A DNA stretch of 64,000 bases from Chloroflexota bacterium (lineage in GTDB: Bacteria > Chloroflexota > Dehalococcoidia > UBA2979): the NCBI GenBank assembly GCA_947472995.1, contig CANJBO010000007.1, positions 1 through 64,000 on the forward strand. The letters are read 5' to 3'. A program made the translations under genes and the position numbers. The notes beneath the pieces were generated by a model. It was not told the DNA's origin and searched no databases. It saw only the letters and a list, made by a program, of their open reading frames with translations. This document shows positions 1 to 64,000 of this stretch, piece after piece (position 1 is the first letter of the stretch; every line of letters begins with the position of its first letter).

Positions 1-1912
1 AGAAGGCGCCGGTGTGCATGTCGTCCTGCGGCAAGCGGATCTTGCCCCAGCCGATGTTCTCGTGCGTGTGCAGGCGGATCTTCTTGAACAGCGTCGCGAG
101 GTACGTCACCGCGACCTCGCCGTGCCCGCGCAGCACGCCGCGCGTCGACGGCGTCGCGTCCCACTCGTCGAGCACCTTCAGGTCGACGGCGAGATGACCG
201 TCCGTGTAGTAGTCGACGTCGACGCGGCGGACGTACGCCTTCAGCTCCTCCCAGTCGAGGTAGTCGACGTGGTACTGGCGGCCGTCGTGCACGTAGATCG
301 CCTCGTCGTGCACCAGCGTCATGGCGCTCGGGCGGTCGATCTCGCCGATGACGCGCGCGGGCGGGCCGATCTCCACGATCACCACGTTCTGCTCCGCGCC
401 CGTGCGCAGCGAGACCTCGGCGGCGGGGAACGCCTCGCTGGACCAGTAGGTGCGACTGCCCGCGCGGTGCACCATGCCTGTCTCGTCGAGGGCGTCGATC
501 AGCGCCTCCGTGCGCGCGCCGAGCGCGGCGTGCTCCTCGACGTCCACGGGCAGCTCGAAGACGGCGCACTTCACGTGCTCGACGGCAACAACGGGGTTGT
601 CCGGATCGATCAGGCCCGCCTCGATCGACTCGCCGAGCAGGTACTCGGGGTGCGCGACGACGTACTGGTCCAGCGGCGACGACGAGGCCACGAGGATCGC
701 GAGCGACGGCGTGCTGCGGCGCCCCGCGCGGCCCATCTGCTGCCACAGGCTGGCGATCGTGCCGGGATACCCCGCCAGCACGGCCGCATCGAGGCCGCCG
801 ATGTCGATGCCCAGCTCCAGCGCGTTCGTCCCGACGACCGTGCGCAGGCGCCCCTCGCGCAGCGCGGCCTCGATGTCGCGGCGCTCCTGTGGCAGGTAGC
901 CGGAGCGGTAGCCCCGCACGAGGTCGTCGCCGGCGTCGGGGTGCGCGCCACGACGCGCCTCGCGCAGGTACTGCGTCAGCTCCTCGACGCGCGTGCGGCT
1001 GCCGGCGAAGACGATCGTCTGCGCGCCCGCCTCCTGCAGCCGCGACGCGACATCGACGGTGGCGTTCACGACACCGCGGCGAATGCCGAGCTCGCGGTTC
1101 ACCACCGGCGGGTTGTACAGCGCGATCGTCCGCTCGCCCCTCGGCGCGCCGTTGTCGTCGACGAGGTCGACGGGCCGCCCGATGAGCCTCGACGCCAGCT
1201 CCTGCGGGTTGGCGATCGTCGCGGAACAGCAGATGAACACCGGGTCGGAGCCGTAGAAGCGGCAGATGCGCAGCAGCCGCCGCAGCACGTTCGCGACATG
1301 CGAGCCGAAGACGCCGCGGTACGTGTGCAACTCGTCGATGACGATGTAGCGCAGCCGCTCGAAGAGGCGCACCCACTTCGTGTGGTGCGGCAGGATGCCG
1401 GTGTGCAGCATGTCCGGGTTCGTGATCACCACGTGCCCGGCGGTGCGCACGGCGCGGCGCGCGTTCGGGCTCGTGTCGCCGTCGTACGTGAACGCGCGCA
1501 CCTCGAGCTCCGCCTCGGTGACGAGGCCGTGCAGCTCGTTGAGCTGGTCCTGCGCGAGCGCCTTCGTCGGGAAGAGGTACAGCGCGCGCGCCTGCGGGTC
1601 GTCGAGGATCGCCTGGAGCACCGGCGCGCTGTAGCAGAGCGTCTTGCCGGACGCCGTGGGCGTGACGACCACCTGGTCGCGCCCCTCGATCGCGGCGGCG
1701 ATTGCCGTCGCCTGGTGCGTGTAGGGCTGCTCGATGCCTCGGCGCCCCAGCGCCCGCACGATGCGCGGGTCGAGGCGCGCTGGCCACGGGGCGACACGCG
1801 CGGGCTCGGGCGGGAGCGTCCGCCACGAGACGAAGTTCGGCGCGAGGCGGGGGTCGGCGCGGAGGGTGGCGATGACGTCCGCGACCGTCCCGGCACGTTC
1901 GAGGGTGGTCAT
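1..1912 (-). CDS. DEAD/DEAH-box repair helicase, MrfA/YprA type (3' end outside window)
   Basis: Superfamily 2 DNA helicase. Its closest known type is MrfA/YprA, which acts in mitomycin C repair in Bacillus subtilis. Only 637 codons are visible; the frame runs off the left edge, so the C-terminal DUF1998/zinc region cannot be checked. Seen in order: Gln of the Q motif (about residue 66), motif I TPTASGKT (84-91), motif Ia PTKALAQ, motif II DELH, motif III CSAT, motif V GTNALELGIDIG and motif VI QMGRAGRR, so both RecA-like lobes are intact. The ATG at 1912 has GAGGAG 8 nt upstream. Two imperfect LexA-like boxes lie 28-52 bp upstream, so damage control is possible (inference). A long open frame on the opposite strand is a GC-driven shadow. 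The alternative is a more distant Lhr/YprA-like helicase with another substrate. Confidence 0.9.
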   Translation of the reverse strand, partial: MTTLERAGTVADVIATLRADPRLAPNFVSWRTLPPEPARVAPWPARLDPRIVRALGRRGIEQPYTHQATAIAAAIEGRDQVVVTPTASGKTLCYSAPVLQAILDDPQARALYLFPTKALAQDQLNELHGLVTEAELEVRAFTYDGDTSPNARRAVRTAGHVVITNPDMLHTGILPHHTKWVRLFERLRYIVIDELHTYRGVFGSHVANVLRRLLRICRFYGSDPVFICCSATIANPQELASRLIGRPVDLVDDNGAPRGERTIALYNPPVVNRELGIRRGVVNATVDVASRLQEAGAQTIVFAGSRTRVEELTQYLREARRGAHPDAGDDLVRGYRSGYLPQERRDIEAALREGRLRTVVGTNALELGIDIGGLDAAVLAGYPGTIASLWQQMGRAGRRSTPSLAILVASSSPLDQYVVAHPEYLLGESIEAGLIDPDNPVVAVEHVKCAVFELPVDVEEHAALGARTEALIDALDETGMVHRAGSRTYWSSEAFPAAEVSLRTGAEQNVVIVEIGPPARVIGEIDRPSAMTLVHDEAIYVHDGRQYHVDYLDWEELKAYVRRVDVDYYTDGHLAVDLKVLDEWDATPSTRGVLRGHGEVAVTYLATLFKKIRLHTHENIGWGKIRLPQDDMHTGAF

Positions 1913-1939
1913 CGCGGCGCTCCTCGGCAGGATGAATCG

Positions 1940-1964
1940 GTACACACGTTCGGTACGTATGTTC
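1940..1964. promoter_or_regulatory. two tandem imperfect LexA-like boxes
   Basis: GTACACACGTTC (1940-1951) and GTACGTATGTTC (1953-1964) each differ by one base from the Gram-positive-type LexA box GAAC-N4-GTTC. They lie just upstream of the helicase start. Three consensus-matching boxes elsewhere in the window make LexA control plausible, but the mismatches make this copy uncertain. Confidence 0.4.
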
Positions 1965-2103
1965 TGACGAACCTACCCCGCACCCTGTCGCCCGTCAAAC
2001 CCGCGAATCTGGCACGCGGGCGTGCGGATCGTTCGGGGCGTCACGCGCCGTGCATCACATGTGTTGTAGGCTCGCGCTCCCATGCCGCCGACGGGAGGCC
2101 GCC

Positions 2104-2313
2104 ATGCCGAACGAACACCACCACACCGAGCACGATGAGCTACCGCGCGAGGACCTGCTCCAGGACGCCGCCGCGGAGTGCGGCCACCTCGCCGTCCGCC
2201 CGCACGTCGAGGCCGACGCGTACGTCTGCGACTCGTGTCACCGTGAGCTGACGACGCTGGAGGCGCAGGAGATCAGCAGCGACGCGCCACTCCGCGCCAC
2301 GCTCCACATCTAG
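2104..2313 (+). CDS. small zinc-ribbon-like protein (paralogue 1 of 3)
   Basis: 69-residue protein of unknown function. It has two potential metal-ligand clusters: Cys-Gly-His in ECGH, and VCDSCH about 17 residues later, followed by EL-T. This C-x-H ... VC-x-x-C-[HG] plan recurs in the genes at 2392 and 3699, so the three form one local paralogous family. The ATG at 2104 follows a GGGAGG ribosome binding site; an earlier in-frame ATG at 2050 lacks one. No membrane segment or signal peptide is visible. A structural zinc site is inferred from the ligand spacing only. Confidence 0.7.
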   Translation: MPNEHHHTEHDELPREDLLQDAAAECGHLAVRPHVEADAYVCDSCHRELTTLEAQEISSDAPLRATLHI

Positions 2314-2391
2314 GAGCAGCCTCGGCATCTAGCGCACGCCCGGCGGCGCGCGTTAGGCTCGCGGAGGACGAGGTCCGCGAGGGGATGCACC

Positions 2392-2622
2392 ATGTCGTTG
2401 CTGTCTGCGATCTTCGGCGCCGTGAAGCCGACCTACCGCGCGATGCGGCACAAGGCGCCGGCCACGGAGTGCCTCGACCACCGCCTGATGCCGCGCTGGC
2501 GCGGGCCCGAGGTGATGGAGCACGACCGGCAGGCGATGGGCTACGTGTGCCACGCCTGCGGCCGCGAGTACCTCACCGTCGAGGTGGAGAACCGCCACCT
2601 CATCCGCGAGCCCGGCCGCTAG
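2392..2622 (+). CDS. small zinc-ribbon-like protein (paralogue 2 of 3)
   Basis: 76-residue protein of unknown function. The N-terminal MSLLSAIF resembles the MSILNRMF of the gene at 3699. The core is EC-x2-H-x3-PRW, then MEHD, then GYVCHACGREYLT, which is the same Cys/His plan as its neighbours at 2104 and 3699. The PRW and M-x-H-[ED] positions are shared closely with the 3699 gene. A Cys2HisCys zinc site is inferred. Repeat-rich intergenic DNA follows the stop. The function is unknown; nothing suggests an enzyme. Confidence 0.7.
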   Translation: MSLLSAIFGAVKPTYRAMRHKAPATECLDHRLMPRWRGPEVMEHDRQAMGYVCHACGREYLTVEVENRHLIREPGR

Positions 2623-2634
2623 GTTCTTCGACGC

Positions 2635-2673
2635 GAAGCGCGGGATACCCGCGCCGCCAGACCTGCGGGCTTC
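2635..2673. repeat. dispersed palindromic repeat, family 1, copy 1
   Basis: 39-bp element bounded by GAAGC and GCTTC and built around the palindrome GCGGGATACCCGC, followed by AGACCTGCGGG. Inverted copies occur at 32292-32336 and 30814-30863, and two tandem variants at 31498-31605. Confidence 0.75.
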
Positions 2674-2785
2674 GAAGAGAAGCGGCAGTGCGGAGGCGTG
2701 AACAGTAAGGCGCGATCCGGTGGCAGATCGTCGCGTGGCGCGCGACTCCGTGGGAGTGTGGGGGCGGAGCCCCCATGTTTCTCTC

Positions 2786-2830
2786 AGAACCCCTCCCGCA
2801 CCGGGAGGGGCAGGGGTGGGCCGGCCCACG
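2786..2830. repeat. GC-rich hairpin repeat, family 2, copy 1
   Basis: Hairpin CCCCTCCC-GCACC-GGGAGGGG followed by CAGGGGTGGG. It has the same plan (hairpin, then TGGGGTG-like tail) as copies at 33614, 44744, 52523 and 52921. It lies in about 290 bp of gene-free DNA (2623-2916) that otherwise shows only a second small hairpin, GGGGGC-GGAG-CCCCC, near 2760. Confidence 0.65.
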
Positions 2831-2916
2831 CAGTCTTCGGCGACGGGACTCGCCGAGATGATGCGGTGCACCTCGACGCCGCTCTCGAACGAGCGAGCGA
2901 GCGAGAGCGCGCGAGG

Positions 2917-3516
2917 CTAGACGGTGCGGGGGATCGGCTGGACGGCGTCGCGGAGGCGCTCGGCCTCGCGGATCACGTCGTACGCGTGTTCCCGGCGCTT
3001 CGAGGAGAGGCGCGTCCACGGGAGGCGCTGGTCGCGGCGACGCCAGTCGAACAGCGGATCGTCATCCTGCACAACGACCATCAGGTACCACGTGCAGCCG
3101 TGCAGCGGCTCGGTGCGCAGCAGGATCGGCCCGGCCTCCAGCTCGTCCTCGATGCCCTCGTAGAAGACGGGGAACTGGCCGCAGCGGTCGGGCTGCCGAG
3201 GCTGGCGGAAGATCGTGCAGGTGGTGGTGCCGTCGCCGTTGTCCGCCAGCGCGGTGCAGTCGTACGCGTTGTGCGCGCGCGGGTGGTCGTCGCCGACGCG
3301 CCAGTCACGCGGCTTCAACGTGCGCTCGTCCAGGAGCGTGATCAGGCCGTAGTGGCGTCCCGCCGGCAGGCCGCCCCAGGACCACAGCCCGCCGCCGGGC
3401 GCACGCAGCGACGAGCAGCACTCGCCGCAGCGGTTGCAGTCCATCGCCGTCGCCTCCTCGAGGGTGACGAAGCGGAGGTCCTCCCACCAGTCTTCCCAGT
3501 CCGACGGTGTGTCCAT
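2917..3516 (-). CDS. YkgJ-like Cys-cluster (zinc/iron chelatase-type) protein
   Basis: 199-residue cytoplasmic protein. A cluster C-x2-C-x2-CC (CNRCGECC, about residues 27-34) with further Cys in YDC, TTTC and DRCGQFP is the signature of the YkgJ/UPF0153 family, whose members are thought to bind an Fe-S cluster or zinc; no reaction is established. The ATG at 3516 was chosen; a GTG one codon upstream would add one residue. The gene is convergent with the zinc-ribbon gene at 2392 and divergent from the one at 3699. All four small Cys-rich genes therefore sit within 2 kb, though a joint role is only a guess. Confidence 0.7.
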   Translation of the reverse strand: MDTPSDWEDWWEDLRFVTLEEATAMDCNRCGECCSSLRAPGGGLWSWGGLPAGRHYGLITLLDERTLKPRDWRVGDDHPRAHNAYDCTALADNGDGTTTCTIFRQPRQPDRCGQFPVFYEGIEDELEAGPILLRTEPLHGCTWYLMVVVQDDDPLFDWRRRDQRLPWTRLSSKRREHAYDVIREAERLRDAVQPIPRTV

Positions 3517-3698
3517 CACCGGAATATACGGCGCGGCTGGCCTCGCCGCGATGGGTCTGCGATGACCTCCGGGGTGAACGCATGGGCGGGCGCCACGGGA
3601 CGCCCGCGATCCGTTGCGCCTTGATTACGCCTGTAGTGATGCCGAGGTATTGCGCCGCGCACCGTGCCTACGCTGAGGGCGCTCGAAAGGACCCACCG

Positions 3699-3977
3699 AT
3701 GAGCATCCTCAACCGAATGTTCAACCGCCACGCCTCGGACGCGTCGCATCGACCGGACGCTGCGCCGAAGGGCGCGACGATGGCCGACCATGTCGGGAAG
3801 GTCGCGGAGGGCACGTGCGCCCATGTCGCGATCACGCCGCGCTGGGACAACATCGACGACATGGGGCACGAGGATCGCGCCAGCTCGTGGGTGTGCGATT
3901 CTTGTCACGCGACACTGACACCGGCCGAGGCCGCGGACGCCCGCGCCGACATCGGACACCGTCTGCACGTCGAGTAA
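3699..3977 (+). CDS. small zinc-ribbon-like protein (paralogue 3 of 3)
   Basis: 92-residue protein of unknown function. About 40 N-terminal residues precede a core of TCAH-x4-PRW, MGHED and WVCDSCHATLT. The PRW and M-x-H-E-D positions match the paralogue at 2392, and VCDSCH is identical to the one at 2104. GAAAGG 7 nt before the ATG supports the start; the open frame upstream is not needed. The function is unknown and zinc binding is inferred. Confidence 0.7.
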   Translation: MSILNRMFNRHASDASHRPDAAPKGATMADHVGKVAEGTCAHVAITPRWDNIDDMGHEDRASSWVCDSCHATLTPAEAADARADIGHRLHVE

Positions 3978-4017
3978 CGGCAGCCGGTCCGGCTCGGGGA
4001 CGGGGCGCGAGGCGGCC

Positions 4018-4023
4018 TATACT
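4018..4023 (+). promoter_or_regulatory. -10 box for leaderless flavin-reductase-fold gene
   Basis: TATACT ends 6 nt before the ATG at 4030, which would place the transcription start at the start codon. The -35 region is GC-rich and has no clear match. The same geometry is seen at ruvB, dnaJ, rimI and the valS leader. Confidence 0.5.
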
Positions 4024-4029
4024 CGCCGC

Positions 4030-4839
4030 ATGAACGACCCGTTGATCCGCCCCGCCCCCGAGCACCTCGAGGATCGTCCGAACGCGACGGCCGCGCGACT
4101 GCTGCTCGGTGGTCCGGTCGTCCTCGTCACCTCGATGTGGCGCGGGCGCGCGAACGTCATGCCGCTGGCGTGGCACATGCCGGTCTCCACGGACCCGCCG
4201 ATGATCGCGATCGCCGTCGAGCAGTCGCGACACACGAACGAGGTCATTCGTCACTCGCAGGAGTTCGTCCTGAACTTCCCGACGCGCCCGCTGCTGCACC
4301 ACGTGCAGTACCTGGGCGCGCTGCACGGCGACCGCGTCGACAAGATCGAGGCCGCACAGCTGGAGACGTTCGCGCCGATCAAGGTGACCGCGCCGCTGCT
4401 GTCCTCCTGCGCCGCGTGGATCGAGTGCAGCGTCGTCGAGGCGATCCCGCTGGGCGATCACACGCTGTACGTCGGCCTCGTCAACGCGGTGCAGGTCGAC
4501 CCGGCGACGTTCGACGACGGCTGGGTGGTCGGGCCGGAGGAGACGCGCGCGCTGCACTTCCTCGGCGGCAACCGCTACTCGTTCCTCTCGCGCATCGTGG
4601 AGGCGCGCATGCCGCAGCACGCCGACGCGCCCGAGCGCATCCTCGCGGAGTTCCTTGCCGAGGAGCTGGAGATGACGCGCGACGCGAGAGAAAAGCGCGA
4701 GGAACGCCTCGACGTGCTGAAGCGCGAGATCGAGGACGGCCGCGCCCTCGACGTCACCGGCCTCGAGCTCGAGGTCTCGCCGGAGCACCTGCTGGACCTC
4801 GGCCGCGGCCACGTGATCGGCGAGCCCCCGCGCGGCTGA
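4030..4839 (+). CDS. flavin reductase-like, FMN-binding split-barrel protein
   Basis: 269 residues. Residues about 15-190 match the flavin reductase/flavoredoxin split barrel: an early ARLLLGGPVVLVTS strand, RANVMPLAWHMPVS-x-DPPMIAIAV, then SQEFVLNF and a later WIECSV strand. Members bind FMN and act as flavin reductases or small electron carriers; the partner here is unknown. The last 70 residues form a charged, probably helical extension (AEELEMTRDAREKREERLD) that is not part of the usual fold. No ribosome binding site is visible, but TATACT lies 6 nt before the ATG, suggesting a leaderless mRNA. Confidence 0.8.
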   Translation: MNDPLIRPAPEHLEDRPNATAARLLLGGPVVLVTSMWRGRANVMPLAWHMPVSTDPPMIAIAVEQSRHTNEVIRHSQEFVLNFPTRPLLHHVQYLGALHGDRVDKIEAAQLETFAPIKVTAPLLSSCAAWIECSVVEAIPLGDHTLYVGLVNAVQVDPATFDDGWVVGPEETRALHFLGGNRYSFLSRIVEARMPQHADAPERILAEFLAEELEMTRDAREKREERLDVLKREIEDGRALDVTGLELEVSPEHLLDLGRGHVIGEPPRG

Positions 4840-4879
4840 CCGGCGGGGGCTCGTTGCGAGCAGTTCCGGGACGCGACGC

Positions 4880-5704
4880 CTACGCGGTCGCCTCGTCCGA
4901 TTCGTCACCGACGCCCAGGTCGCGCATCGGGGGCATGTCCGGCATCACCACGCGCGGGCGCGGGTTGGCCGGCGCCGAGGCGACGAGGCGGCGGTCCGCC
5001 TGGTCGACGCGGTCGAGGACCGGGCGCACCTGCGGGGAGTCGGACATCGGCTCGAGCGCGCGGCGCAGCTGCTGCACGGAGCGGCCGATCTCGTTCGGAT
5101 CGGTGGAGCCGGAGCCGGCGAGGGCGGCGAGCGCCTCCTGCCGGGACATCAGGAACTCCTTCACCGCGGAGAACGTGTCCGAGCGCATGGAGTCCAGCAT
5201 CCGCAGCATGACCTTGCGCTGCTCCGCGAGGTTCGTCTCCAGCGCGTCCATGTCGGCGTCGAAGCGGGAGAGGGCGACCTCCACGGTGTCGCGCTGCTCC
5301 TCGCCGTACTCGAGGAACGGCATGCGCTGGTGGTCGATCTGCTCGCGCGTGGCGGCGATACGGCCGCGCTGGTCGGCGAGGTACTCGGCGAAGGAGCGCG
5401 CGACGTGGTCCGAGCCCGACTCGTTCATGCGGTGCTCGAGCGCGTCGAGGTTCGCCTCTTCGCCGTCGGCGTACTCGTTGAGGGGGCGCAGGCGCTCCTC
5501 GAGGTTGGTGAGCAGGCGCTGCATCGTGCCGGACTGGTGCACGAGGAGCTCGTGCAGCGGCTCCATTTCGGCCTCGAACTCGGAGCGCATGGTGCCCAGC
5601 AGCTCGGCGTGGGTGTGGAAGTGCTCCGCGACGCGCTGGAGGCGCTTGGAGGGGATCACTGGCTGCGGTGCGACCTCGACGGCCGACCGTGAGGCCGGCA
5701 GCAC
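4880..5704 (-). CDS. coiled-coil protein of unknown function
   Basis: 274 residues, largely helical with heptad-like Leu/Met spacing from about residue 20 to 220 and little hydrophobic character. No enzyme motif, signal peptide or membrane segment is visible. The C-terminus is short, Pro-rich and then acidic. The start is a GTG at 5704 preceded by AGCGAG. It is convergent with the flavin-reductase-fold gene. The function is not recognised; a structural or scaffold role is possible from composition alone. Confidence 0.6.
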   Translation of the reverse strand: MLPASRSAVEVAPQPVIPSKRLQRVAEHFHTHAELLGTMRSEFEAEMEPLHELLVHQSGTMQRLLTNLEERLRPLNEYADGEEANLDALEHRMNESGSDHVARSFAEYLADQRGRIAATREQIDHQRMPFLEYGEEQRDTVEVALSRFDADMDALETNLAEQRKVMLRMLDSMRSDTFSAVKEFLMSRQEALAALAGSGSTDPNEIGRSVQQLRRALEPMSDSPQVRPVLDRVDQADRRLVASAPANPRPRVVMPDMPPMRDLGVGDESDEATA

Positions 5705-6022
5705 CTCGCTGGCTCGCGCGTCGTCATCCCTGCGACTGCCAAACGCATCCCGGCGCCCTTCTCTTTCGCGGCGGGTGGATCGGGGGAGCGCCGCGACCTC
5801 GATAACCTACCATAACGGCCGCATGAGAGCAGCAGCCCGGACCGCTCGTGAACCCTCATGTTTCGTCGCGCGCGGCGCGCGTGCCCGATCTCGAGGCGAC
5901 AGCCGCACGACCGCGGAGCGCGACGCCCGCACGGTTAGCACACCTATCACAACATTCGCAGTGGCCGTCGGTACGATGGGATCACGGCGCGCGAGACACG
6001 CGCACCGGAGGAGCTGGGAGAC
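5705..6022. other. intergenic region between divergent genes
   Basis: About 320 bp between the coiled-coil gene (-) and htpX (+). It holds the htpX ribosome binding site (GGAGGAG and GGGAG before 6023) and an AT-richer patch near 5800-5815 that could carry the divergent promoters. No gene, repeat or RNA was recognised. Confidence 0.4.
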
Positions 6023-6838
6023 ATGAACAACCTCAAGACCGCCGTGCTGCTGGCCGCGCTGAGCGGATTGCTGGTCGCCATCGGCGGGTCGCTGGGCGGG
6101 ATGAACGGCGCGGTGACGGCACTGGTGATGGCCGGCGTGATGAACTTCGGCTCGTACTGGTTCTCCGCCGACATCGTGCTGCGCACGGCGCGCGCGCACG
6201 AGATCAAGCGCGAGCAGGACCCCGCGCTGTTCGGGCTGATCGAGGAGGTCGCACAGCAGGCGGGCATGCCGATGCCGCGCGTCTACGTGATGGACGAGCC
6301 GCAGCCGAATGCCTTCGCCACGGGCCGCAACCCGCAGCACGCGGCGGTCGCGGTGACGACGGGCATCCGCGCGCTGCTGACGGAGCGCGAACTGCGCGGC
6401 GTGCTGGGGCACGAGCTGGCGCACGTGAAGAACCGCGACATCCTGACGTCCTCGGTCGTGGCGACGATCGCCTCGGCGATCTCGATGGTGGCGTGGATGG
6501 GGATGTGGTTCGGCGGCGGCGACCGGCGCAACGGCGCGGGGAGCCTGCTGGCGATGATCGTGGCGCCGATCGCGGCGACGCTGATCCAGCTGGCGGTGAG
6601 CCGCGCCCGCGAGTTCGAGGCGGATCACGACGGCGCGGAGATCGTGCGCGACCCGGAGGCGCTGGCCTCGGCGCTGCAGAAGCTGGACATGGGTTCGAAG
6701 CGGATGCCGATGCAGGTGCCGGAGTCCACGGCGCACCTGTTCATCGTGAACCCGTTCGCCGGAGTGCGCGGTGCGCAGCTCTTCGCGACCCACCCGCCGA
6801 CGGCGGAGCGCGTCGCGCGCCTCATGCGCATGAAGTAG
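6023..6838 (+). CDS. htpX: membrane zinc metalloprotease HtpX (M48)
   Basis: 271 residues, close to the usual length for HtpX, an inner-membrane protease that removes damaged membrane proteins. Two N-terminal membrane segments (about residues 7-50) precede the zinc site HELAH (in VLGHELAHVKNRD). Two further hydrophobic segments follow, then a downstream Glu in REFEADHDG that can act as third ligand. The start is fixed by GGAGGAGCTGGGAG just before the ATG. It stands alone in its transcription unit; a CpxR- or sigma32-like control element was not seen. Confidence 0.93.
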   Translation: MNNLKTAVLLAALSGLLVAIGGSLGGMNGAVTALVMAGVMNFGSYWFSADIVLRTARAHEIKREQDPALFGLIEEVAQQAGMPMPRVYVMDEPQPNAFATGRNPQHAAVAVTTGIRALLTERELRGVLGHELAHVKNRDILTSSVVATIASAISMVAWMGMWFGGGDRRNGAGSLLAMIVAPIAATLIQLAVSRAREFEADHDGAEIVRDPEALASALQKLDMGSKRMPMQVPESTAHLFIVNPFAGVRGAQLFATHPPTAERVARLMRMK

Positions 6839-6946
6839 CAGAGCACCCTCTCCCGGCGAGATGCATATCGCACATGCCAGCGCAATTCCTCGATGCGCGC
6901 GCAATCGGACCGACGAGACGATGCGCGAGCACCAAGGAGCACCCCG

Positions 6947-7345
6947 ATGCGGCACATTCTGCGGAACGTTGGGATCGGACTGTTCGTCTGCTGGATGATG
7001 GCGGTGGCGATCCCGGCGGTCGTGGTCGCCCAGACCCCGACCCCCACCGGCACGGCGACACCGACAGCAACTGCGACACCCTCTGCCACGGCGACGCCAA
7101 CCGCGACCAGAACGGCCAGCCCAACGGCGACGAGCACGCCCGCGGCCACCTCGACCGCGGCGACCGCAACGCGCACGACGGCACCGACGTCCCCGCCCGC
7201 GACGACCACCACAACCCCGCCGGCGGAGAACGGGACCGAATTGAGCACCGGCCTGATCGTGACGCTGATCGTCGCAGTTGTGCTGGCTGCGGCCGTTTTG
7301 ATCGGCGCCTACGGCATGAAGAGTCGCAACCGCACCCGCTATTAG
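6947..7345 (+). CDS. PT-repeat surface protein with signal peptide and C-terminal membrane anchor
   Basis: 132 residues. Residues 1-29 form a signal peptide or membrane segment ending AVVVAQ. Then come about 55 residues of low-complexity Pro-Thr-Ala repeats (TPTATATPSATATPTAT style), a second hydrophobic segment (LIVTLIVAVVLAAAVLIGAYG) and a short basic tail. This is a likely small wall- or membrane-anchored linker protein; no function is known. AAGGAG at 6934-6939 selects the ATG at 6947 over an earlier in-frame ATG at 6893. The same type of PT repeat occurs in the giant protease at 16.8 kb. Confidence 0.75.
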   Translation: MRHILRNVGIGLFVCWMMAVAIPAVVVAQTPTPTGTATPTATATPSATATPTATRTASPTATSTPAATSTAATATRTTAPTSPPATTTTTPPAENGTELSTGLIVTLIVAVVLAAAVLIGAYGMKSRNRTRY

Positions 7346-7425
7346 ATCCTCGTGCTGGCCTGATGCATCTCGCGACGCTCGCGAACCGTGCTGGTAGGCG
7401 GATCGGGATCGTGCGGGTGGTGCAG

Positions 7426-8469
7426 CTAACTCGCGAGGGGGAGCGAGAGGCGGATCGCGGCGCCGTCGACGTGCGTCGAGTCCACCCAGATCTCGCCGCC
7501 GAGGTCACGCACCAGCCGCCGCACGGTGGCGAGGCCGAGGCCGTGGCCGAAGGTGATCGACGCGCCGTTGGCGGCGCGCACGTCGGGCTCGAAGACGCGC
7601 TCGCAGTCCTCGGCGGGGATGCCGATGCCGTGGTCGCGCACCACGATCTCGGCTCGCCCCGCCTCGGACGCGCCGGTGATCATCACCATCGGCGCCTCGC
7701 CGGGGCGCGCGTACTTCACGGCGTTCTGCACTAGGTTCTCGAACACGCGGAACAGCCGCGCGGAGTCGCCTAGGACGCGCGGCAGCGGCTCGACCACGAC
7801 CTCCGCATGACTCGACGCGATCTCGACGCGCAGCGCCTCGGTGACCTCGCGGATCAGCGCGCGCAGGTCGACGGTGTCGGCGGCGACGGTGATGGGGCGC
7901 GCGGCGATCGACTCGACGTGCTGGAGCAGCGCGGACTCCACGAGCGACCGGACGTGCGCCGAGGCCTGCGCGGCACGCTGCGCGGCGAGGCGCGTGTCCG
8001 CGTTCACCGGGCCGAGCGCACCCTCCGCGATCAGGTCGAGGTACGACGAGACAGTGGAGAGCGGGCCCTTCAGATCGTGCGCCATGCTCGCGATCTCCCG
8101 CTGCGCGTCGTGGCGCACCTCGAGGAGGCCGGCCACCTCGCGGGCGAGCGCCGCGGAGCGCGCGGCGGCGACCAGTGCGGCAGCGAGCGAGAGCACGGCG
8201 AGTGCGATCGCGACGGCGAAGCGGACGGTGTCGTTCGGGAGCAGGCTGAGCAGCACGCCGATCGCGAAGGCGGCGAGCACGATGACCGCGAGGGCGCGGA
8301 CACGCGGCGACGTCGCAACGGCGGGCCGCCTGAGACCGAGGCGCGTGAAGCGTGCGTTGCCCTGCACTCGTCCCTCGATACGGTCCGCCGCGAGCGAGCG
8401 TGCAACTGCGCGCGGGCTCGGGGTGAGCGGAACGCTTTTACTCTTGGGGAACGACGCGGTGCTTACCAT
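7426..8469 (-). CDS. membrane sensor histidine kinase (orphan)
   Basis: 347 residues. Two hydrophobic segments near residues 60-100 anchor the protein and are separated by only a few residues, so there is no sizeable external sensor. They are followed by the H box SMAHDLKGPLS with the phospho-accepting His, N box FENLVQNAVKYA, G1 DHGIGIP and G2 FGHGLGLAT, i.e. complete HisKA and HATPase_c domains. No response regulator lies next to it, so its partner is elsewhere. The very short external loop suggests that it senses the membrane or an interacting protein (inference). It is divergent from the YqeK-like gene. Confidence 0.9.
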   Translation of the reverse strand: MVSTASFPKSKSVPLTPSPRAVARSLAADRIEGRVQGNARFTRLGLRRPAVATSPRVRALAVIVLAAFAIGVLLSLLPNDTVRFAVAIALAVLSLAAALVAAARSAALAREVAGLLEVRHDAQREIASMAHDLKGPLSTVSSYLDLIAEGALGPVNADTRLAAQRAAQASAHVRSLVESALLQHVESIAARPITVAADTVDLRALIREVTEALRVEIASSHAEVVVEPLPRVLGDSARLFRVFENLVQNAVKYARPGEAPMVMITGASEAGRAEIVVRDHGIGIPAEDCERVFEPDVRAANGASITFGHGLGLATVRRLVRDLGGEIWVDSTHVDGAAIRLSLPLAS

Positions 8470-8552
8470 TGGGATTCACCCTGACACCGCGCTCGTCGCA
8501 GGCGCGCGACGGGCCTCGACGAACCGTGACACATGCATACGCAGGTACACAT

Positions 8553-9164
8553 ATGACGAAGATCGACACCCCGTCCGCCGACCTCGCGCTCCGCGAGCGC
8601 ATGGCCGCCGAGGTGCCGGCGAAGATGCTGAAGCACATCGACCGCGTGGTGAAGCTGACGGACCGCCTCGCGCGACGGCACCACCTGGACGTCGCGAAGG
8701 CACGGCTGATGGCGCAGGGCCACGACCTCGTGCGGGCCGTGGAGCCCGCGGAGCTGCTGCGCCGCGCCGAGGCGCGCGGGATGGCGATCGACCCCGTCGA
8801 TCGCGGGAGCCCGGTGGTCCTGCACGGGCCGATCGGCGCGCTCGAGCTGGCGGAGCGCTTCGACGTGACGGACGAGGACGTGCGCTTCGCGATCTGGTGG
8901 CACACGCCGGGGCACCCCGACTACACGCCGGAGGCGTGGGCGATGTTCATCGCGGACAAGGTCGACCCGCACAAGGTGAAGCGCTGGCCGGCGCTCGCCG
9001 AGGTGCGCGAGCTGGCCGACCGGTCCCTCGAAGAGGCCGCGGTGAAGTACCTCGACCTGCGGCTCCAGGAGTCGATCGAGCGCGGCACGCCCGTCCAGCC
9101 GATGGCGACGCTCACGCGCAACGCGCTCCTCCGGCGCCTCGGACGGGCCGGCGGCGAGGCGTAA
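8553..9164 (+). CDS. YqeK-like HD-domain phosphohydrolase
   Basis: 203 residues. The metal-binding HD order is present: His in KHIDRVV, HD in AQGHDLVRA, His in VLHGPIGA, His in WWHTPGH and Asp in IADKVDP. This fits the YqeK family, whose characterised members split diadenosine tetraphosphate. The usual HDIAK is HDLVR here, so the motif is slightly divergent. The ATG at 8553 was chosen; an upstream in-frame start at 8469 gives an implausible Arg-rich leader that would overlap the divergent kinase promoter. The usual nadD neighbour is absent. Confidence 0.7.
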   Translation: MTKIDTPSADLALRERMAAEVPAKMLKHIDRVVKLTDRLARRHHLDVAKARLMAQGHDLVRAVEPAELLRRAEARGMAIDPVDRGSPVVLHGPIGALELAERFDVTDEDVRFAIWWHTPGHPDYTPEAWAMFIADKVDPHKVKRWPALAEVRELADRSLEEAAVKYLDLRLQESIERGTPVQPMATLTRNALLRRLGRAGGEA

Positions 9165-9242
9165 GCCCGCCAGCTCACTCAAGCACGTTCCAAGTTTGCT
9201 CCCGTATCCGCCTGATCCTCGGTCGACTGCGCCGTTCGGCGC

Positions 9243-9272
9243 TTGGCAGGTATAGAACACACGTTCTACTCT
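9243..9272 (+). promoter_or_regulatory. promoter with LexA box for HTH/Cys-cluster gene
   Basis: TTGGCA (9243-9248), an 18-bp spacer and TACTCT (9267-9272). The spacer holds GAACACACGTTC (9255-9266), a consensus match to the Gram-positive-type LexA box. TATAGA overlapping the box is an alternative -10. Binding of LexA here would block RNA polymerase. Confidence 0.7.
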
Positions 9273-9310
9273 CGCGATCCGCTCGACACGGGCGGCGGGG
9301 GGAGGAACGC

Positions 9311-9706
9311 TTGAACACCAGCAGAAACGGGATCAGCAAGGCGCGGTCCGCCGCGATGACCGCGAGCGGCGACACCGGCCGACGCGTACGGAGCGACGCT
9401 CTGCCGGAATACCAGGAATACCGCGACGAAGGGTGCGACCTGTTCGCGTCTTGCCTCGCCTGCCCGTTGCAGCGTTGCCGCTACGACGTGCCGGGAGGTG
9501 TGCGCGCCCTACTGAACCGCGAACGGGATCACCAGATCCGCCTGGTGCGTGGCACCAGCCCGCTGTCGGTGGATGAGATCGCGGCGCGCTTCCATGTGTC
9601 ACGACGCACGGTGTTCCGCGTGCTCCAGCGGCGCGGAGCCTGCGGCGCGTCCGGTATCCCACACGAGGCGACCGAAGCCATCAAAGACGAAGGGTTCGTT
9701 CGATGA
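9311..9706 (+). CDS. SOS-controlled HTH protein with four-Cys cluster
   Basis: 131 residues. A Cys cluster C-x5-C-x2-C-x4-C (CDLFASCLACPLQRCRYD, about residues 40-57) precedes a helix-turn-helix (SVDEIAARFHVSRRTVFRVLQRR). The cluster could bind zinc or Fe-S. The start is TTG at 9311 with GGAGG 8 nt upstream; no ATG fits better. A LexA box lies in the promoter. The stop overlaps a following ATG (9703). This looks like a small mobile-element or phage-type regulator, but the family is unnamed to me. Confidence 0.7.
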   Translation: MNTSRNGISKARSAAMTASGDTGRRVRSDALPEYQEYRDEGCDLFASCLACPLQRCRYDVPGGVRALLNRERDHQIRLVRGTSPLSVDEIAARFHVSRRTVFRVLQRRGACGASGIPHEATEAIKDEGFVR

Positions 9707-9960
9707 AGACTTCTATTACCATTCCCGATCCTACGAGCTGCTCCGACCGGACACGGTGCGCACCGCTTCGACATCCGCATCGAGATCGAGCAGAGACCGA
9801 TCTTCCCCGCGCGACCTATGCGCTGCTGCCGACCTCGACGGTGCGATCGTGGCCGCAGCAGCACCAGGGCGCGCTTGTTAGCGACTGCCGGTTCGTGATC
9901 GTTGTGATGGAAGTCGATCGCGCACAGGCCTTCGATGCCCGCCGTCTGGCGGTACCATGA
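9703..9960 (+). CDS. possible small ORF, probably degenerate
   Basis: 85-codon frame whose ATG overlaps the stop of the HTH gene (ATGA). It is not recognised and its composition is poor. The other two frames over 9709-9830 contain protein-like stretches (EDFYYHSRSYELLRPDT, then HRFDIRIEIEQRPIF), which suggests a decayed gene with frameshifts rather than an intact one. Confidence 0.25.
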   Translation: MKTSITIPDPTSCSDRTRCAPLRHPHRDRAETDLPRATYALLPTSTVRSWPQQHQGALVSDCRFVIVVMEVDRAQAFDARRLAVP

Positions 9961-9985
9961 GATCACACCACCGAAAGGGACTCCT

Positions 9986-10651
9986 GTGGCCAGACAACGC
10001 CTGACTCGCGACCTCGACCACTCGATGCTGGGCGGCGTGTGCGCCGGCATCGCCGCGACGTACGACTTCGACGTCACGCTGGTGCGCGTGGTAACCGTCC
10101 TCCTCGGCTTCGCGACCGGCGGCTTCGCGCTGCCGGTCTACCTCGTCGCCTGGCTGACCATGCCGCGCGCCGAGGAAGCCGACCGCACCGCCTACGGCAA
10201 CTCGGAGCGCGTGAACCTGGAGATGCGCGAAGTCAGCGAGCGGCTCGTCGAGGCCGGACGTGTCCTCGCCGACAAGACCCGCGAGGCCGCCGAGGAGATC
10301 GCCGCGATCGCGCGCCGCGAGCGCACCGGCGGCGCGAGCAGCGACCGCGCCACCACCGAGACGCCCCCGGCCACCGGCCCGATGACCGACACCTCGTTCG
10401 CGACGGACGACATGCCGGAGGGCAAGTCCGAGCCGGAGAGCCCGTCCAACCCGCCGACTCCGCCCACCTCCGCGTGGCAGGCGCCCTCAACCCCCCCGGC
10501 GCCGCCGAGCACGCTGCCGCCCGCGATGAGCGAGCAGACGACGAACCCCTCGCTGAACCCGCACGTGAACCCGCCGCCCGCGGGGCCGGCCGGCACGCCG
10601 CCTCCCCTGCCACCCACACCGCCCGTCCCGCCCTCTTCGCCCGCACCGTGA
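9986..10651 (+). CDS. PspC-domain membrane protein
   Basis: 221 residues. The N-terminal 60 residues are a PspC domain: RDLDHSMLGGVCAGIA-x-TYDFDVTLVRV, then a hydrophobic VTVLLGFATGGFALPVYLVAWLTMP segment. A helical stretch (60-110) and a long Pro/Thr/Ser-rich tail follow. PspC proteins respond to envelope stress in the phage-shock response; the other psp genes are not here. The start is GTG at 9986 after AAAGGGA. The stop overlaps the thioesterase start (GTGA), so the two are probably translated together. Confidence 0.85.
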   Translation: MARQRLTRDLDHSMLGGVCAGIAATYDFDVTLVRVVTVLLGFATGGFALPVYLVAWLTMPRAEEADRTAYGNSERVNLEMREVSERLVEAGRVLADKTREAAEEIAAIARRERTGGASSDRATTETPPATGPMTDTSFATDDMPEGKSEPESPSNPPTPPTSAWQAPSTPPAPPSTLPPAMSEQTTNPSLNPHVNPPPAGPAGTPPPLPPTPPVPPSSPAP

Positions 10652-11079
10652 CGACCGACCTCGAGGCCGTGCTGACACGCGTTCGGACGGGCATGCCCCC
10701 GTACTGGTCGAAGATCGGCATGGTGCCTGAACGCGTCAACCGCGTCGGCCACCTCGTCATGTCGCTCGCGATGCGCGAGGACCTTGGTACCCGACGCCAC
10801 GAGGTGATGCACGGCGGCGCGCTCGCGTCGCTCATCGACGCGACGGCCGGGGGCGCCGTCACCTCGCTGCAGGAGGACGGCGACGAGAGCTGGGGCGGGC
10901 AGGCGACGCTGGACCTGAACGTCACCTACCTCAACGCCGCCACTACGGACGTCACCGCCGAGGCGACCGTCCTGCGCCACAGCCGCACCCTCGCCTTCGT
11001 CTCCGTCGAGGTGCGCGACACCGCCGGTGAGCTGGTCGCGGTGGGTCGCGCGACGTACGCGATCATCCGCAAGCGGTAG
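10648..11079 (+). CDS. PaaI-family hotdog thioesterase
   Basis: 143 residues with a hotdog fold. VMHGGALASLIDATAGGAV carries the HGG loop typical of PaaI/YigI acyl-CoA thioesterases, followed by DLNVTYLNAA and the conserved C-terminal strand LVAVGRATYAI. It probably hydrolyses aryl- or medium-chain acyl-CoA thioesters in the cytoplasm; the substrate cannot be read from sequence. The GTG start at 10648 overlaps the pspC stop. Confidence 0.85.
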   Translation: MTTDLEAVLTRVRTGMPPYWSKIGMVPERVNRVGHLVMSLAMREDLGTRRHEVMHGGALASLIDATAGGAVTSLQEDGDESWGGQATLDLNVTYLNAATTDVTAEATVLRHSRTLAFVSVEVRDTAGELVAVGRATYAIIRKR

Positions 11080-11231
11080 CCGCGCGCGCCTCGAAGGGCA
11101 CTGCGACGCATGGCCGAGAGCGTGACGGATGGTAGGATCGACACGATCCATTCCACCTCGACGAGACCACCGGGTGCCCATGGACACAGCCGCCACGCCG
11201 ACGCCCTGTAGCCGCCCGTGAGCCGGTCCTC

Positions 11232-13466
11232 GTGAGCCTGAACCCCGTCCCCGCCCCTCAGCGACGCTGGTTCCGACTGCCGTACGCCGCGCGCGTCGGC
11301 AGCGCGTGGGCGCGTCTCACCGCCGTCGAGCTGCCGCGCGACCGCTGGCGCACCGCGATCCTCGTCGCGATCGTTGCCATCCCCATCGCGTTCAACGCGG
11401 TCTCGTTGTGGACCGAGGTGACGCTCGCGATCCCGAACGTGAACGACGACGCGTTCCACCACCTGATGGTCCGTTCCGCCAGCGAGGCGATCGCACGCGG
11501 CGAGAACCCGCTCGACTCGTGGGGGCCGGAGATGGACCTCGGCGCGCCGAGGTTCCTCTTCTACCAGAACCTCCCCGCGCTGTTCGTGATCGCGCTCGAC
11601 CGGCTGACGTTCGGCCTCGTCGGGCTGATGAACCTGCTCAACATCACGCGCTACGTGCTGATGCTCGCGCTGCCGCTCACGGTCTACTGGAGCATGCGCC
11701 GCCTCGAGTTCACCGCGATCGCCGCGGCGGGCGCCGCGGCGGCCTCCTCGCTCCTGTCGACCGAGGGCCTGTACGGCATCGAGTACGACTCGTTCGTCTG
11801 GCGCGGCTGGGGGATGTTCACGCAGCTCGTCGCGATCCACCTGTCGTTCATCACGATCGCCTGCCTGTGGCACCTCGCGCGCACCGGGCGCGGCCTCGTG
11901 CGGGCGGTGGTCGCGGCCTCGGCGCTGGTGGTCTCGCACCTGCTGTACGCGGAGATGATGGTGATCACCGGCACGGTGGTCTTCCTGGTCGGCGTGCAGC
12001 CTCGCGATCTACCGCGACGCGTGTGGCAGTTCGCGCTCGCCGGTCTGCTGATCGGCGTCGTGACGTCGTACCTGTGGCTGACGTTCCTCCTGAACCGCCC
12101 GTACATCGGCGAGAGCCCGTACGACGCCAGCTTCAAGCTGGACGCGTTCGGCGTGCGGACGACCCTCGGCTGGCTCGTCCGCGGCCAGCTGTTCGACAAC
12201 AACCGGCTCCCGGTCTTCACGGCCGCGATCGCGCTCGGGATCGCCAGCCTGCTGCTCGTGCGACAGCGACAGCGGTTCCTTGCGCTCGCGCTGTTCCTCG
12301 TGTGGCTCGCGCTCTACTGCGGGCGCAGCATCTGGGGACCGGTGGCGGACCACGTGCCGTCGGGCAGCATGCTGCTCTTCCATCGTTTCATCGGCTCGTT
12401 CCAGATCGGCGGCATCCTGCTGCTCGGGATGGGGTTCGAGGCGATCTGGCGCGTCGTCTCGCTGCTGCCTCGGCGCGCCGCGCTGCTCGGCGGGCTGGCG
12501 GCATGCGCGCTGCTACTCGCCCCCGCGATCATCGAGCGCCACGGCTACTACGAGCCGAACGCGCGCTGGATGCGCGAGACGGCCGCGGCCTACGAGAGCG
12601 ACGTCGAGGCGCGCGCGATCATCGATACGCTGCGGTCACTGCCCCCGGGCCGCGTGTACGCGGGTCTGCGCTCCAACTGGGGCGAGTCGATGCGCATCGA
12701 CCAGGTGCCGATGTACCGCGTGCTGGTGCAGGAGGGCCTCGAGATCGTGTCCGTCCCGCTGCCGAGCATCAACCTGAACTCCGACCTCCAGTTCCATTTC
12801 AACGACCGAGACCCCGTCTACTACGAGCTCTTCGATGTGCGATACGTGTTCGCCCCGAGGGGCCTCGTTCTGCCGGACTTTCTGACGCCGCTCGCCACCA
12901 CGCCGCGCTACGCGCTCTACCGCGCACCGAGCAGCGGTGCCGCGATGTTCGCGAGCAGCACCGTGCGTCGGAGCATGCCCGACAAGTTCGCGCTGTTCTA
13001 TGCGAACCGCGAATGGCTGCTGGGCGCCTCGATGCCCGCACGCGCATTCATCCGGTGGGACTACCCGTCGCTCGATCAGCTGGTGCCCGGCGCCGCGGTG
13101 CCTCGCTGCACGAACGGCACGATCGCGAACGAGCAGCGCGAGCCGGCGCGCGTGGCGTTCGACACCTCGTGCCCCACGGGCTCGACCGTCGTCATCAAGA
13201 CGACGTATCACCCCAACTGGCGCGTGACCGTCGACGGCGTGGAGCGCACGACGTTCATGGCGTCGCCGAGCTTCATCGGCGTGGACGTCCCCGCCGGCGA
13301 CCACCGCGTGATCGCCGAATACCACTCATCGTCGCTGCGCACCGTGCTCATCGCGATCGGCATCGCGTCGCTCGTCGTCTTCGTCGTCGTTCGCCGCTAC
13401 GCGCCTCGCGTGTGGCGACGCCGCGCGGCGGCCCGCACCGACGCTCCCCCCGCACCCGTCGAGTAG
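11232..13466 (+). CDS. polytopic membrane protein, GT-C/YfhO-like
   Basis: 744 residues. About ten to twelve membrane helices span residues 40-430. A soluble domain follows with YHPNWRVTVDG and PAGDHRVIAEY strands, then a last membrane helix near residue 705. This layout resembles YfhO and related GT-C-type glycosyltransferase-like proteins of the cell envelope. An early acidic pair (NVNDDAFHH) after the first helix could be the catalytic Asp site seen in GT-C enzymes (inference). The start is GTG at 11232 without a clear ribosome binding site. A strong terminator follows the stop. Nearby secreted proteases and a family 2 glycosyltransferase suggest an envelope gene neighbourhood. Confidence 0.75.
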   Translation: MSLNPVPAPQRRWFRLPYAARVGSAWARLTAVELPRDRWRTAILVAIVAIPIAFNAVSLWTEVTLAIPNVNDDAFHHLMVRSASEAIARGENPLDSWGPEMDLGAPRFLFYQNLPALFVIALDRLTFGLVGLMNLLNITRYVLMLALPLTVYWSMRRLEFTAIAAAGAAAASSLLSTEGLYGIEYDSFVWRGWGMFTQLVAIHLSFITIACLWHLARTGRGLVRAVVAASALVVSHLLYAEMMVITGTVVFLVGVQPRDLPRRVWQFALAGLLIGVVTSYLWLTFLLNRPYIGESPYDASFKLDAFGVRTTLGWLVRGQLFDNNRLPVFTAAIALGIASLLLVRQRQRFLALALFLVWLALYCGRSIWGPVADHVPSGSMLLFHRFIGSFQIGGILLLGMGFEAIWRVVSLLPRRAALLGGLAACALLLAPAIIERHGYYEPNARWMRETAAAYESDVEARAIIDTLRSLPPGRVYAGLRSNWGESMRIDQVPMYRVLVQEGLEIVSVPLPSINLNSDLQFHFNDRDPVYYELFDVRYVFAPRGLVLPDFLTPLATTPRYALYRAPSSGAAMFASSTVRRSMPDKFALFYANREWLLGASMPARAFIRWDYPSLDQLVPGAAVPRCTNGTIANEQREPARVAFDTSCPTGSTVVIKTTYHPNWRVTVDGVERTTFMASPSFIGVDVPAGDHRVIAEYHSSSLRTVLIAIGIASLVVFVVVRRYAPRVWRRRAAARTDAPPAPVE

Positions 13467-13773
13467 CCTCGAACCGCCCGAGACGCAGCAGACCCCGGCC
13501 GCATGGCCGGGGTCTGCTGGTGCTCGCCGTGGGCGCGGGAGTCGACGTCGGGGTCGAGGGGGCGGGGGTGGACGGAGCCGGGGCGACCGGGGCAGCCGGA
13601 GCCGGCGCCGAGGGCGGCGCGACCGGACCAACGGGCCCCACCGGGCCGATGGGGGTCAGTGTCGGGGAGAACGTTTGCGCGCTCGCCGTCGAGACGATGA
13701 GCAGAGTGCCCAGGATCGCTGCGGCCGTGATCGGCAGCAGGCGGAATGTCCAGCGGAATGATGCTCGGTCCAT
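13348..13773 (-). CDS. secreted Pro-rich protein, 3' end overlaps opposite gene
   Basis: 141 residues. A signal peptide (about residues 1-32, ending STASAQ) is followed by a Pro/Ala/Thr/Ser low-complexity region with a collagen-like GPVGPVGPV stretch. GAGG before the ATG at 13773 supports the start. After about residue 85 the frame crosses the terminator hairpin at 13487-13518 and then runs 119 bp into the gene on the other strand, giving an Arg-rich tail. The true 3' end may have been lost. The function is unknown. Confidence 0.5.
   Translation of the reverse strand: MDRASFRWTFRLLPITAAAILGTLLIVSTASAQTFSPTLTPIGPVGPVGPVAPPSAPAPAAPVAPAPSTPAPSTPTSTPAPTASTSRPRPCGRGLLRLGRFEATRRVRGERRCGPPRGVATREARSGERRRRRRATRCRSR
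13487..13518. terminator. perfect 14-bp stem terminator
   Basis: AGCAGACCCCGGCC, GCAT loop, then the exact complement. It lies 20 bp after the stop of the membrane protein gene. There is no clear T-run, so termination strength is uncertain. Confidence 0.6.
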
Positions 13774-14066
13774 GGATCCTCGGCTCTACTCTGCGGCCAC
13801 GCGCCCACGCGACACGCAAAGCCCCACCGGCCGCAAGGCAGGCAGGGCTATCTCTGAAAGCGAATATAGATGGCTGGCTCGCTCCGGCGAGAGGAGCGGC
13901 ACGGACGGACGGTAAAAAGTCGGTATAGAACAGCAACGAAGAGTCCTGGAGGGCGTTCGTTGCATTCCATACGTATTCCATCGCATAACCGTGGCAGTCT
14001 GATCCCTCGGATCGACCGGATCCGGGAGCGGCGTCGAGGGTGCGAGGACGGGAACAAACCCGGCGC
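13774..14066. other. gene-free region between two minus-strand secreted-protein genes
   Basis: About 290 bp. It holds the leader of the Pro-rich protein gene, a GC-rich stem-forming stretch at 13806-13860 and an AT-richer patch (13855-13990) likely to contain its promoter. A small hairpin CCGGC-N8-GCCGG at 14060-14077 overlaps the stop of the protease gene upstream and is followed by a short T-rich run on the minus strand. Confidence 0.35.
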
Positions 14067-15188
14067 TCACGAGCCGGCTTTCCGCTCGTCGTCCGGGCCA
14101 TCCGGGTCGACGACGCCCTGCGAGACGGCGCCCGGGCCCACGCCCAGGGCGACCATCCGGTAGTAGAGGGTCTCGGTCGGCGCGATGGTGAACGCGCTCA
14201 CGCCGGCGCTGTCCGTGGTGCTGCTGGCGATCGTCTGCCAGCGCACGCGGTCGGGGGAGCACTGGAGGACGATCGGCACGGCCGCCGCCATCGGGGTCGA
14301 GGTCACCGTCACGGAGCGGCCGCGGCGCGCGATGAACGCGGTGCGCGCCGGCGCGTCCGAGGCGGCCGTGGCGGGCCGCGCGACCGCCGCGCGGTAGAAC
14401 TCCAGCATCCCGGGGTCCGCGCGCAGGCCCATCTCGACGGCGTGCCCGGCGACCTCCACGCTGCCGGTGACCATGCCCAGGGCGCGGAACGTGCCAGCAT
14501 TCCCGCCCGGCTCGAAGATCGGAGCGCCGCTCATGCCGGGGGTAGTGCCCCAAGCGTAGGTCAGCACGGTGCGGTCGAAGCCGTCGAGCGCGCGTCGCGG
14601 CATGCGCCACTGCGTGCCCCACGTCGCGCCGGAGGCGTAGCCCGCTGTCTCGAACTCGCCGTCGCGGAGCTGGGCGTCCGATCCCGTGGCGACCTCGAAG
14701 TGGCCGGTGGCGATCCCCAGCAGGTCCGAGGCGAGCGTGATCGCGCCGTAGTCCAGCGAGGGATCGCCGGTGCGCACGTAGCCGGGCGCGACGTCGAAGA
14801 CGGTGGCGGTCTGGCGCCCGAACGGCGCGTCGATGCCGTTGACGCCGGGGATCACGCCGACGGCGACCGCCCAGCCCCCGGCATCGCGGTTGTAGAGGCA
14901 GTGGCCCGCGGTCGCGACGGTGTGCGCGCCGACGAGGAACCCGGTGCACGTGCCACGCGAGGTGGGGAAGCGCACGTCCAGCAGGACGATGGTGCGGTAC
15001 GGCGTGACGGCAGGCTCCGCCGCGCGGGCGAACCGTGGCGTGCCCGCGACGGCCAGTAACACGAGCGCGATGACGAGCACTGCGGCGACGCGGGCGAGCC
15101 TCACGCCCCGTGGCGACATGACGAGAGCCGCTGCCGGTCGAACACGGTCACGCATGGTGCTCGGCGACTCCTTCGCGGCGCGCATCAT
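14067..15188 (-). CDS. secreted trypsin-like serine protease (S1B/V8-like)
   Basis: 373 residues. A signal peptide or membrane segment lies at about 30-56 (AAVLVIALVLLAVAG ... ARA). The catalytic triad is visible: His in VATAGHCLY, Asp in DPSLDYGAI, Ser in TPGMSGAPIF. A two-Cys pair surrounds the His loop (TCTGF, GHCLY). Residues after about 280 form a small beta domain (FIARRGRSVTVTSTP ... TLYYRMVAL). It is probably exported and degrades extracellular protein. The first ATG at 15188 has AAAAGG close by; an ATG at 15119 would give a tidier signal peptide. It is divergent from the glycosyltransferase gene. Confidence 0.85.
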   Translation of the reverse strand: MMRAAKESPSTMRDRVRPAAALVMSPRGVRLARVAAVLVIALVLLAVAGTPRFARAAEPAVTPYRTIVLLDVRFPTSRGTCTGFLVGAHTVATAGHCLYNRDAGGWAVAVGVIPGVNGIDAPFGRQTATVFDVAPGYVRTGDPSLDYGAITLASDLLGIATGHFEVATGSDAQLRDGEFETAGYASGATWGTQWRMPRRALDGFDRTVLTYAWGTTPGMSGAPIFEPGGNAGTFRALGMVTGSVEVAGHAVEMGLRADPGMLEFYRAAVARPATAASDAPARTAFIARRGRSVTVTSTPMAAAVPIVLQCSPDRVRWQTIASSTTDSAGVSAFTIAPTETLYYRMVALGVGPGAVSQGVVDPDGPDDERKAGS

Positions 15189-15334
15189 TCGACCTTTTCT
15201 CGGTTCAGGTCCGTCCGCGGATCATCGGCAGTATGGGGGTTCTCCCCAGTGGAGTGGGCGGCTGAGCGGGCCGGCATGCTGTGCTAGCATCGGCGGATGC
15301 ACGGCCCCAGCACGCACCTCGGAGTCGCGGGACG

Positions 15335-16447
15335 ATGACGTCTCAGCCCGACCGCCGACCGCCCGCGATCGCGCCACCCGTGATCGCCGTGGTGATCCCC
15401 TCCTACCGCGTCAAAGCGCACATCCTTTCCGTGATCGCCGGCATCGGCGACGAGTGCGCCCTCATCTACATCGTCGACGACCGCTGCCCGGAGGGGTCCG
15501 GCCAGCACGTGCTGGACCGCTGCACCGACCCGCGCGTGCGTGTGCTGTTCCACGAGGTGAACCAGGGCGTCGGCGGCTCGGTGCTGAGCGGCTACCGACA
15601 GGCCGTGGCGGACGGCGCGACGGTGATCGTGAAGATCGATGGCGACGGCCAGATGGATCCCTCGTGGATCCCGGCGCTCGTCACGGAGATCAACAGCGAC
15701 GAGGCGGACTACGCGAAGGGCGACCGCTTCTACGACCGCGAGTCGATCGCCGGGATGCCGCGCATGCGCGTCTTCGGCAATGCGTCGCTGTCGTTCCTCA
15801 CGAAGATCTCCAGCGGCTACTGGGACATCGTCGATCCGACCAACGGGTTCACGGCGATCAACGCCGCCGTCGCCTCCGCGCTGCCCGCGGCGAAGATCAG
15901 CAAGCGCTACTTCTTCGAGTCCGACATGCTGTTCCGACTGGGCTGCATGCGCGCGCGCGTCGTCGACATCCCGATGCCCTCGATCTACGGCGACGAGGTG
16001 AGCGGGCTCTCGATCCGGAAGGTCGTCGGGGAATTCGCCCGCAAGCACCTGGTCAACACGATCAAGCGCGTGCTCTACACGTACTTCGTGCGCTCGTTCT
16101 CGATCGCGTCGATCGAGCTCGTCGTCGGGCTGTTGATGTTCCTGTTCGGCGTGACGTTCGGCGCCGTGACGTGGTTCACCAACTCGATGCAGGGGCAGGA
16201 GACGCTCAGCGGCACCGTGATGGTCGCGGCGCTGCCGGCGATCCTCGGTTTCCAGCTGCTGCTGGCCTTCGTCTCCGCCGATATCGCGAGCGTGCCGACG
16301 CGCGCGATCGGCCGGCGGCTCAGCCTGATCCGCCCGCGCGCCACCAGCGCATCGACGGCGCTCCCCGGCGTCGCGCGCGTCGTCGCCATCGGCGGCGCGT
16401 CGTCGTCCGAGCCCGCCCGCGTCACCGCTGGCGGCGAGGTCGCGTAG
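15335..16447 (+). CDS. family 2 glycosyltransferase with C-terminal membrane helices
   Basis: 370 residues. The GT-A fold begins at IAVVIPSYRVKAHI. The sugar-nucleotide site has YIVDDRCPEGSG, and the metal site has KIDGDGQMDP (DxD-like). Two C-terminal membrane helices (about 265-330) place it at the cytoplasmic face, as in polyisoprenyl-phosphate glycosyltransferases of the DPM1/GtrB type. It probably moves a sugar onto a lipid carrier for envelope glycans (inference). The ATG at 15335 was chosen over 15281 because GGAG precedes it and the extra residues are not conserved-looking. A hairpin terminator lies about 50 bp downstream. Confidence 0.88.
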   Translation: MTSQPDRRPPAIAPPVIAVVIPSYRVKAHILSVIAGIGDECALIYIVDDRCPEGSGQHVLDRCTDPRVRVLFHEVNQGVGGSVLSGYRQAVADGATVIVKIDGDGQMDPSWIPALVTEINSDEADYAKGDRFYDRESIAGMPRMRVFGNASLSFLTKISSGYWDIVDPTNGFTAINAAVASALPAAKISKRYFFESDMLFRLGCMRARVVDIPMPSIYGDEVSGLSIRKVVGEFARKHLVNTIKRVLYTYFVRSFSIASIELVVGLLMFLFGVTFGAVTWFTNSMQGQETLSGTVMVAALPAILGFQLLLAFVSADIASVPTRAIGRRLSLIRPRATSASTALPGVARVVAIGGASSSEPARVTAGGEVA

Positions 16448-16498
16448 CCCTCAGCACGACGCCCGCGCCGCCCTCGACACACACCCGCTGACACAACG

Positions 16499-16524
16499 AC
16501 GCCGCGCCATTGCTGGCGCGGCGT
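16499..16524. terminator. hairpin terminator between convergent genes
   Basis: ACGCCGCGCCA, TTGC loop, TGGCGCGGCGT: an 11-bp perfect stem. It lies between the glycosyltransferase stop and the stop of the TPR fragment on the other strand, so it may serve both. Confidence 0.6.
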
Positions 16525-16549
16525 GCGTGTCGAGGCTCGCTCGAGAGGA

Positions 16550-16818
16550 CTAGCGGACGGGCGTCGCCGTCGCGCCGGTAGCGCCGGTGGCGGCCGAGGC
16601 ACCGCTCGCGCCGGAAGCGCCGCTGGCACCCGAGGCGCCGCTGGCGCCGGACGCGCCGCTGGCACCCGTGGGCAGCGGCGGCACACGGCCGGCGAGCGTC
16701 GGGTCGAGCGAGACCGCCTGGCGGATCTCCGACTCGCCGGCCTGCACCGCGCCGGTGGCGCGCAGCAGGATGCCGAGGTTCAGGTGCGCCGACGCGTTGT
16801 TCGGCTCCACCGAGATCA
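16550..16818 (-). pseudogene. 3' fragment of a TPR-repeat protein gene
   Basis: The minus strand ends with about 85 sensible codons. ISVEPNN-x-AHLNLGILL, then GESEIRQAVSLDP, is one full tetratricopeptide repeat with the end of the one before it. A Gly-Ala-Ser repeat tail and the stop at 16550 follow. Upstream (above about 16820) the same frame becomes a meaningless Gly-Val repeat, because it is the antisense of the Pro-Thr repeat of the protease gene. The 5' part of this gene is therefore missing, cut at the junction with the protease gene. A rearrangement and an assembly join at a low-complexity repeat are equally possible. Confidence 0.65.
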
Positions 16819-19800
16819 CGACGCCCGTGCCCACGCCGGTCCCGACGCCGACGCCAGCCCCCACGCCGAGCCCGACGCCCACCGCCACGCCGACTGTCAC
16901 GCCGACGGCGACCCCCACGGCGACGCCGACGGCCACCGCGACCCCGACCGCCACGCCGGCACCCACGCGCAACGGCTTCACGAACAACATCATCCCCGGC
17001 GTCACCGGTCCCGCCGATGGCTCGGCTGTCGAGGCGAACGCGACGAAGCTGGACCCCAGCCTGTTCGAGGTGTCGCGCGCGACGCGTGCCGTCCTGCAGC
17101 GCGGCGCGGTCCCGAACGCGGCGACCACGCGACAGGCCTCGGCGGCGGTCGCGGCGCTCACCAACTCGAACCGCCTGCGCTTCACCGGCGACAGCGTCGA
17201 CCTGTACGTGGACTGGGCGACGCCCGGCGCGTCGCCGCGCGCAGCGCTCGCCGCCGCGGGCGCGGCCGTCGTCGCGGAGAGCCCGACGAAGGGCGTCTCG
17301 CAGGTGCGCGTCCCGCTCTCCCGCCTCGACGCGCTGACCACGCTGCCCGGCGTGAAGCTCGTGCGTCTGCCCGAGGTGGCGACGGTGAACGTCGGCTCAC
17401 AGATGACCGAGGGCGACCTCGCGCAGCAGCTGGACAGCCTGCGCGCCGCCGCCAACGTGACCGGCGCGGGGATCCGCGTGGGCGTGATCTCCGACGGAAT
17501 CAAGGGTCTCTCGGTCGCCGACGGTCTCGGTGACATCCCGGACACCGTCACTAGCACGACCGACCCGGACAAGCCCTCGTGCACGACGCCCGGCACGATC
17601 AAGCGCACCACGGGTGGCGTCACCGCGAAGTCGTTCCGCCCCGACTGCAACCTCGAAGCGGGCTTCGGCAGCAGCGGCGCCGAGGGCACGGCTATCCTCG
17701 AGATCGTCCACGACATCGCGCCCGACGCCGAGCTGTGGTTCGCGAACTTCGACGGCTTCAGCGTGACGTTCGAGCAGGCCGTGAACTACCTCGCGCTGAA
17801 CTGCGACATCGTCATCGACGACATCAGCTTCTTCGCCCCGCCGTACGACGGCACCAGCAGCGTCTCCACCAACACCACGAACGCGCTCGCGAACCCCACG
17901 AACCGCATCCGCTCGTACGTCACGTCGGCGGGCAACCAGGCGCAGAACCACTGGCAGGAGACGTTCACCCCGTCGAGCGTCAACGTCGGCACCCTCGTCG
18001 GCGGGCAGGGCGGGAACCTGCACCTCTTCCAGGCGACCGCGACCACGGTCGACAACGGGTTCGGCCAGCCCACCGCGTTCAACGCGGTCCAGGTGCCGGA
18101 CGGTGGCACCGCGACGGTGATGCTGACGTGGAACGACCCGTGGGGCGCCTCCACGAACAACTACGAGATGGTGATCGCGCGCGTCGACGGCACGGCGCCC
18201 AACCAGTTCCTCACGCTCGTCGGCTCCAGCACCACGGTGCAGAACGGCGCGGCCAACCCGTTCGAGTCGGTGACGTTCCAGAACCTCACCGGGTCCGTGA
18301 AGCAGTACGACATCCTCGTCTGGAACAAGAACAACGCCGCCGCGACCAGGAGCCTCGAGCTGTTCGTCGTGGGCGACCTCGACGTGTCCTTCGCGTGGCA
18401 GACGTCCGCCGGCTCCCTGCTCGCGCAGGCCGACGCGCGCGGCGACGCGATCTCCGTCGGCGCGGTGCCGCAGACCAGCGTCAACACCATCGAGGGCTTC
18501 AGCTCGCAGGGCCCGACCGAAGACGGCCGGCGCAAACCCGACGTGGTCGCTACCGACGGCGTCTCGGTCACCGGCTCCGGCGGGTTCCCGTCGGTGTTCT
18601 TCGGCACGTCCGCCTCGGCGCCCCACGTCGCCGCGCTGGGCGCGCTGCTGATGGAGGCGCACCCGCGCCTGAAGACCGGCACGCCGAACGCGCTCACCCC
18701 GGCGGCCGCGCGCACCAGCCTGCGCAATATCATCACGACCGGGACGATCGACCTCGGCACCGCGGGCGCGGACAACGTGTTCGGCAGCGGGCGCATCGAC
18801 GGCATCGCCGCGTCCACGACGGGTGGACCGCCCTCGACGATGGCGTTCGCCAGCGGTCCGGCAAACGGCACGACCGGGGTCGCGGGCGCCGCGGTGGCCA
18901 ACGGGCTGTTCTACCTCCAGCCGGTGATCCGGCTGAAGGACGCGCTCGACAACAACGCGACGGGCACCGACTCCGTGACGATCGCGCTCCGACCCGACAC
19001 CGCCAACGGCGCGACGCTGAGCAGCCTGAGCGGCAACCTCACGCGCGCCGCCGTCAACGGCGTCGCCACGTTCACCGACCTCAAGATCGACCGTCCCGGC
19101 ACCGGCTACGTCCTCGTCGCGAGCGCGCCCGGCCTCGTGGACGTCGAGGGCGCGCCGTTCGACGTGACGCTCGGCACGACCGGGCAGGGCTTCAGCAAGA
19201 TCACCGCGGGCGCCACGCACAGCTGCGCCACCACGACCACCGGCACCATGTTCTGCTGGGGCGACGCGACCTTCGGCGAGCTGGGCAACGGCACGCGCGG
19301 CCCGGTGCAGCCGAACCCGGTGTTCCCCACCGACTACGTCGCGAACCTCACCGCCGTCGGCGTCTCGGGCTTCGGCTCCGGCACGCTGTCGATCAGCGCG
19401 GGCGGCACGTTCTCCTGCGGTGTCACGGGCGCCGGGGCGGCGCTGTGCTGGGGCAACAACTGGGGCTCCTCCGGCGCGCTGGGCAGCGGCGTGGCCTCGC
19501 CGTTCGTCTGGACCACCCCGAAGCCCGTCTCGACGCTGTCGAGCGGCGTCGCCTCGATCAGCGCGGGCGGCAAGTTCGCGTGCGCTGTGACCACCGGCGG
19601 CGGCGCGAAGTGCTGGGGCACCGGCACGCAGGGCACGATCGGCAACGGCACGAACGCGACGAACAACGTGCTCCCGCAGAACGTCACCGGCCTCACCAGC
19701 GGCGTCGCGGACGTCGCCGCCGGCGGCACGTTCGTCTGCGCGCGCACGACCGGCGGCGGCGTGAAGTGCTGGGGCGACAACGAGCACGGCTCGCTCGGCG

Positions 19801-22760
19801 ACTCCACGCTCGCCGCGGGCGTCGGCGTCTTCAGCAACGTCCCGCGCGACGTCACCGGCCTCGGTACCGGCGTGTCGATGATCTCCGCGGGCGCGTCCCA
19901 CGCGTGCGCGATGCTCGGCGGCGGCACGGTGCAGTGCTGGGGCCTCAACAACAAGGGCCAGCTCGGCAACGGCACCACCACCAGCAGCAACACCCCGGTG
20001 ACCGTCACCGGCCTGACCGGGGTCGTCGCGATCGCGGCGGCGGGGCACTCGACGTGCGCGCTGCGGACGGGCGGCGACGTGATGTGCTGGGGCAGCAACG
20101 AGTTCGGCCAGTTCGGCAACGGCAGCGCGAGCGCCTCGAGCACCGCGCCCGTCGCCGTCACCGGCCTGACCAGCGGCGTCACCGCCCTCGACGGCGGCGT
20201 CGGGCACATGTGCGCGATCCAGACGGGCGTCGTGAAGTGCTGGGGCGACAACACGCTCGGCCAGCTCGGCACCGGCTCGCTGACCTCGACGAACATCCCC
20301 GCCGTGCTCTCCACGATCGCGCCGAGCGTGCGCGCGGTGACGCAGCCGAGCGGCACGATCGCGGTCGGCTCCAACTGGACCGGCCAGCCCGTGTTCCACA
20401 TCACCGACGCGGACGGCAACCTGCTGACCAACAGCACCGCCACCGTCACCGTCGGGATCAAGCCGGGCACCGGCGCGGTCGGCTCGACGCTCCAGGGCAC
20501 GACCAGCGTGGCCGCCGTCGGCGGCATCGCGACGTTCACCAACCTGCGCATCGACTCCGCGAGCGCCGGCTACGTGCTGGTCGCGAGCGCGAGCGGCTTC
20601 AGCTCCGGCGAGACGAATCCGTTCACCGTCGCGCCGCAGGGCCCGGCCGTCACGCTGTCGATCCAGACGCAGCCGGGCAACGGCACCGCGGGCTCCTCGC
20701 TCAGCGCGCAGCCGGTGATCCGCCTGCTCGACGCGAACGGCAACCTCGTCGTCGGTGGCACCGACGCCGTGACCGTCGAGGTGAAGGCGCACCCGTCGCG
20801 CTTCGGTGCCGAGTTCATCGGCATGACGACCGTCAACGCCGTCGGCGGCATCGCGACGTTCACGAACCTGCGCATCGACTTCGCCGCGGTCGGCCACGTG
20901 CTGACGTTCCGCGCGAACGGCATCCCCGCGGTCGACTCGAACGCGATCACGATCATCCCGGCCGCGGCCTCGAAGGTCATGTTCAACGCGCAGCCGGGCG
21001 GCGGCGTCGCCACCTCCACCCTGCGAGGTCAGCCGACCGTCCGCGTCACGGATGCGTACGACAACACAATCACCGGCTCCTCCGCGAACGTCGCGGTCAC
21101 GATCAAGTCCGGCACGACCGGGGCAGTCCTCGGCGGGACGACGAGCGTCGCGGCCTCGTCCGGCGTGGCGACGTTCACCAACCTCACGATCGACCTCGCC
21201 GGCGCGAGCTACGTGCTGACAGCGGCGTCGAGCGGGTTGACCTCCTCCGACAGCACGGCGTTCACGGTGGGCACCTCGGCGCTGCGCGTGCAGACGGCGC
21301 CCGCGACGTTCACCGGCGGCACGCCGTTCGGCACGCAGCCGGTCTTCGCGATCGACAGCAGTGCGAGCAGCCCGATCGCCGGGGCGACCGACAACGTCAC
21401 CGTCAGCATCAAGAGCGGCACCGGCACCTCGGGCGCCATGCTGACGGGCACGACGACCGTCCCCGCGGTCAACGGCGTCGCCACGTTCTCCGGTCTGAAG
21501 ATCGACCGCGCCGGCCGCGGCTACGTCCTCGTCGCCACCACATCCGGCCGCGCCGCCGTCGAGACCGCGCCGTTCGATGTCCTCTACGGCGCGCCGGTCG
21601 CGCTCGCCTTCGGCACCTCGCCGAGCGGTGCGGTGCCGGGGTCGATGTTCACCGGGCAGCCGGTCGTGAACGTCGTCGATGCGGGCGGGAACACCGTCCT
21701 CACCTCGACGAACACGGTCACCGTCGCGATCACGAGCGGGACCGGCGGCGCCGTGCTCTCCGGCCTCCCGACGGTGACGGCGGTCAACGGCAGCGCGAGG
21801 TTCTTCAACTTCGCGATCGACCTCGTGGGGACCTACGTGCTCCAGGCCACGACCACCGGCGGACCGACGGCCGCGGACAGCGCGGCGTTCAACGTCGCCG
21901 TGCCATTCGTCCCGCCGTCAGGCGGTGGTGGCGGCGGCAGCGGCGGCGGCGGGGTGCCGGTGCTGACGGTCACGCCCGGGGGCGCGCAGGTGCCGACGGG
22001 CCAGCTCGTGGGTGCGGTCGTGCCGCAGAGCGGCGCGGACCTGACGCTGAAGTCGCCGTCGTACACCGACGGCCCGGGCAACGCGCCGGGCGGCACCGTC
22101 ACGCTCACGGTCTCCGCGGGCGCGATCCCCGGCGCCGACCAGATCGCGATCCAGCCGGTGCGCGACATCGAGAAGCTGCTCGAGGTCGCCCCACTCGGGA
22201 GCGGCACGATCATCACAGCAGTGTTCCTCGCCACGCTGGACACCTCGAACCAGCCGATCATCACCGCTTTCGCGGACACGGTGGACCTCACCATGACCGT
22301 GCCGCCCGGCGCTCTCCCGAACGGCGCGGCCCCCGGCGACTTCGTCATCGCGTTCTTCGACAAGGGCGCATGGGTTGAGCTCAAGACGACCGCGATGTTC
22401 GAGAGCAACGAGGTGCTGGTGCTGAAGGCAGACGTGAACCACTTCACGCCGTTCGCGGTGATCTACAAGAAGGGCGGCAGCACGACCACGCCGCCCGTCG
22501 CCACGACCGGCACCGGTCGCTTCATCACGACGCCGGTGCTGGGGGCGGGCGGGCTCGCGCTCGCCGTGTTCGGCGGCGGCAGCGTGGACCAGCTCGAGGC
22601 GGCGACCGGCGACATCGCGGCGCGCGGCGTGTGGGTGCAGGACCGGACGGGCGCGTTCCACCTGCTGGTGGTCAACGGGCCGGCGTTCCTCCGCCGCGAG
22701 TTCGCCAGCTTCTTCCCGAGCGGCTTCCCCGGGACGACCGCGGTGACGATCACGAAGTAG
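16819..22760 (+). CDS. giant secreted S8/S53-like protease with RCC1 and Ig-like repeats, 5' end lost
   Basis: About 1980 codons. A Pro-Thr linker (to about 16970) is followed by a subtilisin/sedolisin-like domain. Asp is in GVISDG near 17490; GAEGTAILEIVHD near 17690 has Glu where subtilisins have His of HGT; Asn is in TSAGN and Ser in GTSASAPHVA near 18610. One Ig-like repeat (about 18840-19180), seven or so RCC1-type repeats with CWG motifs (19195-20330), five Ig-like repeats (20340-21900), a Gly-rich linker and a final beta domain follow. No signal peptide is visible. The frame stays open to 16587, but that part is antisense of the TPR fragment. It is expected to act outside the cell on proteins; the targets are unknown. 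Confidence 0.75.
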
Positions 22761-22785
22761 CGCGTCGCCTATCGACGACCGTCGA

Positions 22786-22817
22786 GGATGCCCGCCAGCA
22801 CGCTGCGCGGGCATCTT
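22786..22817. terminator. bidirectional terminator between protease gene and ruvB
   Basis: GAGGATGCCCGC, an 11-nt loop, then GCGGGCATCTTC: a 12-bp stem with one G-U pair. It sits between two convergent stops. Confidence 0.6.
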
Positions 22818-22829
22818 CGTGTCCGGGCG

Positions 22830-23891
22830 CTACTCCTCGAACGACTCGGCCTCGAACAGCGTCGCCTGTGCGCTGCGCGTCGAGGGATCGAGGCCGAGGT
22901 GGTCGTACGCGGGGCGGCCGAGCAAGCGGCCGCGCGGCGTGCGCTGGAGGAAGCCGATCTTCAGCAGGTACGGCTCGTACACATCCATGATCGTGTCGGA
23001 CTCCTCGGAGATCGCGGCCGCGAGCGTCTCGAGGCCGACGGGGCCACCGCCGAAGCGTTCCGCCATCACCGACAGCAGGTCGCGGTCCATCTGGTCGAGG
23101 CCGAGCGCGTCGATCTGCAGCTGCTCCAGCGCGGCGCCCGCGACCACGCTGGTGACGACGCCGTCCGCGCGTACCTCGGCGAAGTCGCGCACGCGGCGCA
23201 GCAGCCGGTTCGCGACGCGCGCGGTGCCGCGCGACCGGCGCGCGATCTCTGCGACACCGTCCGGCTCGATGCGACAGCCGAGGACCTCGGCCGAGCGGGT
23301 GACGATGTGCTCCAGCGACGCCTGGTCGTAGAACTCCATGCGGTACGCGGCGCCGAAGCGGTCGCGCAGCGGCTGCGAGACGAGCGCGTACCGCGTGGTC
23401 GCGCCGACCAGGGTGAAGCGGTTGAGCTTGAGGCGCACGTCGCGCGCCTTCGGCCCTTTGCCGAGCATGATGTCGACGGAGAAGTCCTCCATCGCCGGGT
23501 ACAGGACCTCCTCGACGGGCAGCGCGAGGCGGTGGATCTCGTCGATGAACAGCACGTCGCCGGCCTGCAGGCTGGTGAGCAGCGACGCGAGGTCACCCGC
23601 GCGCTCGATGGCCGGGCCGCTGGTGATGCGGATCGAGACGCCCATTTCCGCCGCGACGATCATCGCCAGCGTCGTCTTGCCGAGACCCGGCGGGCCGTGG
23701 AACAGCAGGTGGTCGAGGGGCTCCTCGCGCTGGCGGGCCGCCTCGATCGAGATGCGGAGGCTCTCCTTGATGCGGTCCTGCCCGAAGTACGACTCCAGCC
23801 GGCGCGGTCGGAGCGAGGCATCGGCGCGGCCGTCCTCCGGCAGCGCGACGGGTGCGAGGGGGCCAGGGCGCGCGCTGTCCTCGTCGGTCAT
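22830..23891 (-). CDS. ruvB: Holliday junction branch-migration ATPase RuvB
   Basis: 353 residues, typical length. It drives branch migration of Holliday junctions with RuvA during recombinational repair. The AAA+ core has Walker A GPPGLGKT (66-73), Walker B FIDEIHR, sensor [18 protein letters not shown] and the C-terminal winged-helix QRTPRGR. The ATG at 23891 was chosen over the ATG at 23900 because a -10 box TAGAAT ends 7 nt before it and overlaps the earlier ATG, giving a leaderless mRNA. A LexA box sits between -35 and -10. ruvA and ruvC are not adjacent. Confidence 0.95.
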
Positions 23892-23898
23892 GCGCGCC

Positions 23899-23927
23899 AT
23901 TCTACAGAACGGACGTTCGAACGTCGA
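23899..23927 (-). promoter_or_regulatory. ruvB promoter with LexA box, leaderless geometry
   Basis: On the minus strand: TCGACG (23927-23922), a 17-bp spacer, TAGAAT (23904-23899), then 7 nt to the ATG. The spacer contains GAACGTCCGTTC (23918-23907), a consensus LexA box of the Gram-positive type. ruvB is a classical SOS gene, which supports the box. Confidence 0.8.
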
Positions 23928-24005
23928 GGTCGACGCGGGCTACGCGCCTCGACGCAACCGGCGCGCGCTAGACTGCGCGGCGCTGGACATGAAGAGGAGT
24001 CAACG

Positions 24006-24305
24006 ATGTTTGGAACCGTGGCGCGCTTGCAGGGTCTGCCGGGCTCGGAGGCCGTGCTGATGGCATGGGACCAGGCGCTGACGTCCGGCATCGAGGGCAT
24101 GATCCACAGCGTGGTCTATCGCTCCGTCGAGGAGCCCGACGTGTTCTGGCTGTCCGTCGTCTTCGAGAGCGAAAAGGCGTACCGCAAAAACGCCGAGAGC
24201 GCGGAGCAGCACCGTCGCTGGGGACAGATGCGCTCGGCGCTCGCGACGGACATCAAGTGGCACGACGGCCACGTGATCGCGTTCGTGCCTCCGCCGCAGG
24301 CCTGA
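24006..24305 (+). CDS. ABM-like dimeric alpha-beta barrel protein
   Basis: 99 residues. MFGTVARLQGLPGSEAVLMAWDQ, then HSVVYRSVEEPDVFWLSVVFESEKAYRKNAES, fits the ferredoxin-like antibiotic biosynthesis monooxygenase (ABM) superfamily. These are small dimeric oxygenases or unassigned proteins. No catalytic residue can be named. AAGAGGAG before the ATG supports the start. Its stop lies 2 bp from the stop of the recombinase gene on the other strand, so the mobile region appears to begin at its 3' end. Confidence 0.65.
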   Translation: MFGTVARLQGLPGSEAVLMAWDQALTSGIEGMIHSVVYRSVEEPDVFWLSVVFESEKAYRKNAESAEQHRRWGQMRSALATDIKWHDGHVIAFVPPPQA

Positions 24306-24307
24306 CC

Positions 24308-25300
24308 TCACGAAACGAGCAGCGCCGGTCGAGGGTGCGCGATCGCCTCAGGAACTCCAAGAGCTGACGTGAGATCTTTCGAAGGGTGTGCATCCATCTC
24401 GGACAAGGACAGATGCTGGACAGGACTGAAAAGTCGATGTCCGCGAATGGCTTGCTCCGATGAGTAGGTGCGTGCGTACCGCTGGGTCATCACAATCGAT
24501 GAATGGCCTAGCAGCATCTGCACGTCGATCTCTCGCGCATTCGAACTCAGCGCCCATGTCGCGAAGGTGTGTCGAAATCCGTGTGGGTGCACATGGGACA
24601 CGCCCGCGAGGCGACCGAGACGGGTAAGCAGACAATTCACCGCAAACGGTTGCATCTGATGTCGACTGTATGTCGAAAGAAAGAGGGCACCGGCTTCGCG
24701 CCCGCGGATTTCTTCAACATACCTGCGTAGTGCCGCTGTCGACTGATCCCCGATCCCGACCCAACGTTGCTTTCGGCCTTTTCCGTGGAGAATCCGCACA
24801 CGTTGGTGCTCCCAATCGACATCGTCCAAATGTACCTGCACGCATTCCGAAACCCGCACCCCCGAGTCCAAGAGAAACAAGATGAGCGCGCGATTACGTA
24901 GCGATGTTCGTTGCGTTTGATCGCCAACTTTGAGGAGCGCGAGGATCTCTTCAGGAGAGAACGGCTGAATTAGGATCGCTTCCCTCGCTACCGCTGGCAC
25001 CTTGAGGAACGGGTTTGCCTTGATAAATTCGAGTCGGACGCACCACGAGAAGAACGTGCGTATCTCGACGTGCAATCGATGCCGATAGCTACGACTAGCG
25101 CCACTGGCCTGAACGGCCCCCAGGAATCGGTAGACGTCCTGGACGCCAAGTCCCTCGACGACATCAGGTAATTCGAGCTCAGCCGCATACCGCTGCAACA
25201 GCGACAGCGACTTTGCGTAAGCTTTAATGGTGTTTGGTGATTTCCCCTCGATACCACACGCCAGGAGATATGTTTCGACGAGCTCCCCGAGTGTTGTCAT
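24308..25300 (-). CDS. tyrosine recombinase (phage-type integrase)
   Basis: 330 residues. An N-terminal SAM-like core-binding domain (LGELVETYLLACGIEGKSPNTIKAYAKSL is its start) precedes the catalytic domain. The active-site residues are visible: Arg in DSGVRVSE, Lys in GKGRKQR, His-x-x-Arg in HGFRHTFAT, His in LLGHSS and Tyr in TQRYART. The enzyme should be competent for site-specific strand exchange. GGAGG 6 nt before the ATG at 25300 selects this start over 25408. Codon use is less GC-biased than in the flanking genes, which fits transfer. It lies at the left end of the mobile region. Confidence 0.92.
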   Translation of the reverse strand: MTTLGELVETYLLACGIEGKSPNTIKAYAKSLSLLQRYAAELELPDVVEGLGVQDVYRFLGAVQASGASRSYRHRLHVEIRTFFSWCVRLEFIKANPFLKVPAVAREAILIQPFSPEEILALLKVGDQTQRTSLRNRALILFLLDSGVRVSECVQVHLDDVDWEHQRVRILHGKGRKQRWVGIGDQSTAALRRYVEEIRGREAGALFLSTYSRHQMQPFAVNCLLTRLGRLAGVSHVHPHGFRHTFATWALSSNAREIDVQMLLGHSSIVMTQRYARTYSSEQAIRGHRLFSPVQHLSLSEMDAHPSKDLTSALGVPEAIAHPRPALLVS

Positions 25301-25541
25301 GTACTGCCTCCGATCTGCAGTACATGACTCACTCCGGCCGCAACGGCAGTCAAGCCCGTTCGGTAGCCGTTGACGACACTTGACTTCGTTCGGCCCGCGA
25401 GTGTTCATACTGAACGACGAACGACGCTCGCGACCGTCCGCTCCAACGAACCATGACTCCCAAGTACGTTATCGTGGTTGGGTTCCGATCGCCGCGTTAT
25501 CCCGTCGCAGATCGCCGGGGCGATCAGGTGATAACGACTTG

Positions 25542-25745
25542 ATGAGTCGGCTCACCGTCCACTCCACGAGCGGCCAGCGTTTCCGGATCGACCGCGTCGG
25601 CGACGAACTCACGTGCTCAGTCGACGGGATCGCCATCGGCGACGTTCCCCTCCGAGAGACGTGGAGGCTGATGGAGGCCTCGACCGGATCGCAACCGGCC
25701 CGGTGCCTACAGGTCGTCGACGAGGTTCGCCACGGGGGAGGGTAG
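25542..25745 (+). CDS. small hypothetical protein
   Basis: 67 residues, SRLTVHSTSGQRFRIDRVGDE at the N-terminus, with an alternating pattern that suggests a small beta-rich fold. No family is recognised. No good ribosome binding site precedes the ATG. It lies between the recombinase and a long stretch without convincing genes, inside the mobile region. Confidence 0.35.
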   Translation: MSRLTVHSTSGQRFRIDRVGDELTCSVDGIAIGDVPLRETWRLMEASTGSQPARCLQVVDEVRHGGG

Positions 25746-26236
25746 GTTGCTCGGGGGCTCCACGAGCACCGGTGCCCCGGCCAACACGCCCCACCGCGCG
25801 CGACCGAGGTCTTCAGCTCATCGACTCGCTCTCCGCCGACTGCGCAGTTCAACGTCGAGTTCGACTCGGGAGCGAGCTGCGCTCGCCTGTTCGAAGCACG
25901 GAATGCGCTGTCTCCGAGGGACCGCATCACGAGGAGATCAATGAGCTCCTAAGGACGGTGGGCTGCACGAGTTCGACCGCCATTCGGAGCGCGATGACTG
26001 CGCCGGGCAGTGGACCCTTCGGGGACTCCAGCCGCCGCAAGCTATGTGATGAGTTACCGACTGAACTTCGCGCTCTGTCGAATCTCAGCCAGCCGGGTGT
26101 ATCAGGAGGCCGGTACGCGCGATCCGAGGGCGGCGGCAGAGCACATGGGCATCGGTAGACCGCAGGCCAAGCGCGAGCGGGTGCGATCGACGGCTGCTAC
26201 GACGCTCTGTTTGACCGACCGGATCGTTTCTCCTCG
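25746..26236. other. about 490 bp without a convincing gene
   Basis: Short open frames exist on both strands but none has a ribosome binding site or recognisable sequence. One plus-strand frame near 25850-25950 reads FNVEFDSGASCARLFEARNAL before stopping, so this may be decayed coding DNA. No repeats or RNA were seen. Confidence 0.4.
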
Positions 26237-26686
26237 CTAGGATGGCCCGCTAGCTTTCGATGTCCGCAGCCCCCCGGTCGTCAGCCCGCGCAGAACATTC
26301 AGGGGCAGATCCTCGAACGGGATGAGCGTGCCGTAGACGTGTTCCTTCAGGAACTCGCTCAACCGGCGCACAGCGGTCTTGAGACCGGATGTGGGCGTCA
26401 TGCCGATTCGCTCAAGGTCATGCCGGAACTCGAGTGCCAACTGCGCCCTCGGTATCGATAGATCGGGTCGCAGCCGTTCAGCCAGACGCGCCGCAATCTC
26501 GGCGATCTCCAACGGTGACACCAGCTGTTCTCGTCGAACGCGTCGAATGGCGTCGTCGAGCGTGATCCTGCCGCACTGAACTTCATGCTGAATGAGCGGC
26601 GAGGCGTTCTTCACAAACCAGCGCAGCTCATTGTTGTGCCGAACGATCTCGTCCCGAATTGCTGTTCGTAGCGCAGCATTATTCAT
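26237..26686 (-). CDS. hypothetical protein coupled to the methylase gene
   Basis: 149 residues, mostly helical and charged; no family is recognised and no membrane segment or metal motif is seen. AGGAG precedes the ATG at 26686, and the ATG overlaps the stop of the upstream methylase gene (ATGA), so the two are translationally coupled. In this phage-like setting it could be a packaging or DNA-binding accessory protein (inference from position only). Upstream in-frame codons to 26896 are antisense-like and Arg-rich and were left out. Confidence 0.6.
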   Translation of the reverse strand: MNNAALRTAIRDEIVRHNNELRWFVKNASPLIQHEVQCGRITLDDAIRRVRREQLVSPLEIAEIAARLAERLRPDLSIPRAQLALEFRHDLERIGMTPTSGLKTAVRRLSEFLKEHVYGTLIPFEDLPLNVLRGLTTGGLRTSKASGPS

Positions 26687-28392
26687 AGCGGTTCTCCTCT
26701 TGCTTCTAGGATCAGCATCGCCATCGCACTGCTGGCGTCCCCTAGCTTCTCGACCAACGCCGGATCGAGATCGAATTCGTCGGAGATTCGGTCGACGATT
26801 CGCTGAGCGACTTTTGTGCTCTTCGTTCCGTGTACCCACTCCTCGGTCCATCCTGGTTCGTGGTGCTGGGTGCGCCCCGGGCCGATCCTCAACCACTCCA
26901 TGGGCTTCTTCTGCCGGACCTCGATCTCGGCACCCGCGCGTGCCCGGAAATGAGCCTGCTGCACGTCGAGTCGGAACTGGTAGTAGACCCCGCGGCTCGC
27001 TTTCTCCCCGAGCTGGAGCCAGTGGTAGTAGGTGGATTTGCTCACTCCGGCTGCGCGGGCCGCGACGTGGGCGTAGGCGCCCGCGCCGATGTACTGCACG
27101 ATCTGCGTGTGCACCTCAGGCGTAAGTTTGGTCTTCCTACCCGCCACTGCGCGCCTCCTCGACCTCATGGAATGTGCGCCCGTCACCATCCAATCGCGCC
27201 GTGCCCCCGTTACTTGCTGCCAGCGCTCGACAGCGAGATCGACGTACGACGGCAGAATTTCAGTCGCTCGGCAACGGCGGTTCGTGCGCTCGGCCGCGAG
27301 CAATGTGGTCCCCGCGCCCGAGAACGGGTCGTACCCCAGTCGTCCGGGCCGCGTGTTCGCCAGCAGGTGACGTTCCACGAGCTCGACCGGTTTTACGGTC
27401 GGATGCCCCTCGCTTTGCCGAGGACGGGGGATCTCGAACACGGTGTCGACGTTACGGCCGCCGAGCCAGGCAGGGCGCGCCCCCTTCCATCCGTAAAGGA
27501 TCGATTCGTGCCGGTAGTGGTAGTTCGAGTGTCCGAGGACGAAGGCATCCTTCACCCACACTAAGGTTTGGTGCAGGTGCCACCCGACTCCTACAAACGC
27601 CTGCCCGAACGCCAACGACTGTTCCCCCGCCGGGTGGGCGACGAAGACCGGTGACCGCGATTCGAGTACCTGGTCGGAGAGCCCAAATGCTGCATCGAGG
27701 AGTGTTCGCAGTCCCTCTGGACGATCGTTGGCGATGGTGAGCGCTGTTGAGGTCTTGCCGGTGTAGTCCACCCCGTAGGGAGGGTCGGTCCACATCCAGT
27801 TCGGGTGTTCATCTGCGAACAGCCGGTGGACGTCGTTCGCGTCGGTGGCATCCCCGCAGAGCAACCGCTGCTCGCCGAGGATCCACAGGTCACCGGTTTG
27901 ACTGATCGATGGCACCGCCGCGGGAAGCTCGTTTGGGTCGGCGTGCGCCTTGCCCAACGACTGCAGGGCTGCGTCAGTCGCGAGGAGGTCCAGCAGCTCA
28001 GAGAGCGCTTCATCGGCGGGTTGGAGTCCCGCGAGCAGTTCGCTCAGCTGATCGACGTCGACACCGGCGAGGCCGGCGATCGGGTCGAGGACCGCGAGCA
28101 CGAGCTGTTCCTCTTCGAGCGATAGATCGACATAAACAACAGGCAGTGAAGTCTCACCGCGCTGGCGCGCTAGCTCTACGCGAAGGGCTCCGTCGATGAG
28201 GTGGCCGGTCCGGCGGTTAATGGTGATGTGCGCGAACCAGCCGACGTCCTGAAGCAACGCATCCACAGCTGCGCGCTGGTGATCAGGATGAGTTCGCCAC
28301 TGAAGGGGATTCAGCAGGATGTCGTCAGGGGCGATGTTCCCCTGATCTACAACCCGATTCTGTAGAGGAGCCCATGCCCGACCAGTTGGCAT
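26683..28392 (-). CDS. ParB-like/DNA methyltransferase fused to terminase-small-subunit-like HTH
   Basis: 569 residues in three parts. Residues 1 to about 100 form a ParB/Srx-like domain (NPLQWRTHPDHQRAAVDALL ... IDGALRVELA). The methyltransferase (about 165-400) has motif IV TDPPYGVDY and motif I DPFSGAGT after HPTVKPVELVERHL; DPPY points to amino-methylation of adenine or cytosine. The last 170 residues contain a helix-turn-helix (HVAARAAGVSKSTYYHWLQLGE) of the type found in small terminase subunits. The ATG at 28392 follows GAAAGG. Phage ParB-methylase proteins are known; the added C-terminal part is unusual. It lies upstream of the hypothetical gene at 26237 in one unit. Confidence 0.85.
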   Translation of the reverse strand: MPTGRAWAPLQNRVVDQGNIAPDDILLNPLQWRTHPDHQRAAVDALLQDVGWFAHITINRRTGHLIDGALRVELARQRGETSLPVVYVDLSLEEEQLVLAVLDPIAGLAGVDVDQLSELLAGLQPADEALSELLDLLATDAALQSLGKAHADPNELPAAVPSISQTGDLWILGEQRLLCGDATDANDVHRLFADEHPNWMWTDPPYGVDYTGKTSTALTIANDRPEGLRTLLDAAFGLSDQVLESRSPVFVAHPAGEQSLAFGQAFVGVGWHLHQTLVWVKDAFVLGHSNYHYRHESILYGWKGARPAWLGGRNVDTVFEIPRPRQSEGHPTVKPVELVERHLLANTRPGRLGYDPFSGAGTTLLAAERTNRRCRATEILPSYVDLAVERWQQVTGARRDWMVTGAHSMRSRRRAVAGRKTKLTPEVHTQIVQYIGAGAYAHVAARAAGVSKSTYYHWLQLGEKASRGVYYQFRLDVQQAHFRARAGAEIEVRQKKPMEWLRIGPGRTQHHEPGWTEEWVHGTKSTKVAQRIVDRISDEFDLDPALVEKLGDASSAMAMLILEARGEPL

Positions 28393-28787
28393 ACAGCAGC
28401 CTTTCTCCCGCCCCGATGGCGGGAATTAATTCGTGCTGTGCTCCCTGCTACCTCTCTATTGAACACACCTTTGCTTGAGCTTCAATGGTCCGCACCTTCG
28501 AGCAGGACCTGCGATGCCTGCGCGGACATCCCGCCGCAGGTGATGGGTGTTGCTACGAGCTAGCTTGCGCCGGTGGATCATGGGATGTAGCGAATGCACT
28601 CGGTACGCATCATGGCGAACCAGCGGCGCGGGCGAGGCGACTATGCGCTATCGGAAACGGGATTCCGGAGCACAGCCGGTGGTCGATTAGATACGAACCT
28701 TGTCCCGAAATTCTCGAAATGGCGCGAGCGGCGTGCTTCCCAAGCAAGAGGGTCGCCCGCCGATCAACCGCGTTTACGTCGTGAGTT
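28393..28787. other. about 395 bp without a gene, upstream of the methylase operon
   Basis: It holds the leader and probable promoter of the methylase operon (AT-richer at 28420-28480) and the point, near 28788, where the capsid reading frame is lost. Open frames here have no ribosome binding site or recognisable product. No terminal repeat or transposon end was found at the capsid break. Confidence 0.4.
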
Positions 28788-29162
28788 TCAGCGAATGATC
28801 AAGATCTCGTCGAACGCCTGCTGCACCGCCTTCGCCTTCATCGCGACGACGGCCGCCTCCAGGTCCTGCACGTTGCTGCGCGTCCGCGCGAGGTAGTTGT
28901 CGACGTCGGCGTCCCCGCCGAGGATCTTGAGCGCGGCCGTGACCTGCGTGAACGTCGGCGTGCTCTCCGCCCACGTGTCGCCCACGGCGTAGAACGCCGC
29001 CGTCGCCGCCGCGTTCTCGCGGTTGTACGTCAGCCCGTTGCCGACGATCTCCACGAACGGCATGCGCTGCAGCACGGGCGAGTCGTTGATCACCGTCTCG
29101 ATCACGCCCTCGAGCAGCACGTCGTTGGAAAGCTTGGCCCCCTCGGCCAGCGTCAGAGCCAT
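28788..29162 (-). pseudogene. truncated HK97-type major capsid protein gene
   Basis: The 124 codons match the N-terminal third of a phage major capsid protein: LTLAEGAKLSNDVLLEGVIE, SPVLQRMPFVEIVGNGLTYNRE, then NVQDLEAAVVAMKAKA. Full-length members have about 300 or more residues. Here the frame ends in ILIIR and a stop just after the long helix, so the core fold is missing and no shell could form. A Gly-rich ribosome binding site precedes the ATG at 29162. On the same strand upstream lies the acidic coiled-coil gene (30168), separated by the opposite-strand DUF3800 gene. Confidence 0.8.
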
Positions 29163-29318
29163 GTCCTGCGAACCCCCTTCTCGCGCCCCCTCGTCCGAGG
29201 TTCACGCGTAGCGAGGGCTCACCCTACGAGGGGACTACGTGAGGACGGAGGGGGGAGTGGCACGGGAGTCGTAAGATTGCCGCGCTGCCAGCTCGGTCTG
29301 CGTTATGACTGCGATACG

Positions 29319-30041
29319 ATGATGCCGATCTATCCCCGCTGGTTCGTGTTCGCCGATGACGCGGGTGACCCCGGTGCAGCGGGCTCGCCATGCTTTGGCT
29401 ACGCGTTGCTGGCAATCGAGTCACGAAGTCTCGACGCGTTCAATGAGACTCGGGCGCGATTCAGAGTCGCCACGAACAACTATCGCGAAGCGAAACGGGG
29501 TGCTTTGAGCAGCCCGGGATTTCAGGCAGCAATTCGGCACGCATTGGATTTGCATCAGAACGCTGGTGTGCTCTTCGCGGCAACGTTTATTACGAAGGGG
29601 AAGTACGACGGATACTGGCTCGCGCCTAAAGACGGCATGCCCGCATCACCTCTATTCCTCCGGAACTACTTGATACGTAAATCGTTGGAATTGTTGTTCG
29701 ACGGCAGACCGCAACTCCGAGAATCGACGATGGAACTGGTGACCGACCGGGTGATGTATACCCCGGCGCAGGTCAACAATCTTCAGGCCTACCTGAACGG
29801 CGTCTTCAACGAACGAGAGCGGTTCAACTTTCCGCACGTGACTAACGTCACGCATGCCGACTCGAGATATGTCGAGGCCTTGCAGGTCGCCGACCACATA
29901 GCGAGGATCGCCCACCGAATCGCGATGAAGCCTGAGCAAGCGCTCGAACTAGGCGGGGAAATCCAGCAGTTTCTACGGATATGCTCGCGCGTCGGCTCGC
30001 AGCAATTCGTCCTACACCCTGACGCCGCCAGAGTGCTTTAG
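29319..30041 (+). CDS. DUF3800 domain protein
   Basis: 240 residues. The N-terminal YPRWFVFADDAGDPG is the DUF3800 signature (aromatic, then D-[DE]-[SA]-GD). Later conserved acids appear in STMELVTDRV and in the helix YVEALQVADHIARIAHR near the end. DUF3800 resembles the RNase H fold, is common in defence islands and mobile elements, and has no settled function. Codon use is more AT-rich than the neighbours. It sits in opposite orientation between the coiled-coil gene and the capsid remnant, as a cargo insertion would. The start is one of two adjacent ATGs (29319 or 29322). Confidence 0.75.
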   Translation: MMPIYPRWFVFADDAGDPGAAGSPCFGYALLAIESRSLDAFNETRARFRVATNNYREAKRGALSSPGFQAAIRHALDLHQNAGVLFAATFITKGKYDGYWLAPKDGMPASPLFLRNYLIRKSLELLFDGRPQLRESTMELVTDRVMYTPAQVNNLQAYLNGVFNERERFNFPHVTNVTHADSRYVEALQVADHIARIAHRIAMKPEQALELGGEIQQFLRICSRVGSQQFVLHPDAARVL

Positions 30042-30167
30042 ATCAAAAATGGCGGCTGGATGGAGGCCGTATACAGGCTACCATCCGCCGCCGAAGTCTT
30101 TACATTATCTGGGCTTCATCCACAAATATCAACTGACTCAGATGCGACTGTTGATAACTTGGGGATA

Positions 30168-30698
30168 TCACCTCCTCTCCGACAGCCCTGCCGCGATCTT
30201 CTCCGCGCTCGTCAGCCCTCGTGACCCTCGCGTACCCCGCGCGGGAGAACCGACCGGGAAGCCGCGCGCGCCCGTCGCCGTCGAGGTGGTGAGGCGCTCG
30301 CGGATGCGGGCCACGGTCTGGCGCGCGGAGGCGATCGAGGCGTCCACGGCCTCGATGGTGTCGCCGGCGACCAGGTCGGGCGGGAGATCGGGCTCCGCGG
30401 CCAGCAGCGCCTCCCGGTAGCGCGCGACGGCGGCGCGGGTCGCCTCGCGCTGGGCCTCCAACTCGCGCTGCGTCTCGGTCAGCGCATCCTCCAGCGCGTC
30501 GTGCAGCTCATCCTCGGCGGCGGCGACCGCCTCCAGCTCCGCGCGCTCGTCCTCGGACAGGTCGTCGCCCGCCACGTCGTCCAGCGCGTCGTACTCCTCG
30601 AGGTCGTCGGCCGCGTCCTGCGGCTCGCCGTCCTCGAAGGCCTCCGCCTCGTCGTCCTCGAAGTCCAGCGTCTCGTCCAATTCGTCGAAGTTCCCCAC
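30168..30698 (-). CDS. acidic coiled-coil protein, SOS promoter, phage scaffold-like
   Basis: 176 residues. The first 80 are strongly acidic (runs of Asp/Glu), a helical coiled-coil region follows (ELEAVAAAEDELHDALEDAL ...), and the C-terminus is basic (LSERR). This charge layout and its place before a capsid gene on the same strand resemble phage scaffolding or minor capsid proteins; the identity is inferred. GTG at 30698 with GGAAGG 10 nt upstream was chosen; the ATG at 30773 lies inside the promoter. The promoter has a perfect palindromic LexA box. Confidence 0.6.
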   Translation of the reverse strand: MGNFDELDETLDFEDDEAEAFEDGEPQDAADDLEEYDALDDVAGDDLSEDERAELEAVAAAEDELHDALEDALTETQRELEAQREATRAAVARYREALLAAEPDLPPDLVAGDTIEAVDASIASARQTVARIRERLTTSTATGARGFPVGSPARGTRGSRGLTSAEKIAAGLSERR

Positions 30699-30748
30699 CG
30701 CATGCCGTCCTTCCCGCGCCGTCCGGGGCGCGTCGTGCTCAGGACGCT

Positions 30749-30778
30749 GGTGTAGAACGTACGTTCTTATCATGTCGA
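30749..30778 (-). promoter_or_regulatory. promoter with perfect LexA palindrome
   Basis: On the minus strand: TCGACA (30778-30773), 18-bp spacer, TACACC (30754-30749). The spacer contains GAACGTACGTTC (30755-30766), a perfect inverted repeat. It drives the coiled-coil gene whose GTG lies about 50 nt downstream. Placement matches the boxes at 9255 and 23907. Confidence 0.75.
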
Positions 30779-30813
30779 GCGGGTGATGGCGCGCGGTCGA
30801 CGGACGCCCTCGA

Positions 30814-30863
30814 ATCCCGCAGGTCGGGATCGGGTCCCGCCGGGGTATCCCCGCCGGGACCCG
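30814..30863. repeat. dispersed palindromic repeat, family 1, copy 2
   Basis: TCCCGCAGGTC, then GTCCCGCCGGGGTATCCCCG and CCGGGACCCG. It is the same core as copy 1 in inverted orientation (CCCGCAGGTC ... GGGTATCCC), with an extra flanking GTCCCG/CGGGAC pair. Confidence 0.6.
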
Positions 30864-31077
30864 TAAACTGGATAGACGGTCGGTGACGCACCGGTCGCCG
30901 TTCCCGCGCGGGCAGAGGAGCCCGCCAGTGGACGGGCCGCATTCATCCTCGAAGGCCCCGCGCGACGGCGCGAGGCAGCCCGAATGGGGGCGCGTCGAGG
31001 TTGGGCGGTGGCATGGGACAGACGGTCAGCTACTCCTCGCAATGCTGTTTGGCAGAGCGAACCTGAGGAGGTTAGCC
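30864..31077. other. intergenic leader of the DUF4177 gene
   Basis: With the repeat just before it, this makes about 300 bp without a gene. It is GC-rich with several possible stems (for example near 30880-30900 and 30940-31000) and ends in a strong ribosome binding site. A structured leader RNA cannot be excluded, but no known family was recognised. Confidence 0.3.
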
Positions 31078-31338
31078 ATGGACCAGTGGGAATACCGCGT
31101 CGCATACGTCGACTCGCGGGGACGGATCAGCTGTGAGGGTGTGGAATTCATCCGCCAGTCGGGTGAGCACCGGACCACGTTCGTCTCGCGCTACCTGTCG
31201 GCGCTCGGTCGCGAGGGCTGGAGCCTCTCCGGCATCCAGCACCTCGGTCGGGCCGAGACGGCGTACTTCGTCCTGCAGCGCCCGCTCGTCGCTTCGGCGG
31301 CAACGGCGGACGCCGCGGAGGCGGGTACGCCTGCGTAA
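31078..31338 (+). CDS. DUF4177-like small protein
   Basis: 86 residues. WEYRVAYVDSRGRISCEG, a Leu-rich middle SRYLSALGREGWSLSGIQHLG and a C-terminal strand AYFVLQRP fit the DUF4177 pattern (W-E-Y-[KR]-V ... L-N-x-L-G-x-E-G-W-E). It is a small cytoplasmic protein of unknown role. GAGGAGG 6 nt before the ATG gives a confident start. An Ala-rich tail follows the domain. Confidence 0.75.
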   Translation: MDQWEYRVAYVDSRGRISCEGVEFIRQSGEHRTTFVSRYLSALGREGWSLSGIQHLGRAETAYFVLQRPLVASAATADAAEAGTPA

Positions 31339-31497
31339 CACCAGCGAACGCGGCCGCGTCGAACATCGCGGCCACCTCGGCGGTAGGTATCGAAGGTAAG
31401 TCGGCAGTCGCTCGACCCGGGGACTGTCCCGGGCGCGGCGGCCACGTCTGACCCGGCCCGACCGGGCGTCGCCGGACGCCCGTCTCTTCTTCTTGGA

Positions 31498-31605
31498 GCT
31501 CATGCCGGGGATACCCGGCCCGCCCCGCTCCAGACCTGCGAGCCTCGAGGGGGCTCACGCTGGAGATACCGGCACCCCCCGCTTCAGGCCTGCGGGCTCC
31601 GAGGG
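31498..31605. repeat. dispersed palindromic repeat, family 1, copies 3 and 4 in tandem
   Basis: Two direct units of about 54 bp (31498-31551 and 31553-31605). Each starts GCTCA-GC and has GAGATACC or GGGATACCC, then CCCCGCT-CAG-CCTGCG-GC and GAGGG. They end about 25 bp before the rimI start codon. Confidence 0.7.
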
Positions 31606-31629
31606 CTCACGCTCCGTATGATCGCCCGC

Positions 31630-32280
31630 GTGGACTCAGACACCCCCCGCCCCCCGATCACACTGCGCGACATGACGCGCGCCGACGTCCGCGCCGTGCG
31701 CCGCATCGAGTCCGCGGCGTACCAGGACGCATGGCCCGCGCGCGCCTTCGACGCCGAGCTCGCCAACGCCTTCGCGCGGTACCGCGTCGCCGTCGAGGAT
31801 GCACCCACCGCCGCGACGCCCGCGCGAGGCGCGATCGGCACGCTGCTCGGCCGGCTGCGCGGTCGCGCGGACACGGGCCGCATCGTCGGGTTCATGGGCG
31901 TCTGGTACATGCACGACCAGATGCACCTGGTCACGATCGCCGTCGACCCCGCACGACAGGGCGAGGGCATCGGCGCGCGGCTGCTGCTCGACTGCCTCGA
32001 CCTCGCGCGCGAGGCGGAGCTGCCGGAGGTCGTGCTGGAGGTACGCGTCAGCAACGCACGCGCGCACGCGCTGTACGAGCGCTTCGGCTTCCGCCGCGCC
32101 GGCACGCTCATCGACTACTACCAGGACGACCACGAGGACGCGCACGTCATGCTCAGCGGCCCGCTCGCCGAGGACACTGCCCTCGAGCGCCACGCCGCCA
32201 TCCGCGACGACCTCCGCGCGCGCGGCACGTTCCTCGACATCGACGCCCCGCCGAGCGACGACGGCTCCGTCGAGGACTGA
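31630..32280 (+). CDS. rimI: RimI-like ribosomal-protein N-acetyltransferase (GNAT)
   Basis: 216 residues. The GNAT fold has the beta-strand HLVTIAVDP and acetyl-CoA loop RQGEGIGARLL (Q/R-x-x-G-x-G/A), then the RimI-type motif VLEVRVSNARAHALYERFGFR. RimI acetylates the N-terminal Ala of ribosomal protein S18; relatives modify other N-termini. Residues about 62-85 form an Arg-rich insert before the core. The GTG at 31630 was chosen because TATGAT ends 7 nt before it (leaderless geometry); an ATG at 31618 overlaps that box and has no ribosome binding site. Confidence 0.82.
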   Translation: MDSDTPRPPITLRDMTRADVRAVRRIESAAYQDAWPARAFDAELANAFARYRVAVEDAPTAATPARGAIGTLLGRLRGRADTGRIVGFMGVWYMHDQMHLVTIAVDPARQGEGIGARLLLDCLDLAREAELPEVVLEVRVSNARAHALYERFGFRRAGTLIDYYQDDHEDAHVMLSGPLAEDTALERHAAIRDDLRARGTFLDIDAPPSDDGSVED

Positions 32281-32291
32281 CCACGGTTCAT

Positions 32292-32336
32292 GAAGCCCGC
32301 AGGTCCGGCTCGGCCGGCGCGGGTATCCCGCGCTTC
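32292..32336. repeat. dispersed palindromic repeat, family 1, copy 5
   Basis: GAAGCCCGCAGGTC ... GCGCGGGTATCCCGCGCTTC: the reverse complement of copy 1, with a few extra bases in the middle. It lies between rimI and the CoA-transferase gene. Confidence 0.75.
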
Positions 32337-32421
32337 GGCCAAAGACACGCGACCGGCCGGGCTTGCCGCCCCCGCGTACCATCACGGTCGTGCTCCCAGC
32401 AGGGGGCGAGGAGGAGACGCC

Positions 32422-33597
32422 ATGCCGCTGCCACTCGAAGGTTTGAAGGTCGTCGACTTCGCGACGGTCTACGCGGGCCCCAACTCCGCGATGATGCTCG
32501 CGGACCAGGGCGCCGACGTGATCAAGATCGAGTCGCCGGACTCGCGCACGGAGGACATGGCGCCGGGCGGGCGACCCAACCTCCCGTTCCTCGCGTTCAA
32601 CCGCAACAAGCGCAGCATCGCGCTCGACATCACGAAGCCCGCGGGCCGCGACGCCGCGTACCGGCTGCTCCAGTGGGCCGACGTCGTGATCATCAACATG
32701 CGCACGAGCACCCGCGAGCGCCGAGGCTTCACGTACGAGGCCGTCTCGAAGCTCAATCCTCGGCTGATCTACCTGTCGCTCACCGGCTACGGGGACCGCG
32801 GGCCGGAGGCGCACCTCCCCGGTGCGGACATCACGCTGCAGGCGCGCATCGGCGACATCGACGAGCGCATGCTGCCCGGCCAGCCGCCGCCGCCGCACAC
32901 GCAGCTCTTCCACTTCGACATGGGCACGTCGACGATCAACTGCTTCTCCGTGATGCTTGCGCTGAAGGAGCGCGAGCAGACCGGTCGAGGCCAGCAGATC
33001 GAGACGAGCCTGCTCGCGACCGGCCTCGCCATGCACGCGTGCCAGATGACGCGCGTGCCCGATGTCCCGCGCTTCGGCGGCCCGATCGTCGGGCTGCCGC
33101 AGAGCTACATGTGCGGCGATGGGCGCTGGATCCTCTCGCAGCACATCAACATCCAGCGCCGCTGGAGCGAGCTCTGCGAGGCGCTCGCGCTGCCGGAGCT
33201 GACCGACGACCCGCGCTTCCAGACGCTCCCGGGCCGCGAGGCACACGTCGACGAGATCGCCGTGATCCTGCAGAAGAACTTCCTCACGAAGCCGGCGGCC
33301 GAGTGGGAGCAGATCCTCAAGGGCCACGAGCACATGATGAGCATGGTCCGCAGCATCGACGAGGTGTTCGAGGACCCCCAGGTGCTCGCGAACGACATGC
33401 TGCTGCGCTACGACCAGCCGGGCGTCGGCGAGGTCATCGGCCTCACCCCTCCGTTCCGCCTCGAAAGCACCGAGGGCACGCAGTGGATCCGCCGCCCCGT
33501 CCCGCGCATCGGCGAGCACACCGACGAGGTGCTGCGCGAGCGCGCCTACAGCGACGCCGAGATCGCCGCGCTCCGCAGCGAGCAAGTCGTCCTGTAG
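32422..33597 (+). CDS. family III CoA-transferase (CaiB/BaiF type)
   Basis: 391 residues, normal length. LKVVDFATVYAGPNSAMMLADQGADVIKIESP is the family start, and GRDAAYRLLQWADVVIINMR and LSLTGYGDRGPEA follow. In family III enzymes a catalytic Asp follows the YG-x-x-GP-type loop; here PGADITLQA provides it. It moves CoA between acyl-CoA and a free acid; the substrate is unknown and no catabolic neighbours help. GAGGAG before the ATG fixes the start. A terminator follows. Confidence 0.88.
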   Translation: MPLPLEGLKVVDFATVYAGPNSAMMLADQGADVIKIESPDSRTEDMAPGGRPNLPFLAFNRNKRSIALDITKPAGRDAAYRLLQWADVVIINMRTSTRERRGFTYEAVSKLNPRLIYLSLTGYGDRGPEAHLPGADITLQARIGDIDERMLPGQPPPPHTQLFHFDMGTSTINCFSVMLALKEREQTGRGQQIETSLLATGLAMHACQMTRVPDVPRFGGPIVGLPQSYMCGDGRWILSQHINIQRRWSELCEALALPELTDDPRFQTLPGREAHVDEIAVILQKNFLTKPAAEWEQILKGHEHMMSMVRSIDEVFEDPQVLANDMLLRYDQPGVGEVIGLTPPFRLESTEGTQWIRRPVPRIGEHTDEVLRERAYSDAEIAALRSEQVVL

Positions 33598-33613
33598 CCG
33601 CATCTGCTTTCTG

Positions 33614-33650
33614 TCCCCTCCCCCCTCGCGGGGGAGGGTGGGTGGCTTCG
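33614..33650. repeat. GC-rich hairpin repeat, family 2, copy 2
   Basis: CCCCTCCCCCCTCGCGGGGG then AGGG-TGGGTGG. The first 24 bases are identical to the copy at 52523 upstream of the DUF559 gene. It stands alone here, without a nuclease gene. Confidence 0.75.
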
Positions 33651-33684
33651 CCCCGATCACGCCCCGGACCCAGATCGACACGAA

Positions 33685-33708
33685 GAAGGGGGCCTCGCGG
33701 CCCCCTTC
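33685..33708. terminator. 10-bp stem terminator between convergent genes
   Basis: GAAGGGGGCC, TCGC loop, GGCCCCCTTC. It lies between the CoA-transferase stop and the stop of the acidic-tail gene on the other strand. Confidence 0.65.
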
Positions 33709-33731
33709 GCTGCTCATCGCGCGGTGCGAGG

Positions 33732-34115
33732 CTACGCCTCGGCTGCATCGCCCTCGGTCGCGTCCGCCTCGGCGTCCTCGCCCTCGTCGCCGTCCTCGGC
33801 CGCGGCTTCCGCCTCGGCGACCGGGTCGTGCACATAGCCCAGCAGGCGCTCGTTGCGCCGCACGAACATGACGAGGTGCCCCGCGGCCTCCTCCTCGTGC
33901 ACCCAGCGCGGCAGGATGGCGCCGTGGCCGGTCTCCAGGAACGTCAGCGTGCTCAGCGCGAAGCGGCGGCCGTCCACCGTGATGTAGTACGGCGGCGGCA
34001 CGGGCGAGTCGGCCATGTCGTAGACGAACGCGTCCACGTCGCCGCTGGAGAGCACGAACAGGTCGTCGAACGCCAGCACGATCGCTGTCGGGTCTGTCGT
34101 CGTCATGTTCACCAC
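33732..34115 (-). CDS. hypothetical protein with acidic C-terminal tail
   Basis: 127 residues. The first 95 form a probable small globular beta-rich domain (AIVLAFDDLFVLSSGDVDAF ... YYITVDGRRFALSTLTFLE). The last 30 are almost only Glu, Asp and Ala. No family is recognised. GAGGAGG 5 nt before the GTG at 34115 supports that start; an ATG three codons in is possible. No membrane segment is seen. It may be a small binding or regulatory protein, but this is not shown by the sequence. Confidence 0.65.
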   Translation of the reverse strand: MVNMTTTDPTAIVLAFDDLFVLSSGDVDAFVYDMADSPVPPPYYITVDGRRFALSTLTFLETGHGAILPRWVHEEEAAGHLVMFVRRNERLLGYVHDPVAEAEAAAEDGDEGEDAEADATEGDAAEA

Positions 34116-34191
34116 CGTCGCCTCCTCGCGCCGCCAGATGATAGGGCGCGGCTACCCCGTCGAGCCAGCGCGGCCCCTCGAGTTGCCGTCG

Positions 34192-34971
34192 CTACTTGCT
34201 CGCCGCCTTCTGCGCGTTGTCGATCGCCGTCCGGAACACCTCGATCGGCTGGACGCCGCTGATCGGCGTGCCGTTCACCAGGAACGAGGGCGTCGACTGC
34301 ACGCCCGCGGAGCGCGCCTGGTTCGTCTGCGTCTCCACCGCGGCGTTCTTCGCCCCGGAGTCGACGCACTGGTCGAACTTCCCGGTGTCGAAGTCCGCGA
34401 ACTTCCCCCTCAGCTCCAGCCCGAACTTCTTCAGGTTGCTGTTGGTGAAGACGCCGGAGTTCTCCTTGCCCTGCCGCAGGAACAGCAGGTCGTGGAAGTC
34501 CCAGAAGCGGTTCTGATCCGCCGCGCACTCCGCCGCCGCCGCCGCCCGCTTCGAGTCCTCGCCGAGGAACGCGAAGGAGACGTACTGGAGCGACGCGACG
34601 CCCTTCGCTATGAACTCCTCGTACACCTTCGGCTCGACGCCGTCGGCCCACTGCTTGCAGAACGGGCACTGGAAGTCCGCGAACTCGATGATCTTGACCG
34701 GCGCGTTCGGGTCGCCGACCACGCGTCCCGCGACCGGCGTGCGCGCGGTCGGCTCGTACGGCGCGGTGTTCGTGGAGGCGCCCGCGCGGTTCATGTAGAT
34801 CAGCACGACGACCAGCACGAGGATGCCCGCGAGCGATCCGAAGATCGGGAAGCCACCCCACGAGTCGAAGGTCTCGCGCCACTGGGGCTTGGGCGGCGGA
34901 AGCCGTCGAGCGTTGCTCGCAGTCACCTCGACGTCCGCGCGTCGTTCTCGCCTGCGATTGCTACGCCCCAC
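34192..34971 (-). CDS. membrane-anchored DsbA-like thiol-disulfide oxidoreductase
   Basis: 259 residues. A basic cytoplasmic N-terminus is followed by one membrane helix (GILVLVVVLIYM, about residue 50). The external thioredoxin-fold domain has the active site FQCPFCKQW and the cis-Pro loop STPSFLVNG. It probably makes or repairs disulfides in exported proteins. GGAGG before the GTG at 34971 chooses this start over 35025. The DUF3105 gene lies 58 bp upstream on the same strand, a pairing that suggests one operon. Confidence 0.88.
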   Translation of the reverse strand: MGRSNRRRERRADVEVTASNARRLPPPKPQWRETFDSWGGFPIFGSLAGILVLVVVLIYMNRAGASTNTAPYEPTARTPVAGRVVGDPNAPVKIIEFADFQCPFCKQWADGVEPKVYEEFIAKGVASLQYVSFAFLGEDSKRAAAAAECAADQNRFWDFHDLLFLRQGKENSGVFTNSNLKKFGLELRGKFADFDTGKFDQCVDSGAKNAAVETQTNQARSAGVQSTPSFLVNGTPISGVQPIEVFRTAIDNAQKAASK

Positions 34972-35029
34972 GCCGTCCTCCTTCACCCGTTCGTTCGATG
35001 ATCCCAGCCGGGATGCCCGCCCCACAAGG

Positions 35030-35617
35030 CTAGCGCACCCCCGGCTCCGGGGAGTTGTTCAGGTTCGTCTTGATGAAGTCCTCGACCGTCTGCCGCGCGA
35101 TCGGCGAGGCGAGCGCCAGCCGCCGCCCCCACGAGACGACCGAGGCCGGCCCGGCGTTCTGCGGGCGCGGCGTCAGGAGGACGTCGTTCGGGTGCGCCTG
35201 CGCCACCGCGCGCAGCGTGTCCAGGTCCGGCGCGGCGATCAGGTCGGCCCGGTAGCTGATCCAGATCATCCCGTGCTCCAGCGAGTGGATCGCGTTGCCG
35301 TCCTCGACGGGGGCGGTGGCGATCCCGGCGCGCAGCGGCGCGGCAAAATGCGGGCCGCCCGCCGGCGGCTGTCCGGGCGTGATCTCCAGCGCCGAGGCGG
35401 CCGTGACGTGCGTCGCCGGCCCCATCGGCACGGTCTCGCCGAGGAGCGACAGGGTGGGCGTCGCCTGCGGGAGCGGCCGCGACTGGTTGAACGTCAGCAC
35501 CCCGAAGCCGACCGAGATGATCGCGACGACGATCACCGCGACCGCGGCGATGATCATCGTGCGGCGCGGGCGCGATCCGGGCGGACGCGAGGCGGCGCCG
35601 TCGGAGGACAGGGACAT
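35030..35617 (-). CDS. DUF3105 membrane-anchored protein
   Basis: 195 residues. One N-terminal membrane helix (MIIAAVAVIVVAIISVGFGVL, about 20-40) and an external domain with GPHFAAPLRAGIA, VEDGNAIHSLEHGMIWISY and LTPRPQNAGPASVVSWGR, which are DUF3105 hallmarks. The conserved His residues (GPHF, HSLEHG) could bind a metal, perhaps copper; this is not established. GAGGAG before the ATG at 35617 sets the start. It is first gene of the operon with the DsbA-like protein, so a role in external redox or metal handling is a fair inference. Confidence 0.85.
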   Translation of the reverse strand: MSLSSDGAASRPPGSRPRRTMIIAAVAVIVVAIISVGFGVLTFNQSRPLPQATPTLSLLGETVPMGPATHVTAASALEITPGQPPAGGPHFAAPLRAGIATAPVEDGNAIHSLEHGMIWISYRADLIAAPDLDTLRAVAQAHPNDVLLTPRPQNAGPASVVSWGRRLALASPIARQTVEDFIKTNLNNSPEPGVR

Positions 35618-35730
35618 GCGGTGACTCCTCGACGCGCCGTGGGAGGTGCGCGGTCTCTCGATTATCCTGACTTCCGGCCCCGCGCGACAGCACGCGATGC
35701 GCCAGCACCCGACCACCCCTCGAGGCTCCC

Positions 35731-36966
35731 GTGACCCCAGCTGCGACCCCGGCCGCCCGCCCGTTCCGCGTGGACCGCAACCTGCGCCTGCTGAACGCGC
35801 TCGGCGTCCTGACGATGGCGCAGCCGGGGTTCGCGATCTGGGTCGTCTACCTCCTCGACTTCCGGCACCTGACGCTCGCCCAGATCGGGATCATGGAGGC
35901 GTTCTACTGGGGCGTGAAGCTGCTGATGGAGGTGCCCTCCGGCGCGGTCGCCGACCGCTTCGGGCGCCGCGCCGCCTTCGCGCTCGGACTCGTCGTCGAG
36001 GGCTCCGGGGTCGCGCTCTTCGCGTTCGCCTCGAACTTCTGGCTGCTGCTGCTTTCGTACGTGCTGTGGTCCAGCGGCTTCTCGCTCCGCTCCGGCAACG
36101 ACCAGGCCTACCTGTACGACGCGCTGGCCGCCGACGACCGCAGCACGGAGTTCGCGGCGCGCTCCGGGGTGCTGAACGCGCTCACGACCGCCTCGTTCAT
36201 GCTCGCGGGCATCGCCGGCGGCTGGATCGCCGAGGCGACCACGCTGCAGGTCGCGATGATCGTCGGCGTGGTGCCGTACCTCTGCGGCGGGATCATGATC
36301 GCCACGATGCAGGAGCCGCCGCGCATCATCGGCGCGGAGGGGCACCTGCCGTACATGCGGACGCTCCGCACGGCGATGCAGCTGCTGCGCCGCAACGCTG
36401 TCGTGCGCTACGCGATCCTCACGCACATCTCGGTGCAGACCGGCTTCGTGGTGAACATCCTGCTCGTGCAGCCGTTCCTCGCCGAGCACGGTGTCGCGCC
36501 CGCGTTGTTCGGCGTGTTCCAGGCGCCGGCATCGCTCGCTGCTGCCGTCGCCTCCGTCTCGAGCGCGCGCGTGTCGAGGGCGCTCGGCGTGCAGCCGCTG
36601 GCCGCGTACGCGATCGGCGCGATCGTCGGTGGGCTGCTCGTGATGATCTTCGTCGACAGCCTGTGGGCGTTCGCCGGCTTCATCGCCGTGCAGACCGCGA
36701 TCGGTATCGTGATGCCGGCGATCGATGGCTACGTGAACGACCGCACGGAGTCCAACATCCGCGCCACGATCATGTCGGTCGTGCCACTGGGCATGTCGAT
36801 CACGCTGATGCTCGTCGGGCCGCTCGCGGGGATCATCGGCGACGTGTCGCTGCGCCTCGCGTTCGCCGCGATCGCGGTGCTGATCGTGCTCGGTGGCGTC
36901 ACGTCGCTGCTGCTGTGGCGCGCCGCCGAGCGCGCGATCGCCCTCGAGGTCGCGCGCGTAGACTGA
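35731..36966 (+). CDS. MFS transporter
   Basis: 411 residues with about twelve membrane helices. The loop 2-3 motif of the major facilitator superfamily is present as GAVADRFGRRAAFALG. It probably exports or imports a small molecule with proton coupling; the substrate is unknown. The central loop (EPPRIIGAEGHLPYMRTLR) separates the two six-helix halves as usual. The start is GTG at 35731. It is divergent from the DUF3105-DsbA operon, and the Ddn-like gene follows 40 bp downstream on the same strand. Confidence 0.85.
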   Translation: MTPAATPAARPFRVDRNLRLLNALGVLTMAQPGFAIWVVYLLDFRHLTLAQIGIMEAFYWGVKLLMEVPSGAVADRFGRRAAFALGLVVEGSGVALFAFASNFWLLLLSYVLWSSGFSLRSGNDQAYLYDALAADDRSTEFAARSGVLNALTTASFMLAGIAGGWIAEATTLQVAMIVGVVPYLCGGIMIATMQEPPRIIGAEGHLPYMRTLRTAMQLLRRNAVVRYAILTHISVQTGFVVNILLVQPFLAEHGVAPALFGVFQAPASLAAAVASVSSARVSRALGVQPLAAYAIGAIVGGLLVMIFVDSLWAFAGFIAVQTAIGIVMPAIDGYVNDRTESNIRATIMSVVPLGMSITLMLVGPLAGIIGDVSLRLAFAAIAVLIVLGGVTSLLLWRAAERAIALEVARVD

Positions 36967-37006
36967 CCTCACGCCCGGCACCGGGGCGGCGCGACAGGAC
37001 CCACCG

Positions 37007-37426
37007 ATGGCGAACCCGATCCAGAACGTGCTCACCGGCCTGCACCGGCTCCTCTACCGTGCGTCCGGCGGTCGAGTCGGCAGCCGCATCGCCGGCCTCG
37101 ACGTGCTGCTGCTCACCACCACCGGCAGCAAGAGCGGCCAGCCGCGCACGACGCCCCTGGGCTTCCTGCGCGACGGCGACGCGTACGTGATCGTCGCGTC
37201 GAACGGCGGCTCGGACCGCCACCCCGCGTGGTACTTCAACCTCCGCAACGACCCCCGCGCGCGCCTCGAGATCGGCGGCGAGACGTTCGAGGTCACCGCG
37301 GAAACGATGCAGGGAGCCGAGCGTGCTCGCGTCTGGTCGCGCGTCGTGCAGGCCGGCCCCGGCTACGCGGGCTATGAGCGGCGCACCTCGCGCGAGATCC
37401 CGCTGGTGCGACTCACCCGCAGCTAG
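37007..37426 (+). CDS. Ddn-family F420-dependent nitro/quinone reductase
   Basis: 139 residues, typical for the deazaflavin-dependent nitroreductase family (DUF385). LLLTTTGSKSGQPRTTPL binds the F420 phosphate region. VIVASNGGSDRHPAWYFNLRNDPRARLEI is the second hallmark. Members reduce quinones or nitro compounds with F420H2, so the organism should make F420 (inference). It follows the MFS gene by 40 bp. Its stop overlaps the stop of the YdeI-like gene on the other strand by 3 bp. Confidence 0.88.
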   Translation: MANPIQNVLTGLHRLLYRASGGRVGSRIAGLDVLLLTTTGSKSGQPRTTPLGFLRDGDAYVIVASNGGSDRHPAWYFNLRNDPRARLEIGGETFEVTAETMQGAERARVWSRVVQAGPGYAGYERRTSREIPLVRLTRS

Positions 37427-38004
37427 ATCGGCCGCTCGTTCTGCTTCGACTGCTTCACGGTGCCCTCGATGCGGCGCAGGCGCGTGTCCGGGCGCACGGC
37501 CGAGGTCACCCACCCGATGAACCACCGGCGCACGCTGGGCGGGAACGCGTCCCAGTGCTGCTGTGCGAGCCGGTTCTTCGCCAGCGCCTTCGCCAGGTCG
37601 TCCGGCACCTCGCCCGCGTCGGCCTGGTCCAGCCGTCCCCACGCGCCGTTGCGCTTCGCCTCCTCGATCGCCGCGAGGCCCGCCGGCTGCATCTTCTTCT
37701 CGGCGATCAGGCGCTGCACGCGCTCCTTGTTCGTCGCGGCCCACGCGCTGCGCGGCTTGCGCGGCGTGCACATCAGGGCCGAACGGTCGTCATCGACCGT
37801 GTGCCGCAGCCCGTCGATCCAGCCGAAGCAGAGCGCCTCCTCGACGATGTCGTCGTAGGTCGGGCCGGGCCTCCCCGCTGCCTTCTTCCACAGCACCACC
37901 CACACGCCGCGCGCCGACTCGTGGTTCGTCGCGAGCCACATGCGCCACGCCGAGCGCGTCACGGGCTGGAACTGCTGGTACGTCTCGGTCGCGTTCTTCG
38001 CCAT
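37423..38004 (-). CDS. YdeI/OmpD-associated family protein
   Basis: 193 residues. TRSAWRMWLATNHESARGVWVVLWKK and TYDDIVEEALCFGWIDGLRHTVDDDRS are family hallmarks. The C-terminal part (LAKNRLAQQHWDAFPPSVRRWFIGWVTSA) matches the second half, which contains a helical bundle. Members have been linked to tolerance of antimicrobial peptides, but the activity is unknown. GGAGG before the ATG at 38004 sets the start; longer frames upstream are shadows of the next gene. Confidence 0.85.
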   Translation of the reverse strand: MAKNATETYQQFQPVTRSAWRMWLATNHESARGVWVVLWKKAAGRPGPTYDDIVEEALCFGWIDGLRHTVDDDRSALMCTPRKPRSAWAATNKERVQRLIAEKKMQPAGLAAIEEAKRNGAWGRLDQADAGEVPDDLAKALAKNRLAQQHWDAFPPSVRRWFIGWVTSAVRPDTRLRRIEGTVKQSKQNERPI

Positions 38005-38061
38005 CGGTGGCCTCCACGTCGAGGGTAGCGAGAACGCGCCGATCGAGGTGATAGTGGACGC

Positions 38062-38757
38062 ATGGACATCGCGACGATCCGCGACTGGATCACGAGCCAC
38101 CTCGACGGCGTGCACGTCGTCGAGGCGAACGGCGATCTGTTCTTCATGGACGCGCCCGAGTCGAAGATGCCCTTCGCCACGATCGTGACCAGCAACGCGC
38201 ACGACGCCGCGTCCGACCTCGACCGCCCGGGCGCGTACCGCGTGAACGTCGGCGTCACCCGCGAGACGTACGAGGCGCGCTTCGGCCCGCCGCCCCCCGG
38301 CCCGATCGGCGTGGATCCCGTCGACACCGGCCACGACTACACCCGCCGCGACGCGCTCATGCCGCACCCGATCTACGCGCCGCTGGCATGGCTCTGCGTC
38401 GTCGAGCCGAGCGACACGACATTCGCCTCGCTCACCCCGCTCCTCGATGAAGCGCACGCGATCGCATCCGGGCGGAGCGGACGGCGTGCATTCGACCTCG
38501 AGGGCACCTATCGGCATGTATCGCGAAACGTCGATGAAGTGCTGCGTAGCGAGACGTGCACGTGCTTCTTCTGCGGCGAGTCCTTCCCGCCGTCGGCGAT
38601 CTTCGACTGGTCTGCCGATGACCCGCTCACCGCGATCTGCCCGTTCTGCGGCGTCGACACCGTGATCGGCTCGGCATCCGGAATCGAGATGACACCCGCG
38701 CTGATCGCGGCGATGAGGCGACGCTACTTCGGCGGTTACTTCGGCGATACCGCCTGA
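38062..38757 (+). CDS. DUF6194-type domain fused to a C-terminal zinc-ribbon domain
   Basis: 231 residues in two parts. Residues 1 to about 130 look like DUF6194: MPFATIVTSNAHDAASDLDRPGAYRVNVGV, then DALMPHPIYAPLAWLCVVEPS. Residues about 165-231 have C-x2-C (TCFFCGES), W-x-DD-P and C-x2-C (AICPFCGVDTVIG), a zinc ribbon seen in separate cytoplasmic proteins. The linker is short. The function of either part is unknown. It is divergent from the YdeI-like gene and convergent with the XRE gene. Confidence 0.72.
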   Translation: MDIATIRDWITSHLDGVHVVEANGDLFFMDAPESKMPFATIVTSNAHDAASDLDRPGAYRVNVGVTRETYEARFGPPPPGPIGVDPVDTGHDYTRRDALMPHPIYAPLAWLCVVEPSDTTFASLTPLLDEAHAIASGRSGRRAFDLEGTYRHVSRNVDEVLRSETCTCFFCGESFPPSAIFDWSADDPLTAICPFCGVDTVIGSASGIEMTPALIAAMRRRYFGGYFGDTA

Positions 38758-38777
38758 CGCCTCGTCAACACGAGAGC

Positions 38778-38795
38778 AGCTCCCTCGCAGGAGCT
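38778..38795. terminator. weak hairpin between convergent genes
   Basis: AGCTCC, CTCGCA loop, GGAGCT: a 6-bp stem between the DUF6194 gene stop and the XRE gene stop. Termination is plausible but unproven. Confidence 0.4.
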
Positions 38796-38799
38796 TCCG

Positions 38800-39021
38800 T
38801 TAGCGTCTCGGACTATCGTCGGCGCGGTACTCGAGGATGTCGCCGGGCTGGCAGTCGAGGGCGCGGCAGATGCCCTCGAGGGTCGAGAAGCGGATGGCCC
38901 TCGCCTTGCCGTTCTTCAGGATCGAGAGGTTCGCCATCGTGATGCCGACGCGCTCGGCGAGCTCGGTGACGCTCATCTTCCGGCGGGCCAGCATCACGTC
39001 GACATTGACGATCGTCGCCAT
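38800..39021 (-). CDS. XRE-family HTH regulator (YozG-like)
   Basis: 73 residues, one Cro/C1-type helix-turn-helix (MSVTELAERVGITMANLSILKNGKA ... TLEGICRALDCQPGDILEY). This short type is normally encoded next to a DUF2975 membrane protein, as here (11 bp downstream of it, same strand). It probably represses its own operon by binding the inverted repeat near 39571-39588 (inference). It resembles a regulator rather than an antitoxin, since no toxin is present. Confidence 0.88.
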   Translation of the reverse strand: MATIVNVDVMLARRKMSVTELAERVGITMANLSILKNGKARAIRFSTLEGICRALDCQPGDILEYRADDSPRR

Positions 39022-39032
39022 GTATCGGGCGC

Positions 39033-39512
39033 TCAGACCGTCAGGTCGTGGTCGAGCTGGAGGTCGCCACCGTTCTGCAGCACGCGTTCGAGCACGGCGG
39101 CTCCCGCCACCGCGACGAGTCCGACGAACGTTGCGAGGATCCCCAGCATGACAGCGCCGGCGCGGTCATCGGACACGACGATCAGCATGATGTACGCCTC
39201 GGCGCCGGCGATGAACGCGATGACCGCCAGCGCGCAGTACTTGATGGTGCGCGCCGCCTGCCTCGCGTCGGCCGAGAACGCCTGCCCCCCGCCCAGGTAC
39301 CCGAGGAGCTTGAACGCCTGGTAGAGCCCGAAGAAGAACGGAATCGACCCAACGTAGGCGTACACGAGGAACGGGTCGTCGAGGTAGACACCTGCGAAGT
39401 CGGCGTTCGCGTTGACCCCCTCGAACTGGGGCTCCACCAGCATGCCGGCCAACACGCCGACGCCGACGAGCACGATGACCACCCTCAGGAACAGGATCGG
39501 ACCGCGCTTCAC
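39033..39512 (-). CDS. DUF2975 four-helix membrane protein
   Basis: 159 residues with four membrane helices (about 8-27, 48-68, 90-112, 118-142). YVGSIPFFFGLYQAFKLLGYL and ARTIKYCALAVIAF are DUF2975 hallmarks. The function is unknown. GTG start at 39512 with GAAAGG 7 nt upstream. It is the first gene of a two-gene operon with the XRE regulator, and the gene pair is conserved widely in bacteria. Confidence 0.85.
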   Translation of the reverse strand: MKRGPILFLRVVIVLVGVGVLAGMLVEPQFEGVNANADFAGVYLDDPFLVYAYVGSIPFFFGLYQAFKLLGYLGGGQAFSADARQAARTIKYCALAVIAFIAGAEAYIMLIVVSDDRAGAVMLGILATFVGLVAVAGAAVLERVLQNGGDLQLDHDLTV

Positions 39513-39545
39513 AGGTGCACCTTTCGCTCGTTGGTCGACAGCTCC

Positions 39546-39588
39546 ATTCTGCGTCGTTATTTATCGTTAGTCAATATATTCTTATTGA
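39546..39588 (-). promoter_or_regulatory. promoter and likely operator of the DUF2975-XRE operon
   Basis: On the minus strand: TTGACT (39574-39569), 17-bp spacer, CAGAAT (39551-39546). The inverted repeat TCAATA-N6-TATTGA (39571-39588) overlaps the -35 box, a good position for repression by the XRE protein. The region is strikingly AT-rich against a very GC-rich background. Confidence 0.6.
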
Positions 39589-39617
39589 TAGACAGCCATC
39601 GACGGACGACGAAACGA

Positions 39618-39649
39618 GAGGAGGGGCTCCCGCGCGGGAGCCCCTCCTC
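39618..39649. terminator. perfect 14-bp stem terminator of the heat-shock operon
   Basis: GAGGAGGGGCTCCC, GCGC loop, then the exact complement, about 20 bp after the clp stop on the minus strand and followed there by TCTCGTTTCGT. Confidence 0.7.
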
Positions 39650-39670
39650 ATTCATCGCACCCGCCGAGGG

Positions 39671-42138
<2,468 letters not shown>

Positions 42139-42142
<4 letters not shown>

Positions 42143-42573
42143 CGCTCGTACCCTCCATCTCGCTGGCCGCCCAGCGTGTCGGCGCGCTCGCCGGTCGCGC
42201 GGTCCTCGCGCGCCGCGTGCGCGGCCAGCTCGTGTCGTGCGTCGTTCAGCTGCTGCTGCAACGCCTCGATCTGTCGAGACATCCGCAGGATCACCTCGAC
42301 GCCGGCGAGGTTGATTCCCAGGTCGTTCACCAGGCGCACCACCTGCCGCAGCCGATCGACGTCGGCGTGCGAGAACAGGCGCGTGTTGCCCGAGGACCGC
42401 GCGGGGTTGAGCAGCCCGACGCGCTCGTACGAGCGGATCGTCTGCTGGTGGATGCCGACCATCCTCGACACCACCGATATCTGGAACACTGGCTCGTGCT
42501 GCGCGACATTCCCGCCGCGAGCAGCGCCCTCCGCGTCGTGCATCTGCTGCATCTGCCCCGGCTCGAGCGTCAT
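42139..42573 (-). CDS. hspR: MerR-family heat-shock repressor HspR
   Basis: 144 residues. [49 protein letters not shown] is the MerR-type winged [19 protein letters not shown] is typical of HspR. A coiled-coil ([19 protein letters not shown]) follows. HspR represses dnaJ-type operons by binding HAIR sites and uses chaperones as co-repressor. A HAIR-like site lies before dnaJ. Its ATG overlaps the dnaJ stop and its stop overlaps the clp start, so all three genes are coupled. The Gln/Ala-rich first 28 residues are a variable leader. Confidence 0.92.
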
Positions 42574-43625
42574 GCGCTGCCGCCTGCCTCCGCGCCCACC
42601 CCGGGCTCCGTCGAGGCGCCCGTGGTCTCGCGCAGCTGCTCGAAGAGACGACGCTGCTCGTCGGTGATCGTGGCCGGCAGCACCAGCCGCGCCTCCGCGT
42701 ACAGGTCGCCGAAGCCGCCGCCGGCCTTCGGCATCCCCTGCCCCGCGAGGCGGAAGACCTTGCCCGCCTGCGTGCCCGCCGGGATGCGCAGCGCGAGCGT
42801 GCGGCCCTTCAGCGTCGGCACCTTCGCCTCGCCGCCCAGCGCGGCGTCCGCGACCGGCACGTCGACATCGACGAGCAGGTCGTCGTCGCGGCGCTCGAAG
42901 CGGTCGTGCGGCGCGACGCTCACCACCAGGTACAGGTCGCCCGCGGCCCCGCCGTTCGCGCCCGGACCGCCGCGCCCGCTCACGCGGATGCGCTGTCCGT
43001 CCTGCACGCCCGCCGGGATCGCGACCTCGATGCGGCGCAGTGGCGTGCCCATGCCGCTGCCGCGACACGCGTGGCACGTCGCGCCGGCGAGCTGGCCCGC
43101 GCCGCCGCAGACCATGCACCGCTCCTCGCCCTCGCGGATCTCGACGGTGCGGCTCGCGCCGCTGTACGCCTCCTGCAGCGAGACGCGCACCGCCTGCTCC
43201 ACGTCCTGCCCGCGCGACCGTCCGCGCCCGCGCAGGATCGAATCGAAGAACCCGCCGCCGCCCGCGCCCGCCTGCCCGCGCCCGCCGAACAGGTCGCCGA
43301 GGTCGATGCCCTCGCCCCCGAAGGAGTACGAGGCACCCGGCGCGCCCCGCGCCCCACCGAACCCGGCGCCCTGCTGGCGGCGCATCTGCTCGATCTGGTC
43401 GGCGTGCTCCCACTGGTCGCCGTAGCGGTCGTACTTCGTCCGCTTGTCGGCGTCGGACAGCACTTCGTAGGCCGCGTTCACTTCCTTGAAGCGCCGCTCT
43501 GCCTCGGGGTTGCCGGGGTTCACATCCGGGTGGTGCCGCCGCGCGAGGCGACGGAACGCCGCCCGCAGCTCCTTCGCGGAGGCGTCTTTCTTCACACCGA
43601 GCACGTCGTAGTAGTTCGTTGCCAC
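42570..43625 (-). CDS. dnaJ: DnaJ-family co-chaperone with half-size zinc finger
   Basis: 351 residues. The J domain has HPD at 32-34, followed by a Gly/Phe-rich linker (about 80-130). The zinc region has only two C-x2-C-x-G-x-G repeats (CMVCGGAG and CHACRGSG) instead of four. The substrate-binding beta domains ([37 protein letters not shown]) are complete. It stimulates DnaK ATPase and delivers unfolded proteins; dnaK and grpE are not in the window. GTG start at 43625 with TATACT ending 6 nt upstream, so the mRNA is probably leaderless. The short finger lies between DnaJ and CbpA types. Confidence 0.88.
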
Positions 43626-43631
43626 GAGAGA

Positions 43632-43684
43632 AGTATACGTAACTACGTGGCACTTGTGAAGACTATCTGAGTCTTATCGACTCA
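43632..43684 (-). promoter_or_regulatory. dnaJ-hspR-clp promoter with HAIR-like HspR operator
   Basis: TGAGT-N7-ACTCA (43668-43684) matches the core and spacing of the HAIR consensus CTTGAGT-N7-ACTCAAG. Next on the minus strand come TTCACA (43660-43655), a 17-bp spacer and TATACT (43637-43632), which ends 6 nt before the GTG start of dnaJ. Confidence 0.78.
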
Positions 43685-43703
43685 TATCTTCTGCCTGACG
43701 CCG

Positions 43704-44684
43704 TCAGGACTCGGCCTGCTCCTCCGCCGGCTCGTCCTCGACGGCGGTCGCGGGGCGTCGAGGCGTGTTGCGCGCCGGGCGAGGCTTGCGCTGCGGCGCG
43801 GCCGCGCGCCTCGGCCCCTCGGTCTCCACGACGCGGCCCGCGCGCGCCTGTGCCGCGTGCAGCCGCCCGAGGCGCGCCCGCCCGGCCTCCAGGCGCGACA
43901 TCATCGCCATCGCCTTCTTGGTGTCGGACGCCACGCGCGCCGGCTCGCCCGTGCGCACGCGGTACTTCGACAGCCAGTAGGTGAACGCCTGCAGCTCGGA
44001 CTGGCTCATCCGGTCGCCCAGCGCCTCGCCGATGTCGTAGCCGTAGAGCAGCTTCAGCTCGTCCAGCGGCTTGCCGTACACGTAGTCGAACGCCTCGAGG
44101 TCCGGCGCGGGGCGGCCGGCGCCGGAGAGCGAGCCCGACTTCACCAGCTCCAGCTCGACCGCGAGCAGCAGCAGCTCCTCGACGACGACGCCGTACTGGA
44201 AGTTGAGGTGCGCGCGGTGCTTCGCCGGACCGATCGCGCGCTCGAACTCCGCCTCGCCGCTGCCGTCCGGCGCGATGCCGTGCACCAGCAGCTGCTCCGC
44301 CTCGTCCACCGGCACGAGGTCCCCGACCTCGTCGAGGAGGCGCTGCGCCAGCAGCAGCCAGTCGAACGCCTCGCCCGCGATCAGGTACGTGTTCAGCCCG
44401 CCGTCGATCTCCTCGACAGGCGCCGTCCAGCGCGCGATCACCTCGAGGAGCGCGGGGTACCACGGCACGCCGCGCTCCAGCGCGCGACGCAGCGCCTCGA
44501 CGCTCTGCGCGGGCGTGAGCGCGCCGTCGCGCGGCACCCGCACGCGCCCGCGCGGCGTCGCCTCCGCGGTCGCATCGTCAGCGTCGTGCATGTCGTGCGC
44601 GACGAAGAACGCGTCGATCACGGTCTCGACGGGGTCGAGGACCTCGGGCTCACGCGCATCAGTGGTGTCGGTGGTCGAAGACAT
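43704..44684 (-). CDS. conserved-looking hypothetical protein
   Basis: 326 residues. A mostly helical soluble core spans about 55-250 (EAFDWLLLAQRLLDEVGDL, FNYQYG-like HLNFQYGVVVEELLLLAVELEL, KPLDELKLLYGYDIGEALGDRMS). A Pro/Arg-rich basic tail ends in an acidic cap. No known family or motif was recognised. The ATG at 44684 has TACAAT 8 nt upstream, near leaderless spacing, but no -35. It lies just downstream of the heat-shock promoter region on the same strand and is not part of that operon. The function is unknown. Confidence 0.65.
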   Translation of the reverse strand: MSSTTDTTDAREPEVLDPVETVIDAFFVAHDMHDADDATAEATPRGRVRVPRDGALTPAQSVEALRRALERGVPWYPALLEVIARWTAPVEEIDGGLNTYLIAGEAFDWLLLAQRLLDEVGDLVPVDEAEQLLVHGIAPDGSGEAEFERAIGPAKHRAHLNFQYGVVVEELLLLAVELELVKSGSLSGAGRPAPDLEAFDYVYGKPLDELKLLYGYDIGEALGDRMSQSELQAFTYWLSKYRVRTGEPARVASDTKKAMAMMSRLEAGRARLGRLHAAQARAGRVVETEGPRRAAAPQRKPRPARNTPRRPATAVEDEPAEEQAES

Positions 44685-44743
44685 ACGCGTTCATTGTACC
44701 CACGCGCTCGGGCACGATCGGCGAGCGTGGAGGAATGAGGAGG

Positions 44744-44829
44744 CCCTCACCCTGCCCTCTGCCATTCATGGAGAGGTTTCCGACCTCGGGCTCCCTCGCC
44801 CACGCAGTGGGAGAGGGTTGGGGTGAGGG
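44744..44829. repeat. GC-rich hairpin repeat, family 2, copy 3, with paired ends
   Basis: 86-bp element. CCCTCACCCTGCCCTCT at its left end is nearly the reverse complement of AGAGGGTTGGGGTGAGGG at its right end. The right part also contains the CCCTCGCCCAC/GTGGGAGAGGG hairpin and the TGGGGTG tail of the family. It contains no gene and looks like a deletion derivative of the DUF559 element. It lies 13 bp from the secA stop. Confidence 0.72.
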
Positions 44830-44842
44830 CTCTGCCGCGCCG

Positions 44843-47440
<2,598 letters not shown>

Positions 47441-47486
47441 GATCAGTCCTTCCGCGGCGCCCGAGGCCCGCGCGCCGCGTGCGCTG

Positions 47487-48455
47487 CTACCGGAAGAGCG
47501 CGCCCACGGACCCACCGGTGTGGATGCGGTGCATCGCGTCGCCGATCAGCGGTGCTACTGAGAGTACGGACGTCGGCACGTTCTTAAATGTTCCATGCAC
47601 TAACGGAAGCGTGTCGGTGTAGACAATTTCATCGACATCTGCCGTGTTATCCAGCATGTCGAACGCCTTCGGCGCCAGCACCGGGTGCACGAACGCGACG
47701 CGCACCGAGCGCGCCCCACGGCTGCGCAGCAGGCGCACCGCCGAGGCGGTCGTCCCGCCGGTCAGCACCTCGTCGTCGATGATCAGGCAGTCGCGCCCCT
47801 CGACCTCGCCGATCATCGTGAGTGCCTCGGCGCTGTCGGTGTTGCCGTCGCGCTTCTTGTCCACGATCGCGATGTCGCCGTCGAGGCGCCCCGCGATCTC
47901 GCGCGCGAGCTTCGCACGACCAACGTCCGCGGCCACCACGACGGGCGCGGGCAGATTGAGCCGGCGGAAGTGCTCCGCGATGAGCGGGAACGCCGTCAGC
48001 TCGTCCAGCGGGATGTTGAAGAAGCCCTGGATCTGCCCGGCGTGCATGTCCATCGTCAGCACACGGTCGGCGCCGGCCACCTCGATGAAGTTCGCGACGA
48101 GGCGTGCAGTGACGGGGACGCGCGGCTGGTCCTTCTTGTCGGAGCGGCCGTACGCGTAGTACGGGATGACGGCGGTGATGCGACCGGCCGAGGCGCGCTT
48201 CGCCGCGTCGATCATGATCATCAGCTCCATCAGCCGTGTGTTCACCGGCGAGACGATGGGCTGGATGATGAAGACGTCGCGCTCGCGGATGTTGTCCAGG
48301 TAGCGGACGAACACTTCCTCGTTCGCGAACGGGAACACCTCGCACTCCCCCAGCGGGATCTCGAGGTGCTTGCAGACCGCCTCCGCGAGGGCGCGGTGGC
48401 TGTTGCCCGTGAAGACGGCCATCTCCTGGAACACGTGGCTCCTCGGTCCTGGCAT
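47487..48455 (-). CDS. prs: ribose-phosphate pyrophosphokinase
   Basis: 322 residues, standard length. It makes PRPP from ribose 5-phosphate and ATP for nucleotide, His and Trp synthesis. Visible motifs: the ATP loop FANEEVFVRYLDNIRERDVF, VIPYYAYGRSDKKDQPR (flexible catalytic loop), MDMHAGQIQGFF and the PRPP-binding loop DDEVLTGGTTASA. GGGAGCC 5 nt before the ATG at 48455 sets the start; the long frame upstream to 48875 is a shadow of the DUF486 gene. Confidence 0.96.
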   Translation of the reverse strand: MPGPRSHVFQEMAVFTGNSHRALAEAVCKHLEIPLGECEVFPFANEEVFVRYLDNIRERDVFIIQPIVSPVNTRLMELMIMIDAAKRASAGRITAVIPYYAYGRSDKKDQPRVPVTARLVANFIEVAGADRVLTMDMHAGQIQGFFNIPLDELTAFPLIAEHFRRLNLPAPVVVAADVGRAKLAREIAGRLDGDIAIVDKKRDGNTDSAEALTMIGEVEGRDCLIIDDEVLTGGTTASAVRLLRSRGARSVRVAFVHPVLAPKAFDMLDNTADVDEIVYTDTLPLVHGTFKNVPTSVLSVAPLIGDAMHRIHTGGSVGALFR

Positions 48456-48619
48456 GATCAGGCTCCCGGACGGCGCGAATCGCCCCGTTGGCCCGCTTGC
48501 TGCCGCGTTCAAGTGGGCTCCCCGCCAGAAGTGGCCGGCTCCTCGATGGTACCACCGCATCCCGACAACGGCCCTCCGCCCGCACCGGCGTGCCGGGCGC
48601 GGGAGCCTGGTCCAGGCGC

Positions 48620-48952
48620 CTAGCCGCGCCCCCAGAACGCGAAGACGACCGCCCCCACGATGCAGGCGAACGACCCGACGTAGTTCCAGCGGAACGACTC
48701 GCCCAGGTAGAAGTAGGCGAACGCCACGAAGACCACCAGCGTGATGCACTCCTGGATGATCTTCAGCTGGTAGGCCGTGAACTGGCCGTACCCGATGCGG
48801 TTCGCCGGCACCTGGAAGATGTACTCCCCGAAGGCGATCAGCCAGCTGACGAGGATCGCCACGTAGAGCGGCCACGAGCTGTGCTTCAGGTGCCCGTACC
48901 AGGCGAACGTCATGAAGGTGTTCGAGATCAGCAGCAGCCCGATGGTCTGCAC
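48620..48952 (-). CDS. DUF486/DMT-superfamily small membrane protein
   Basis: 110 residues with four membrane helices. MQTIGLLLISNTFMTFAWYGHLK is the DUF486 hallmark, and IAFGEYIFQVPANRIGY and a final GSFACIVGAVVFAFWG follow. It belongs to the drug/metabolite transporter superfamily in its small four-helix form, probably acting as a dimer; the substrate is unknown. It lies between the VOC gene and prs on the same strand, about 30 bp after the VOC stop. Confidence 0.9.
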   Translation of the reverse strand: MQTIGLLLISNTFMTFAWYGHLKHSSWPLYVAILVSWLIAFGEYIFQVPANRIGYGQFTAYQLKIIQECITLVVFVAFAYFYLGESFRWNYVGSFACIVGAVVFAFWGRG

Positions 48953-48980
48953 GGCCCCCTCCCCTCCGCCACCCGCCCGG

Positions 48981-49514
48981 TTACGCCCCGGCCGTCAGGT
49001 CCGCGATCGCCTGCTGGACGTGGCGGTCCTCCACGTACGTGTCGCCGGCGGCGTCGCGGATCTGCGCCGCCCGCGCCAGCACCGCCGGTCGAGGCAGCCC
49101 CGGAGGCGGCTCCGTCGCCCACGCGATGAGCACCACGAGGATGCCCTGCGGGTCCTCGATGAACACGAGGCGCTCGTAGCCGCGCTCGATCTCGTCCGAT
49201 CCGTGGATGCCGGCCGTCGCCATCTCGTGGAACATCCCGTCCATCACGTCCTTCGAGACGTGGAACGAGAGGTACTGCATCGACCCCGTGCCCATCGAGC
49301 CTTCCGGGATGTCCTGTCCCTCGCCCGTCGGCCCGACCAGCTGGAGGAACGTCATGCCGTCCCCGGCCGCGAGCATCGCGCACACGGAGTCCGGGTCGTC
49401 GCGGTTCGGCTCCATGTACAGCGGCCGCAGGCCGAGGCGCCGGTAGAACATGATCGACTCGTTCATGTCCTTCACGATGATCGCGGGGTACGACACCCCG
49501 AGCGTCTGCAGCAT
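48981..49514 (-). CDS. VOC-family (glyoxalase/bleomycin-resistance fold) protein with C-terminal helix
   Basis: 177 residues. The vicinal oxygen chelate fold has two beta-alpha-beta3 modules: SYPAIIVKDMNESIMFYRRLGLRP, then MTFLQLVGP, then YLSFHVSKDVMDGMFHEM and YERLVFIEDPQGILVVLI. Candidate metal ligands are His in SFHV and Glu in FIED. About 35 helical residues follow the fold. The substrate cannot be told. GAGG 9 nt before the ATG at 49514 supports the start. It is divergent from the valS leader. Confidence 0.82.
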   Translation of the reverse strand: MLQTLGVSYPAIIVKDMNESIMFYRRLGLRPLYMEPNRDDPDSVCAMLAAGDGMTFLQLVGPTGEGQDIPEGSMGTGSMQYLSFHVSKDVMDGMFHEMATAGIHGSDEIERGYERLVFIEDPQGILVVLIAWATEPPPGLPRPAVLARAAQIRDAAGDTYVEDRHVQQAIADLTAGA

Positions 49515-49551
49515 CCGGCACCTCGTTCTCGCGCCGGGGCGTCCGGCCTGC

Positions 49552-49580
49552 TTGTGAGCGCATCTCCCACGACATACCAT
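49552..49580 (+). promoter_or_regulatory. valS-leader promoter
   Basis: TTGTGA (49552-49557), exactly 17 bp, TACCAT (49575-49580), then 6 nt to the leader ATG at 49587. Transcription should begin at or next to that ATG, giving a leaderless leader-peptide mRNA. Confidence 0.75.
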
Positions 49581-49586
49581 CGAGGC

Positions 49587-49649
49587 ATGACGCACATCTG
49601 GTGGACGATGGTAACCGCGGCCCCGGCCGCGAACGTAGTAGTAGCCTAG
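49587..49649 (+). CDS. valine-rich leader peptide of valS (attenuator peptide)
   Basis: 20 residues, starting MTHIWW and ending VVVA. The three Val codons in a row (49635-49643) and a fourth (49611-49613) are all GTA, a codon avoided in this GC-rich genome. The ATG lies 6 nt after the -10 box, so ribosomes would load on the very 5' end of the mRNA. A hairpin (49649-49692) and a terminator (49696-49719) lie between the peptide and valS. This is the standard layout of ribosome-mediated attenuation: lack of charged tRNA-Val would stall the ribosome at the GTA run and change RNA folding. The mechanism is inferred. Confidence 0.75.
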   Translation: MTHIWWTMVTAAPAANVVVA

Positions 49650-49719
49650 CGGCGGCCCGACGGTCCTCGATGAGGACGCGTTCGACCGCCGCTGAGCCCC
49701 GCCCGACGCGGGGCATTTT
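49649..49719 (+). terminator. attenuator region of valS: competing hairpin and rho-independent terminator
   Basis: First stem GCGGCGG (49649-49655) with CCGCCGC (49686-49692), enclosing GTCCTC-GAT-GAGGAC. Then terminator GCCCCGC-CCGAC-GCGGGGC (49696-49714) followed by ATTTTG. A stalled ribosome on the Val codons would cover the first arm GCGGCGG. The exact antiterminator pairing was not worked out. Confidence 0.72.
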
Positions 49720-49763
49720 GTTGCCCGCACGAATCCCACGCGACGACCCTCGAGGTTCCCCCG

Positions 49764-52478
<2,715 letters not shown>

Positions 52479-52522
52479 GCGAACACGGCCATCACGGGGC
52501 CAGCGTAGAGTCGAGGCAGATT

Positions 52523-52564
52523 CTGCCCCCTCCCCCCTCGCGGGGGAGGGCTGGGGTGGGGGTC
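52523..52564. repeat. GC-rich hairpin repeat, family 2, copy 4 (left inverted end of DUF559 element)
   Basis: CCCCCTCCCCCC-TCGC-GGGGGAGGG then CTGGGGTGGGGGT. It ends 7 bp before the DUF559 start codon. It is the inverted counterpart of copy 5 at 52921-52958. Confidence 0.8.
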
Positions 52565-52571
52565 CCGTCCG

Positions 52572-52973
52572 ATGCCCGACCTCAGTTGGATCGCGCAACG
52601 CGCCCGTGATCTCCGCAACGATCCGACCGACGCCGAACGCCGCCTCTGGCGCGCTCTGCGTCATCGACGCTTCGCCGGCCACAAGTTCCGGCGACAGGAG
52701 CCCCTCGGTGCGTACATCGTGGACTTCGCCTGCCTCGACGCGCGTCTCATCGTGGAGGTGGACGGTGCGCAGCACCTCGAACAGCAGCGCGAGCACGACG
52801 TCGCGCGCGACGAATGGCTGGGCGAGCAGGGCTTCCGCGTCCTGCGGTTCTGGGACTCCCAGATCCTGAACGCACCCGACGAGGTCGACCAGGCGATCTG
52901 GCAGGCGCTGGAACAGGAACCCCCACGCCAACCCTCCCCCGTGAAGGGGGAGGGGGCCGGAGTCGCCGAATGA
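52572..52973 (+). CDS. DUF559 (Vsr-like PD-(D/E)XK fold) endonuclease-like protein
   Basis: 133 residues. ARDLRNDPTDAERRLWRALR, FRRQEPLGAYIVDFACLDARLIVEVDGAQH and DEWLGEQGFRVLRFWDSQI are the DUF559 hallmarks. VDF and EVDGAQH supply the Asp and Glu-x-Asp of a Vsr-like nuclease site. The C-terminal 17 residues (QPSPVKGEGAGVAE at the end) are translation of the right repeat. There is no ribosome binding site; the left repeat abuts the ATG. The stop overlaps the inositol monophosphatase start (ATGA). The substrate is unknown; DNA cleavage is inferred from the fold. Confidence 0.82.
   Translation: MPDLSWIAQRARDLRNDPTDAERRLWRALRHRRFAGHKFRRQEPLGAYIVDFACLDARLIVEVDGAQHLEQQREHDVARDEWLGEQGFRVLRFWDSQILNAPDEVDQAIWQALEQEPPRQPSPVKGEGAGVAE
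52921..52958. repeat. GC-rich hairpin repeat, family 2, copy 5 (right inverted end)
   Basis: CCCCACGCCAACCCTCCCCC, GTGA, then GGGGGAGGGGGCC. Read on the minus strand it has the same hairpin and TGGCGTGGGGG tail as copy 4. It forms the last codons of the DUF559 gene. Confidence 0.78.
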
Positions 52974-53800
52974 CCTCCAACTCGCCAGACCCGGCCGCGC
53001 TTGGCGCGCTCGCGCAGGCGGTAGCCCGCGAGGCGGGGGCGCTTCTGATGGAGCGCCTCGCCGGGACGCGCGAGATCGATACGAAGACCAGCCCGGTGGA
53101 CGTGGTGACCGAGGTCGACCGCGCCTCCGAGGCGCTGATCGTCCGTCGCATCCTGGAGGCGCGCCCGGGCGACGGGTTCCTTGGCGAGGAGGGGGCGGAC
53201 CGCGCCTCCACCAGCGGGGTGCGCTGGATCGTCGATCCGATCGACGGGACGGTGAACTACCTCTACCGCCGCCCGGACTTCGCCGTCTGCATCGCCGCCG
53301 AGGTGGCGGGCGAGGTGGTCGCCGGCGCCGTCTACAACCCCTTTCTTGACGAGTTATTCGCGGCGGTGGCCGGCGAGGGCGCGACGAGGAACGGCGAGCC
53401 GCTCCACGTCTCCACCGAGGCGCGCCTCGACCACGCTCTGTGCGGCACCGGCTTCGACTACCGGGTAGAGGGACGCCGCGCCCAGGGGCCGGTCCTCGCG
53501 CGGGTCGTCACGGAGGTCCGCGACATCCGGCGCGCGGGCTCGGCGGCCCTCGACCTCTGCGCCGTCGCGTGCGGGCGGCTCGACGTCTATTACGAGCGTG
53601 GAGTGCACCTCTGGGACATCGCCGCTGCCGGGCTCATCGTCCGCGAGGCCGGCGGCCACGCGGAGACGCTGGACGGCGGCCCCGTCGAGGACAACATGTG
53701 GATCGCAACCAACGCCGCGCTGTTCCCCGCGTTCCGCGCGCTGATCCTCGATGCCACAGAGGATGCCACGGGCGAGGCCGCGGAGCATGCCGCGCAGTGA
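52970..53800 (+). CDS. inositol monophosphatase family protein
   Basis: 276 residues. The metal and substrate motifs are FLGEEG, VDPIDGTVNYLYRRP and, near the C-terminus, LWDIAAAGLIVREAGG. It dephosphorylates inositol phosphates or related sugar phosphates with Mg2+. The start ATG overlaps the stop of the DUF559 gene, so the element insertion may have replaced the original upstream region. About 70 bp after its stop lies the nuo promoter. Confidence 0.92.
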   Translation: MTSNSPDPAALGALAQAVAREAGALLMERLAGTREIDTKTSPVDVVTEVDRASEALIVRRILEARPGDGFLGEEGADRASTSGVRWIVDPIDGTVNYLYRRPDFAVCIAAEVAGEVVAGAVYNPFLDELFAAVAGEGATRNGEPLHVSTEARLDHALCGTGFDYRVEGRRAQGPVLARVVTEVRDIRRAGSAALDLCAVACGRLDVYYERGVHLWDIAAAGLIVREAGGHAETLDGGPVEDNMWIATNAALFPAFRALILDATEDATGEAAEHAAQ

Positions 53801-53869
53801 GACGCCCGTCGAGGTAGCGCGCCGCGTCGATTAGCCCGTGCGCGCGCCGTGGATCGGGATCACAATTCG

Positions 53870-53898
53870 TTGACACTGAATTTGGCCGCTGATACGTT
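53870..53898 (+). promoter_or_regulatory. nuo operon promoter
   Basis: TTGACA (53870-53875), 17-bp spacer, TACGTT (53893-53898). It lies about 75 bp before nuoA and is the best sigma-70-type promoter in the window. Confidence 0.8.
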
Positions 53899-53972
53899 CG
53901 CTTCCCGACGGGGCCTGATGGTTGAAGTAGCGCTGCGTGCGCCTTTGTGCGCGCGCCTGAGAGCGGGAATCC

Positions 53973-54344
53973 ATGAGCGCTGAGACGCTCTTCAGCAACT
54001 ACATCCCCGTGTTGCTCGCCTCGATCGTCGGGTTCGTCCTCGTCCTCAGCGCCCTGATCGGCTCGAGGCTCCTCGCGCCGTTCTCCCAGGAGCGCGAGAA
54101 GAGCACCACCTACGAGTGCGGCATGCTCCCGATCCAGCGCGCCGCCACCAACGTCGGCATGCGTTTCTACCTGTACGCCATCCTCTTCGTCATCTTCGAC
54201 GTGGAGGCGGTGTTCATCTTTCCGTGGGCCGTCTCATTCATGAACATCGGCGCCTCCGCCTACTGGCTGATGGTGGCGTTCATCGCCATCCTCGGCCTCG
54301 GGCTCGGATACGCCTGGAAGAAGGGGGCGCTGCAGTGGCGGTAA
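53973..54344 (+). CDS. nuoA: NADH-quinone oxidoreductase subunit A
   Basis: 123 residues, three membrane helices. [44 protein letters not shown] is the NuoA signature, with the conserved Cys in ECG and the acidic VFDVE region. It helps form the quinone site at the membrane junction. GAGAGCGGGA precedes the ATG. It is the first gene of an 11-gene operon. Confidence 0.96.
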
Positions 54345-54985
54345 CCTCTGACCCGATCCTCGAGGGCGCCGTGGCGACCACCACGACCCCCGAGCCCATC
54401 ACCCAGCCCGCGACGGCGCCCGACGAGCCGATGACCCTGCCGGTCATCCCCGGCGAGCACCCGAACGAGGCCCCCCGCCTGACGCCCGTCGAGGTCGTCC
54501 CCGGCAAGGCGCTCTACAAGCAGATACTCCCCGGCGTCATGCAGGTCCCGCTGGACCTGGTCCTCGCCGCCTCCCGCAAGTCCTCGCTCTGGCCGATGAC
54601 GTTCGGCCTCGCGTGCTGCGCCATCGAGATGATCGCCACGTACATGGCGCACTACGACCTGGACCGCTTCGGCATCGTGCCGTGGCCGTCGCCGCGCCAG
54701 TCGGACGTGATGATCGTCGCGGGCACCGTGACCAAGAAGATGGCCCCGGCCGTGAAGCTGCTCTACGAGCAGATGCCGAACCCCAAGTGGGTGATCAGCA
54801 TGGGCGCCTGCGCCACCAACGGCGGCCCCTACACCCGCTACGACCGCGTGCTGCAGGGCGTGGACAAGATCATTCCCGTGGACGTCTACGTCCCCGGCTG
54901 CCCGCCCCGGCCCGAGGCGCTCATCGACTCCTTCATCGCTCTCCAGGAGCTGATCATGGAAGAGCGCGGGAACGCGGGACGATGA
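54335..54985 (+). CDS. nuoB: NADH-quinone oxidoreductase subunit B
   Basis: 216 residues, with an N-terminal extension of about 55 residues rich in Thr, Pro and Glu. It carries cluster N2, which passes electrons to quinone: [22 protein letters not shown] and [13 protein letters not shown] hold the four Cys ligands, including the adjacent pair. GTG start at 54335 overlaps the end of nuoA by 10 bp and follows GAAGGGGG. Confidence 0.96.
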
Positions 54986-55533
54986 CCTCCGAAGAGACGA
55001 CCGAGTCGACCGAGGCGGCAGCGCCTACCGCGACCCTCGACGGCACCATCTGGGCCGAGGTGGACCGCGCGCTCTCCGGCATCACCGCCAGCGCTGAGCG
55101 TGGCGTGCTGGACGTCATCGTCCACGTGCCGCCGGCAGAGATCGTGCGCGCGCTCAAGGCCCTCAAGGCCGACGCGACCCTGAAGTTCGACTACCTCCGC
55201 AGCCTGACCGCCGTCGACAACGAGGCGGACGGCATCGACGTCGTCTACCACCTCTACTCCACCACCGCGAGGCACAACCTCACGGTGAAGGCGACCCTGC
55301 CCCCGACCAACCTCTTCATCGACACGGCCACCTCGATCTGGCGTGCCGCCGACTGGCTGGAGCGCGAGACCGCGGAGATGTTCGGCGTGCGCTTCAACGG
55401 CCACCCGGACCCGCGCACGCTGCTGATGCCCGAGGACATGGACGACACCTTCCCGCTGCGGAAGGACCACCCGCTCGCCGAGATCGAGATCCTGCAGGGC
55501 GAGGGCATGGGCTACTCCGAGGAGGACCAGTAG
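54982..55533 (+). CDS. nuoC: NADH-quinone oxidoreductase subunit C
   Basis: 183 residues. [25 protein letters not shown] and [29 protein letters not shown]...FPLRKDHPL are the 30-kDa subunit hallmarks. It is part of the peripheral arm that holds NuoB and NuoD. Separate from NuoD, as in most bacteria outside the enterics. The start overlaps the nuoB stop (ATGA). Confidence 0.96.
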
Positions 55534-56657
55534 TGGTCATCGAGAGCGCTCACGAGTTCGAGACGCAGGACCTGCTCCTGAACGTCGGCCCGCAGCACCC
55601 CTCCACCCACGGCGTGTTCCGCATGGTCATGCAGGTGGACGGCGAGGTCGTGCGCGACATCATCCCGTACATCGGCTACCTGCACCGCGGCGCTGAGAAG
55701 CTCTGCGAGACGATGGACTACCGCCAGGGCATCGGCTTCATGGACCGCACGGAGTACCTCGCCGCGATGAACGCGGAACTGTCCTATGTGATGGCCGTCG
55801 AGGCGCTCGCGGAGCTCGAGGTGCCCGACCGCGCGCAGTGGATCCGCATGATCCTCGTCGAGCTGAACCGGCTCTCCAGCCACCTGATGTTCATGGGCGC
55901 CTTCGGCATCGACGTCGGCGTCTTCGGCACCCCGTTCATCTACGCGTGGCGCGAGCGCGAGGCGATCATCGACCTGTTCGAGGAGATCTCGGGCGACCGC
56001 ATGATGTACGCCTACCTCCGCCCCGGCGGCCTCGCATGGGACGTGCCGACGAACTTCGTCGCGCGCTGCCGCGAGACGCTGACGGCCGTGCGGCAGGGCA
56101 TCGCCGACTTCGACGGCCTGCTCACCAAGAACGAGATCTTCGTCGCGCGCACGCAGGGCATCGGCTTCATCAGCGCCGCGGACGCTATCGACTTCGGCAT
56201 GAGCGGCCCCTCGATCCGCGCGAGCGGCGTCCCGCTGGACGTGCGCCGCGAGGAGCCGTACCTCAAGTACAACGACGTGAAGTGGGACGTCATCACGCAC
56301 ACCGACGGCGACGTCTACGCGCGCTACCTCTGCCGCCTGGGCGAGATGCGCGAGTCCGTGAAGATCGTCGAGCAGTGCCTCGACCGCCTCGAGCCGGGCG
56401 CGATCATGCCGGAGAAGATGCCGCGCATGCTCCGCACCCCCCCGGGCGAGGTCTACATCCGCACCGAGGCGCCTCGCGGCGAGTTCGGCGTGTACCTCGT
56501 GTCGAAGGGCGGCAACCGCCCGTACCGCTTGAAGGTCCGCAGCGCGTGCCTCTCCAACCTGCAGGCGCTGAAGCACATGAGCGTCGGCCAGTACGTCGCG
56601 GACGCGATCATCGTCCTCGGCTCCATCGATATCGTGCTGAGTGAGGTCGACCGCTAG
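55533..56657 (+). CDS. nuoD: NADH-quinone oxidoreductase subunit D
   Basis: 374 residues. It forms the quinone cavity with NuoB. NVGPQHPSTHGVFRMVMQVDGE carries the conserved His and Thr of the loop near N2; YLHRGAEKLCE, the FMGAFGIDVGVFGTPF region and the C-terminal DIVLSEVDR are family hallmarks. GTG start overlaps the nuoC stop by one base. Confidence 0.96.
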   Translation: MVIESAHEFETQDLLLNVGPQHPSTHGVFRMVMQVDGEVVRDIIPYIGYLHRGAEKLCETMDYRQGIGFMDRTEYLAAMNAELSYVMAVEALAELEVPDRAQWIRMILVELNRLSSHLMFMGAFGIDVGVFGTPFIYAWREREAIIDLFEEISGDRMMYAYLRPGGLAWDVPTNFVARCRETLTAVRQGIADFDGLLTKNEIFVARTQGIGFISAADAIDFGMSGPSIRASGVPLDVRREEPYLKYNDVKWDVITHTDGDVYARYLCRLGEMRESVKIVEQCLDRLEPGAIMPEKMPRMLRTPPGEVYIRTEAPRGEFGVYLVSKGGNRPYRLKVRSACLSNLQALKHMSVGQYVADAIIVLGSIDIVLSEVDR

Positions 56658-57775
56658 TGCCGACAGGTCTGCTTGGCCTCAACCCCTGGCTGGACGGCGT
56701 CGTCCGTCTGCTGCTGATCGTCGGCCTGATGACCGTGGTCGCGATGGGCCTGATCTACATCGAGCGCAAGGTGCTCGGCCGCTTCCACGCGCGCATCGGC
56801 CCCCAGCGCACCGGCCCCTTCGGCCTGCTGCAGTCGGTCGCCGACGCGCTGAAGCTCATCGGCAAGGAAGACCTGCGCCCGCGCAACGCGGACCCGTGGA
56901 CCTTCGAGTTCGGCCCGTACATGGTCTTCATCCCGATCTTCCTCGGGTTCGTCGTGCAGCCGTTCATGGCCGGCTTCCAGGTGCGCGTCCTCGAGCTCGG
57001 TCTCCTGTACTTCGTCGCGGTGTCGTCGGTCAGCATCGTCGGCTGGGTGATGGCGGGCTGGGGCTCGGACAACCGCTACGCGATGATCGGCGGCATGCGC
57101 GCCGCGGCCCAGGCGATCTCCTACGAGCTGCCGTTCGTACTCTCGCTGCTCGCGGTGTCGATGCTCACCGGCACGCTGAACATCAACGAGATCGTCATGT
57201 CGCAGGCCGGCGTGCCGAACATCGTGTGGCAGCCGCTCGCGTTCATCATCTTCTTCATCGCCGCCCTCGCGGAGCTGAACCGCCCGCCGTTCGACATCCC
57301 CGTCGGCGAGTCCGAGGTCGTCGGCGGCCCGTTCGTCGAGTACTCCGGCATCCGCTGGTCGATGTTCTTCCTCGGCGAGTACGCCAGCCTGTTCATCATG
57401 TCGATCCTGATCAGCGCGCTGTTCCTCGGCGGGTACGAGTGGCCGTTCGGCACGCAGCTCGGCGTCGGGTTCCAGCTGCTGCTGACCGTGGTGAAGGCGA
57501 GCGTCCTGATCTTCCTGATCATCTGGGTGCGCGCCTCCGTCCCGCGTCTGCGCATCGACCAGCTGATGGGCTACGCGTGGAAGATCCTGCTGCCGCTGTC
57601 GCTGGCGCAGATCCTGATCAACGGCTTCGTGCTGGTCTATGACCTGCCGAAGATCGTGCTCACCGTCGCCGGCATCGGCGGCGTGTTCGCCCTCGTCTGG
57701 CTCACCGAGCGCGCCATCCGGCGCCCCCGCTCCGCACGAGCATCCGCGATCGCACTAAGTGAGGCGGCGTCATGA
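56657..57775 (+). CDS. nuoH: NADH-quinone oxidoreductase subunit H
   Basis: 372 residues, eight membrane helices. It links the quinone site to the proton channels. YIERKVLGRFHARIGPQRTGPFGLLQ, the ELPFVLSLLAV loop and NRPPFDIPVGESEVVGGPFVEYSG are hallmarks. GTG start overlaps the nuoD stop by one base. A short basic C-terminal tail follows the last helix. Confidence 0.96.
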   Translation: MPTGLLGLNPWLDGVVRLLLIVGLMTVVAMGLIYIERKVLGRFHARIGPQRTGPFGLLQSVADALKLIGKEDLRPRNADPWTFEFGPYMVFIPIFLGFVVQPFMAGFQVRVLELGLLYFVAVSSVSIVGWVMAGWGSDNRYAMIGGMRAAAQAISYELPFVLSLLAVSMLTGTLNINEIVMSQAGVPNIVWQPLAFIIFFIAALAELNRPPFDIPVGESEVVGGPFVEYSGIRWSMFFLGEYASLFIMSILISALFLGGYEWPFGTQLGVGFQLLLTVVKASVLIFLIIWVRASVPRLRIDQLMGYAWKILLPLSLAQILINGFVLVYDLPKIVLTVAGIGGVFALVWLTERAIRRPRSARASAIALSEAAS

Positions 57776-58263
57776 GGGGTATCGCGAAGAGCATGCTGAC
57801 CACGCTGTCGGTCTTCCTGCGACCGCCGGTGACGCGTGACTACCCGAACGTCCACAAGCCGCTGCCCGAGCGCGACCGCGCGTTCCCGCTGCTGCTGTGG
57901 GACCAGGACATCGACGAGCCGTTCTGCACCGGCTGCCACGCGTGCGAGCGCGCCTGCCCGGTGGAGTGCATGACCGTCCTGATGAAGGACAACCCGAACC
58001 ACACGTCGGTCGGCGGCAACTCCAAGCGCCGCAAGATCATCGACAAGTTCTGGATCGACTACGCGCGCTGCATGCGCTGCAACATCTGCGTCGAGGTCTG
58101 CAACTTCGACGCGATCGCGATGAACAACACGTGGTCCGGACACGAGACGTCCGTCCACGACCGCAAGGACCTGGTGATGGACCTCCAGCAGCTGACGTCG
58201 CAGTCTCACCGCGGCGGCATCAAGGAGTGGGTCCCGGTCCTGGGTCAGGCCAACGAGTCGTAG
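57772..58263 (+). CDS. nuoI: NADH-quinone oxidoreductase subunit I
   Basis: 163 residues. Two 4Fe-4S motifs, CTGCHACERACPVECM and CMRCNICVEVCNFDAI, carry clusters N6a and N6b. With nuoE, nuoF and nuoG absent, this subunit is the likely electron entry point on the complex. The start overlaps the nuoH stop (ATGA). Confidence 0.96.
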   Translation: MRGIAKSMLTTLSVFLRPPVTRDYPNVHKPLPERDRAFPLLLWDQDIDEPFCTGCHACERACPVECMTVLMKDNPNHTSVGGNSKRRKIIDKFWIDYARCMRCNICVEVCNFDAIAMNNTWSGHETSVHDRKDLVMDLQQLTSQSHRGGIKEWVPVLGQANES

Positions 58264-58304
58264 TCGGAGTCTGAGCCCGGCTCGCGCCGGGATCCGCGTT
58301 CGGG

Positions 58305-58973
58305 ATGCATCGAGGGACGGGCCGCTTGTTCGCACGACTTCCGCTGCCGGCACAGTTCGACCGCATCATCATGACCGGCGGCCTCGTCGGCTCGCTGGTG
58401 ATGGGGCCGATCCTCGTCGGGCTCATTGCCCTCTACATGCTGTCGCGCATCAGCGGCGCCGAGGTGGTCTTCTACCTCGCGTCGGTGGTCATCCTCCTCG
58501 GCGCGCTCGGCGCGGTGCTGCTGCCGAACCTCGTGCACTCCGCGCTGAGCCTGATCGCGACACTCCTCGGCGTGGCCGCGATCTACCTGATGCTGCTGAG
58601 CGAGTTCCTCGCGCTGGTGCAGATCCTGGTCTACGGCGGCGGCGTGATCATGCTGGTCATCTTCGGCCTGATGCTCACGAACGCGCAGGACGACCCGGTC
58701 GTCTCCGACGGCTCGCAGAAGCCCTTCGCCTTCGGCGTCGGCGCGCTCATCGCGGGCCTCTTCGTCGCCGCGGCGATGATGGCGCAGTGGGGCCCCTCGA
58801 CCGCGACGATCATCCCGTTCCCGGCCTTCGGCGAGCGCCTCTTCCGTGACTTCAGCCTGCCGATCATCATCGTCGCGTTCCTCCTCGACATCGCGTTCAC
58901 GGGCGCGCTCGTGAACGCGCGCCGCGCCGAGAGCGCCGCCGCCGAGGATGCCGCGACCGGAGGCACGCGATGA
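58305..58973 (+). CDS. nuoJ: NADH-quinone oxidoreductase subunit J
   Basis: 222 residues, five membrane helices. VFYLASVVILLGALGAVLLPNLVHSALSLI and LVQILVYGGGVIMLVIFGLML are NuoJ hallmarks. The N-terminal 30 residues are an unusual soluble extension; a TTG at 58326 with GAGGGAC upstream is an alternative start, and an ATG at 58371 would remove it. It lies 41 bp after nuoI. Confidence 0.93.
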   Translation: MHRGTGRLFARLPLPAQFDRIIMTGGLVGSLVMGPILVGLIALYMLSRISGAEVVFYLASVVILLGALGAVLLPNLVHSALSLIATLLGVAAIYLMLLSEFLALVQILVYGGGVIMLVIFGLMLTNAQDDPVVSDGSQKPFAFGVGALIAGLFVAAAMMAQWGPSTATIIPFPAFGERLFRDFSLPIIIVAFLLDIAFTGALVNARRAESAAAEDAATGGTR

Positions 58974-59281
58974 CGATCCCGCTGAGCAGCTTCCTCGTCC
59001 TGTCCGCGCTCCTGTTCGGGATCGGCTTCTACGGCGTGCTCGCGCGCCGCAGCGCGATCCTCATCCTGATCGCCGTCGAGATCATGCTCGCCGCGGTCGC
59101 CATCAACTTCATCGCGTTCGCGACCTATCGCGACCCGAAGGCGTTCAGCGGACTGGTGTTCGCGCTCTTCGTGATCGCGGTCGCCGCGGCCGAGGTCGGC
59201 CTGGCGCTCGGCATCGTGCTGCGGCTCTTCCGCGAGCGCCGCACGGCCAACGTGGACGAGGCCAACAGCCTCAAGTGGTAA
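58970..59281 (+). CDS. nuoK: NADH-quinone oxidoreductase subunit K
   Basis: 103 residues, three membrane helices. LLFGIGFYGVLARRSAILILIAVEIMLAAVAINFIAF has the two conserved helix Glu residues (one seen in AVEIML, one in AAEVGLALGI) used in proton transfer. The start overlaps the nuoJ stop (ATGA). Confidence 0.95.
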   Translation: MTIPLSSFLVLSALLFGIGFYGVLARRSAILILIAVEIMLAAVAINFIAFATYRDPKAFSGLVFALFVIAVAAAEVGLALGIVLRLFRERRTANVDEANSLKW

Positions 59282-59343
59282 TCCCCGCGCGCCGAGGTCT
59301 CCTCGCGCGCGGTTGACGGTGTCGAGAGAAAGGCAGGCCCTCT

Positions 59344-61257
<1,914 letters not shown>

Positions 61258-61273
61258 GGGACGAGCACCACCT

Positions 61274-62761
61274 ATGACATCGGCTGACGGCTACGTCCTG
61301 ATCGCGCTGTGCCTGATCCCGCTCGGGACGTCGCTCGCGCTGTTCCTCGTCCCCACGACCCAGCGGTCCGCCGTGCAGGCACTGACCGGCATCGCCAGCC
61401 TCGTCATGCTCGCGTTCTCGCTGTACGTGTTCTTCAAGTACCAGTTCAACGGCGAGCAGTTCCAGGGCGTGCTGGCGTGGACGTGGATGCAGCACGTCGG
61501 CCTCCTTGGCGAGAAGGGCATCCAGTTCAAGGTCGGCGTGGACGGCATCGGCGCGTCGCTCGTGCTGCTCACCGGCATCGTGATCGTGCCCGCGACGTGG
61601 GTCACCTGGAAGATCCAGGACCGGATGAAGGAATACTTCATCCTCCTGTACCTGGTCACCGCGGGCGTCTACGGCGCGTTCGTGATCCTCGACCTGTTCT
61701 TCTGGTTCCTCTTCTACGAGATGGCGCTGATGCCGATGTACCTCCTGATCGGCGTGTGGGGCTCCACGCGCAAGGAGTACGGGGCGATGAAGCTGATGAT
61801 GATGCTGCTCGCGGGCTCCATCTTCATCTTCACGGTGATCTTCGCGCTCTTCGCGCACGTCGGCCTCGGCACGTTCGACATGGTCGCGCTGATGGGCGCC
61901 GAGAAGGACGTGACCTTCCAGCGCATCTTCTTCCCGCTGATCGTGGTCGGCTGCGGCACGCTGGGCGCGATGTTCCCGTTCCACTCCTGGTCGCCCGACG
62001 GCCACGCCGCCGCCCCGACCTCCGTGTCCATGCTCCACGCCGGCGTGCTGATGAAGGTCGGCGCCTTCGGCGTGATCCGCCTCGGCTACCAGATGATGCC
62101 CGAGGGCGGCGCGTACTGGTCCCCGGCGCTCATCGTCCTCGGCATCACGGCCGGCCTCTACGGCGCGATCTCCGCGCTGCGCCAGACGGACATGAAGCTG
62201 CTCATGGGCTTCTCCTCCGTCTCGCACATGGGCTACGTGTTCCTCGGCCTCGGCACGTTCAACGCCATCGGCTGGAGCGGCGCGGTGCTGCAGATGACGG
62301 CGCACGGCCTGATGACGGCGCTCTTCTTCCTGCTCATCGGCGGCATGTACGACCAGTCGCACAACCGCGACATCCCGAACTTCTCCGGCATGGCGAAGCA
62401 GATGCCCGTCTGGAGCATCTTCTTCATCTTCGCGGCGATGGCATCGCTCGGCCTCCCCGGGCTCTCCGGGTTCATCGCCGAGCTGCACATCTTCATCGGC
62501 ACGTTCCGCGCGTACCCGATCATCGGCGGCCTCGCCGTGCTGACCGCCGCCATCACCACGACCTACCTGATCCGAGTGCTCGCGCAGGCGTTCTTCGGTG
62601 AGATGAACCCGCGCTGGGCGCACCTGAACGAGATCACCTGGACCGAGCGCGCGGGCGCCGCGTTCCTCGCCATCGCGATCCTGGTGCTCGGCCTCTGGCC
62701 GACGCCGTGGATCGAGCGCATCGCCCCTTCCATCATCAACATCCCCGGCATCACCCTCTAG
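61274..62761 (+). CDS. nuoM: NADH-quinone oxidoreductase subunit M
   Basis: 495 residues, fourteen helices. It is the second antiporter-like subunit: FFWFLFYEMALMPMYLLIGVWG holds the conserved Glu, and FPFHSWSPDGHAAAPTSVSMLHAGVLMKVGAFG the Lys and His channel residues. The ATG at 61274 follows nuoL by 16 bp. Longer frames upstream are shadows. Confidence 0.96.
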   Translation: MTSADGYVLIALCLIPLGTSLALFLVPTTQRSAVQALTGIASLVMLAFSLYVFFKYQFNGEQFQGVLAWTWMQHVGLLGEKGIQFKVGVDGIGASLVLLTGIVIVPATWVTWKIQDRMKEYFILLYLVTAGVYGAFVILDLFFWFLFYEMALMPMYLLIGVWGSTRKEYGAMKLMMMLLAGSIFIFTVIFALFAHVGLGTFDMVALMGAEKDVTFQRIFFPLIVVGCGTLGAMFPFHSWSPDGHAAAPTSVSMLHAGVLMKVGAFGVIRLGYQMMPEGGAYWSPALIVLGITAGLYGAISALRQTDMKLLMGFSSVSHMGYVFLGLGTFNAIGWSGAVLQMTAHGLMTALFFLLIGGMYDQSHNRDIPNFSGMAKQMPVWSIFFIFAAMASLGLPGLSGFIAELHIFIGTFRAYPIIGGLAVLTAAITTTYLIRVLAQAFFGEMNPRWAHLNEITWTERAGAAFLAIAILVLGLWPTPWIERIAPSIINIPGITL

Positions 62762-62826
62762 GCGATGCCCCGAACTGATCCCGGGAGGGCGAGGGCCCTC
62801 CACCCGACGGCAATTGGAGCGCGCCC

Positions 62827-64000
62827 GTGAGCGACATCCTCGGCAACCCGCTGAACCTCAACCTCGGCCTGCTGCTGCCCGAGCTCATCCTCGCCGGCGT
62901 CGCGGTGCTGGTGGTGTTCATCGACATGTTCCAGGCGGAGCTCAAGGCGAGCGCGCGCGTCGTGCCGGTCGTCACCGTCCTCGGCCTGCTCGCGGCCGGT
63001 GTCGCGAGCGTCGGTGCCATCGACCGCGTCGATGACTTCGCGCGGCTGGTCACCATCGACAACTTCACGACGTTCTTCCGCTTCCTCTTCATCGCCGTCG
63101 CCGTCTTCGTGATCGTCGGCTCGCACGAGTACATCGAACGCTACGTGAACCACGTCGGCGAGTTCTACGCGCTGCTGCTGCTCTCCACCGCCGGCGCGAT
63201 GTTCATGGCCTCCGCCCGCGACCTCCTGGTCGCGTACCTCGCCATCGAGGTGCTCTCGTTCTCGCTCTACATCGCGGTGTCGCTGGGCAAGAACGACCCG
63301 CGCTCCGGCGAGGCGGGCCTGAAGTACGTGCTCCTCGGCGGCGTCGCCTCGGCGATGCTGCTCTACGGGCTCAGCCTGCTGTACGGCGTCGCCGGCTCCA
63401 CGCAGTACTCCGAGATCGCCACCGCCCTCGCCCAGCACCACGAGGGCCTGCGCATGCCGCTGGTCCTCGGCCTCGCGCTGATCGTCGGCGGCCTCGCGTT
63501 CAAGGTCTCCGCCGTCCCGTTCCACATGTGGGCCCCCGACGCCTACGAGGGCGCTCCGATGCCGGTGACCGCGTACCTCTCGGCCACCTCGAAGGCCGCG
63601 ACGCTCGCGCTGTTTCTGCGCTGGTTCGGCGGCCCGCTGCTCCCGGCGATCGGCGAGTGGCAGTGGATGATGGCGGCCATCGCGACGCTGACGATGGTCT
63701 TCGGCAACCTGGTCGCGCTGCAGCAGCACAACATCAAGCGCCTGCTCGCCTACTCCTCGATCGCGCAGGGCGGCTTCATGCTGATGGCGATCGCCACGAT
63801 CTCCGACGTCGCCACTTCGGCGCTGCTGGTGCACCTCGGCGGGTACGTGATCACGAACCTGGCGCTGTTCACCGCGGTCATCCACTTCTACAACCGCACG
63901 GGCAAGGAAGAGATCACCGACTTCCGCGGCCTGTCGCGGACGAACCCTTACCTCGCGCTGGTGATCACCGCCGGCCTGTTCTCGCTCGCCGGCATGCCGC
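62827..64000 (+). CDS. nuoN: NADH-quinone oxidoreductase subunit N (3' end outside window)
   Basis: 391 codons are visible and the right edge cuts the gene. It is the third antiporter-like proton channel subunit. LLVAYLAIEVLSFSLYIAVSL has the conserved Glu, and FKVSAVPFHMWAPDAYEGAPMPVTAYLSATSKAATLALFLR holds the channel Lys. The start is GTG at 62827 with a GGAG upstream. The last gene of the operon in this window. Confidence 0.95.
   Translation, partial: MSDILGNPLNLNLGLLLPELILAGVAVLVVFIDMFQAELKASARVVPVVTVLGLLAAGVASVGAIDRVDDFARLVTIDNFTTFFRFLFIAVAVFVIVGSHEYIERYVNHVGEFYALLLLSTAGAMFMASARDLLVAYLAIEVLSFSLYIAVSLGKNDPRSGEAGLKYVLLGGVASAMLLYGLSLLYGVAGSTQYSEIATALAQHHEGLRMPLVLGLALIVGGLAFKVSAVPFHMWAPDAYEGAPMPVTAYLSATSKAATLALFLRWFGGPLLPAIGEWQWMMAAIATLTMVFGNLVALQQHNIKRLLAYSSIAQGGFMLMAIATISDVATSALLVHLGGYVITNLALFTAVIHFYNRTGKEEITDFRGLSRTNPYLALVITAGLFSLAGMP

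Follow-up and report, generated by a model that had tools for sequence, protein, structure and literature searches.

The repeats most similar to those described here are the BoxC/PIT/TM elements, familiar from E. coli since the 1990s but with no function or origin attached to them. E. coli K-12 carries 23 of these, frequently as inverted pairs, with no mobility gene found near any E. coli copy (PMC4666352), and Enterobacter 638 contains palindromes of the same repeat type (PMC2869309). As an isolated single strand the E. coli motif folds into a triplex in vitro; in living E. coli cells no stable triplex was observed (PMC4666352), and E. coli PIT elements showed neither promoter nor terminator activity (cited in PMC4666352). 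DUF559 is a large protein family with a mostly unexplained role. Its membership in the PD-(D/E)XK superfamily was already known (PMC1189080), and a Caulobacter DUF559 protein, VsrA, has a role in damage to DNA that is connected with cytosine methylation (PMC12907096). Three segments of Legionella pneumophila in which a transposase accompanies DUF559 are reported to be hotspots of intragenomic recombination (PMC12308824), an observation compatible with a repeat-linked mobile role of DUF559.

In the window, the whole 64,000-nucleotide stretch of Chloroflexota DNA analyzed here, a gene for a DUF559 (PF04480) Vsr-like PD-(D/E)XK nuclease (52572..52973, + strand, 133 amino acids, identified by profile match and fold model) lies between valS on its left (49764..52478, + strand) and a suhB-like inositol monophosphatase gene on its right (52970..53800, + strand). 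An earlier note on this DNA had placed the gene between inverted copies of a dispersed repeat, and the DUF559 domain is indeed enclosed by two G-rich 42-nt inverted repeats (52525-52566 and 52916-52957) that are 88% complementary and 349 nt apart. The left copy (+ strand, inverted-repeat search) is a triplex-hairpin repeat of the BoxC/PIT/TM type, 'G' subtype, with the stem CCCTCCCCC..GGGGGAGGG, a linker of 3 nt and a third strand, GGGTGGGGG, directed at the gene. The right copy (- strand) is translated as part of the DUF559 ORF, and the C-terminal tail of the protein, PRQPSPVKGEGAGVAE, is the translation of this copy, just as the note had read it. The DUF559 stop codon TGA (52971-52973) overlaps the suhB ATG at 52970, and a 46-bp spacer (52479..52524) separates the valS stop from the left repeat. 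Together the gene and its two repeats form a unit of ~430 bp. Elsewhere in the window, positions 19001-21600 contain tandem coding repeats of ~156 bp and ~320 bp whose appearance is that of RCC1-type and Ig-like repeats in a large surface protein.

The ORF matched PF04480 with an E-value of 1.1e-40 and 138.3 bits (curated cut-off 20.6). The only other Pfam match was the overlapping same-fold model MTES_1575, and no DDE, HUH or recombinase domain was detected in the window protein with Pfam. In a fold model of the DUF559 protein (pLDDT 91.8) the closest solved folds were the DUF559 structure 3hrl (Z 15.8), the homing endonuclease I-Bth0305I (12.1), Vsr (10.0) and TnsA (7.3). Residues E22, D51, E62, D64 and H68 were invariant in 24 sequences, with the acidic and histidine residues at the predicted Vsr-like active site. 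DUF559 was rare on plasmids (40/72,556) and phages (2/50,697), the distribution expected of a resident chromosomal element.

Gene-free copies of the repeat had also been noted near positions 2786, 33614 and 44744, one of them paired. These were recovered as a copy at 2790..2821 (+ strand, inspected in the window), a hairpin with a degenerate third strand at 33615..33638 (+ strand, pattern search) and a composite of two inverted copies with outward third strands at 44744..44830. The hairpin pattern matched six times in the window against 0.07 expected, and the dispersal of the repeat extended to the whole genome, with 71 matches (two for a reversed-pattern control) in an assembly of 1.78 Mb that is 73% complete, so that the copy number of ~71 is that of an incomplete genome. 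The consensus is CCCTCTCCC-loop-GGGAGAGGG-NNN-GGGTGAGGG, plus variants. The window copies have the pyrimidine arm, loop, purine arm and mirror third strand of BoxC/PIT/TM, and like it the repeat is multicopy and dispersed in its genome. Judged from these features the window repeat is the known BoxC/PIT/'TM' intrastrand-triplex motif (PMC4666352) and is not itself new. The earlier view that no established account of such a system exists therefore stands for the link, as no report tying DUF559 to triplex repeats was found in the open-access literature searched, but not for the repeat. Rfam gave no match above the gathering score for the window stretch. If the 71 copies in 1.78 Mb were placed uniformly, the chance that a given gene has one on each side, no more than 300 bp away, would be ~1.4e-4, a value that intergenic clustering of repeats would increase. 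Chance or base composition as the source of the pattern was ruled out by shuffles, the reversed-pattern control and a GIY-YIG control. Numerous dispersed copies of an element of ~105 bp around 44744-44830 occur in congeners (G301, G303 and G305, with tens in G303 and G305); this composite is REPIN- or BIME-like in its dispersal.

Comparison within the genus revealed that the unit is polymorphic. It is present between valS and suhB in genomes G000 and G305 and absent from G303 and G301, where valS and suhB nearly abut (junctions TAACGACGTGACC and TAGCGATCGATGACC) and the 46-bp spacer is missing as well. The valS-suhB spacing is also tight in two more genomes of the family, which belong to other genera (G333 and G319), so the empty state is probably ancestral. 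The empty site in congeners showed no clear target duplication for the window unit. One copy of the ~105-bp composite adjoins the sole DUF559 gene of G301, and another adjoins that of G303.

Gene-bearing and gene-free forms were clearest in G111, a genome of another family, which holds three DUF559 units of ~580 bp and at least nine DUF559-less derivatives of ~300 bp at unrelated sites, all with the common ends TGTYCGRTCCCCGAG. The flanks of these copies carry 8-bp direct repeats centered on CTAG (8/8 in six copies, 7/8 in one, 6/8 in two and 4/8 in one), and in a congener (G071) one empty site has the target in single copy, confirming one insertion. An empty site with a target duplication, as envisaged in the earlier note, thus exists in G111/G071, and the genus of the window has the empty valS-suhB site, but among 91 other units with clear inverted ends no target duplication rose above a mispaired control. 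This rules out a universal target duplication, and G111 may have acquired another way of moving. In the G111 units DUF559 is the sole recognized ORF, with no DDE transposase inside. In the family that includes G111 (f39), four genomes (G087, G111, G215 and G282) have 7 to 13 DUF559 matches each, which suggests recent proliferation.

We consider it fairly probable that the nuclease gene and its folded-DNA ends constitute one unit, that the scattered BoxC/PIT/TM repeats are its gene-free relatives and that cutting by DUF559 drives their spread. The main rival is that an unlinked DDE transposase carries the units, at least in G111. DUF559 would then be a passenger captured between hairpins, in MITE-like units moved by an enzyme that makes 8-bp duplications. 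The classical terminal inverted repeats and CTAG-centered target duplications of G111 are typical of DDE enzymes, and the lack of duplication in DUF559 units outside G111 points the same way, yet we regard this explanation as unlikely: one and the same gene family occupies the space between hairpins in many phyla, where the outer sequences differ, repeated capture would be needed and each time of the DUF559 family, and no other gene was found inside TGTYCGRTCCCCGAG-ended units in the fragmented G111 assembly. A search of that fragmented assembly for other autonomous insertion sequences with the same ends returned, from the candidate end pairs, just more derivatives.

Spread of the unit through cutting by its own nuclease also has to be weighed against DUF559 being a homing-type endonuclease gene, whose product would cut DUF559-free chromosomes so that break repair copies the gene in, with the repeats as recognition sites or homology tracts. 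I-Bth0305I (Z 12.1) and Vsr (Z 10.0) are the nearest folds after 3hrl (Z 15.8), and the recombination hotspots formed by the Legionella DUF559 copies (PMC12308824) would agree with homing. However, the empty sites at valS-suhB and in G071 carry no repeat, which argues against homing into a repeat that was already there; nor do gene-free derivatives with target duplications fit, which leaves homing distinctly improbable. The copies compared on Azospirillum plasmids were all at one locus, with no empty allele, and at the E. coli ygfF-gcvP locus the boundaries were too diverged for reading. At E. coli hrpB-mrcB (L240 and L244-L248) K-12 has a BoxC pair that many other strains lack; O111:H8 retains a single hairpin of it, and in one ETEC strain the pair lies the other way round. 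The flanking TTTTCT and GACYG at hrpB-mrcB suggest that the E. coli element is longer than the two triplex motifs.

The association of DUF559 with the repeat was then surveyed beyond this locus. The genome of the window has just two DUF559 genes, both between repeat copies, one of the G subtype and one of the A subtype. All six genomes of the genus contain DUF559, and each has at least one DUF559 gene with hairpins on both sides or a composite pair at one side. Loci were taken from 301 genomes of the phylum (87 loci) and from across GTDB (80 loci, gathered with a narrower alignment that biases the set to closer DUF559 relatives), and pyrimidine-loop-purine hairpins were sought irrespective of sequence within 300 bp on each side of the gene. 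Hairpins were found on both sides of 51/87 phylum and 57/79 GTDB loci, and on at least one side of 72/87 and 74/79, respectively. The arrangement that the earlier note had proposed to test for, DUF559 always between inverted copies, accordingly applies to both genes of the window's genome but not throughout the wider samples, and DUF559 genes devoid of any hairpin within 300 bp do occur (20 of 166). Hairpin density fell from 5.4-8.2 per kb in the 100 bp next to the gene to 0.04-0.5 per kb beyond 450 bp. Left and right flanks matched as inverted repeats at 58 of 78 GTDB loci (including L202, a run of N that is to be discounted), compared with 14% when flanks of different loci were paired. The association was seen in Pseudomonadota, Myxococcota, Thermodesulfobacteriota, Nitrospirota, Chloroflexota, Elusimicrobiota and Melainabacteria. 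In E. coli K-12 the DUF559 gene ycjD has TMECO no. 9 past its 3' end and a degenerate hairpin across that end. These comparisons indicate that the link between DUF559 and the repeat is real, specific and cross-phylum. It is highly unlikely that DUF559 is an ordinary Vsr-like repair or defense enzyme whose neighboring repeats are either a frequent element of intergenic DNA or serve to control or end transcription of the gene: Caulobacter VsrA acts in cytosine-methylation-linked DNA damage (PMC12907096) and the repeat is widespread between genes, but hairpins flank none of 30 stand-alone GIY-YIG nuclease genes from the same 301 genomes (a control of one family and 30 loci) as against the 72/87 above, the flanks are locus-matched inverted pairs, and E. 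coli PIT elements showed none of the corresponding promoter or terminator activity.

The DUF559 ORF extends into the right-hand hairpin at 57 of the 115 loci that have one, giving tails such as PSPLRGEG and HPNPLPQAGEG, and part of many annotated DUF559 C-termini is thus translated repeat. The third strands of the nearest repeats at 81 loci were oriented in/in in 44 cases, out/out in 15 and mixed in 22, that is, mostly inward but not fixed. In the 301-genome phylum sample, tallied by hand from genome listings, DUF559 occurred in 38/57 repeat-rich genomes (at least 10 copies) and in 104/244 others (odds ratio 2.7, p 0.0012), and the cross-genome link is therefore moderate. The remaining 19 of 57 repeat-rich genomes, several of which have DUF559-bearing congeners, had no DUF559 match; strict co-occurrence of gene and repeat, to which the earlier note had tied its proposal, was not found. 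Both observations that the note had named as refuting its reading, DUF559 genes lacking flanking repeats and repeat-rich genomes lacking DUF559, have thus been made in part. The DUF559 phylogeny agreed weakly with repeat stem class (45 changes, 52.1 when shuffled), giving only a weak signal for tight protein-to-repeat sequence specificity in the tree comparison; such weak agreement would fit recognition of structure.

Stem sequences differ widely among loci (GGGAGAGGG, GGGGGAAGG, GGGAAGGGG, AAAGGGGG and others), and the strand past the 3-nt linker is the mirror of the stem. Among elements passing a mirror cut of 0.7, stem A faces third-strand A or T at 606 of 636 positions and stem G faces third-strand G at 2095 of 2222, counts that illustrate the rule rather than fully test it since this threshold favors well-matched elements. 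A mirror match of at least 85% was found in 218 of 393 flanking hairpins and in five when the downstream sequence was shuffled. With one representative per distinct stem the mirror effect was smaller (0.677 vs 0.598, p 0.00015). At a diagnostic position in the window's genome the pairs were A/A in 31 cases, G/G in 24 and mismatched in two. The third strand thus covaries with the stem in line with triplex pairing, the trace expected from selection on a purine-motif triplex. In the DUF559 flanks of four loci (L219, L224, L182 and L201) a second small hairpin lies inside the linker, as if bridging the third strand to the stem. One contig (C24 of G162; L098 and L100) carries tandem DUF559 genes with AT-richer hairpins, CCCCCTTTT..AAAGGGGG, and the matching third strand GGGGGATT.

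Association, inverted arrangement, covariation, insertion polymorphism and the presence in one genome of gene-bearing and gene-deleted copies with common ends are all supported at the level of sequence. From these we infer that DUF559 would bind and cut the repeats and thereby act as the driver of their spread. In the fairly probable explanation given above, DUF559 and its two inverted repeats would have inserted between valS and suhB as one unit, and the scattered hairpins, single or in inverted pairs of ~100 bp, would be its gene-free relatives. When single-stranded, the repeat would fold into a hairpin whose purine arm accepts the third strand; the DUF559 protein, with its Vsr / I-Bth0305I fold, may recognize this folded end and nick or cut beside it, and repair or replication may then carry copies of the enclosed DNA, gene included or not, to other sites. 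We propose more tentatively, as something just short of an even chance, that BoxC/PIT/TM repeats and DUF559 genes represent a single widespread mobile-DNA class in its gene-free and gene-bearing states, respectively, with a triplex-recognizing, stand-alone Vsr-like PD-(D/E)XK nuclease as mobilizer. The link between DUF559 and the repeat offers one testable explanation for both and a candidate partner enzyme for BoxC/PIT/TM, and ycjD makes the model testable in a laboratory strain of E. coli. If DUF559 acts on folded repeats, this would add a new mobile-DNA enzyme class and give intrastrand DNA triplexes a role in biology. Our results suggest that DUF559 with its mirror repeats is an undescribed kind of mobile element.

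DUF559 and its flanking triplex hairpins appear to behave as a REP/RAYT-like or IS/MITE-like unit. As in RAYT (TnpA_REP)/REP/REPIN systems, a nuclease gene, usually in few copies per genome, stands between oppositely oriented copies of a dispersed, palindromic hairpin repeat, gene-free repeats are scattered singly and as inverted pairs, and the gene is chromosomal and rare on plasmids. Orphan REPs without a RAYT also occur. The RAYT/REP-like pattern drawn in the earlier note therefore holds for the arrangement, with gene-bearing and gene-free forms, but not for the enzyme: RAYTs are HUH Y1 transposases (PF01797), whereas the window protein is a Vsr-like nuclease of the PF04480 family with a PD-(D/E)XK fold. 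The repeats differ as well, being triplex hairpins where REPs are GTAG/CGTC-tagged palindromes. The arrangement works like RAYT/REP without being a member, since the enzyme class differs. TIRYT/TIRtrons similarly have a gene between terminal inverted repeats and moderately abundant solo repeats, but their enzymes are Y1 tyrosine transposases (PMC3733652), which DUF559 is not. The G111 units resemble insertion sequences and MITEs with 8-bp duplications in their terminal inverted repeats, duplications, internally deleted derivatives and empty site; however, DUF559 units encode no known transposase class, and duplications were not seen above control in the 91 units outside G111. YcjD, VsrA, 3hrl, Vsr, I-Bth0305I and TnsA have a fold in common with the window protein (Z 7.3-15.8 for those compared). 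The closest match for the repeat remains BoxC/PIT/TM (TMECO in E. coli, and Enterobacter 638), with the same hairpin and mirror third strand, dispersed and intergenic, often in inverted pairs and present in many genomes (PMC4666352, PMC2869309). For BoxC/PIT/TM no gene partner or mobility function had been found before, and to this we add a gene partner, its position flanking DUF559 and a much wider range of stems with matching third strands.
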